From positions 1 through 37,254 of the forward strand of contig JAUSPO010000034.1 in the NCBI GenBank assembly GCA_030656575.1: a stretch of 37,254 bases of DNA. Direction: 5' to 3'. The notes beneath the pieces were generated by a model that saw only the letters and a list, made by a program, of their open reading frames with translations, searched no databases and was not told where the DNA came from. Shown here in pieces: positions 1 through 37,254 of the stretch (its first letter is position 1; each line of letters opens with the position of its first letter). A program made the translations under genes and the position numbers. This stretch comes from Bacillota bacterium (lineage in GTDB: Bacteria; Bacillota; Dethiobacteria; DTU022; UBA8154).

Positions 1-149
1 AAAAGAAAAAAATCGGCATAGAAAAAATCGGCAGGGGGCACACACCTAAAGCACGGGGACGGCAGATGAAATTCTTAGCGTATAAGCCCGTAAAGTAGCA
101 GCAGACAAAAGGCTATCGTGGCCAGAGACTTGCCTTATGCCATACAGCT

Positions 150-191
150 AAAAAAAAAGCATGACAGCGGCGTGGCCACACTATCATGCTT
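150..191 (-). terminator. Rho-independent terminator after the secreted-protein operon
   Basis: Read on the minus strand, an arm AGCATGATAG pairs with CTGTCATGCT (one G-T wobble), with a further GGC/GCC pairing inside, and is followed by nine T residues (positions 150-158 are all A on the plus strand). It lies about 30 bases beyond the stop of the minus-strand gene ending at 224, so it should end that transcript. The remaining bases 1-149 hold no gene that I recognise. Confidence 0.85.
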
Positions 192-223
192 CTTATCGAT
201 TATTAAGCTATCGCTAAGTTTGA

Positions 224-781
224 TTAGTTAGACACGATTTGGTCAAGGATTGTTAGGCTAAGTGTCTTATCGATCATTAACGACTCCAGCCTGTTATTCC
301 TTTCAATATAAACGCCTTGTGAATAACTAACAGGTATAAACACATTTGGCATATCTTTATGCTCCATTGCAAAAAAAACATACTCCTCATTATCTTTAAA
401 TTTACTACAAAAAGTGATGTCGTCTAAAACAGCAACCTCAACAATATTTTCGCTTCTACTTCTACTTAGCCCCTTGAACTGTTCTATAACTACAACTTCG
501 TACACAACCACCGGAAAGGTAATGCTAGGATTAGCTTCATGATCCACCTGCTCTCCAGGTGTAGATGTATAGTCTATTTTTTCTTTTATTCCCAATACTT
601 TCCCTTTAAAGATTGCTTCTGAATTAAGTAGATCTTCCTCGCTGACCTCAATTTCCAAGTAGGATACAGAACCGCTTTGTCCTATTAGTAAATCACTATC
701 ATTCGAAGTTGTTCTATAATATACAACACTACTAACTGCAAACAACAACACTAAAGACACTATAAGAATATTTTTTTTCAT
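224..781 (-). CDS. Secreted or anchored protein of unknown function, possible NTR/OB-like fold
   Basis: The 185-residue product starts at an ATG five bases after a GAGGTG SD. Residues 1-20 form a hydrophobic signal peptide or membrane anchor after a Lys-Lys start. There is no lipobox Cys. The mature part has the pattern AIFKGKVLG, then a beta-rich YEVVVIEQFKG stretch and NEEYVFFA. This alternation resembles bacterial NTR/TIMP-like OB folds (a transported-cargo or inhibitor-like fold), but this is inference from pattern only. It ends 13 bases after the matrixin protease gene, so the two are very likely cotranscribed, and a terminator follows. A role as partner or inhibitor of the neighbouring protease is possible but unproven. 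Confidence 0.6.
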   Translation of the reverse strand: MKKNILIVSLVLLFAVSSVVYYRTTSNDSDLLIGQSGSVSYLEIEVSEEDLLNSEAIFKGKVLGIKEKIDYTSTPGEQVDHEANPSITFPVVVYEVVVIEQFKGLSRSRSENIVEVAVLDDITFCSKFKDNEEYVFFAMEHKDMPNVFIPVSYSQGVYIERNNRLESLMIDKTLSLTILDQIVSN

Positions 782-794
782 CCTTACACCTCTG

Positions 795-1397
795 TTATTT
801 ATTATTTAATCTATTTTCAATTTCAAGTTTCCCACTTCTATCGTCATTTTCCAAAGTTCTCATAGCATAAGAAAAGTAAGTGCCATCGTAATACATTGTC
901 GGAACAGGGGTGCTCATAACATATACGTCTCCTAATCCTAGAGCATGCCCAAACTCATGAGTAAATACGCCCTGTCTATCAAAGTAATCAGGACTACTGC
1001 CATCACCCCAATTATAATCTCTATTCAGAAATATGTCAAAATTGCGATGTGTTGTTCCATTTAGGGGCTGGCGGTAAATTGCGCCAATGAAGTTGTTAGG
1101 AAGGAACTCGTATTGAGAAAAATTAAGAGCTGCCACATCATTACGCGTATCAGATAAATCAATTGTTCCCGAACTCTGTGTTTGTTTACTAAATTTAAGA
1201 TTACCAGGCGCTGAATTCCATGTTGACGCTGCATTGGTAGCGGCAGTATTCTCAAGACTACTGAGTGTTACGTGTGGGTGCCAATTTTGTGTCCAGAATA
1301 AAGGAAGACTGTCAATAACATAAGCATGAGCTAAACTAACCTGGAATAGAATCGTTAAGGTCAAAATAAAAATTGATAGTTTCTTTCTACTTTTCAT
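795..1397 (-). CDS. Secreted matrixin-like zinc metalloprotease
   Basis: The 200-residue product starts at the ATG at 1397, three bases after GAGGTGAG; an in-frame start 36 bases upstream has no SD. Residues 1-25 form a signal peptide ending near AHA. The zinc motif is HEFGHALGLGD: His147, catalytic Glu148, His151, Gly154, with Asp157 at the third-ligand position. A Met-turn candidate is Met168 in PTMYY. This is the HExxHxxGxx(H/D) metzincin layout. Matrixins (M10) normally have His as third ligand; Asp is known from snapalysin-type (M7) enzymes. The size is typical of a bare catalytic domain without hemopexin repeats. It is the first gene of a two-gene unit with the downstream NTR-like secreted protein. 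Confidence 0.82.
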   Translation of the reverse strand: MKSRKKLSIFILTLTILFQVSLAHAYVIDSLPLFWTQNWHPHVTLSSLENTAATNAASTWNSAPGNLKFSKQTQSSGTIDLSDTRNDVAALNFSQYEFLPNNFIGAIYRQPLNGTTHRNFDIFLNRDYNWGDGSSPDYFDRQGVFTHEFGHALGLGDVYVMSTPVPTMYYDGTYFSYAMRTLENDDRSGKLEIENRLNNK

Positions 1398-1440
1398 TTT
1401 CTCACCTCGTATATTTAGTGCTTTCTCTTTCAAACGATGA

Positions 1441-1470
1441 TATAAATCATTGGTTTTTAATGTTTGTCAA
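1441..1470 (-). promoter_or_regulatory. Sigma-A-type promoter for the metalloprotease operon
   Basis: On the minus strand a perfect TTGACA (1465-1470) is followed after 18 bases by TTTATA (1441-1446). It lies about 44 bases upstream of the protease start codon. The -10 is weak, so the exact hexamer is uncertain. Confidence 0.55.
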
Positions 1471-1525
1471 AATTACTTTCAGTAATAATTAATCAATTGT
1501 TATTGTAACTCTAGTGCACTCAACC

Positions 1526-1963
1526 TTAGTAATACCTAATCCCCGATATCAAAATAGTGCTTTCCTGTGAACCACCACCATAAACATAAAAGTAAGTCGT
1601 TAGTCTGTAGTAATAACCTTTGTTCACATACCAGCTTTTTGACCACAATGCTGATGAGCCTTCGTAATCTTGAGTCCAATTTTTTACCGTAACCCACGAA
1701 CCGTTTTGATATCTCTCCAGGTAAGCGGAGATGCGAATACTGTCAACTCCACTATAGGCAGTAATTTGTGACATCATTAATGCATTGCCGCCGGAGTTGA
1801 TATCAAGATCGTTGCTTACATTCACAATCATTGTCCACCGCGGCATGATATCAACTAACAAACTATCGTCAAGATTATTTGTTGGAACAGAAGCTTTGAC
1901 CGGGACACTCATACCGCATACCAATGTCATTACCAGGAGCAATACAACAACTTTCTTCAACAA
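1526..1963 (-). CDS. Secreted beta-rich protein, DUF6147-like
   Basis: I take the TTG at 1963 as start because it lies six bases after GAGGTG; the upstream in-frame GTG is part of the SD itself. The 145-residue product has a hydrophobic signal peptide ending near VKA. The mature part is a single small domain with PRWTMI, ISAYLERYQNGSWVTVKNW and a terminal Tyr-rich strand region. This matches my memory of the DUF6147 family of small secreted clostridial proteins whose function is not known. It sits between a metalloprotease and an ECF sigma/anti-sigma pair and may be a target of that sigma factor, but I could not find a convincing ECF promoter. Confidence 0.6.
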   Translation of the reverse strand: MLKKVVVLLLVMTLVCGMSVPVKASVPTNNLDDSLLVDIMPRWTMIVNVSNDLDINSGGNALMMSQITAYSGVDSIRISAYLERYQNGSWVTVKNWTQDYEGSSALWSKSWYVNKGYYYRLTTYFYVYGGGSQESTILISGIRYY

Positions 1964-2051
1964 AAAAATCACCTCTTTTTTACGCTTCTATAAACATAAA
2001 CGTAAAAACTCAGTGATTCCTTACAAGATTTTCATATTTTTTTCAAAAACT

Positions 2052-2767
2052 TTATTCCCTGTATTGCATGCTTTCCGCAATCTTGATCAGTTCTACCTTG
2101 GTTAGCGGAGCGGTAATTAAAAATGCATTTTCGTTAAACTTGAATAATAAATTACCGATCTCATTTTTTAAAAAATACTGGGCAAGCTCACCGTTGATAA
2201 AGAATTGCTCTACAAGAGCATCCTCGCTGTCTATACCAACCGAAGAACCACTCGGTAGTTTTTGCAAACGAATCATGTTTCCCGCGTCGTTAATATATGT
2301 TACCAAATAGTAATTACCAACCTTTTCAATAGATTCATTCAGATATTCCTCAGGTATATATGCCGGCAAGTACATTTCTTGGGCTTCTTCTATAAAGCGA
2401 CCATAATCTGTTTCTCCACCGTTAATACGGATGGTGGTAGATTTTTCACCTACTTCGCTTAAGAAGTTAAGCACATGCACACACGCCAAGCATCCACAGA
2501 CATTACAGTAATGGTGGACAATGTAAAGCAAACAAGAATTACAGCCGCTATCTTGAGCGCTGTCTTTCTCAGTCTGGCGTTTTGTTCATATCGTCTTTGC
2601 TGCGCAAATAATCGTTGCATTTTTTCTTCAAATTCACGTGAAAAAGTATATTTTGCAGCCACGTTTTTCTCCGCAGGTGCCCCATCCGATAGTTTCTCCA
2701 ACTGTCTGGCGGTAGCATGTCTTAATAGCTCATCAAAGATTTTATTTTTTGATTTGTGTCTTTTCAT
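2052..2767 (-). pseudogene. Anti-sigma factor with DUF4367 domain, split by a 2-base frameshift
   Basis: Two adjacent reading frames together give one protein. The first (start ATG 2767, nine bases after GAGGGAG) has a basic cytoplasmic N-terminus and a membrane segment (AAVILVCFTLSTITVMSV) and runs to SVDAWRV. The second frame continues with HVLNFLSEVGEKSTTI and ends in ELIKIAESMQ, the typical DUF4367 end. Removing two bases in the GTGTGTG run near 2478-2486 restores AWRVHVLNFLSEV and a continuous protein of about 237 residues, the normal size. The gene overlaps the end of the ECF sigma gene by about 26 bases, as expected for a coupled pair. It may be a real null allele, a phase-variable tract or a sequencing error. 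Confidence 0.8.
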
Positions 2768-3290
2768 GTTGCGGGTCTCCCTCAATCATTTTTTCGGCCA
2801 GCATCTTTTTAGCCCGATGCAGCCTAGTCCATACAGTTTCTTTGGATAAGCCAAGCAATTTCGCTATTTCAGCATTCGAAAAACTATTATAATATTTTAG
2901 TAATACGACATCTGCATATTTGGGATCAAGTGTTGCCAATAATATTTGAAGCTTGTCTATTTCTTCATTGCTAATGGTAACATCTAAAGGCAAAGGTTTT
3001 TCATCAGACAATTGAAGCATTCCATTTTCAACAGATAAATCTTCATCTTTCATTCTTCTCCTAAGCATATCAATTGCCGTGTTTTTAACAACAACTCTCA
3101 TGAACCCTTTTGTTTTCTTACTAAAAACATCATCTATTTTATAGACCTTTTTTGTAAGATTAAGAAAAGCTGTTTGAACGGCGTCTTCCGCCAGACCATT
3201 ATCATGCAATATTTCAAAAGCGACTTTAAACATAAAATATCTGTATTCCTGGAATAACTGTTCCAGCAAAGTTCGTTTTTCAAATGCCAT
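2742..3290 (-). CDS. ECF-type RNA polymerase sigma factor
   Basis: The 182-residue product starts at ATG 3290, four bases after GGAGG; the in-frame start at 3317 has no SD. Region 2 covers about residues 6-75 (YFMFKVAFEILHD, AEDAVQTAFLNL, then a KGFMRVVVKNTAIDMLRRR -10 recognition helix). Region 4 covers about 115-170 with the helix-turn-helix FSNAEIAKLLGLSKETVW. There is no region 1 or 3, so it belongs to group 4 (ECF). Its end overlaps the start of the DUF4367 anti-sigma gene, which should tether it to the membrane. Because that partner is frameshifted, this sigma factor may be unrestrained. The signal it answers to is unknown. Confidence 0.88.
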   Translation of the reverse strand: MAFEKRTLLEQLFQEYRYFMFKVAFEILHDNGLAEDAVQTAFLNLTKKVYKIDDVFSKKTKGFMRVVVKNTAIDMLRRRMKDEDLSVENGMLQLSDEKPLPLDVTISNEEIDKLQILLATLDPKYADVVLLKYYNSFSNAEIAKLLGLSKETVWTRLHRAKKMLAEKMIEGDPQHEKTQIKK

Positions 3291-3317
3291 AGTGCCTCCA
3301 CTTTTCTTGAACAACAA

Positions 3318-3661
3318 TAAACTGTTCTTATTGAAAAGGGCATATCACCCTTTCCTCCCCCCAGCAAAAGGGAATTGTAGAGGTTATTCAGAGAAGGATC
3401 ATAAATGTTAATTAAGAGCTTATATTTGTAATTTCGACAAGCAACTTACATATCCTTCTTCTACGGTACAAACGGGAGTGGAGACGTCAGACTGTATGAG
3501 AAGTCCCACCAACTTCTTCATATATTTCTACACCTTGATTACCAAAATTAGCGGCATGAGCTAAATGCCAAAAGATTGGAATTAATTGGTAATAGGGCCC
3601 GAAGCTCTGTATATAGATAACAGAGGGAGAAAATATTAAGTGAGCAAAGACAAGACTAAGA
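3318..3661. other. Non-coding stretch upstream of the sigma gene
   Basis: I see no gene here that I can support. A short minus-strand frame (3487-3681) has no SD and no recognisable motif. The stretch may contain debris of the element whose transposase end lies at 3662-3850. Confidence 0.4.
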
Positions 3662-3850
3662 CGCTTAAAATGGATCAACAAGTGGAAAAAAACTGAATTA
3701 CTTTATTTGCAGAGATTCGAAACCATAGAGCAATTTATCGAAGAATTAAAAGCATACATATATTTCTATAACAACAAACGAATTAAAGAGTAAACTAAAA
3801 GGACTGACCCCTGTGCTACTCAGGATTCAGTCCTCAAGCTACTTAATTAT
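3662..3850 (+). pseudogene. Remnant of an IS3-family transposase (OrfB C-terminus)
   Basis: On the plus strand the translation KTELLYLQRFETIEQFIEEL and then YIYFYNNKRIKE matches the C-terminal end of IS3-family OrfB integrases (usual pattern K-ELLYLQ-F, then Y-YYNN-RIK-KLKGL-PVQYR). A stop follows RIKE; shifting by one base near 3790 restores KLKGLTPV and RIQS, so one extra T has broken the frame. No start, no DDE residues and no inverted repeats are visible, so only the last fifth of the transposase remains. It is a different copy from the IS3 element at the right edge. Confidence 0.75.
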
Positions 3851-3909
3851 ATTTTTGTCTACCTTTTTGAGGCCACTTCATATCGATATCCTCTTTTTTG
3901 ATACAATCT

Positions 3910-4263
3910 TTAGTCCAGGTCTATTTCCAGAGAACAGCGGGTCAGCAGTAAGCCCAGCATACTCCAGGATGCTAAACGGGGAAAAGCTGTAACACCGGCA
4001 ATACCAATAACAAGAGGGACTCGGAAAAGTGTCCCCCCGGTCCTCTTCACATTGATTTTTGCGGATTTACCTTTTTTCCAGACCTTCTGCCAGACCTTCT
4101 CTTTCTCTTCCGTGGGAGTAAACGCAAGTTTACCTTGTTGTTCCAACATATGCAGAGCTTGAAGAAGATCACCGTCTGACTTCTCCAAAATGATCATAGC
4201 TTCTTCATAGCTCAAGCCTGCTTTATCTTTTAAAAACTCCACCTGTTCCAGATTAATCTGCAC
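3910..4263 (-). CDS. UBA-like / DUF4342 protein
   Basis: The GTG at 4263 lies nine bases after GGAAAGGA and is preferred over a TTG that overlaps the SD. The 117-residue product begins with a UBA/TS-N-like three-helix domain (residues 1-45: QVEFLKDKAGLSYEEAMIILEKSDGDLLQALHML). A DUF4342 part follows, with a basic stretch KKGKSAKINVKRTGG, a P-L-V-I-G-I-A-G-V hydrophobic segment and a final membrane-like segment. The family is small and of unknown function; the UBA-like part suggests protein binding. It lies 30 bases after recO and probably ends the era-recO transcript. Confidence 0.75.
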   Translation of the reverse strand: MQINLEQVEFLKDKAGLSYEEAMIILEKSDGDLLQALHMLEQQGKLAFTPTEEKEKVWQKVWKKGKSAKINVKRTGGTLFRVPLVIGIAGVTAFPRLASWSMLGLLLTRCSLEIDLD

Positions 4264-4293
4264 GGCAAACAATCCTTTCCAGAAGCCTTTAGT

Positions 4294-5076
4294 TTATTCT
4301 GGCGCATTACCTGCCTTTTTATCCCCTTCAGAGTTGTTAACTTTTGCCAGAAATGAAAGTCCTTTCAGATGTCCTGCAGCGGTCCAGTATTGCAGGAAAT
4401 GCCAGGTAAAATCCTGCAGTTCTTTCTTTTGAAGATCCGCTGCCCTTATATTTGCGATTTTACCCGGAAACAGACTTAACAGGCGGACGGCCAGAGCATG
4501 GGTCCCTCTAGAAAAGGGAAAAACCACTTCTTCCCCGGGACGACATTTTCCACAAAAAACTCCACCCGAACTATAATTCCAAAAAAAGGGACCAAGTTGG
4601 TCGCCGCAATAAAGACAATCCTGAAAATGAGGGTGGTAACCAAGGATGGAAAGTATACGCAGCTCAAAAAACCGGGCTAAAACATCCCTGTCTGCCTTTT
4701 TATCAAGGAGATGTCCCCAGCAGCTTAAAAGAAGGTCAAAAACATCCGGGTATGATTCTCCCTCCTCCAGCAGTTTTTCCGCTAATTCAGCAAAATACAT
4801 ACCATAGGCATAATCTTTTATATTTTCTCCAATCCTGCTGAAGTTTGTTTCAATCTCCAGTTGGTTTACCGTATAGAGAGATTTGCCCTGATGTAATAAA
4901 AAAGAACCACAGGTAAAGTAATCCACACCCGCAGCCAGTTTGCTTTTTATTTTACGTGCACCAGGAGCTACCGCGCTTAACTTTCCCCGTTCCCAGGTCA
5001 AAAGGCTTAAGAGTCGATCCCTCTCTCCCAGAGGCTGGGATCGTAATACAAGAGCCCTGGTATTTAACAGTTTCAA
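4294..5076 (-). CDS. recO: DNA repair protein RecO
   Basis: RecO loads RecA on SSB-coated single strands with RecR in gap repair. The product has about 260 residues, the usual length. The N-terminal OB fold shows TRALVLRSQPLGERDRLL, then LSAVAPGARK; the middle is helical. A zinc site is present in the form CLYCG and FCGKC near residues 147-177. The start is ambiguous: a GTG at 5085 sits inside the SD GAGGTGG, while the TTG at 5076 is five bases behind it, so I prefer the TTG. It begins 12 bases after the era stop, in the classical era-recO order, and is cotranscribed with it. Confidence 0.92.
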   Translation of the reverse strand: MKLLNTRALVLRSQPLGERDRLLSLLTWERGKLSAVAPGARKIKSKLAAGVDYFTCGSFLLHQGKSLYTVNQLEIETNFSRIGENIKDYAYGMYFAELAEKLLEEGESYPDVFDLLLSCWGHLLDKKADRDVLARFFELRILSILGYHPHFQDCLYCGDQLGPFFWNYSSGGVFCGKCRPGEEVVFPFSRGTHALAVRLLSLFPGKIANIRAADLQKKELQDFTWHFLQYWTAAGHLKGLSFLAKVNNSEGDKKAGNAPE

Positions 5077-5088
5077 GGCAACCACCTC

Positions 5089-5973
5089 TTACTCGTAACC
5101 AAACTGGCGCAGATTATTTTCTTTTTTACGCCAGTCTTTTTTTACCTTTACCCAGAGATCCAGAAAGACAGGGTTTCCAAAGACTCTTTCCAACTCATGC
5201 CGTGCTTCTGTGCCAATCTCTTTCAGCATACTGCCGTTCCTACCTATAATTATCTTCTTCTGGGAATCCTTTTCCACGTATATCACAGCTTGAATATCCA
5301 ATAAATCCTTACCCTTACGCAGTTCCATACTACTTACCTCTACAGCTACTGAATGGGGAATCTCTTCCCTTGTCTTCATAAATATCTTTTCCCTGATCAT
5401 CTCCCCAGCCAAAAACTGTTCCGGGTGATCCACAAGCATCTCTGAGGGGTAATATTGAGGACCTTCAGGTAAGACCTCGGTAATCCCGTTCAAAAGGGAT
5501 TCTAAATTTTGTTCTTCCCGGGCGGATATGAGAAAAAACCCTTTAAAGTCATAGAGCTTCCGGTACAAAGGCAGGAACTTTTCTTCATAGTCCTGAGGGG
5601 CAAGATCGGTTTTATTCATCACTAAAAATACAGGAGCTTTAACTCCCTGCAGTAAAGATGCTATGTAAGTGTCTCCGGGGCCTGGGGGGCAAAACGCCTC
5701 TACCATGAAAAGGATTAACTCTACCTCTTTTAAGGCCCCGAGTGCTGATTTGACCATATAATCACCTAGTTTATGCTTAGGTTTATGTAAACCAGGTGTA
5801 TCCAAAAAGATTACTTGCGCATTTTCTGTCGTAAGAATTGCCTGGATTCGGTTTCTTGTGGTCTGAGGCTTATCTGATACAATAAGTACTTTTTTGCCCA
5901 GCAAAGAATTAATAAGCGTAGATTTACCTACATTAGGCCGGCCAATTACTGAAACAAAGCCTGATACAAACAT
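5089..5973 (-). CDS. era: Ribosome-assembly GTPase Era
   Basis: Era binds the 3' end of 16S rRNA and helps 30S maturation. The 294-residue product has all G motifs: GRPNVGKST (G1, about residue 11), the TTRNR switch, DTPGLH (G3) and NKTDL (G4), then SARE (G5). The C-terminal third is the KH domain with IIGRNGSMLKEIG as the GxxG loop. The ATG follows AAAGGGG by seven bases. Era is usually next to cdd, dgkA and ybeY; here the cdd side is separated by a plus-strand membrane gene, so era must have its own promoter or readthrough from cdd across it. Confidence 0.97.
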   Translation of the reverse strand: MFVSGFVSVIGRPNVGKSTLINSLLGKKVLIVSDKPQTTRNRIQAILTTENAQVIFLDTPGLHKPKHKLGDYMVKSALGALKEVELILFMVEAFCPPGPGDTYIASLLQGVKAPVFLVMNKTDLAPQDYEEKFLPLYRKLYDFKGFFLISAREEQNLESLLNGITEVLPEGPQYYPSEMLVDHPEQFLAGEMIREKIFMKTREEIPHSVAVEVSSMELRKGKDLLDIQAVIYVEKDSQKKIIIGRNGSMLKEIGTEARHELERVFGNPVFLDLWVKVKKDWRKKENNLRQFGYE

Positions 5974-6083
5974 CCACTTACCCCTTTACTTCTCCATCAT
6001 AATACTTTAAGATATATTATGGGGCAGAAGGGTTTAAGCCCCTCGGATTTTACTGCCCATTCACTTACAAAGGAGTGCCTAAA

Positions 6084-6266
6084 ATGGAAGAAAGACAAAA
6101 AGAAGAAATGAAAGCAAAAGGAAATAGGGTTCTGATTTTAAATATTATTTTTTTTCTTGTACTTTTTGCCGGTATCTTCCTGGTATTTTATACTGGGTTT
6201 CTCACAACAGCAATCATTATTATTCTGGCATTTATCGTATCTTTAATATATATTTATTTTTCCTGA
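6084..6266 (+). CDS. Small two-helix membrane protein
   Basis: The ATG at 6084 lies eight bases after AAAGGAG; an in-frame GTG at 6075 overlaps the SD and is rejected. The 60-residue product has a charged head (EERQKEEMKAKGNR) followed by two hydrophobic segments with a short Gly/Thr turn between them, and ends in YIYFS. I do not recognise a family. It points against all its neighbours and its 3' end overlaps the 3' end of cdd by 13 bases. The clear SD and the charge/hydrophobic pattern make it a credible gene. Confidence 0.65.
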   Translation: MEERQKEEMKAKGNRVLILNIIFFLVLFAGIFLVFYTGFLTTAIIIILAFIVSLIYIYFS

Positions 6267-6664
6267 GAAAGCTTTTCTTTATCAAAAATAAAAGGATAAG
6301 GAAAAAGATCCTTCATACTTAATCTGCGAATCTCTCCTTTTTTGCCGGAAATAATAACCTTCAGGTTTTCATCGCAAAACTCACTTAGAACCTGGCGGCA
6401 TGCGCCGCAGGGCCAAGGCCCTAATTCATCCTCTGAGACGACAGCCAGAAGAGAAAAAGAACGGCAACCGGCAGCAACAGCTGCTGCAAGTGCTGCTCTT
6501 TCAGCACAGATCGTTAATCCTAAAGATGAGTTTTCCACATTAACACCTCTAAATACCTGGCCATCACTGGTTAAAAGTGCAGCCCCCACCCTGTACTCAG
6601 AATAAGGGGCATAAGCCAGGGGAAGTACTTCTCTTGCCAGTTGTAGAAGCTTGCGCTCATCCAA
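6254..6664 (-). CDS. cdd: Cytidine deaminase
   Basis: Zinc-dependent deamination of cytidine and deoxycytidine to uridine forms, in pyrimidine salvage. The TTG at 6664 lies ten bases after AGGAGGG and gives a 136-residue protein, the usual size of homotetrameric Cdd. Motifs are YSEYRVGAALL, CAERAAL (zinc Cys plus catalytic Glu) and PCGACRQVL (two more zinc Cys). It follows the DUF881 gene by 22 bases and ends the pgpH-ybeY-dgkA gene row. Its final bases overlap the oppositely oriented small membrane gene. Confidence 0.94.
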   Translation of the reverse strand: MDERKLLQLAREVLPLAYAPYSEYRVGAALLTSDGQVFRGVNVENSSLGLTICAERAALAAAVAAGCRSFSLLAVVSEDELGPWPCGACRQVLSEFCDENLKVIISGKKGEIRRLSMKDLFPYPFIFDKEKLSQEK

Positions 6665-6686
6665 TCCCGAGGTTCCCTCCTTTTTT

Positions 6687-7739
6687 CTAATTCCTGAATT
6701 GTGGGAGGACAATACTGTCCTTCTTTTCTATATCAATACGAAAGTTACGGTGAAATTCCAAAGAAAAGCGAATGATATCAAGCCCACTCGATAGTACCTC
6801 CGGGTCACCTACCGCTTCTATAACAACAGGGTTAGCAGGTATTTCTTTCTGATTGACCCTGATGACCGGCCCTACACAGCGTATGGGAGAAGTGGAAATA
6901 AGACGCTGCCCCCCTACGGATACTCCTTTTGCCCCTGATGCAAAAAGTTCATTTACCACATCCCGGACATCTGAATCATGGATGATATCGCTTGCAGTGT
7001 AACCATGCTGTGCATCATAGAGGCTGATCACTATTCCATGTCCGGCCATTTCCGCCAAACCTGATGCAACTCTCAATTCATGCATGTTAACCCGCAGAGA
7101 ATCCATTTCTTCCGTTAAAGTTTGAATATAATCCAGAGGGTTATAGGGGACTAACATACGGCTCCGGCTTTCCTCTACTTCAATTCGAAAGACACGCTCC
7201 TGGGACATCCCGCCTTCCAGGTAAAGCTCAAGAATCTCTGCCAGTGTATCTTCATGAAGCAGCAGAGGATCTGCTGCTACCCCGTCATTTTGAGAAATCC
7301 TTAAAGTAAACTGTATTTTTCCCGTCTCTTTTTTCAGGTTTTTATCCTGGTTGATGAGGATCAAAATTTTCTCCCGCAGCAGGGCGTCCCATTCTCTAAG
7401 TATCGTTTCCTGGGCCTGCCGGCCATAATTAAAGATTAACCGGGCCAGTTCATCAGTGTCCTTGGCCAAATCAATTTCGTAATTAAAAGTGGCCAACGCC
7501 TCCCTCACAGATGGCCTGTTTTGCACGCCCAGATCCTGAGCAAGGCGTCTGCTGTACTCCAACATATCCTGTGCTATTACCTGTTTGGGAACAAGATCCA
7601 CTTCTTCCGTATTATTCATGAGATACATATTCATAGTATTAAAATTTAATCCAACGAGAACTGTATTTAATATGAGGACAACAGTAACCAGGACCAGCAA
7701 TTTATTATCCACAACAGCATGGCTAGAACCCAGCTTCAT
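6687..7739 (-). CDS. DUF881-family anchored protein
   Basis: The 350-residue product has one N-terminal membrane segment (residues 14-31) and a large extracellular part. Residues about 205-340 are the DUF881 domain: LRVASGLAEMAGHGIVISL, then DVRDVVNELFASGAKGVSV, GGQRL, IRCVGPVI. The middle (60-200) is helical and charged. DUF881 proteins (YlxW/YlxX types) normally occur in division or cell-envelope gene clusters next to ftsQ, and their job is unknown. Here the gene is placed between dgkA and cdd in a ribosome/envelope operon, and it is longer than the usual roughly 240 residues because of the middle insert. Confidence 0.82.
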   Translation of the reverse strand: MKLGSSHAVVDNKLLVLVTVVLILNTVLVGLNFNTMNMYLMNNTEEVDLVPKQVIAQDMLEYSRRLAQDLGVQNRPSVREALATFNYEIDLAKDTDELARLIFNYGRQAQETILREWDALLREKILILINQDKNLKKETGKIQFTLRISQNDGVAADPLLLHEDTLAEILELYLEGGMSQERVFRIEVEESRSRMLVPYNPLDYIQTLTEEMDSLRVNMHELRVASGLAEMAGHGIVISLYDAQHGYTASDIIHDSDVRDVVNELFASGAKGVSVGGQRLISTSPIRCVGPVIRVNQKEIPANPVVIEAVGDPEVLSSGLDIIRFSLEFHRNFRIDIEKKDSIVLPQFRN

Positions 7740-7770
7740 TTTCTCAACGCCCCCTAACTATAAATAACAT

Positions 7771-8133
7771 TTAGAAGAGTCCACTCACTCTTTCCGCAAA
7801 TACCAGATAGGCAACGATCAATGCAAACAGAGCGGCACAGAGGACCGCTCCGGCTGCCACATTTTTGGCAATACGGGCAAGTGGGTGATATTCTTCTGTT
7901 TTAAGGTCAACTACCGCCTCTACAGACGTGTTGAGCATCTCTGTAATAAAGATCAGGAAAATAGCCATAATAACGAAAAGCAGCTCATACCTTTCCACCT
8001 GGAAATAGAAAGAAGCTGCAAGAGCTGATGCGGCTCCTAATATGTGTAGATTCATATTTCTTTCGGTTTTAAAAGCATAAACTAAACCGCTGAAAGCATC
8101 AAGAACACTGTTCAGTATTTTTCTTCGCTTCAT
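7771..8133 (-). CDS. dgkA: Undecaprenol / diacylglycerol kinase, Gram-positive type
   Basis: The 120-residue integral membrane kinase has three transmembrane segments (about 33-48, 50-68 and 95-115). The signature EMLNTSVEAVVDL sits at about 65-77, and the N-terminal FSGLVYAFKTERNMNLH region carries the substrate-side residues. In Gram-positives this enzyme phosphorylates undecaprenol to feed the carrier lipid pool for peptidoglycan. The ATG follows GAGGAAGAGG. It lies between ybeY and the DUF881 gene, as in many Firmicutes (ybeY-dgkA-cdd-era). Confidence 0.93.
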   Translation of the reverse strand: MKRRKILNSVLDAFSGLVYAFKTERNMNLHILGAASALAASFYFQVERYELLFVIMAIFLIFITEMLNTSVEAVVDLKTEEYHPLARIAKNVAAGAVLCAALFALIVAYLVFAERVSGLF

Positions 8134-8166
8134 ACTGCCTCTTCCTCATAATTAACATTGAATGGA

Positions 8167-8619
8167 TCAAAGCATAAATTTTTTCAGGACAAGGTCCTTT
8201 TTTTCCTTCATCTCCTGCTCTGACCCGGTTGTTTCATGGTCATATCCCAATAAATGAAGTATACCATGTACAGCCAAAAAAGCAACCTCTCGCCGAAGGG
8301 AATGCCCGTAAAGATCTGCCTGTTCCCCGGCCTTTTCCATAGATATAACCACATCTCCTAAAATCTTATCCTCGCCCAGATCAGATGTCATATCGTCGTC
8401 TTGAAGGTTGAAAGAAAGGACATCTGTTGGAGAATCCAATCCCCGGTAGGTAAGGTTTAGTTCCTGAATATAGTTATTATCCACAAGGATAACACTAACC
8501 TCACATTCCTTCGACTGCCCTTCAAGACGAAGAACAAAATTGCCCATATCCTCAAGCAAAGATAAGAGTTCCTCAGGAACCTCTATCTTATCCTGTATGT
8601 TATTCACCAGCACTGACAT
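8167..8619 (-). CDS. ybeY: Endoribonuclease YbeY
   Basis: YbeY is a zinc-dependent single-strand RNase in 16S rRNA 3' maturation and ribosome quality control. The 150-residue product carries HGILHLLGYDHE, the three-His zinc motif HGxLHLxGYDH, near residues 114-125, and the conserved NLTYRGLDSPTDVLSF before it. I take the ATG at 8619, after GAGGGGG; the upstream in-frame start at 8640 overlaps further into pgpH and lacks an SD. It overlaps the end of pgpH by 20 bases, which suggests translational coupling. Confidence 0.95.
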   Translation of the reverse strand: MSVLVNNIQDKIEVPEELLSLLEDMGNFVLRLEGQSKECEVSVILVDNNYIQELNLTYRGLDSPTDVLSFNLQDDDMTSDLGEDKILGDVVISMEKAGEQADLYGHSLRREVAFLAVHGILHLLGYDHETTGSEQEMKEKKDLVLKKFML

Positions 8620-10723
8620 TTTTATTTTTCCCCCTCTCAAGATCTGCCCTTAATTCCCTTTCCGGGTATTCAATTCTATGATGGAAAATACCCGATAAGA
8701 TATGCACAAAAGTATCCCCGATTTTATCAAGGTCTTTTAAAGTAAGGGGTGCCTCGTCAAATTGTCCATCGTTTAGTTTCTCTTTTATGATTCGCCTGAC
8801 CATACCTTCAACTCTTCCTGCAACGGGACGGGATAATGAGCGCACCGCAGCTTCCACGGAATCAGATAAGAGAATAATAGCCGCTTCTTTGCTTTGAGGC
8901 AGGGGCCCTTCATAACGAAATTCTTCTTCCGACACGGTTTGCCCTTTATCCTTATCGAGAGCCTGGCGATAAAAGAAAGAAATCAAACTTGTCCCATGAT
9001 GCTGCTGTATTATTTCTACAATTGGCAAAGGCAGCTTTTCTTCTCTGGCAAACTCCACACCGTCTTTAACATGGGAGCGAATAATTAAAGCACTGAGGTT
9101 AGGTGATATTTTATTGTGAGGATTATCACCTGTAAACTGGTTTTCAACGAAAAAATATGGTCGTTTACTCTTTCCAATATCATGATAAAAAGCTGCTACC
9201 CGGGAAAGAAGAGGATCAGCCCCTACAGCCTCTGCAGCAGCTTCTGCAAGGTTCCCGACTACAATGCTGTGATGATAAGTACCAGGAGTCTCCATCAGCA
9301 TTTTTCGTAAGAGAGGGCGGCTGGGATCCGATAATTCCAGGAGTGTGACCGCAGTCGTCAAACCAAAAGCACTCTCCAGATATGGCAAAAGACCGATAGC
9401 CATTACTGCAGAAAAAAGTCCGTTTCCGAGACCGGAAAGTACGGCAATGCTAAATTCACGCAGGAAATCATACTCAAGCTGAAACCCCTTGAACATTAGA
9501 AAAAGGGCAATGATGGTAGCCATGTTTACAGCAGAAACGTAAAGACCTGCCCTGGTGAGATCAGAACGCCTCTGCAGGCGGGCAACACTGTATATTGCCA
9601 CGAGGCCCCCAATTAGCGAGACAATAACAAAGCTGAACTCTCCATCCGTAACAAACCCCAAGAGCAATGCCAGGATTATGTTTACGAGTACCGCCAGGCG
9701 TGGCTCAAAAAGAACTGTGATAAGAATACCGCACATAGCCACCGGCATCAAGTAACCTGAAAAAAATTTCATAGCAAGACCAAATACGAGTGTCAGGATG
9801 ATAATTAAACCCAGTAAAGAGAGGTAGTTAACATTTTCATAAATTTCCCTGTTGAAAAGAATAAGATATAAGATAACAACGATAAAGATAATCAGCAGTA
9901 TAAAGAACAGTCCAAAATAACCTCCCACGTGGATGCGCGGTCCGAGCAAACCAAGTGCCTCCAACTGGGCTATATGCCTCTCTGTAATATTCTCTCCCTC
10001 ATGTACAATGAGTGAGTTTCTGGGCACCCTCACCTGTTCCACAGCCTGCCGCGCAGCTTCCCGATTAGCCTCAGTGGCCTCAGGGTTAAAGATCATGTTC
10101 GGCTTGATGAGGGGAGAGATAAGCCTTTCCATAGCCTGCTTACTTTCCGGACTGAAAGGCAAAAGGTTTATTTCCTGAAACGCCTGTTTGCGGGCAACAT
10201 CAAGCCCCTCTACCTTAATGCCGTGTGTGATAATCTCCTCCAGTATCCCCTCAACCCTGAACTGCAACTCACCAATAGCTTCATAGCTCTTCTCAAGAAT
10301 GGCACGGATGGAATCATCAGCAAGCTGTAGACCTGTGGATTCTCTTATTAAGGCATCCTTTTCCTCTGCATCAAGATCCAGTTCTTTTACCCTTCTAATC
10401 TCTCTTAAAAAAGATACAATGGCAGCTTTTCCTTCTTCCAGAATACCAGAATCATGGTCGAATACCTGGGGAACCGCAGCAGCAGCTTCTTCCCGTAATC
10501 TATTTGTTGTATATGGATCCACAAAATCCTTATGGGCAATAATCTTTTGTGGACTGGGCATTCCCAATTGAGCAGACACTCCCATTGGAACAATTGAAAA
10601 GTAAAGAAGGATATAGATAAAGATAAAAAGCCCAATCCCCAGAAAAACTCTTTGCCCGCTTTTGTTCCTGGTCAGGAAAGAAGTTTTTCCTAATATTTTA
10701 TAAATTTTATTCCATATTTTCAT
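8600..10723 (-). CDS. pgpH: Cyclic di-AMP phosphodiesterase PgpH (7TM receptor with HD domain)
   Basis: The 707-residue protein degrades c-di-AMP at the membrane. The order is one N-terminal membrane helix (about 26-46), a roughly 220-residue extracellular 7TMR-HDED domain, a seven-helix block (about 270-465), and a cytoplasmic HD domain (about 480-670). The HD part has TYHHSIVVGNLAEAAAEAVGA, then AAFYHDIGKSKRPYFFVENQ and IIQQHHGTSLI. The position between phoH and ybeY is the conserved Firmicute arrangement. It shares 20 bases with ybeY at its end. Confidence 0.95.
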   Translation of the reverse strand: MKIWNKIYKILGKTSFLTRNKSGQRVFLGIGLFIFIYILLYFSIVPMGVSAQLGMPSPQKIIAHKDFVDPYTTNRLREEAAAAVPQVFDHDSGILEEGKAAIVSFLREIRRVKELDLDAEEKDALIRESTGLQLADDSIRAILEKSYEAIGELQFRVEGILEEIITHGIKVEGLDVARKQAFQEINLLPFSPESKQAMERLISPLIKPNMIFNPEATEANREAARQAVEQVRVPRNSLIVHEGENITERHIAQLEALGLLGPRIHVGGYFGLFFILLIIFIVVILYLILFNREIYENVNYLSLLGLIIILTLVFGLAMKFFSGYLMPVAMCGILITVLFEPRLAVLVNIILALLLGFVTDGEFSFVIVSLIGGLVAIYSVARLQRRSDLTRAGLYVSAVNMATIIALFLMFKGFQLEYDFLREFSIAVLSGLGNGLFSAVMAIGLLPYLESAFGLTTAVTLLELSDPSRPLLRKMLMETPGTYHHSIVVGNLAEAAAEAVGADPLLSRVAAFYHDIGKSKRPYFFVENQFTGDNPHNKISPNLSALIIRSHVKDGVEFAREEKLPLPIVEIIQQHHGTSLISFFYRQALDKDKGQTVSEEEFRYEGPLPQSKEAAIILLSDSVEAAVRSLSRPVAGRVEGMVRRIIKEKLNDGQFDEAPLTLKDLDKIGDTFVHILSGIFHHRIEYPERELRADLERGKNKNVSAGE

Positions 10724-10747
10724 TGTTAGGCCTTTACCCTTTCTCTT

Positions 10748-11710
10748 TTACTCTTCCTGGTATTTTTCATAAGCCTTGATAATTTTTTGTACAAGGTTGT
10801 GTCTCACCACATCCTGGTCAGTGAGATAAACAAAGGCAATTTCTTTAACGTCTTTTAAGATCTCGATAACCTCCATTAAACCGGAAAATTTACCCTTTGG
10901 CAGGTCCACCTGGGTTATGTCTCCGGTAATGACTGCCTTGGAGCCAAAACCCATGCGCGTTAAAAACATCTTCATCTGCTCGGATGTTGTGTTCTGTGCC
11001 TCGTCCAAAATAATAAAAGAATCATCTAAAGTCCTGCCCCTCATATAAGCGAGAGGAGCTACTTCAATAATACCTTTTTCTCTGTGTTTTGTATAGTTTT
11101 CCACGCCCATAAGATCATAAAGGGCATCGTAAAGAGGGCGAAGGTAAGGGTCAACCTTATCATGAAGGTCCCCTGGTAAAAAACCAAGATGTTCTCCCGC
11201 CTCTACAGCAGGCCTGGTCAAAACCATCCTCTGAATGATCTTACTTTTTAAGGCAAGAACTGCCATGGCCATGGCGAGATAGGTTTTTCCCGTCCCGGCC
11301 GGCCCAATGCAAAAAACGATATCATAACGATTCAGAGCATCAAGGTATCTTTTTTGCCCCAGTGTCTTTGCCCGAATCTTCTTTCCCCTGTCTGTAACTA
11401 ATACAAGATCTTCAAACAGGCCTTTGATCTCTCCTGTCTGGCCTGTCCTTGCCAATTTTAAAGCATATATAAACTCAGGAGTGGTTAGAGGATGCCCCCC
11501 TCTGATTAAGGAAAGAAGTTCCTGAAAAAGAGAGCATACTATCCTCACATCTTCCTTTTTCCCATGAAAAGTAAGCTCGTCTCCCCTGGGAATAATCTGT
11601 ATTTTAAAGCTGTCCTCAACCAATGACAGGTGTTCATCGAACTTCCCCAAAAGTGGAATTACCTCATCCATGCTTTTTAAATAAACCTTATCTTCATAGT
11701 CTTTTGTCAA
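10748..11710 (-). CDS. phoH: PhoH-like ATPase
   Basis: The 320-residue product starts at a TTG ten bases after GGAGGG. An N-terminal 100 residues are KH-like; the helicase-like ATPase domain follows with Walker A GPAGTGKTYLA at about residue 140 and Walker B SFIILDEAQN. TRMGFGSKAVITGDITQVDLP is the conserved PhoH signature. The family is linked to RNA metabolism and works next to YbeY in many bacteria; its direct substrate is not settled. It precedes pgpH by 24 bases in the operon. Confidence 0.94.
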   Translation of the reverse strand: MTKDYEDKVYLKSMDEVIPLLGKFDEHLSLVEDSFKIQIIPRGDELTFHGKKEDVRIVCSLFQELLSLIRGGHPLTTPEFIYALKLARTGQTGEIKGLFEDLVLVTDRGKKIRAKTLGQKRYLDALNRYDIVFCIGPAGTGKTYLAMAMAVLALKSKIIQRMVLTRPAVEAGEHLGFLPGDLHDKVDPYLRPLYDALYDLMGVENYTKHREKGIIEVAPLAYMRGRTLDDSFIILDEAQNTTSEQMKMFLTRMGFGSKAVITGDITQVDLPKGKFSGLMEVIEILKDVKEIAFVYLTDQDVVRHNLVQKIIKAYEKYQEE

Positions 11711-11730
11711 GAAAAAACATCCCTCCGATT

Positions 11731-12942
11731 TTAGAAGAAAATTTGTGAAACAGCAATATCTTCAAGGGTTTCAATCATCACCCGACAACCTACAGTTCCC
11801 AACTCAAAGAAATAATATTCATTAACAAACCTTTTTTTAATAGCTGCTCCTCTTGGAAGTTGGGCATTGGCCTTCGCCAGTGCCTGGTTCCTGGCTTCTT
11901 CTAATGCCTGATGCGGAGATACAGGTCGTATTTCTACCTCATATTCCCAATAGTTATTATTTACTAATTCGACAGGGAGACGTAGATTCCTCCATGCCAG
12001 GGTCCGTTTAATTTTTTCCAACTCATAATTACGGTACGGAGAACTTTCAGGTCCCCAAATCCTAAATATCTTATCTCCCGCAAGCAGGGAAATTGAATTG
12101 GAGAGATTACCGGTTTTTCTTTTATAAACGTGATACAATGGAACCTCCGCATAGCTTTCATACCAAACCAGGGCCTCAACCATCCCCCTTGCCTTCGTTT
12201 CTATATCCTTCATTTCCGGCTCCACGTCTCCAGCATACTCTACATAGTCATCAGGAACTGTCATTTTCCCCGAAATGAGAAGCTGTCCCCTTTGGACCGT
12301 ATCTCCCGGTTCTACAACAGCCTTCCCCGCCAAAACTAAAATATCCGTAATCAGACCGTCTTTGACAGCAAAGAGATCCATATTTTCTTCTATCGGCGGC
12401 TCCATAAGACGTTCTACAATTTGTATATTAAGATAAACACCCCTTATGCTTACTCCAACCCATTTAAGCTCTTCTATTTCAAGGAGAAGAGCTCTCTCCA
12501 CCTCAGATAAATCGATCTCTTTCTTTCGTATTCCATTTTTAACCTCATGTTTGTCTAAAACTGCTATAATTTTCTCTGTTTCAACATCTATGTTCCCTTC
12601 AATGCTGATATTCCAGACAAACAATGAAAGGAAATAGAAAAAGAAACAAAAAAGAACTATTCCTAAAACTAGCCCTTTTCTGCGCCACCCATGTATGATG
12701 ATAAAGGGGGTCCCTTTTTTACCCAGAATCTTTACTTTACAAGCAGTTTTTCTAATAAGGGGCCGCAGTTTTTTAAAATCCCGGGGTTTGATTTTTACAG
12801 TTACGACATTTCCTTTGTATCGAAGATCCCAGAAATAAATACCGTTTCTTGCCGTAAGATTTAGTAATCTTGCAATTCCACGTCCCTTTATTGAAATGAG
12901 CAGATACCCCGGCCAAAGCCCTCCCCGCTCCACGATTGACAA
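11731..12942 (-). CDS. yqfD: Sporulation protein YqfD
   Basis: The 403-residue protein starts at a TTG about eight bases after GGTGG. It has a basic cytoplasmic region of about 88 residues, a strong membrane helix near 93-113, and a large extracytoplasmic part with GKAVVEPGDTVQRGQLLISG and EPEMKDIETKARGMVEALVWYE, typical of the YqfD family (PF06898). It is made in the mother cell in B. subtilis and is needed for efficient sporulation; the biochemical role is unknown. It forms a pair with yqfC 25 bases upstream and feeds into phoH. Confidence 0.93.
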   Translation of the reverse strand: MSIVERGGLWPGYLLISIKGRGIARLLNLTARNGIYFWDLRYKGNVVTVKIKPRDFKKLRPLIRKTACKVKILGKKGTPFIIIHGWRRKGLVLGIVLFCFFFYFLSLFVWNISIEGNIDVETEKIIAVLDKHEVKNGIRKKEIDLSEVERALLLEIEELKWVGVSIRGVYLNIQIVERLMEPPIEENMDLFAVKDGLITDILVLAGKAVVEPGDTVQRGQLLISGKMTVPDDYVEYAGDVEPEMKDIETKARGMVEALVWYESYAEVPLYHVYKRKTGNLSNSISLLAGDKIFRIWGPESSPYRNYELEKIKRTLAWRNLRLPVELVNNNYWEYEVEIRPVSPHQALEEARNQALAKANAQLPRGAAIKKRFVNEYYFFELGTVGCRVMIETLEDIAVSQIFF

Positions 12943-12967
12943 ATTTTAAACCACCTTTCCGGGGACA

Positions 12968-13261
12968 TTATTGGTGATACTCGATAGATTTTATCTTACC
13001 TTCAATAAATATTTCTTCACCAAAAAAATTTTTAATAGTCAGGTTTTTACCTTTGACGATTATCTCTCCACCTTTGATTTTAAGGCGTAAAAGCTCATCA
13101 TTATATTCGATAATACCCCCATAATTTTCCAAATAAAGCTGAAGGTTGCCAATTAACGTAACCCTCGGTAAATTAAGAAGAAGCTCCTTCGGCAGTTCAA
13201 AAAAATCAGCTGCGTGTTCACGCCATTTCTTTCTCTCTTCCCCAAACTCCTTGCTGCTCAA
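12968..13261 (-). CDS. yqfC: Sporulation protein YqfC
   Basis: The 97-residue product starts at a TTG eight bases after AGGAGG. The pattern ELPKELLLNLPRVTLIGN, then YLENYGGIIEYNDELLRLK and GEIIVKGKNLTIK fits the YabP/YqfC family (small beta-rich spore coat or assembly proteins). In B. subtilis the yqfCD pair is under sigma-E. A terminator lies directly upstream and a sigma-E-like promoter overlaps its edge, so yqfC opens a new transcription unit. Confidence 0.9.
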   Translation of the reverse strand: MSSKEFGEERKKWREHAADFFELPKELLLNLPRVTLIGNLQLYLENYGGIIEYNDELLRLKIKGGEIIVKGKNLTIKNFFGEEIFIEGKIKSIEYHQ

Positions 13262-13303
13262 AGGACACGCCTCCTATCTCTTTCCCTTCCGACCTTCTAT
13301 TAA

Positions 13304-13331
13304 AATTTATGCTTTAAATGAAAGGTTATGC
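13304..13331 (-). promoter_or_regulatory. Candidate sigma-E promoter of yqfC-yqfD
   Basis: On the minus strand GCATAAC (13325-13331) is followed after 13 bases by CATAAATT (13304-13311). This compares with the B. subtilis sigma-E pattern KMATATT and CATACA-T with 13 to 15 bases between. The -10 differs in one place and the -35 in two. The function of the gene supports the call. Confidence 0.45.
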
Positions 13332-13361
13332 AAAAAAAGAACTGCCCTGATTAGGCAGTTC
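13332..13361 (-). terminator. Rho-independent terminator after the 133-residue anchored protein
   Basis: A perfect 8-base stem GAACTGCC / GGCAGTTC with a 7-base loop is followed on the minus strand by seven T residues (13332-13338). It lies 40 bases beyond the stop of the upstream minus-strand gene and separates the floA transcript from the yqfC-yqfD-phoH operon. Confidence 0.9.
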
Positions 13362-13401
13362 AATTACTTGGACTCGTGAAAATTAATTGTAAGGAGTTTT
13401 T

Positions 13402-13803
13402 TCAGGACCTTTTGACCCCTCCGGCTTTGAAAGGCCTTCTAGCACGAGGCGCGGAGAGAACCTCAGCTACTGCTATTCCCAGGATAATCCTGTCGCTTAC
13501 AAGCAGATCGGCCAATGGAGAATTAAAACCACTCTTTTTCTGATGAGAAACAATCTTCTTCTTAACAGGGTTAACAGGAGTCGAGACAGGCCTTTTCCTT
13601 TCCTGGTAACCGCTGCTCACCGGCTGCCGGAATCCATCCTCATAAGCAAGTGGAGGGATTTCCTCTTCGTAGAATGATTTTTCCGGGGATGCCAAATCGG
13701 GAAGAATCTCCGGCTGCTGCTCAGGGGGCACGCTCGCACGTTGGAAAGACCTCAATATTGAAGATATAACCATGACAACAATAAAAACAATTAATAGCTC
13801 CAC
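13402..13803 (-). CDS. Anchored proline-rich protein of unknown function
   Basis: The GTG at 13803 is six bases after GAGGTG and is preferred to an upstream GTG inside the SD. The 133-residue product has one N-terminal membrane helix (about residues 1-17), then an acidic and proline-rich linker (about 25-60) and a basic part with KRPVSTPVNPVKKK. It ends in a short conserved-looking helix LADLLVSDRIILGIAVAEVLSAPRARRPF. I do not recognise a family. It follows floA by 85 bases and is bounded by a terminator, so it may be part of the floA-nfeD membrane-domain unit. Confidence 0.65.
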   Translation of the reverse strand: MELLIVFIVVMVISSILRSFQRASVPPEQQPEILPDLASPEKSFYEEEIPPLAYEDGFRQPVSSGYQERKRPVSTPVNPVKKKIVSHQKKSGFNSPLADLLVSDRIILGIAVAEVLSAPRARRPFKAGGVKRS

Positions 13804-13812
13804 AAAGAACAC

Positions 13813-13888
13813 CTCTTCCCAAAGACCTGGCGCCTGACCCTAAATTACAAATAAGTTAATAAAGGTGCCAGGCACCATTTTTTACTTA
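13813..13888. repeat. Palindromic element between floA and the anchored protein
   Basis: A perfect palindrome GGTGCC-A-GGCACC lies at 13864-13876, and a related block with GGCGCC and a following GACCC lies at 13829-13840. Both blocks share the GGCxCC core. They resemble dispersed small palindromic sequences seen between genes in Clostridia. I found no second copy of the full element in this window. Confidence 0.4.
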
Positions 13889-14893
13889 TTATCCTTGATT
13901 TCCTTCTCCTTTTTCGGTATCTGACTTACCCAGTTTGGAAATGGAATCGCGCATCTGAGTATCGGCGTAAATATTTTGCATATTGTAATAGTCCATTACT
14001 CCCAGTTTGCCTTCACGCAGCGCCTGGGCCATCGCCTTGGGAATTTCCGCTTCCGCCTCCACAACCTTGGCGCGCATTTCCTGTACTGCCGCCCTCATCT
14101 CCTGCTCCCTGGCCACAGCCATGGCACGTCTTTCCTCCGCCTTGGCCTGGGCAATACGCTTATCGGCCTCTGCCTGGTCCGTTTGAAGCTGTGCTCCAAT
14201 ATTCTTGCCCACGTCCACGTCGGCGATATCAATGGAGAGAATCTCAAAAGCTGTACCTGAATCAAGGCCTTTGCTAAGGACTGTACGGGAAATGTTGTCA
14301 GGGTTTTCCAGAACTGCTTTATGAGATAAGGCCGAACCGATCGTCGTAACGATTCCCTCTCCAACCCTGGCAATAATAGTTTCTTCACCGGCACCACCGA
14401 CCAGGCGGTCTATATTCGCCCTCACCGTCACACGTGCCCTGGCCTTTACTTCAATACCGTCTTTGGCTACCGCTGCAACCACGGGAGTCTCAATAACCTT
14501 GGGATTAACGCTCATCTGAACAGCCTGAAGAACGTTTCTGCCCGCAAGGTCTATAGCGGCGGCTCTCTCAAAGCCCAGTTCGATATCAGCCCTCTGTGCT
14601 GCGATGAGAGCGTTAACAACCCTGTCCACGTTACCGCCGGCCAGGTAATGGCCTTCAAGTTTGTTAACATTCAGTTCCAGGCCGGCCTTTGTAGCCTTGA
14701 TGAGAGGTTCTACAACTTTAAGGGGTACAACCCGGCGCAAACGCATTCCAATAAGTGTAATTATACCAATTTTAACACCCGCTGCCCAAGCAGCGATCCA
14801 TAACCTCAACGGGATAAAACTGAATAATACGGAAAGAGCAACAAAGACAAAAACTATTAGGACTAACAACGGTAAGAACTGCCCATCCAACAT
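13889..14893 (-). CDS. floA: Flotillin-like protein FloA
   Basis: FloA organises functional membrane microdomains. The 334-residue product has an N-terminal hydrophobic hairpin (about residues 5-50), a PHB/SPFH domain (about 60-200, with [19 protein letters not shown]), and a C-terminal coiled coil rich in Ala, Glu and Arg (about 225-300, with [18 protein letters not shown]). The length and order match the Firmicute YqfA/FloA family. It follows nfeD by 17 bases, the usual nfeD-floA pair, and starts at an ATG after AAAGGAT. Confidence 0.96.
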
Positions 14894-14910
14894 TAATCAT
14901 CCTTTCAAAT

Positions 14911-16215
14911 TCATATTTTAGTACGTACTACCACACGTCTCCCTTCAGTCTTTACCACCAGAACAGTAACACCTGAAGGAATAAAAGAGCCTTCGCTTAC
15001 TACATCAAATCTGGACTCTTCAATCTCCGCAATACCTGAAGGTCGAAGGGGAGTAATACTGGTTCCTGTTTTACCGACCAGGTATTGTAAATCTGCAGAA
15101 GAACTGTAGCCCAGTTCTTTAGTAGCCGCATCCAAAAGAATAAAGCGTCTTAAGATTCCTCTCCTTTGAAAATACTTAAAAGCCAGATAGCCTGCAATGA
15201 TTGAGACAATTAAAGATATGAGCAGCATTTTCAGACCTGCCTCCGTGGAAGCTGCAGACATTACAATTGACACGGAAACGGAAACAAGACCTCCTAACCC
15301 AAAAACGCCAAATCCGGGGATAAAGGCTTCAGTAAGGAGAAGTATCACTCCAAAGATGAAGAGAAATATAGCCGGCCAACCACTTACACCGGTAAAATAA
15401 TGACCACCAAAGTAGAGTCCGAAGCATAGCACACTAAAAAGACCCGCAATTCCAAAACCGGCTGTTAATACTTCCAGTATGAGAAAAAGGAAGGCCATAG
15501 TAAGAATAGCCGTTGCAACAGGCGGTTTAATCAACCAGCTGGATAAGTTCTCCCAGAATGTAGGCGATACTCTTATCACCTCAGCGTCTTCTAAACCGAC
15601 AATTTCCAGCAGCTGACTGATGCTTCCCGGTGTTCCATCAGCAAATCCAAGTCTTTCAGCTTCCATAGCCGTTAGAGTTAACAGCTCACCCGGGGAGACT
15701 ACTCCCTCGATCTCAATCTCTTTTCGTACCATTGCTGCCGCCAGAAGAGGGTCCTTCCCCTGATTTTCAGCAACACCCCTCATTTCTGCATCCCATGCAG
15801 ATACAAGCTTTTCATCCGTATCCTGCACTCCCACAATCCTTGGCTCAGCAGCTCCGATAATAGAACCAGGAGCCATATAAAGGCCATCGGCAGCCAGTGC
15901 AAGATAAGCTCCTGCAGAAAGGGCATGGGGCTTAACATAGGAATATACAGGAGAAGGAAACCGGTCGAGAAGAAGACGGGCTTCCTGAGCCGTGTCAATA
16001 TAACCTCCCGGCGTATCCAACTCCAATATAACTGCTGCAGCGCCTGTATCGGCTGCTTCATTTAAAGAACGTTCAAGGAAAGGAAGCAATCCCGGCTCTA
16101 TCTGCCCCTTAACCGGCACAACGTAAACATGGGTTTTCTGGGCAGGGAGTACGTTTGGGAAAAAGGTCAAAGCCGCAAAGATAATCAGTATAAAAAAAGA
16201 AACCTTCCTGAACAA
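14911..16215 (-). CDS. NfeD-type membrane serine protease
   Basis: The long form of NfeD is a ClpP/SppA-like protease joined to a membrane domain. I prefer the TTG at 16215, six bases after GGGGGG, to the ATG that abuts it. The 434-residue product has a signal peptide (about 1-25) and a protease domain (about 28-215) with ELDTPGGYIDTAQEARLLLD and the catalytic-Ser region HALSAGAYLALAADGLYMAPGSIIGA. Membrane helices (about 235-345) and a C-terminal OB-fold (about 375-434) follow. It is paired with floA; such pairs act on membrane raft partners, probably by cleaving stomatin-type proteins. Confidence 0.9.
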   Translation of the reverse strand: MFRKVSFFILIIFAALTFFPNVLPAQKTHVYVVPVKGQIEPGLLPFLERSLNEAADTGAAAVILELDTPGGYIDTAQEARLLLDRFPSPVYSYVKPHALSAGAYLALAADGLYMAPGSIIGAAEPRIVGVQDTDEKLVSAWDAEMRGVAENQGKDPLLAAAMVRKEIEIEGVVSPGELLTLTAMEAERLGFADGTPGSISQLLEIVGLEDAEVIRVSPTFWENLSSWLIKPPVATAILTMAFLFLILEVLTAGFGIAGLFSVLCFGLYFGGHYFTGVSGWPAIFLFIFGVILLLTEAFIPGFGVFGLGGLVSVSVSIVMSAASTEAGLKMLLISLIVSIIAGYLAFKYFQRRGILRRFILLDAATKELGYSSSADLQYLVGKTGTSITPLRPSGIAEIEESRFDVVSEGSFIPSGVTVLVVKTEGRRVVVRTKI

Positions 16216-16246
16216 ACACATCCCCCCTTTGTAATATAGATATATA

Positions 16247-16278
16247 TAGGTAAAACTTGGTTTCCCAAGTTTTACCTA
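16247..16278 (-). terminator. Long inverted repeat at the end of yqeY
   Basis: A perfect 14-base stem TAGGTAAAACTTGG / CCAAGTTTTACCTA with a 4-base loop lies across the stop codon of yqeY (stop at 16272-16274). The sequence after the stem on the minus strand is TATATATCTATATTAC, AT-rich without a clean T run, so it may end or attenuate the rpsU-yqeY transcript, or protect its 3' end, before nfeD. Confidence 0.6.
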
Positions 16279-16715
16279 AGTAATTCTTCTAAAATTTCTT
16301 TTACCAGTGAGCCTTCAGCTTTTCCTTTAAGCTTAGGCATTATAAAGCCCATCACTCTGCCCATATCTTTTTTTGAAGACGCTCCAAGACCTGTTATTGC
16401 TTCACGGATAATCTCTCTAATCTCATCTTTCGAAAGCTGCGGAGGAAGGTAACCTGATATAATCGTTATTTCTTCCTTTAACTCTTCCAGGAGAGAGGGC
16501 CTATCAGCTTTTTCAAAATCAACGAGGGCATCTTTTCTTCGTTTCAATTCTCTGTGCAGGACTACCACAATTTCCTCTTCCTCCAGGGGGGTTTTTTTAG
16601 CTATCTCCGCATTTTTAATTTCGCTCCTTAATAAACGTATTACTGTCAGGCGAAATTTATCTTTTGCTTTCATAGCTGTCTTTTGATCTTCCATCAATTG
16701 TTCGGAAAGCCCCAT
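16272..16715 (-). CDS. yqeY: GatB/YqeY-domain protein
   Basis: The 147-residue product is a helical protein related to the tail of the GatB amidotransferase subunit. It shows KDKFRLTVIRLLRSEIKNAEIAKK, then EEEIVVVLHRELKRRKDALVDFEKADR and DMGRVMGFIMPKLKGKAEG. It may bind tRNA-related partners; no enzyme activity is proven for the stand-alone form. It follows rpsU by 21 bases, the very common rpsU-yqeY pair, and uses an ATG after AGGGGGC. Confidence 0.92.
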   Translation of the reverse strand: MGLSEQLMEDQKTAMKAKDKFRLTVIRLLRSEIKNAEIAKKTPLEEEEIVVVLHRELKRRKDALVDFEKADRPSLLEELKEEITIISGYLPPQLSKDEIREIIREAITGLGASSKKDMGRVMGFIMPKLKGKAEGSLVKEILEELLR

Positions 16716-16736
16716 TTTAACGCCCCCTGTCAGGCA

Positions 16737-16919
16737 TTATTTGTAAAACCTCTTCTTTTTACGAGCAGCTTCGGCTTTCTTCTTCCTTTTTACACTTGGT
16801 TTCTCATAGTGCTCACGTTTCCGTATTTCAGAAAGTATGCCTGTCCTTGCACACTGCTTTTTAAACCGTCTCAGAGCATTATCAAGACTCTCGTTTTTAC
16901 CAACTTTAACTTCTGACAC
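16737..16919 (-). CDS. rpsU: 30S ribosomal protein S21
   Basis: The 60-residue product shows [20 protein letters not shown], an [18 protein letters not shown] block and a basic tail, typical of S21, which helps the 30S subunit bind mRNA at initiation. The GTG at 16919 lies seven bases after GGGAGG. A near-perfect sigma-A promoter lies about 62 bases upstream. It is the first gene of the rpsU-yqeY unit. Confidence 0.97.
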
Positions 16920-16980
16920 ATGTTTCCCTCCCCTCGCCCTTAACCTCTAATCGAAGGACATACAGAAAACGATTCAACTT

Positions 16981-17009
16981 ATTATACCTTTTAGGCTGAT
17001 ACCTGTCAA
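16981..17009 (-). promoter_or_regulatory. Consensus sigma-A promoter of rpsU
   Basis: On the minus strand TTGACA (17004-17009) is followed after exactly 17 bases by TATAAT (16981-16986). Both hexamers are perfect. This fits strong expression of a ribosomal protein gene. Confidence 0.9.
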
Positions 17010-17028
17010 CGAAAGGAATATTCATAAA

Positions 17029-17376
17029 TTATCGTTTGACTAATCCACCCAATAACCTGCCCCCAAGGATGTGAGCGTGGAGATGATATACTTCCTGACC
17101 TCCGTGTTCACCGCAGTTAAAGACAATACGATAGCCCTTCTCATCGATCTTGTTTTGCTTTGCAATTTCTTTGCTTACCCAGGCCATATGCCCCATCAGC
17201 TCTTTGTTTTCGGGCAGAATATCATTGAAAGAAGAAATATGTAATCGGGGGATGAGCAGGATATGGATGGGGGCAATAGGGTTAATGTCATGGAAAGCAA
17301 TGACATGTTCATCCTCATATATTATCCGGGATGGTATCTCGCCGTTTACAATTTTACAAAAGATACAGTTGTCCAC
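17029..17376 (-). CDS. hinT: HIT-family nucleotide hydrolase
   Basis: The 115-residue product of the HINT branch carries the zinc-type CIFC near the start and the His triad HLHAHILGG at the end, where the middle His attacks the phosphate of adenosine phosphoramidates. Conserved IIYEDEHVIAFHDINPIAPIHILLIPR lies in between, in pieces. I choose the GTG at 17376 six bases after AGGGGGTG, since the upstream in-frame GTG is inside the SD. It points away from mnmH and stands upstream of rpsU with its own AT-rich promoter region. Confidence 0.93.
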   Translation of the reverse strand: MDNCIFCKIVNGEIPSRIIYEDEHVIAFHDINPIAPIHILLIPRLHISSFNDILPENKELMGHMAWVSKEIAKQNKIDEKGYRIVFNCGEHGGQEVYHLHAHILGGRLLGGLVKR

Positions 17377-17508
17377 TAAAAACACCCCCTTGCGTGCATT
17401 TTATGATTATTATACCATTATATTTTCCTTTTAAAAACTGAAAAAAGCTGATCGCAATTTTTTTTTGATTATCCCAAAATGCAGAGGTGGGAAACCGAAC
17501 CTCAAAAC

Positions 17509-17536
17509 TTGAAAGCCCGGTTATTTCTGCTATAAT
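17509..17536 (+). promoter_or_regulatory. Sigma-A promoter of mnmH-ylbF
   Basis: TTGAAA (17509-17514) is followed after 16 bases by a perfect TATAAT (17531-17536). The start codon of mnmH lies 33 bases further on. Confidence 0.75.
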
Positions 17537-17568
17537 TAAATGATGAGCTTCCGGGAAGGAATGACAGA

Positions 17569-18651
17569 ATGTACGGAGAAATTTCTTTTAACGAAACCAT
17601 AACATTAGAAGATACTGTTTTTATTGATATACGTTCCCCCCATGAATTCAGTCAGGGATCTATTCCCGGTTCAATAAATATCCCTCTTTTTAGTGATGAG
17701 GAAAGAGAAATAATCGGCATTCTCTATAAAGATGATCATCAGAAAGCACGCATCAAGGGTCTCAACTTTGCAACTAAAAAACTTCCTGACCTTATTGAAA
17801 ATATAAAAAACATGAGTTCTCAAAAAACACCTGTTTTATACTGCTGGAGAGGGGGTATGCGCAGCACAAGCCTTTATTCTCTACTGGAAATGATGGAGAT
17901 ACCAGGTTACAAGTTGAAAGGAGGTTATAAATCTTTCAGACGGTTTATTCTAGACCAGCTGGATAACTATGAATTGAAAAAACCTGTTTTTGTCCTCAAC
18001 GGACTCACAGGTGTGGGGAAAACAGAAGTTCTGCATATACTTACGGAAATGGATTGTCCTACAATCGACCTTGAAGGCCTGGCTTGCCACAGGGGATCCC
18101 TTTTCGGCCACCTGGGAATAAAGAATTTGCGCAAACAAAAAGATTTTGATGCCTTACTGTGGAATCGATTGGAGGAGCTAAAAAATGCCGACTATCTTAT
18201 TGTTGAGGGTGAAGGCAAAAGAATTGGTTCCATTTACCAGCCGGAATTTCTTTTCAGAGCGATAACCGGAGAAACACGTATTCTACTCACCGCCCCATTG
18301 GAGAACAGAGTTAACCGGCTCCTGAAAGAATATACACCTTCCACACCCGGAGAAATCAAAAAAGTGGAGGAAGCAATTCTTCTCCTTGAAAAATACCTGG
18401 GTAAGGAAACCATTAATTCGTTTCTCATGCTTTTATACCAGGAAAATTACTTCGAGCTTGTCAGCCAACTTTGCAGGCTGTATTATGACCGTCTCTACAG
18501 TGATTCCAGGCCTGGAAAAATCAAATTTGAAAAATTTATTGACAGCAGTAACTCAAGGAAAGCAGCGGAGGAAATCAGAGAATTTATGCACAAAACCCTG
18601 AAAGATACTGATTTGGCAGAAGTATCCCCTATAAATATCAGAGAGGAGTAG
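17569..18651 (+). CDS. mnmH: tRNA 2-selenouridine synthase
   Basis: The enzyme (SelU/YbbB) replaces sulfur by selenium in 2-thiouridine at tRNA position 34, with selenophosphate and a geranyl intermediate. The 360-residue product has an N-terminal rhodanese domain (about 1-130) with FIDIRSPHEFSQGSIPGSIN and the active Cys in CWRGGMRS. A P-loop domain follows with GLTGVGKTEVL at about 144 and DLEGLACHRGSLFG. The length matches the family. No other selenium genes lie in the window; a selD elsewhere is predicted. The ATG follows GGAAGGA by seven bases and ylbF begins five bases after its stop. Confidence 0.94.
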   Translation: MYGEISFNETITLEDTVFIDIRSPHEFSQGSIPGSINIPLFSDEEREIIGILYKDDHQKARIKGLNFATKKLPDLIENIKNMSSQKTPVLYCWRGGMRSTSLYSLLEMMEIPGYKLKGGYKSFRRFILDQLDNYELKKPVFVLNGLTGVGKTEVLHILTEMDCPTIDLEGLACHRGSLFGHLGIKNLRKQKDFDALLWNRLEELKNADYLIVEGEGKRIGSIYQPEFLFRAITGETRILLTAPLENRVNRLLKEYTPSTPGEIKKVEEAILLLEKYLGKETINSFLMLLYQENYFELVSQLCRLYYDRLYSDSRPGKIKFEKFIDSSNSRKAAEEIREFMHKTLKDTDLAEVSPINIREE

Positions 18652-18656
18652 TGATT

Positions 18657-19040
18657 ATGAACACTTACGATTATGCCCATGCGCTGGCAAAAGCGATTAA
18701 ATCATCACCTGAATACAAGGCTTATAAAGAATCACATGAACAATTAGAGAAGGACAGCAGCGCTAAAGAGATGATTTCCGACTTCCGTAAAAATCAATGG
18801 GAGCTGCAGCAGCAAAAAATGTCCGGTATTGAAGTGCCGCCTGAAAAGGAAGAACGTTTCTCCAAAGCCCTGGAAATAATGAGTCTTAATATGATTGTTA
18901 AAAAATATCTCGAAGCAGAATACAGATTTAGTATTATGCTTACGGACATTCAAAAAATTATCAGCAGTCCCCTGGAAGAAATTATTTCTCAGGAAATGGT
19001 AGACCAGCTGCAGAAAAACAAAGAACAGCAAAAAGAATAG
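18657..19040 (+). CDS. ylbF: YlbF/YmcA-family protein
   Basis: The ATG at 18657 lies eight bases after GAGGAG. The 127-residue product is all helical, with AHALAKAIKSSPEYKAYKE at the start and a coiled-coil middle, the DUF964 (YlbF/YmcA) pattern. In B. subtilis YlbF works in the Y-complex with YmcA and YaaT, controlling RNase Y-dependent mRNA maturation, sporulation and competence. It is cotranscribed with mnmH here. Whether this is the YlbF or the YmcA paralogue cannot be told from sequence alone. Confidence 0.8.
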   Translation: MNTYDYAHALAKAIKSSPEYKAYKESHEQLEKDSSAKEMISDFRKNQWELQQQKMSGIEVPPEKEERFSKALEIMSLNMIVKKYLEAEYRFSIMLTDIQKIISSPLEEIISQEMVDQLQKNKEQQKE

Positions 19041-19119
19041 CATCATTAAATAAATAAATGCTTATTCCTTCCGCTGCTTTTCTTTAAGTAACTTTTCTAT
19101 GTTTTTCTAAGGGGGCGGT

Positions 19120-19668
19120 TTACTTCGTTACTTCTTCCTCTTTTTCATCCTCATCATCATCATCTACTGTCCAAAAAGGGACGATCCTGCTTAAAACCCG
19201 ATCTTCTTTATCCACAAATTTCCAAACTGCTCCCTCATGATCCACCGCCGGACGCCCTACAGTAATAACATGGAAGAAGTTTTCTTTGGGTTCTACCAGC
19301 ACTCTTACTTCCATTTCCCCAAAACTGGGGAATACATCCATGCTCTGAATTTCACTGTTAACGGCAAAAACAGCAATTTCTTCGGCAGCATTGAAGGGAT
19401 AATCGGGAAGTGTCATGCCCATATCCTGGGAAACCCTGAGCCACTCATCATGATCAGCCACCAGCACAAAGGATGTGGGTGAAGTGAGGTTTCCCCAGTC
19501 CATTGTTGTAAAAGTGAGCTTACTGGCTTCCACTTCCGGCAATGCAGCTGTCGGCTCTACACGAAAAAAGTTATCATAAACAGTCAGCCCCACAAGTAAC
19601 ACCAGTAAAAATAATAACGGAATAAGACGCCGCGCTTCAACTACAAAAAATCTGCTCCTTTTTTTCAT
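19120..19668 (-). CDS. Anchored protein of unknown function with acidic tail
   Basis: The 182-residue product starts at an ATG after AAGGGGG. It has a basic start, a membrane helix (about residues 14-28) and one extracytoplasmic domain (about 45-165) with FVLVADHDEWLRVSQDMG, EEIAVFAVNSEIQ and FFHVITVGRP. The C-terminal tail is extremely acidic (DDDDEDEKEEE). The domain recalls PrcB-type or similar beta-rich domains, but I cannot assign it. A sigma-E-like promoter upstream suggests expression in the mother cell during sporulation. It lies between mtaB and the opposing ylbF. Confidence 0.65.
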   Translation of the reverse strand: MKKRSRFFVVEARRLIPLLFLLVLLVGLTVYDNFFRVEPTAALPEVEASKLTFTTMDWGNLTSPTSFVLVADHDEWLRVSQDMGMTLPDYPFNAAEEIAVFAVNSEIQSMDVFPSFGEMEVRVLVEPKENFFHVITVGRPAVDHEGAVWKFVDKEDRVLSRIVPFWTVDDDDEDEKEEEVTK

Positions 19669-19700
19669 GCATATTCCCCCTTGAACACTTCTTTTTCATG

Positions 19701-19729
19701 ATCATATGCGGGAGAAAAAGGTAATATGC
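19701..19729 (-). promoter_or_regulatory. Candidate sigma-E promoter of the acidic-tail anchored protein
   Basis: On the minus strand GCATATT (19723-19729) is followed after 14 bases by CATATGAT (19701-19708). The -35 matches the sigma-E pattern fully; the -10 matches in five of seven defined positions. It has the same layout as the spoIIP promoter in this window. Confidence 0.45.
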
Positions 19730-19745
19730 ATGAATATAGTAAAGA

Positions 19746-21044
19746 TTATAAGCTCCCTTTTAAATACCCATCGCAGCTTTCTTTAATGAGGACTTTTCCA
19801 ATCTGTCCCCGCAGGCTTTCAGGTCCATAAGCTCTCACCCGCAGATAATTTGAGGTAAGGCCTTCGAGCATCCCCTCATCTAATACCTTCTCAAAAAGAA
19901 CTGATAATTCACGGCCAGGGAATTTTTCCTGATAAATTGAAGAAAGTTCTTCCCCCAGGGCAATCATCTTCCCGCTCCGATCATCCTTTATCTCCGGCGC
20001 AACCTGCGCATCCATTCCCTCAGCCTTTGTCCCACTTCTTGGCGAAAATTTAAAAACATGTAAACGGCTAAAGGCACAGGATTTCACAAAAATAAAACTG
20101 CTGAGAAAGTGCTCATTTCCTTCACCGGGAAAGCCCACCATTATATCAGTGCTAACCGCCAAATCAGGAAGAAGCTCCCTCAAACTGTTTAAAAGGCCGG
20201 AATAAAACTTCGTATTGTATGGACGCCCCATTGTTTTCAATATACTGTTATCCCCGCTTTGCAAAGGAATATGCAGGTGACGGCAAATTTTCTCGTTACT
20301 GGCAATAACCTTGATAAGCTTATCATCAAAATCGGTGGGTTCTATTGAACTGAGACGTATCCTTTTAATTCCTTTCACCATGACGGCTTTTTCCAGGAAA
20401 GAACTAAGATCTGCTCCAGGTTTGAGATCTCTTCCGTATACTCCCAGGTGGATTCCCGATAAGACTACTTCCTCATAACCATGGCTGCTTATTTCCTTGA
20501 GGTATTCTATTCCTTTTTCCCGGGGGAGACTGCGTACTGGCCCCCGGGCCATGGGAACAATACAGTAGCTGCACCCCTGGTCACAACCATCCTGGATTTT
20601 TAAAAAAGCTCTGGCCCTCCCCTGCTCCGGCATCCAGGGCATATCTTCAAATTCTCTTTTCTCCCCGACTGTCCTAACCGTGAGGGCAGTGTCGTCTCCG
20701 GTTATTTTTCTTTTAATAAGCTCGGGAAGAGACAGACGATTTTGCGTCCCCAAAATTATATCAGCTTCCGGCAAAGAGGAGATATCTTTGGGATTAACCT
20801 CTGCATAGCAACCGATAACTGCTACCAGTGCTGCAGGGTTGCGCCTTTTTGCCCTTCGGATAACCTGTCGTGATTTTCGATCAGCCTGGTGAGTAACTGT
20901 ACAGGTATTAACCACATATACATCGGCTAAATCTTGAAAATCCACGATTTCAAAGCCACCCTCTCTAAATTTCCCTTTTAATGCCTCTGTTTCATAATAG
21001 TTAACCTTGCACCCCAGGGTATGAAAAGCCACTTTTAAGGTCAA
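19746..21044 (-). CDS. mtaB: tRNA t6A37 methylthiotransferase MtaB
   Basis: MtaB is a radical-SAM enzyme that adds the methylthio group to t6A at tRNA position 37. The start is the TTG at 21044, six bases after GAAGGTG. The 432-residue product has the MTTase N-domain (three Cys in LGCKVN, VNTCTV and IGCYAE), the radical-SAM motif CDQGCSYC, and a C-terminal TRAM domain. The HTLGCKVNYYETEA start is typical of MtaB rather than MiaB. It follows rsmE by 24 bases, in the usual rsmE-mtaB order after the heat-shock genes. Confidence 0.94.
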   Translation of the reverse strand: MTLKVAFHTLGCKVNYYETEALKGKFREGGFEIVDFQDLADVYVVNTCTVTHQADRKSRQVIRRAKRRNPAALVAVIGCYAEVNPKDISSLPEADIILGTQNRLSLPELIKRKITGDDTALTVRTVGEKREFEDMPWMPEQGRARAFLKIQDGCDQGCSYCIVPMARGPVRSLPREKGIEYLKEISSHGYEEVVLSGIHLGVYGRDLKPGADLSSFLEKAVMVKGIKRIRLSSIEPTDFDDKLIKVIASNEKICRHLHIPLQSGDNSILKTMGRPYNTKFYSGLLNSLRELLPDLAVSTDIMVGFPGEGNEHFLSSFIFVKSCAFSRLHVFKFSPRSGTKAEGMDAQVAPEIKDDRSGKMIALGEELSSIYQEKFPGRELSVLFEKVLDEGMLEGLTSNYLRVRAYGPESLRGQIGKVLIKESCDGYLKGSL

Positions 21045-21068
21045 GTAATACACCTTCTCATATCATTT

Positions 21069-21827
21069 TTATTCTATTTTACGACCTAAGTCTCCCCATA
21101 GGTACATAACAATGGAGAGAATAGCCAGAGGAGCTGTTTCTGCCCTGAGGATACGAGGGCCCAGACTTACAGGATAGACCCCCTCAATGCTATTGAGTGC
21201 TGCCATTTCTTCAGGGGAGATGCCTCCCTCAGGTCCTGTAAAAATACAAATAGACCCGGGTTTTTTCTCAATTTGCCGGGTCAGACGCAGAAGTCCTTTT
21301 TCTTTTTCTTCCTCCCAGGGGACAATTGCTATTTTTTCTTTTTTCAGTGCCTGGGCCATATCATCAAAGCTAAGAGGTGAATGGACCAATGGAATAAAAC
21401 TGCGCCTGCACTGTGAAGCAGCCGAAACGGCTATTTTCTGCCAGCGCCCCGCCTTTTCCCCACCTTTTTCGGAAGTTAACCTGACTACCGTCCTCTCCGT
21501 CAGAACAGGAACAATTTTCTTCACACCGAGCTCCACCGACTGACGAATAATCCGATCCATCTTTTCCCCTTTTGATACTCCGGCAAAAAGGGTGACATGC
21601 AGAGACGGTTCAACCTTTTCCTGAACCTCATCTAAGAGGGAAGCCACAGCATTTTTTGAATTGATATAATCCAATCGTGCATAAAATGCTCTCCCTAACC
21701 CGTCAGAAAGGACAAAGTTATCTCCGGTTTTTAAACGTGCTGCCTTCAAATGCTGCACAAGCTCAGCCTTTAAAGTCACTTTTTTGTTCTGAAAATCTTC
21801 AGGGGAGAGAAAAAACCAGAAAGGCAT
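21069..21827 (-). CDS. rsmE: 16S rRNA (uracil-1498-N3)-methyltransferase
   Basis: The 252-residue SPOUT-family enzyme has an N-terminal PUA-like domain and a C-terminal knot with CIFTGPEGGISPEEMAAL and SLGPRILRAETAPLAIL. It methylates U1498 in the decoding region. The ATG follows GAAGGAG by six bases. In many Clostridia the order is dnaJ-prmA-rsmE-mtaB; here prmA is absent and a plus-strand gene sits in its place. Confidence 0.95.
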   Translation of the reverse strand: MPFWFFLSPEDFQNKKVTLKAELVQHLKAARLKTGDNFVLSDGLGRAFYARLDYINSKNAVASLLDEVQEKVEPSLHVTLFAGVSKGEKMDRIIRQSVELGVKKIVPVLTERTVVRLTSEKGGEKAGRWQKIAVSAASQCRRSFIPLVHSPLSFDDMAQALKKEKIAIVPWEEEKEKGLLRLTRQIEKKPGSICIFTGPEGGISPEEMAALNSIEGVYPVSLGPRILRAETAPLAILSIVMYLWGDLGRKIE

Positions 21828-21869
21828 AACTTATCTCCTTCAATATATAGTTTCTTTAGAAAAACAAGC

Positions 21870-21898
21870 TTGACATACGAACTTGTGTGCGTTATAAT
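21870..21898 (+). promoter_or_regulatory. Perfect sigma-A promoter of the ComK-like gene
   Basis: TTGACA (21870-21875) and TATAAT (21893-21898) are separated by exactly 17 bases. Both are perfect. The ATG of the gene lies 33 bases downstream, and the promoter stands between the two divergent genes. Confidence 0.9.
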
Positions 21899-21931
21899 TC
21901 CACTAAGATTAGGAGAGGAGACAGGCGGAAG

Positions 21932-22528
21932 ATGAAATGGAATCTTGAACTCATAAGAAAAGAAATTGCTGTTATGGTACCGTCTTCTCACTCCGATGGA
22001 GGTGAGGCAACCATGCTTATAACCGTTAAAGGTGAAAAATATCTGGACAGGCGTTCAACAGGTTGGATCCTGAAGAGGTTGGCACATTTCCATAACATAG
22101 ATCTCTCCGCAGTAAAAAAAAATTATGGCCCCATCCTCGGGAGGAAAAGATTTATTCCCATACCCCTTTCCGAAAAATTGATTTATGTACCTCTCACCTT
22201 AAAAACAAATACGATTCCTGTCGATGAGAAATTAGGCTATATATCCTTAGTAGAAGTGCTGGGTTTTGAAAGAGGAAGTGAGCATAATAATCTCATCTTA
22301 AAAAATGGCATTGAATTATTCTGCTGTAATACTTTAAAAACCATAGAAGCAAGGTATCGGGAAAGCCTGCTCATTCAAAAAATAATTCAAAGTGAGCACT
22401 CTTATGAAAAATACACGAAATGCCCGGCAGGCGGGTCTGCAAGCGTCGCGGAAAGTAATTGTGATCGGGAGGAAATCGCCCGTTTTACAGCAGCTTTTCT
22501 TTATTATTGGAACAGCAAAAGAAATTAA
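21932..22528 (+). CDS. ComK-like putative transcription factor
   Basis: The ATG at 21932 is chosen because an upstream in-frame start (21887) lies inside the promoter. The 198-residue product was compared by eye with B. subtilis ComK: an N-terminal beta part, then YGPILGRK against FGSSYAGRK, LGYISLVEV against CGWISHVHV, and NNLILKNGIELF against TEVTFSNGKTMEL, followed by a helix. The order and spacing agree, but identity is low, so this is inference. The last 30 or so residues (after KIIQSEHS) look unlike ComK. It points against its neighbours and has a consensus promoter of its own. Confidence 0.5.
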   Translation: MKWNLELIRKEIAVMVPSSHSDGGEATMLITVKGEKYLDRRSTGWILKRLAHFHNIDLSAVKKNYGPILGRKRFIPIPLSEKLIYVPLTLKTNTIPVDEKLGYISLVEVLGFERGSEHNNLILKNGIELFCCNTLKTIEARYRESLLIQKIIQSEHSYEKYTKCPAGGSASVAESNCDREEIARFTAAFLYYWNSKRN

Positions 22529-22546
22529 AAAGATTACACGAATTGC

Positions 22547-22580
22547 ATGGGGACACGCTCCTGATAAAGCGTGTCCCCAT
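22547..22580. repeat. Perfect 13-base inverted repeat between convergent genes
   Basis: ATGGGGACACGCT (22547-22559) and AGCGTGTCCCCAT (22568-22580) are separated by an 8-base loop. It lies 18 bases beyond the ComK-like gene and 14 bases beyond dnaJ, which converge on it. It is long enough to stop transcription from both sides, though neither side has a T run. It also resembles dispersed GGGGACAC repeats of Clostridia. Confidence 0.8.
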
Positions 22581-22594
22581 ATGTCTAACACGTG

Positions 22595-23731
22595 TCATTT
22601 CCCACCGAGAGTATCCTTTACCCGGTCAAAGAACCCTTTTTCCTCATGCCCGGAGATATCTACTCCGCAGGCCTGTGCAAATTCCCGTAAAATATTTTTC
22701 TGATTGGCATTCATCCGCCTGGGCACTTCAACCTTGATCTTAACTAGCTGGTCTCCTTTACCAAAACCCCGCAGGCTGGGCACCCCTTTTCCCTTCAGAC
22801 GAAAAACAGCACCCGGTTGTGTTCCTTCTGGAATCCGCAGCTTAGCCCTGCCATCCAACGTGGGAACTTCAATCTCACCGCCCAGAGCAGCATAAACAAA
22901 GCTGATTGGGATATCACATACAAGATCGTTATCCTGACGTTTAAAGATTTTATGGGGGCGAACATGAAGGACGATATAGAGATCACCCGGTGGGCCTCCC
23001 CTTGTTCCTGCTTCGCCTTCTCCAGGCACACGTAATTTAGAACCACTGTCCACCCCTCCGGGTATCTTTATCTCAATTTTTCTTTCTTTGATAACCCGTC
23101 CCTGACCGCGGCACTCAGGACAATGCTCCTTGATAATGCGTCCCTCTCCACGACACTTTTCACAAGCCCGAACGCTGACAAAACGGCCAAAAGCAGTGTT
23201 TTTAATAACCTGCTGCTGCCCTGAACCACCGCAGGTAGTACAGGTTTCAGGCTTTGACCCTTCTTTGGCTCCTGTTCCTCCGCATTTGGAACAGTTTTCA
23301 GTGCGGGGGATATTTATAAATGTTTCTTTTCCTTTCACAGCGTCTTCCAGGGTAATCTCCATATCATAGCGCAGGTCATCTCCCCTTCGCGGGGACGCAG
23401 CCTGGCCTCTGCTCCTTGTTGAAAAGCCTCCGCCGAAGAAAGTATCAAAAATATCTTCAAACCCAGAAGAAAAATCGCCAAACCCACCTCCTCCAAACCC
23501 GCCGAAAGAATCCTCTTGATGACCGTAGCGGTCATAGGTATTTCTTTTCTGCGGGTCACTGAGGACATCGTAAGCTTCCTTTATTTCTTTAAATTTGGCT
23601 TCACTCTCTTTCCCGTGATTTACATCCGGGTGGTAGTGCATTGCCAATTTACGATACGCTTTTTTTATTTCTTCCTGGCTTGCGTCCCTTTTTAAGCCAA
23701 GAACTTCATAATAATCTCTTTTATCTGCCAT
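22595..23731 (-). CDS. dnaJ: Chaperone DnaJ
   Basis: The co-chaperone stimulates DnaK ATPase and delivers substrates. The 378-residue product has the J domain (1-70, HPD in [10 protein letters not shown]), a Gly/Phe-rich linker with [12 protein letters not shown], and four zinc repeats ([32 protein letters not shown]). Two beta-barrel substrate domains and a dimer tail follow. It is the last gene of hrcA-grpE-dnaK-dnaJ, 30 bases after dnaK, and ends at the 22547-22580 inverted repeat. Confidence 0.98.
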
Positions 23732-23761
23732 ATACCTTCCGCCCCTTTAACCCAAGCAGCC

Positions 23762-25621
23762 TTATTTATCTTTATTATCATCATCTACTACTTCGTAATC
23801 TGCGTCTACTACATCATCTTTGCTGCCCTCTGCCTGTTGTCCTTCCCCCTGGGCCTGGTCTCCACCAGCTTTCTGCTCCTGTTCCTGGCGAACCTGTTCA
23901 TAAAGCTTTGTAGAAATCTCATGCAAAACAGTACTTAATTTTTCAGTGGCTTCCTTTATCTTATCACTATCTTCGCCGGCCATAAGTTCTTTGAGTTCAT
24001 TAGTTGCTTTATCAACACGTTCTTTAACCTCGGTATCTACTTTAACACCCAGATCACGTAAGGTCTTCTCGGTGGAGTAGATTAAGGAATCGGCATGGTT
24101 CCGGACCTCGATTAGTACTTTACGTTTCTCATCTTCTGCGGCATGTTTTTCGGCATCATTCATCATCTTATCTATTTCTTCTTTCGATAAACCGGAAGAA
24201 GCTGTAATCGTTACTTTTTGTTCTTTACCTGTTCCGAGATCCTTTGCCAGCACATTCACAATCCCGTTTGCATCTATATCAAAAGATACTTCAATCTGCG
24301 GGACCCCCCTGGGAGCCGGAGGAATACCGTCAAGCATAAAACGCCCCAGCGTTTTATTATCTGCTGCCATAGGACGTTCACCCTGCATGACATGAATCTC
24401 CACGCCGGTCTGACTGTCTGCAGCTGTGGAAAAGATCTGTTTTTTAGAAGTGGGTATGGTAGTATTTTTCTCAATTATCTTCGTAAAAACCCCACCTAAG
24501 GTCTCAATACCCAGTGAAAGAGGCGTTACATCAAGAAGCAGCACATCTTTTACTTCACCTGATAGCACCCCGGCCTGTATTGCTGCACCCATAGCTACTA
24601 CTTCATCAGGATTTACTCCCTTATGGGGTTCCTGGCCCAAAATGTCTTTGAGGACTTTTTGGACAAGAGGAATCCTGGTAGAACCGCCGACGAGGATTAC
24701 CTTATCAATGTCCTTAGCTGCCAGCCCCGAGTCGGTAAGAGCCTGGCGCACAGGGCCAGCAGTCTTCTCTACCAAATCGGCAATGATATCCTCAAATTTC
24801 GCCCTTGTAAGGGTTATATCAAGGTGCTTGGGGCCATCAGATGTGGCAGTAATAAAAGGAAGATTAATATTGCTGCTTGTTACACTCGATAATTCAATTT
24901 TAGCCTTTTCCGCAGCATCCTTTAATCTTTGCACTGCTATTTTGTCCTTGCTTAAGTCTACTCCTGTTTCTTTTTTAAACTCAGCAACCAGGAACTCCAT
25001 AACCATTTCATCAATATCATCGCCGCCAAGGCGATTATTGCCGTGAGTTGCTTTTACTTCAAACACGCCTTCGCCAAGCTCCAGAATTGAGACGTCAAAA
25101 GTTCCACCGCCAAGGTCAAAAACCAAAATGGTATGGGCTTCTGCTTTATCAATCCCATAAGCAAGAGCAGCTGCAGTTGGTTCATTAATAATCCGCAGGA
25201 CTTCCAGGCCGGCAATCTTTCCTGCATCCTTTGTAGCCTGTCTTTGGCTGTCGGTAAAATAGGCAGGAACTGTAATTACAGCTTTATCAACTTTTTCCCC
25301 AAGATAACTCTCTGCATCAGCTTTAAGCTTTTGTAAAATCATGGCAGCAATTTCCTGAGGAGTATGTATTTTGTCATCAATTTTAACTTTAAAGTTGGTC
25401 CCCATTTCTCTCTTAATTGAAACAATAGTTCGATCAGGGTTTGTAATGGACTGCCTCTTGGCCACCTGTCCCACTATTCTTTCTCCTTCTTTTGTAAAAG
25501 CCACAATAGAAGGGGTTAACCTGCTGCCTTCCGCATTAGCGATTATTACCGGTTCTCCACCTTCCAGGACAGCTACGGCAGAGTTTGTTGTACCCAAATC
25601 AATACCTACAACTTTAGACAT
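23762..25621 (-). CDS. dnaK: Chaperone DnaK (Hsp70)
   Basis: The 619-residue Hsp70 begins with the nucleotide-binding domain ([17 protein letters not shown], then [10 protein letters not shown] and [11 protein letters not shown]), followed by the linker [13 protein letters not shown]. The substrate-binding beta domain (about 395-505), helical lid and disordered acidic tail (Gln/Gly-rich, ending DDDNKDK) complete it. The ATG follows AAAGGAGG. It lies between grpE and dnaJ and is under CIRCE/HrcA control through the operon promoter. Confidence 0.98.
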
Positions 25622-25678
25622 TTTTTTATCCTCCTTTATTAAGATATTTTATATTTTTATTAGCAGCTCCATCTGCAT

Positions 25679-26272
25679 TTACACGGAATAATCATCAACT
25701 GCAACCTTTACCATACTTGCCCTTAAAACTTTATCATTCATCTTATACCCCTTTTGTATTTCTTCAACCACAGTGTCGGCAGGATAATCAGATCCTTCTT
25801 CCCTCATAACTGCCTCGTGACAGTTAGGGTCAAAAGGTTTGCCTACACAATCTATAGGAGTAAGTCCTTCTTTCTCCAGTATATCCATGAAATTTCTGAC
25901 TATCATTTTTAAACCCTCAATTACTCCTTGAGAACCTTTTTCATTTGCATTACTGGCTCTTTCCAGGTTATCAATAACAGGGAGTAATTTTTCAACAAGG
26001 GAAAAATTTGCGGAATAAATAAGTTCCTGTCTCTCCGAGCGTACCCGTTTCCGGTAATTATCAAAATCAGCCTGCATCCGCAGCAGCCTGTTAGTTATTT
26101 CATTTTTTTCCTCTTCAAGTTCTTGAATTTTCCGCTCTAATTCTTCTATTTCATCACCTCCAGCTTCATCTACGCAAGGTTCAATGGCACCATCCACTGT
26201 CTTATCGGAAACAGGTATCTCTTCTTTTTCCTCTTCATTCGAAGAATGAAAAAAATCTTTTTCCTCGACCAA
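25679..26272 (-). CDS. grpE: Nucleotide exchange factor GrpE
   Basis: GrpE releases ADP from DnaK. The product has about 197 residues. The TTG at 26272 sits seven bases after AAGGGGTG and is better spaced than the GTG at 26278. There is an acidic disordered N-terminus, a long dimer coiled coil (about 40-100, ELERKIQELEEEKNEITNRL) and the C-terminal beta wing ending TVVEEIQKGYKMNDKVLRAS, the GrpE signature. It lies 63 bases after hrcA in the heat-shock operon. Confidence 0.96.
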   Translation of the reverse strand: MVEEKDFFHSSNEEEKEEIPVSDKTVDGAIEPCVDEAGGDEIEELERKIQELEEEKNEITNRLLRMQADFDNYRKRVRSERQELIYSANFSLVEKLLPVIDNLERASNANEKGSQGVIEGLKMIVRNFMDILEKEGLTPIDCVGKPFDPNCHEAVMREEGSDYPADTVVEEIQKGYKMNDKVLRASMVKVAVDDYSV

Positions 26273-26335
26273 ATCCACTTCACCCCTTAAAACATTTTAA
26301 TTAACAATTAGTGCGGTTGACGTTTGTCAGCTGCG

Positions 26336-27355
26336 CTAGAGCCTCCCCAGGTGAGATACAACCTGCTGAATGACGGCAACCGTTTTGGCGTAATTCATCC
26401 GCGTGGGTCCTAATACACCAATAGTTCCTACTACTTCCTTGCCCAGACAATACGTCGCCATCACAAGGCTGCATTCCTGTACTTCTTCCAGAATATTTTC
26501 CGTTCCAATCTTAATTATGACACCATCCACACCTGCTACCGGCCTTGCCAGCAGATTTGCCAACAGGGAATGCTGTTCGAAAAGAGCCAGTAATGATTTT
26601 ACCTTCCCAATGTCCCCAAATTCAGGCTGATTAAGTATATTTGTAGTACCACCCAGAAAAACCCGCCTTTCGTCTTCAGCAAGGCTGTCTCCCAGCAGAG
26701 TAAATGTATCTTCAAGAAATTTAATATGTTGATAAAGATCACGGCGTATTTCACTGATCAGTTTGGATGTAATTGTATCGATGGTAAGGCCTTCCATGCG
26801 CATGTTAAGATAAGTAACGATACGATTTAATTCGTTTGCAGACAGGGTATGGGGTAAATTAATTACCTTGTTTTTTACAAACCCCGTATCAGCAACCAGG
26901 ATCAGCAGCCCTCTTTGATGATCAACCGGCATAATCTGAAGCTTCTTAAAGGCACTTTTTTTTAGTTGTGGTCCTAATATCAAAGAGGTATAGTTGGTAA
27001 GCAGAGAAAGAAGACGGGAAGTGTGCCTGATGATTTCCTCTATTTCTTTTAGTTTCTCATATTCATACACTTGTTTAATCTTGGCTTTATCTTCATCCTC
27101 AAGGTCAGATTTCTCCATGAGCTGATCCACATAATACCTGTATCCAATCTGGGAAGGTATCCTCCCGGCAGAAGTATGGGGTTGGATTAAATAGCCCGCC
27201 TCTTCGAGGTCTGCCATTTCATTTCTGATTGTAGCCGGACTTAACCCTACCATGTATCGCCTCGCAATTGTACGGGACCCAACAGGTTGGGCAGATTTAA
27301 CGTAATCAGTGATCACTGCCTGTAAGATCTGTTTTTTTCTCGCGCTTAACCCCAC
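26336..27355 (-). CDS. hrcA: Heat-shock repressor HrcA
   Basis: HrcA binds CIRCE and is held active by GroEL. The GTG at 27355 is six bases after GAGGTG, giving 339 residues. Residues 1-75 are the winged helix (GSRTIARRYMVGLSPATIRNEMADLEEAG, in pieces). A GAF-like domain and the conserved VFLGGTTNILNQPEF follow. LGPTRMNYAKTVAVIQQV is the typical end. It is the first gene of the operon and directly follows the CIRCE site, so it represses itself. Confidence 0.97.
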   Translation of the reverse strand: MGLSARKKQILQAVITDYVKSAQPVGSRTIARRYMVGLSPATIRNEMADLEEAGYLIQPHTSAGRIPSQIGYRYYVDQLMEKSDLEDEDKAKIKQVYEYEKLKEIEEIIRHTSRLLSLLTNYTSLILGPQLKKSAFKKLQIMPVDHQRGLLILVADTGFVKNKVINLPHTLSANELNRIVTYLNMRMEGLTIDTITSKLISEIRRDLYQHIKFLEDTFTLLGDSLAEDERRVFLGGTTNILNQPEFGDIGKVKSLLALFEQHSLLANLLARPVAGVDGVIIKIGTENILEEVQECSLVMATYCLGKEVVGTIGVLGPTRMNYAKTVAVIQQVVSHLGRL

Positions 27356-27376
27356 TTTAATCACCTCTTTTTGATG

Positions 27377-27403
27377 TTAGCACTCGAACATCGAGAGTGC
27401 TAA
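27377..27403 (-). promoter_or_regulatory. CIRCE operator
   Basis: A perfect inverted repeat TTAGCACTC-N9-GAGTGCTAA, the canonical CIRCE consensus, lies 22 bases before the hrcA start and just downstream of the promoter. It is the binding site of HrcA. Confidence 0.98.
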
Positions 27404-27415
27404 CCGTCCATTTTT

Positions 27416-27444
27416 ACAATATCACCCACTTTTACTTTTGTCAA
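27416..27444 (-). promoter_or_regulatory. Sigma-A promoter of the hrcA-grpE-dnaK-dnaJ operon
   Basis: On the minus strand TTGACA (27439-27444) is followed after 17 bases by TATTGT (27416-27421). The transcription start would fall at the edge of CIRCE, the common arrangement for HrcA repression. Bases 27445-27636 hold nothing else that I recognise. Confidence 0.85.
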
Positions 27445-27636
27445 GTTACTTTTATATAAACTATATAAACCTCACAGCATAATATCTCATTAAAGGGAAA
27501 AAGAGCCTTGAGATAGTATTGACTCTCTACGAAAAGGAAATACAGCATAAAAACAGTAAGTAAAAAAAACAAGTAAACTCGTTTAATTTAGCTGAAACAT
27601 CGGGGAATTAGATGGAGAATCTGCTCTACCTAATTG

Positions 27637-27671
27637 AAAAGCCCCACCTGCGTATGCTTATAGGTGGGGGC
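27637..27671 (-). terminator. Rho-independent terminator of the GGDEF/HD-GYP gene
   Basis: On the minus strand GCCCCCACCT pairs with AGGTGGGGC around a 12-base loop and is followed by TTTT. It lies about 75 bases beyond the stop at 27746. The same GGTGGGGGC hairpin is common at IS200/IS605 ends, so an element scar is an alternative. Confidence 0.7.
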
Positions 27672-27745
27672 TTAAACCAGGATAAATTTTTGACTTATCA
27701 ACTTAAAACATCTCATTTCCACTGCATCAATCCTTTATTTCTTCC

Positions 27746-29521
27746 TCATCCAAAGAGTTTTGTAAACATTTTCACCATCTCCGGGTCAAACTGGGTACCG
27801 GAACAACGTTTAATCTCTGATACGGCATCCTCATGGGAGAGGGGCTTACGATAAGGGCGTTCGTTTGTCATGGCCCGGTAAGCATCAACAATAGAAATAA
27901 TACGGCAGGCAGCCGGTATTTCATTTTTCTTGAGACCAAAAGGATAACCTTCCCCGTTCCACCATTCGTGATGGGAAAGAATAAAATCAGCTACACTGGC
28001 CAATTCTGAGGACGATAGAGCAATTTGATACCCTATTTCGGGATGTTTCTGCATGGCTTTCTTCTCTTCAGGCAGCAGTTCACCGTTTTTATAAAGGATA
28101 TTATCCGGTACTCCAAGTATTCCAATATCGTGAACCAGTGATAAAACAGAAATCAAAGCAATCTCTTTTTCAGTGAGACCGGCTTTACTGGCAAGGGCAA
28201 CAGCCATGGATTTAATATTATTATTTTCTTCCTTAAAATAATTGCTGCTGTTAAAAGTTGAAATAAATGATTGGACAAATGAATTCTTAACACTATTTGT
28301 TTTTTCTGCTTTTTTTTGATACATAGCACTATCAGCTTTCTTAAAAGTATCCAATAGGGAATGATCGCTTGAGACACTGGTACTTACCCCTAAGGAGATA
28401 CTTAAAGGCAGTTCTGGATTGGAAGCGTTATAGTTTGTGATCGATTCATCAATGCGGCTGCAGACTTCTTTAGCCACTTCCTCCGAAGTATGAGGTAGGA
28501 GTACGACAAACTCATCGCCTCCAATTCTGGCAATCATGTCCGAAGAACGAAAGCGGGAACTAATTGTATCTGCAGCGGCCTTGAGGAGACGGTCTCCCTT
28601 ATCATGTCCCAGAGTATCGTTCACCAGTTTAAGATCATCAACATCACCCATAATAATACTCACCGGTCGGAACCGGAGGGTTTCCAGCCTGCGAATCTCC
28701 TCTTCGAAATAGGCCCTGTTATAAATCCCTGTAAGGGAATCGTGAGTGCTGAGGTATTCCAATTTTTCTTCCACTTTTTTCCTTTGAGTAATATCCATCT
28801 CCATACGGATAGCTTCCAGGCAGCGAGTTCCTTCTATGACAGGAAACATGCTTGAATAAACCCAACGTTTTTCACCATCTACGGTAATAATGGAAGATTC
28901 CCTTGCTTCCACGGGTTGACCTTTACTAAAGACCCTTTCCAGATCATCTTTAAACTTTTCTCTCTCCTTACCTTCCAGGAAAAGCTCATGAAAAGGCTTC
29001 TCCAAGACTTCTTTTATACCCTTACCGTATAGTTTTTCCGAAACAGGATTCCAGTGATAGATAGAACCATTTATATCAAAACCCTGAACAGCCACTAAAG
29101 GCGTATTCTCTATTATTGATTCAAAACGTCCCGAGGCATCAATTAGAGCTTTTTCAGCCCACTTTCTTTCAGTAATATCTCTGGCAACGCCTGTTACCTC
29201 TGTTGGTTTTCCTCCTTCATAATGGACGACACTTCGGTATTCCAGAACCCTTTCCATCCCTTTCTGCGAACAAAAGCTAACTGCATTTACAACAATTTTT
29301 TCCTTCTGAATAATCTCAAGGTATTTCGAAAACTTCTCATGATAACGGACAGGCAAAAAATCTGAGATATTTTTATTGATTACATGCTCTGCTGTATAAC
29401 CTAGCAATTTAAAGACATGATTGTTAATATAGAGAAGATTGCCTTCCATATCATGGACATATAAAAGGTCATCGAGATCATTAAAAACGTCTGGGAAAAG
29501 CCGCCCGGGAATGCCTGGCAT
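27746..29521 (-). CDS. PAS-PAS-GGDEF-HD-GYP cyclic-di-GMP signalling protein
   Basis: The 591-residue product has two PAS domains (about 8-120 and 127-245), a GGDEF domain (about 250-405) with an intact ARIGGDEF active site and the RxxD inhibitory site (RSSD five residues upstream), and a C-terminal HD-GYP domain (about 425-590). The HD-GYP has HDIG, QKHPEIGYQI, HHEWWNGEGYP and VDAYRAM, but reads HDIGIL where HDIGK is usual, and the early HSxRV His is absent. It could make c-di-GMP, with the HD-GYP being weak or regulatory. No membrane segment is present. The ATG follows GAAAGGA, with its own promoter and terminator. Confidence 0.88.
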   Translation of the reverse strand: MPGIPGRLFPDVFNDLDDLLYVHDMEGNLLYINNHVFKLLGYTAEHVINKNISDFLPVRYHEKFSKYLEIIQKEKIVVNAVSFCSQKGMERVLEYRSVVHYEGGKPTEVTGVARDITERKWAEKALIDASGRFESIIENTPLVAVQGFDINGSIYHWNPVSEKLYGKGIKEVLEKPFHELFLEGKEREKFKDDLERVFSKGQPVEARESSIITVDGEKRWVYSSMFPVIEGTRCLEAIRMEMDITQRKKVEEKLEYLSTHDSLTGIYNRAYFEEEIRRLETLRFRPVSIIMGDVDDLKLVNDTLGHDKGDRLLKAAADTISSRFRSSDMIARIGGDEFVVLLPHTSEEVAKEVCSRIDESITNYNASNPELPLSISLGVSTSVSSDHSLLDTFKKADSAMYQKKAEKTNSVKNSFVQSFISTFNSSNYFKEENNNIKSMAVALASKAGLTEKEIALISVLSLVHDIGILGVPDNILYKNGELLPEEKKAMQKHPEIGYQIALSSSELASVADFILSHHEWWNGEGYPFGLKKNEIPAACRIISIVDAYRAMTNERPYRKPLSHEDAVSEIKRCSGTQFDPEMVKMFTKLFG

Positions 29522-29556
29522 TTAAATTTTCCTTTCGAAAAAAAATAATCATTTCC

Positions 29557-29598
29557 ATTATAACAAATTTTTATAGATTTAACAAATTTTTATAGATT
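29557..29598 (-). promoter_or_regulatory. Promoter of the GGDEF/HD-GYP gene within a 19-base tandem repeat
   Basis: The plus strand shows TAACAAATTTTTATAGATT twice in perfect tandem at 29561-29579 and 29580-29598. On the minus strand TTGTTA (29580-29585) and TATAAT (29557-29562) are 17 bases apart, so the -35 is in one copy and the -10 begins at the end of the other. The repeat may bind a regulator or may just be a duplication. Confidence 0.7.
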
Positions 29599-29622
29599 GA
29601 ATATACCACCAAAGGATACTTT

Positions 29623-31767
29623 TTATAATATTCTTGCCTTTTCGATAGCCACTTTTACCTCAGCAGGAACGTAATAACGTTGATGTGGATCAATATGCAT
29701 CAGTTTAAGAATGATTTCTTCCAGATCTGGTGGAACAGCAGGGTTAAAGAGTCGGGGAGAGGTCATTTTTCCAGACCGGTGGAAAGATACTACCGCCCTT
29801 AAGCTGCGCTCCCGAAAAGGAAGTATCCCTGTAACCAGTTCAAAAAAAATTAATCCGAGGGAATAGAGATCGGCGCGGTGATCCACCCCCTGTAATGACA
29901 TCTCAAGGGTGCTGTTTCGGCTCTGTGCATTCATCCTGCCGCTTAAGAAACCTCTTCTATTAAATCTTTCAGGGGCAGCATATAAATAATTCTCTAAAAA
30001 AGATCGGCGCATTTGCAGTACGCTGGAAGAATAAACAGCATTCCCTTCCAAAGCCCATAAAAGGTCAATATCACTGATTTTGACTGCATCATGATCTGAA
30101 AATAGGATATTCTCCGGCTTTAAAGCGCCATAAAGCATTGCCCCCTTTTCCCGGTAAATGTAATCAAGCGCAGCAGTAATTTGCAGGACAATACCTGCCG
30201 CCCGTGTTACTGTTAAAGGTGCCCGGGAACTAATAAGCTCTGTTAAGTTACCTCCCGACATGTATTCCATTGCATAAAAAAAACAATCGTCATAGTAACA
30301 ATCCTCAAAGAGAGCAGCAATTCCGGGATTTGACATTGCTCTTACAGTCCTTAGCAATCCCAAAATACGACGGACAACCAAAGGATCAGAGAGCAGGTCT
30401 TTGCTGATCTGTTTTATAACAACCTTTTTGCCGCTTGCTCTCTCCCTTGCCAGAATAATCTGCCCGCCGGAAACGTTCCATCCTGCTTCCACTGCCTCGT
30501 ATTTTCTCCAAAAACTCTCTCCCATACTTCTCCTGCCGATATCTTTTCTGAGTTCGTATTGCGAATCGGTCAGGCAGATGCACTCACGCCATTTTCCACC
30601 CCGGTATCTTTCTTCAGTAGAATCATCCATAAGTTCACATAGCTTCATAAAGTCTGAACGAAAAGAGATCCTTTGCTGCGCGGGTATACCTGCTGATAGC
30701 TCTTCAGCCTCTATAAATTTCCCCTGATGCAGGAGGACACGCGCAAGACCGATCTGGGCCTTCCAAAACAAAGAATGGTCAGGAGTTACTATTCTATAAT
30801 ATTTTTCCGCCTGGCTCCACTGCTCACTGCTTTCTTTAATTAAACCCAGGAAAAAAATCCTGGAATGGGCTGCATCCGGACTGTCTTCTAGCAGGCTTAG
30901 ATTCAAAGTCTCCTCGGCACGGACTAAATCGTTGAGGAGATAATAAATGTAAGAGAGGTCCAAGGCCGTCCAGAAATCTTTATCCAGCCTAAAAGCATCC
31001 TCCAGATATTTCCTGGCTTCAATAAACATCCCCATCCGCCTATACAATCGTCCCAACCTTAATAAAAGCTGAGAATCATCCGGTTCCAGGATTAATAGTC
31101 TAAGGTAAAAACGGATTTTGTCCATATCTGTAAGACAATAACGTAAAGCATCCCGGTAAAGAAGAAACACTTCTTTTTCTCTCTCCGGAAAATTCTCCAT
31201 GATACGGCCTAAACTTTCATAAATATCCAGATCTTTGGGATTTTGTTTTAGAGCTTGTCTGTAAAGCAGTTCTGCTTCGTTCAGATAGGAAGGACCCATT
31301 GTGTAACAAGCTCGCCCAGACTTTTTAATGAGAAGTGGATCTAGCGGATTATCTTTTAATAATTCCCGGTAAAAAATTAACGCTTCTTTTGGTAAGCCAT
31401 GGTCAAAAAGAAAATCTCCCAGCTGCATCAATGTGCGGTAAAGCACACTCAAACGATGAGGACGTCGGCAAAGGTATTTCCCAGCCTTTTTGTTTTGAGA
31501 TACATCCTCTAATAATGAGAAAAGAAGAAGGCAGTACTTTCTTGCATTATCAAATCGCTCAGCAGACAATTCCAAATCTATTACCTTTAAAAGGTTTGCC
31601 ACCTTTGATTCTTCGGGAGAAAATTGTTCTTCAATAACAGCTATCTCCATCCCTGAAAAGCAGGCTTCGGAAGATAGATACAAACCGAATTCCACTCCAA
31701 ACAAAGCACCAAGATAACCCGCTAAATGATTTGATAAAAGCTCTGCCTCATTTTCCCTTTTTAACAT
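29623..31767 (-). CDS. TPR protein with C-terminal protein-kinase fold lacking catalytic residues
   Basis: The 714-residue product has an unknown N-terminal part (1-100), TPR-like repeats (about 105-380: KEALIFYRELLKDNPLDPL, EAELLYRQALKQNPKDLDIY) and a kinase-like domain (about 430-714). The kinase Lys is kept in VVIKQI, PEN in LKPENILF and the activation-end motif in YAAPERF. The catalytic loop HRD reads YGA, the DFG reads DID, and the alpha-C Glu appears to be Leu. By these changes it is a likely pseudokinase. Membrane segments are absent. The ATG follows AAGGAG. Bacterial Ser/Thr kinases usually carry the kinase at the N-terminus, so this order is also unusual. Confidence 0.85.
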   Translation of the reverse strand: MLKRENEAELLSNHLAGYLGALFGVEFGLYLSSEACFSGMEIAVIEEQFSPEESKVANLLKVIDLELSAERFDNARKYCLLLFSLLEDVSQNKKAGKYLCRRPHRLSVLYRTLMQLGDFLFDHGLPKEALIFYRELLKDNPLDPLLIKKSGRACYTMGPSYLNEAELLYRQALKQNPKDLDIYESLGRIMENFPEREKEVFLLYRDALRYCLTDMDKIRFYLRLLILEPDDSQLLLRLGRLYRRMGMFIEARKYLEDAFRLDKDFWTALDLSYIYYLLNDLVRAEETLNLSLLEDSPDAAHSRIFFLGLIKESSEQWSQAEKYYRIVTPDHSLFWKAQIGLARVLLHQGKFIEAEELSAGIPAQQRISFRSDFMKLCELMDDSTEERYRGGKWRECICLTDSQYELRKDIGRRSMGESFWRKYEAVEAGWNVSGGQIILARERASGKKVVIKQISKDLLSDPLVVRRILGLLRTVRAMSNPGIAALFEDCYYDDCFFYAMEYMSGGNLTELISSRAPLTVTRAAGIVLQITAALDYIYREKGAMLYGALKPENILFSDHDAVKISDIDLLWALEGNAVYSSSVLQMRRSFLENYLYAAPERFNRRGFLSGRMNAQSRNSTLEMSLQGVDHRADLYSLGLIFFELVTGILPFRERSLRAVVSFHRSGKMTSPRLFNPAVPPDLEEIILKLMHIDPHQRYYVPAEVKVAIEKARIL

Positions 31768-31830
31768 GTGAATTCTCCTTCAACCCTTCTACAAACGGAG
31801 ATTTCCTTCTCCGAAGGATCTATATGAAAA

Positions 31831-31860
31831 ATTATACCATTTTAGGGTAAATGATGGCAA
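31831..31860 (-). promoter_or_regulatory. Sigma-A promoter of the TPR-pseudokinase gene
   Basis: On the minus strand TTGCCA (31855-31860) is followed after 18 bases by a perfect TATAAT (31831-31836). A small hairpin CGGAGA / TCTCCG lies in the leader before the SD. Confidence 0.65.
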
Positions 31861-31867
31861 GGCAAAC

Positions 31868-31894
31868 AAAAAAAGCATCCCGTTTTAAGGATGC
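31868..31894 (-). terminator. Rho-independent terminator after the spoIIP unit
   Basis: A 6-base stem GCATCC / GGATGC with an 8-base loop is followed on the minus strand by seven T residues (31868-31874). It sits a few bases beyond the small membrane-protein gene and directly before the pseudokinase promoter. Confidence 0.85.
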
Positions 31895-31899
31895 CCTCA

Positions 31900-32145
31900 T
31901 CAAAATGGTAAAAGCCGACGTAACTTCTCCAGGCAGGATCTATAAGGCAAATAATAATTATCCCCTGCAAAGGTAATTAATAATTCACCGTCTGTAAGTT
32001 TAAAATCCAGCGACGCCAGTGGGCCTTCTAGGGCAAGGATCTCCTGCATCCCTCTTTCTGCTGTATTCAGTCCCCAGGAAAGGAATAAGACCAGAAGTAA
32101 TATTCCCAAAAAGAAGAAGGCTAATGGTTTCTTTATCATAGGCAT
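31900..32145 (-). CDS. Small anchored protein downstream of spoIIP, YqxA-like
   Basis: The 81-residue product has one N-terminal membrane helix (about residues 8-24) with a following NTAERGMQEI, then a short beta-rich domain ending in a basic tail. B. subtilis spoIIP is followed by yqxA, a small one-helix protein with a similar helix and a Gly-Met after it, so position and pattern agree, but similarity is weak. The first ATG is used; a second ATG six bases on is possible. It is 65 bases after spoIIP and ends at a terminator. Confidence 0.65.
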   Translation of the reverse strand: MPMIKKPLAFFFLGILLLVLFLSWGLNTAERGMQEILALEGPLASLDFKLTDGELLITFAGDNYYLPYRSCLEKLRRLLPF

Positions 32146-32210
32146 TTCTTCCTTTCATACCTTTAGCCTATACTTTTAACCGAAATTATTGTTTTTATGC
32201 CTGCCCTTAG

Positions 32211-33311
32211 TTACTCAAAGGCTCCTGCCAGCACTTCTGCCAGGTAAGGAATGGCCCTTACCACTTCCTCCCTAGTGTTTTCGTGGCCTCCGATCTCCAC
32301 AAGCACGTTTCTGGGATGCAGGTCCTGGTTGTAGATGAAAGGATACTGCCTTACCCCTCTGGAAAGGCCAGGATATTTTTCAGCTATAGTATTTTGCAAA
32401 AAGAGCACAAATCGTAAATTATTGCTCCATTGACTGTGGCTCTTCCCAACAACAAAAAGGATATTGCCCGTAGAGTCCCCCCCCAAAGTCGTTGTTGATA
32501 CACGTCTGGAAACACCATCCCGGTGCAGATCCACCACTACCTGAATTTGAGGGTTCTGCTTCAGAATTTCTTGAATTGACGGGCGGGCAACTTCATAGGC
32601 GCCAGTGCGGGGGACATCAAATACTTCCTGATGGTGCAGAACAGGAATTCCGTATTCATCCTCCAGAAGCTGTGCCAGGTATGCACCAAGAAAAACCACT
32701 GTCTTTTCCGGATTATCCGAAAACGCACTCCCGGAAAGAGGGATAAATGATTCAGAGGCATGAGTATGGTAAATCAACATTAATGGCTGTTCGGAATTCG
32801 AAGTAACGGGAAATTCCCTGGAGTCTCCATACCTTCTCTCCGTTAAAAAAGATACACTTTCTGCCTTTTCCTCCACTGGAGGCTGCGGGGATGCCAACTC
32901 CTCGACATATTCATCGGTAATAGCAGAAAGAAGAGCCTGTGAGCTATTCATCGAACTAAAACCGACCAATCCATTATGCAGCAGTATCTTGGGATAACTA
33001 TAGACAGGCCATTTTAGATCGACGCTTATATTATCCCCCGAAATATCTTCACCTGCTTTTAATCGCATACCTGGCAGTGATTGCCTGATAAGGTTAAGAT
33101 AATCCACTCGAATACCTTTTGAAAAAAAAGCATTAGAGGTATTGGTGCTTCCGGAAAAAAAAGTATTAAAAGAAAAAAAGACCGTCAGTAAAACTGCAGC
33201 GCCTATGAGCAAAAACGAAACCAGATCTCTACCTGGTAAATATTTTTTACCGGAACGATACCGTAAAGGCATTCTTGACCCATAGGGAAACTGATATCTT
33301 GCCGCTGGCAT
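32211..33311 (-). CDS. spoIIP: Stage II sporulation protein P
   Basis: SpoIIP is the amidase and endopeptidase that works with SpoIID and SpoIIM to thin septal peptidoglycan during engulfment. The 366-residue product has a membrane helix at about 31-50 and the catalytic domain (about 165-366) with LMLIYHTHASESF (zinc His), QVVVDLHRDGVSR and NVLVEIGGHENT. The length is normal. The ATG follows TGAGGGGG. A sigma-E promoter candidate lies 23 bases upstream. The gpr gene, a common neighbour, is not here. Confidence 0.94.
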   Translation of the reverse strand: MPAARYQFPYGSRMPLRYRSGKKYLPGRDLVSFLLIGAAVLLTVFFSFNTFFSGSTNTSNAFFSKGIRVDYLNLIRQSLPGMRLKAGEDISGDNISVDLKWPVYSYPKILLHNGLVGFSSMNSSQALLSAITDEYVEELASPQPPVEEKAESVSFLTERRYGDSREFPVTSNSEQPLMLIYHTHASESFIPLSGSAFSDNPEKTVVFLGAYLAQLLEDEYGIPVLHHQEVFDVPRTGAYEVARPSIQEILKQNPQIQVVVDLHRDGVSRRVSTTTLGGDSTGNILFVVGKSHSQWSNNLRFVLFLQNTIAEKYPGLSRGVRQYPFIYNQDLHPRNVLVEIGGHENTREEVVRAIPYLAEVLAGAFE

Positions 33312-33333
33312 AAAAATACCCCCTCAAAATATA

Positions 33334-33362
33334 CTTATATGATGAAGGGGGAAAGAATATGC
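33334..33362 (-). promoter_or_regulatory. Candidate sigma-E promoter of spoIIP
   Basis: On the minus strand GCATATT (33356-33362) is followed after 14 bases by CATATAAG (33334-33341). It fits the sigma-E pattern KMATATT and CATACA-T well, and spoIIP is a known sigma-E gene in B. subtilis. Confidence 0.65.
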
Positions 33363-33413
33363 CAGTACTATTCATGTATCAAAAATCAGTAGTCAAAATT
33401 AAAAAATGTAGTT

Positions 33414-33782
33414 TTATGCTCTGCCAAGCTTATAGTCTTTAATGGCATTATGAAGGGCGTCGGCAGCTAAATTGGAACAGTGAAGTTTGGCAGGAGGTAG
33501 TCCGCCTAATTCTTCAGCAACGTGTTTGTTGGTTACTTCCAGGGCGTCATCTATAGTTTTACCCTTTACCATCTCTGTCAAAGCACTGCTGCTGGCGATT
33601 GCTGCTCCACAGCCAAAAGTTAAAAACCTGATATCTTCAATGACATCATTCTCAACTTTAATAAATATTTTCATAATATCCCCGCATTTCATATTACCCA
33701 CTTCTCCTACGCCGCTTGGATTATCCATTTCTCCGACGTTACGGGGATTTTGAAAATGATCCATTACTTTTTCATTATACAT
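33414..33782 (-). CDS. iscU: Fe-S cluster scaffold protein IscU/NifU type
   Basis: The scaffold takes sulfur from IscS and assembles Fe-S clusters. The ATG at 33782 is close after GAGGGGAAG; the upstream in-frame start at 33830 has no SD. The 122-residue product keeps the three cluster Cys in MKCGD, FGCGAA and LHCSN, with the cluster Asp next to the first. The YNEKVMDHFQNPRNVG start is typical. It follows iscS by 48 bases in an iscR-iscS-iscU order seen in Clostridia. Confidence 0.95.
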   Translation of the reverse strand: MYNEKVMDHFQNPRNVGEMDNPSGVGEVGNMKCGDIMKIFIKVENDVIEDIRFLTFGCGAAIASSSALTEMVKGKTIDDALEVTNKHVAEELGGLPPAKLHCSNLAADALHNAIKDYKLGRA

Positions 33783-33830
33783 CTGCTTCCCCTCCCATCT
33801 CATTCTACAATGCGGCAGAGATTTTGGCAA

Positions 33831-34988
33831 CTACTTCTTATAGACAGGAGACATTTTTCTCAGCTTTTCAACAATCTCTTTAACTACATCCACAGTATAA
33901 TCAATGTCCTCAATAGTATTATCCCTGCCGAGAGTTAAACGCAGCGAACCGTGTGCGGTCTGATGATCGAGGCCAATAGCCATTAACACGTGGGAGGGGT
34001 CAAGAGAACCTGAAGTACAGGCCGATCCGCTTGATACTGCCACACCCTTTATATCCAGTCCCAATAAAAGTGATTCGCCCTCCACGTAAAGGATGCTCAC
34101 GTTAACATTGCCGGGCAGTCTTTTTACGGGATGACCGTTAAGCTTCACAGAGTCAATTTCCAGCAATTTGCTGATAAGACGATCCCTTAATAATATCAGG
34201 CCCTCCCTTTTTTCTTCTATATCCTCCGCAGCCAGCTCGATAGCCCGGCCCAGACCTACGATTCCAGGCAGGTTTTCTGTTCCCGGTCGTAATTTTATTT
34301 CCTGAGAACCACCGAAGAAAATCTGACGTATTTTTATACCCTTCCGCTTATATAATACTCCAATCCCCTTGGGACCGTAAAACTTATGAGCAGAAAGGGA
34401 GAGCATATCCACAGGCTGTTCTTTTAAATTAAAAGGCATATGCCCAATAGCCTGGACGGCATCCGTGTGAAAATACACGCCTTTTTCCCTGCATATATTT
34501 CCAATTTCTTCTATTGGCTGGATAGTGCCGATTTCGTTATTCGCTGTCATAATGGAAACAAGAATAGTATCGTCTCTTATTTCGGACGCCAGTTCATCAG
34601 GATTAACCATACCAAATTCATCTACCGGTAAAAAGGTTATATCAAAGCATATTTGACCGAGATAATTCACTGTATCCATCACAGCATGGTGTTCAATTGA
34701 GCTTGTGATAATATGCTTTCCCTTAGTATAAAGAGCGTTTGAGACACCCTGAATGGCCAGGTTATCTGACTCTGATCCACCGGATGTAAAAATAATTTCT
34801 TCAGGAGAAGCGCCCAGGGCTGTGGCAACTTTTTCCCTGGCTTCATCCAGAGCCTTACGGGCTTCCCTTCCAAAAGAGTGCACACTGGATGGGTTCCCAT
34901 GTATCTCTTTTAGATAGGGGAGCATAGCCTCCAAAACATCCTCTTTCATAGGAGTAGTGGCACCATGATCCAAATAAATTCTTTTCAC
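33831..34988 (-). CDS. iscS: Cysteine desulfurase IscS/NifS type
   Basis: This PLP enzyme takes sulfur from cysteine for Fe-S clusters and tRNA thiolation. The GTG at 34988 lies nine bases after AAAGGAGG, giving 385 residues; the frame is open further upstream without an SD. Motifs are YLDHGATTP at the start, the PLP Lys in LSAHKFYGPKG, and the active Cys in SSGSACTSGS near residue 323. It is placed between iscR and iscU. It may also serve the 2-thiouridine needed by MnmH. Confidence 0.95.
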   Translation of the reverse strand: MKRIYLDHGATTPMKEDVLEAMLPYLKEIHGNPSSVHSFGREARKALDEAREKVATALGASPEEIIFTSGGSESDNLAIQGVSNALYTKGKHIITSSIEHHAVMDTVNYLGQICFDITFLPVDEFGMVNPDELASEIRDDTILVSIMTANNEIGTIQPIEEIGNICREKGVYFHTDAVQAIGHMPFNLKEQPVDMLSLSAHKFYGPKGIGVLYKRKGIKIRQIFFGGSQEIKLRPGTENLPGIVGLGRAIELAAEDIEEKREGLILLRDRLISKLLEIDSVKLNGHPVKRLPGNVNVSILYVEGESLLLGLDIKGVAVSSGSACTSGSLDPSHVLMAIGLDHQTAHGSLRLTLGRDNTIEDIDYTVDVVKEIVEKLRKMSPVYKK

Positions 34989-35022
34989 TCCAAAGGGCCT
35001 CCTTTCAAAACTTTCATTATCG

Positions 35023-35445
35023 TTAATGTTTCCAGTCAAGCATATCCTGAAGAGAAATATTATCCAGCACTTCGTTTATTTGATCCCGTAATTTTCCCCA
35101 TAGATTCCTGGAGAGGCAGTCTTCAGCTCTTGTGCAGCGGCATTTATCTCCATCGCCATCCTCGGAAAGGCAATCTACCGGAGTAATGGGACCTTCGAGT
35201 GCCCTGATAATATCCCCCACATAAATTTTCTTCGGCAAATGAGCCAGGGCATAGCCCCCTTTCATACCTCTTGTGCTTTTAATCAGACCATCCCGTCTCA
35301 GGGTTGCAAAAATCTGCTCCAAAAAATTTTGGGAGATATTCTCTCCAAGGGAAATTTTACTTAAGGGCACAGGACCATCATGATAATTTAAGGCCAGAAA
35401 AACCATTGCCCTCACGCCGTATTCCCCTTTCGCAGACAAACGCAC
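35023..35445 (-). CDS. iscR: Rrf2-family Fe-S regulator, IscR-like
   Basis: The GTG at 35445 is six bases after AAAGGTGG and gives the usual RLSAKGEYGVRAM start. The 140-residue protein has an Rrf2 winged helix (about 1-80; PVPLSKISLGENISQNFLEQIF, in pieces, then GGYALAHLP), and three Cys in a C-terminal loop (DCLSEDGDGDKCRCTRAEDC shows four), the site for a [2Fe-2S] cluster in IscR. CymR-type cysteine regulators lack such Cys, so IscR is more likely. It is the first gene of the iscRSU operon and probably represses it. Confidence 0.88.
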   Translation of the reverse strand: MRLSAKGEYGVRAMVFLALNYHDGPVPLSKISLGENISQNFLEQIFATLRRDGLIKSTRGMKGGYALAHLPKKIYVGDIIRALEGPITPVDCLSEDGDGDKCRCTRAEDCLSRNLWGKLRDQINEVLDNISLQDMLDWKH

Positions 35446-35472
35446 CTCACACACCACCTTTGAGAAGAAAAA

Positions 35473-35547
35473 GCCTAACTATATCCGAGTATTTTACTCA
35501 GGATTCAATTAAAAAAGAAGAAAAATCCTAATCCTGACTAAGTTAGG
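35473..35547 (-). promoter_or_regulatory. Operator palindrome and foldable leader of iscR
   Basis: CCTGACT-A-AGTTAGG (35533-35547) is a near-perfect palindrome just downstream of the -10. The same words recur at 35474-35502 (CCTAACT, TCCGAGT, ACTCAGGATT). In the RNA, GCCTAACT can pair with AGTTAGGC, CAGGATT with AATCCTG, and GAGTA with TACTC, with TTTTT after the outer stem. Rrf2/IscR operators are of this kind; a leader structure is an alternative reading. Confidence 0.55.
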
Positions 35548-35564
35548 CAAGTTTAATTTTACTT

Positions 35565-35593
35565 AGATTATCATAAATAATTTTCACAGTCAA
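35565..35593 (-). promoter_or_regulatory. Sigma-A promoter of iscR-iscS-iscU
   Basis: On the minus strand TTGACT (35588-35593) is followed after 17 bases by TAATCT (35565-35570). The operator palindrome lies 18 bases further on. Confidence 0.65.
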
Positions 35594-35656
35594 GTTAATA
35601 AACTAGAAGTAATTTCAGCACTCCTTGGTAATTATAACATAAGGAATTGTCTTGAC

Positions 35657-35758
35657 TTAGCCTTTTTTATAGTTGTCCCAACGAATTAAAGCCTCTTTTG
35701 CCCAAACTTTGTCAATTTCGGGACAAGCAGAAATTAAACTATGATTTCCCTCTATAAA
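35657..35758 (-). other. Open frame without start codon, possible antitoxin or gene tail
   Basis: After the stop of the 79-residue gene, another minus-strand frame is open for 33 codons and reads CPEIDKVWAKEALIRWDNYK, ending at 35657-35659. This looks coding, and the W-K-E-A-RW pattern recalls the end of addiction-module antitoxins. No start codon is present, so it is either a fragment or the continuation of the upstream gene after a frameshift. Confidence 0.3.
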
Positions 35759-35991
35759 TCATCTTCTGTTTTGCGCAATGCTCTTTTTGCGGCTTTTTCC
35801 TGGCGTTTCTGGTACATTTCCCGGATCCAAACATCTACCGGTGCCTTCCATTTTTGTGTCTGGCTCGGTATATTTTTAATTAAGCTTTTTGGATTTAACC
35901 CCATTTCCTTCGCCATTCTTATTGTTTCTTCGTTAAGGCGACATTTCTTCTTCGCCTCTGCCCATAACTGGTCCTTTTTGTTCTTGTCCAT
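35752..35991 (-). CDS. Small conserved hypothetical protein
   Basis: The product has 79 residues from ATG 35991. The SD is weak. It shows LWAEAKKKCRLNEETIRMAK, then GLNPKSLIKNIPSQTQKWKAP and WIREMYQKRQEKAAK. Such short proteins occur in many Firmicutes and Actinobacteria without a known function; they are rich in Lys and helical. I recall the family by sight but have no name for it. It follows a truncated sigma-like gene by 16 bases and may be cotranscribed with it. Confidence 0.7.
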   Translation of the reverse strand: MDKNKKDQLWAEAKKKCRLNEETIRMAKEMGLNPKSLIKNIPSQTQKWKAPVDVWIREMYQKRQEKAAKRALRKTEDDL

Positions 35992-36007
35992 CACAAATCA
36001 ACTCTCT

Positions 36008-36154
36008 TTATTTTTTAGCTCTTGAGTTGTTATATATAAATCCTTTGAGCACAGGATAGAGGGCAGCATATAATTGTTCTCCAGCAGCATCATCCCCACA
36101 AAGATACTTATGTACAAGATTATAATCGTTTATGTGTTTGATATTATCTATCAT
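36008..36154 (-). CDS. Small sigma-like protein, probably truncated sigma factor N-terminus
   Basis: An ATG at 36154 follows AAGGGGGG by six bases and opens 48 codons. Residues LVHKYLCGDDAAGEQLYAAL then YPVLKGF recall the first helix of sigma-70 region 2 (LV-KYLAGD-EAFE-LY--YYP-L). It stops after SRAKK, before the -10 helices. It could be a degraded ECF-type sigma factor or a short functional peptide. The clear SD favours translation. Confidence 0.5.
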   Translation of the reverse strand: MIDNIKHINDYNLVHKYLCGDDAAGEQLYAALYPVLKGFIYNNSRAKK

Positions 36155-36237
36155 GCTCGCCCCCCTTGCCTTTTAAACATTATAATGGTACCAGGTAGTT
36201 GGACACAGAATTTAAAAAATAAGCTATACTAATTACC

Positions 36238-36558
36238 ATGAGAGAGCGAAAAAATTATCCACCAGAGTTTAAAGCAAAGATAGTCCTGGAATCACTCCGG
36301 GAAGAAAAGACAATCAGCCAGATTGTCAGCGAGACAAGAATCCATGCAACGGTATTGAGCCGTTGGAAGGCAGAAGCACTCAAAAGACTGCCGGAGCTGT
36401 TTTCCAAAGGTGAATCGGAAACAGAAAAAATGAGGAAGGAATTTGAGGCAAAAGAGGATGAGTACATGAAGGCCGTCGGTGAACTGACCATGGACCTTAA
36501 TTTCTTAAAAAAAAGTGGAATCAGTATTCGGTCCCGAAGAGAGAAAAGAAATGATTGA
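36238..36558 (+). CDS. IS3-family transposase OrfA
   Basis: The 106-residue product carries the helix-turn-helix (YPPEFKAKIVLESLREEKT, then ISQIVSETRIHATVLSRWK) and a C-terminal leucine zipper for oligomer formation (about residues 60-95). It binds the terminal repeats. At 36507-36514 an A8 run (LKKS) allows a -1 ribosome shift into orfB (KKVESVFGPEERK), giving the OrfAB fusion usual in the family. Confidence 0.93.
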   Translation: MRERKNYPPEFKAKIVLESLREEKTISQIVSETRIHATVLSRWKAEALKRLPELFSKGESETEKMRKEFEAKEDEYMKAVGELTMDLNFLKKSGISIRSRREKRND

Positions 36559-37119
36559 GTGGAAAGAACCAGAGAAAAAGGAGGCGAAAATTGCAATAAA
36601 CAAGCAATGTCAGTTGTTGTCTATCAGCCGCTCAACCGCATATTATAAGCTATTGGGACCAAGCAATGATGAAATCCGTATCAAGAACCTGATAGACAGG
36701 ATTTATACAGCAGAACCGACATATGGGGCAAGGCGGATCAGTAATACACTTAGCAATAAGTATGGAGAGGATGTCGGCAGGAAAAGGGTTCGCACCTATA
36801 TGCGGGAGATGGGAATTGACGCAATTTACCCTGGTCCTAACCTATAGTCAAGCGTTGCAAGCAGCACCACACCTACCCTTATCTACTTCGCAAGGTGCCA
36901 ATTACGCACAATAACCATGTATGGGGAATTGATTTATCATACATCGGAACTGAGACCGGCTTTATGTATTTAGTAGTCATAATCGACTGGCATTCTCGCT
37001 TTGTGGTAGGATGGGGCATGTCTAATACAATGCATGCAGATTTTGTAAAAGTAGCATTAGAGAAGGCCTTCAAAGAGCATGGCACTCCAGACATTATCAA
37101 CAGCGACCAGGGTAGCCAA
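36515..37119 (+). pseudogene. IS3-family transposase OrfB, frameshifted and interrupted
   Basis: The DDE integrase starts with the helix-turn-helix INKQCQLLSISRSTAYYKL and YGARRISNTLS (an HTH_21-type region), and runs to IDAIYPGPNL, where a stop (about 36845) appears. Dropping one TA of CTATAGTC restores NLVKRCKQHHTYPYLLRK and the frame. WGIDLSYIG gives the first Asp of DDE and INSDQGSQ the second; the Glu should lie after the intron. The gene ends at 37119, where the intron begins between the codons for SQ and the following residue. Confidence 0.85.
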
Positions 37120-37254
37120 GTGCGACAAGAAGTCGCTTAATATATTGCCGAAAGGCTATCCCATCCATTCGGGGTAACCCTATTGTGACTAGCGTAGATG
37201 GTAACGTCTGGGTTAGAAAGCTCACATGACAATGTGGAAGTCCGAGAAGCCTAA
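37120..37254 (+). mobile_element. 5' end of a group II intron (domain I), inserted in IS3 orfB
   Basis: The sequence starts GTGCGAC, the group II 5' consensus GUGYG, and folds at once into GCGAC / GTCGC, as in known bacterial introns. CCGAAAGGCT and GGGTAACCC then give typical domain I hairpins. It replaces the reading frame of orfB exactly at the SDQGSQ codons. Only the first 135 bases are visible; the rest of the ribozyme, the reverse transcriptase and the 3' exon lie outside. The intron type (B or other) and the EBS/IBS pairings cannot be settled here. Confidence 0.82.

Follow-up and report, generated by a model that had tools for sequence, protein, structure and literature searches.

The window, by which is meant the whole 37,254-nucleotide stretch of DNA analysed here, contains at 29623..31767 (-) a gene for a protein of 714 amino acids (P0001), in which a scaffold of TPR repeats is joined to a domain with the fold of a protein kinase. 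The frame is open from its ATG start, fills exactly these positions with the stop codon included, and has orthologues in other genomes. Upstream of it lie spoIIP (32211..33311 (-); Pfam SpoIIP 9e-63), which by synteny belongs to an old conserved block, and, between spoIIP and the gene, a small ORF for a membrane protein (31900..32145 (-)), which has 81 aa and is hydrophobic near its N-terminus. The small ORF is without any Pfam match and is conserved in the window's family and beyond, with the motif GLNxAExG ... FAG; its position resembles that of yqxA of B. subtilis. Downstream of the TPR-kinase gene is a gene encoding a PAS-PAS-GGDEF-HD protein (27746-29521, (-)).

A terminator-like hairpin with a T run (31871..31898 (-)) separates the small ORF from a sigma-A-like promoter, TTGCCA-18-TATAAT with an extended -10 (31831..31860 (-)), which stands directly upstream of the gene, scores 11/12 and is the top-scoring promoter in the 6.2 kb scanned (27300-33500). 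TATAAT is found at the same place in four more loci (L037, L039, L040 and L041), and the promoters of L040 and L041 score 10/12 in the same scan; no comparable TATAAT site was found at the g5 and g8 loci. The succession of hairpin and promoter supports the proposal of the preliminary description that the gene stands under its own promoter, and in the window's part of the family a predicted sigma-A-type promoter belonging to this gene is likely.

Domain organisation and fold

Residues 1-50 (31618..31767 (-)) form a variable N-terminal segment with one helix (11-23) predicted by AlphaFold2 (AF2), whose confidence is low at residues 1-8 and 32-47. The TPR helical scaffold follows at residues 51-400 (30568..31617 (-)), its helices mostly modelled with pLDDT 84-96. 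Pfam TPR models span residues ~112-356, with a best value of 1e-14, and those over the Pfam cut-off are TPR_14, TPR_16, TPR_19, TPR_2, TPR_17, TPR_12 and TPR_8. The pseudokinase domain occupies residues 415-714 (29626..30525 (-)), as defined by Pfam Pkinase, by the fold match to PknB and by invariant columns; it opens, at the junction with the TPR region, with the invariant motif MG--FWRKYE (415-424). The Pfam Pkinase match itself covers residues 434-699 (E 3e-26), scoring 92.7 bits where the cut-off is 31.7. Within the domain, residues 602-627 (29887..29964 (-)) constitute an extra segment after APE that has no counterpart in the reference kinases aligned, and for which pLDDT falls below 50 at 606-627.

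The AF2 model, for which 13 orthologues were used (mean pLDDT 83.4, pTM 0.80), shows TPR-like helices continuous to ~413 and then a two-lobed kinase fold. The order of TPR repeats on the N-terminal side of a kinase-like domain, as first described, is borne out by both Pfam and the model. In a Foldseek search the top match was PknB of M. tuberculosis (E ~1e-11, target TM ~0.83), and PknB also came first in a phmmer search of PDB sequences, with 23% identity. By profile and by fold, this is a Hanks-type (eukaryote-like) protein kinase fold. No transmembrane-like stretch was found by hydropathy, the top 19-residue Kyte-Doolittle mean being 1.49, at residue 633, and those of the orthologues being at most 1.81; the hydropathy of the protein indicates that it is soluble, and it may still associate peripherally with the membrane.

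The nearest relatives by fold and sequence are therefore the PASTA kinases PrkC and PknB, with which the domain shares the beta-3 Lys, the PEN Asn, APE, the alpha-F Asp and the C-terminal Arg. It differs from them in having lost the HRD Asp, the alpha-C Glu and the DFG Gly, in its extra post-APE segment, and in bearing N-terminal TPRs where PASTA kinases have a transmembrane segment and PASTA repeats. No PASTA repeat was detected with Pfam, and the NCBIfam model PknB_PASTA_kin gave 119 bits against a cut-off of 450.

The kinase motifs

The kinase domains of the 13 family members, the window copy included, were aligned with those of 39 reference kinases, namely PrkC-like kinases drawn from the family, order, class and phylum of the window's genome, and one more distant kinase (L031). 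The beta-3 Lys, which is K452 in the motif VVIK (30412..30414 (-)), and the Asn of PEN, N553 in KPEN (30109..30111 (-)), are present in 13/13 members and 39/39 references, as is the Glu of APE; the alpha-F Asp and C-terminal Arg are retained too. Three other canonical residues are lost from the whole family. The alpha-C Glu, whose position is taken by L471 in the window copy (30355..30357 (-)), is found in 0/13 members and in 39/39 references. The catalytic Asp of HRD, where the window copy has YGA (546-548; 30124..30132 (-)), shows the same distribution, 0/13 versus 39/39, the column holding Ala in nine members, Gly in two and Asn in two. At DFG, which aligns with DID (566-568; 30064..30072 (-)), every reference has the Gly and no family member does, all 13 having Asp instead, while the first Asp of this motif is kept in nine of the 13 (Gly in four) and in 39/39 references. 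The family consensus reads HG[A/G/N] at HRD and [D/G]-F-D at DFG.

The motifs of the window copy are as the preliminary description gave them, with Lys and PEN kept, YGA for HRD, DID for DFG and, at the alpha-C position, a Leu. The search for the YGA and DID changes across homologues, which it had proposed, divides these changes into two kinds: the loss of the Asp and the change of Gly to Asp are family-wide, whereas the Tyr of YGA and the Ile of DID are found in the window copy only. The Gly loop of the window copy also departs from that of its relatives, with W430 and V432 (window 30472-30480) in place of glycines kept in 10/13 and 12/13, GxG being retained in most family members. The family signature further includes P433 (12/13) and, as invariant positions, G446, G547, D568 and APER.

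With canonical motifs lost across all orthologues (the losses are shared by 13/13), the identification as a probable pseudokinase is strongly supported, and by sequence definition the protein is almost certainly one. The missing HRD Asp speaks against phosphotransfer. That the beta-3 Lys and the PEN Asn persist, and that an invariant Asp has newly appeared where DFG has its Gly, suggests a retained pocket; in the window copy two Gly-loop glycines are gone, so that nucleotide binding there may be weak or absent.

A review published in 2025 names seven families of bacterial Ser/Thr pseudokinases, ActPs1–3, GLW, CP1, DYD and DLHK (PMC12599244). Its text contains no family that combines a beta-3 Lys, loss of the HRD Asp, an Asp at the DFG Gly and N-terminal TPRs, and TPR goes unmentioned in it. 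The DYD kinases share with the present family the absence of the alpha-C Glu (13/13 here), an Asp at the DFG Gly (13/13 here), the presence of the catalytic-loop Asn and an occurrence partly in Firmicutes; the second Asp of DYD has been modelled to pair with the beta-3 residue (PMC12599244). That residue is Arg in DYD and Lys in 13/13 members here, whose motif reads [D/G]FD; none of them has the HRD Asp, and a transmembrane-like segment is absent. The earlier remark that such proteins are little described was fair, since none of the seven families in the review text matches; the present family is apparently undescribed, being set apart by that text, although an unnamed or unclassified bin of the 42-family classification behind the review could hold it.

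Replacement of the catalytic Asp by Asn (here also by Ala or Gly) is a feature shared with the pseudokinase domains of HER3 and the JAK kinases. In HER3 and JAK2-JH2 the Lys is bonded to the DFG Asp instead of to the alpha-C Glu, Asn stands for the catalytic Asp, and the JAK JH2 domains possess an activation-loop helix (PMC4718504). A helix at 569-574 immediately after DID, and more helices in the activation segment, likewise appear in the AF2 model. HER3 and JAK JH2 belong to the eukaryotic tyrosine-kinase group, and the resemblance is one of design, not of descent.

Distribution and genomic neighbourhood

Twelve further genomes of the window's GTDB family encode orthologues, at 38–53% identity; two of the 12 (G019 and G021) are near-identical (97%), and that of G007 ends at a contig end, kinase domain included. 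The gene occurs once per genome in all carriers found. In an unrooted tree with the reference kinases, a branch with SH-aLRT 100 separates the 13 members from the rest; other branches are long, so that the ancestral kinase cannot be read from this tree. Mean pairwise identity is 54% in the N-lobe, 47% in the C-lobe, 43% in the TPRs and 33% in the post-APE segment. By the Nei–Gojobori method dN/dS was 0.11–0.19 in six pairs, at dS 1.0–2.0, and 0.40 in one very close pair, a value that derives from few differences. The TPR-pseudokinase genes are under purifying selection. All orthologue frames are intact, and at the locus the gene is either whole or cleanly absent. The preliminary description had reasoned that homologues with intact HRD and DFG would make this copy just a decayed kinase; none of the 12 orthologues has them, and the same losses in all 12, together with dN/dS of 0.11–0.19, rule out a decayed copy.

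Among 98 genomes of the class a single further relative was identified, in a genome (G025) from another family of the same order. This frame (L049 2052-3568) aligns with residues 68–513, with ~30% of positions identical, and stops short of the catalytic loop because its contig ends there; by alignment it has Tyr at the alpha-C Glu position. It sits downstream of ThiF-like and AIR-synthase-like genes. A second contig of the same genome, G025:C342, was considered as its missing C-terminal half and rejected, because what it carries is the beginning of a canonical PrkC-type kinase gene; by eye, a phosphatase-like frame lies upstream of that kinase start. A 749 aa frame on G008:C61, considered as a divergent orthologue, proved to be a PASTA kinase. 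A search of 398 genomes drawn from the phylum yielded no further full-length match at E ≤ 1e-45, and a pattern scan of GTDB contigs returned three orthologues already known and one weak kinase match. One of those three orthologues is from a metagenome-assembled genome (MAG) of Dethiobacter alkaliphilus, a species recorded as endospore-forming (PMC5609068). As far as searched, the TPR-pseudokinase family is confined to one lineage.

Where contigs reach far enough, carriers have the gene order iscR–nifS–nifU–spoIIP–small membrane ORF–pseudokinase–variable gene–hrcA–grpE–dnaK–dnaJ. The variable gene encodes a PAS-GGDEF-HD protein in the window's genome, G001, G011, G016 and G019 (the contig of G021 ends before it) and an adenine deaminase in three g8 genomes (by Pfam in L042 and L043, and as a same-sized ORF in L048), and it is missing from four g5 genomes. 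The c-di-GMP gene is thus absent or replaced in 7/13 carriers, and conversely the PAS-PAS-GGDEF-HD gene is present without the pseudokinase in two genomes (L053 and L055). The block as a whole is present without the pseudokinase in four genomes (G003, G006, G010 and G013), and in one genome of family f3 (L103) the order is iscR–nifS–nifU–spoIIP–small ORF–hrcA. More distant relatives have gpr–spoIIP–(small ORF)–lepA–hemW–hrcA (L098 and L099, by Pfam). The lepA and hemW genes that lie there between spoIIP and hrcA (L098 10560-12359 and 9416-10606; L099 4164-7107) are gone from this place in the window's family. Two g4 genomes share an equally long ORF of 146 aa at the pseudokinase locus (L041 8009-8449 and L053 8057-8497); the ORF of L041 encodes an EamA-like transporter and is a neighbour of the pseudokinase gene, which L053 lacks. 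Either the pseudokinase entered an old block or it was repeatedly lost from it.

As the block occurs in sister lineages without the pseudokinase, the neighbours do not define its role. A functional link to spoIIP by adjacency was rejected on this ground, and one to the c-di-GMP gene because other carriers lack that gene or have adenine deaminase in its stead, and because two non-carriers have it. The position between these two genes, from which the preliminary description had drawn its hint of a signal adaptor, is therefore a weak guide to role. SpoIIP is present in 13/13 carriers and the pseudokinase in 0/5 family genomes that lack SpoIIP (Fisher p 0.007), a co-occurrence confounded by common descent, by genome incompleteness and by the closeness of the two genes on the chromosome. 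A role in a defence system was also considered and rejected, since the PADLOC matches are generic to the kinase fold.

Proposed role and its alternatives

The reading preferred here, to which we would give a probability of roughly 0.55, is that of a lineage-specific soluble TPR-pseudokinase working as a non-catalytic adaptor. The adaptor role as such appears rather probable. MviN (ActPs3), a membrane-bound pseudokinase without the beta-3 Lys that does not bind ATP and that keeps its back-to-back contacts (PMC12599244), provides the precedent of a conserved bacterial pseudokinase with such a role, although the beta-3 Lys is kept here and the dimer contact positions are changed in 13/13. A Ser/Thr kinase domain and a TPR domain in one protein are known from PknG, an active kinase in which TPRs on the C-terminal side couple the signal to the substrate (PMC8546545); here the TPRs are N-terminal and the kinase motifs are lost. 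On the proposed mechanism the TPR-pseudokinase would transfer no phosphate. K452 would pair with D566 or D568, in replacement of the missing alpha-C Glu, and through this pairing many members would still be able to bind nucleotide. The TPR arm would dock a protein partner, by analogy with TPR proteins including PknG, and the pseudokinase arm with its post-APE loop might be a further surface for docking or a switch under nucleotide control. For nucleotide binding as a property of the family the chances seem evenly balanced, and for the window copy they are lower. The Gly that four of the 13 members have at the DFG Asp counts against this reading.

It would also be conceivable, if rather unlikely, that the kinase fold is a protein-binding surface only and takes no nucleotide, as in MviN or EssB/YukC. 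The alpha-C Glu and the catalytic Asp are gone in 13/13 and the DFG Asp in 4/13, the Gly loop is degraded in the window copy, and bacteria offer precedents in MviN and EssB (PMC12599244). Against this, all 13 members keep the beta-3 Lys, the PEN Asn and the Asp that has replaced the DFG Gly, and most keep GxG, which would be unexpected for a pocket without a ligand. The Lys and the Asn, with the DFG Asp kept in 9/13 and the HRD Asp lost, give a broadly SelO-like pattern (the SelO motifs are listed as WHLK / Hgvmntdn / DYG in a table of PMC12599244), from which it might be supposed that other ATP chemistry, such as AMPylation (SelO) or glutamylation (SidJ), is performed on a client held by the TPRs. 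This is improbable, because the DFG Asp is Gly in four members that are under similar constraint, and because the sequence relatives found are PrkC-type kinases and not SelO.

The genome of the window has only one other Pkinase match, a PASTA kinase, and no part of the pseudokinase protein is better conserved than its N-lobe, so a pairing with PrkC through a back-to-back N-lobe dimer of the PknB type also has to be weighed. We take R10, L33 and D76 to be the contacts of that dimer in PknB, partly on the basis of the titles of PDB mutant entries. The equivalents are all changed: that of L33 is Leu in 38/39 references and in 0/13 family members, that of D76 is Asp in 38/39 and in 0/13, and that of R10 is Arg in 39/39 references and Lys in 13/13 members. 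The changes make back-to-back pairing with PrkC unlikely, other modes of binding being possible, and a PrkC partnership is on the whole a slender prospect. Slighter still is the chance that the protein is a decayed, or a still active, atypical kinase. Kinases without canonical HRD or DFG are sometimes active, JAK2 JH2 and HER3 keeping low activity (PMC4718504), but here the position of the catalytic base is occupied by A, G or N, and the shared losses, the constraint and the intact frames described above all speak against decay.

Few bacterial pseudokinases have a known role, and the seven named families are mostly of unknown function (PMC12599244). For the adaptor proposed here, the invariant Asp at the DFG Gly amounts to a single-residue prediction for nucleotide binding; if such binding is a family trait, the window copy, with its Tyr, its Ile and its Gly-loop oddities, is not the best member on which to test it. 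More tentatively, the combination of a TPR arm with a nucleotide-sensing, phosphotransfer-dead kinase fold may represent a new class of soluble switch, which would read ATP or another nucleotide while the TPR arm holds a client, in endospore-forming Dethiobacter-like Bacillota. The family is compact and single-copy, and has a fixed locus in a named lineage, and the window's genome yielded just one further protein with a Pkinase domain; these traits make it a clean case in which to ask why a kinase fold persists without phosphorylation.
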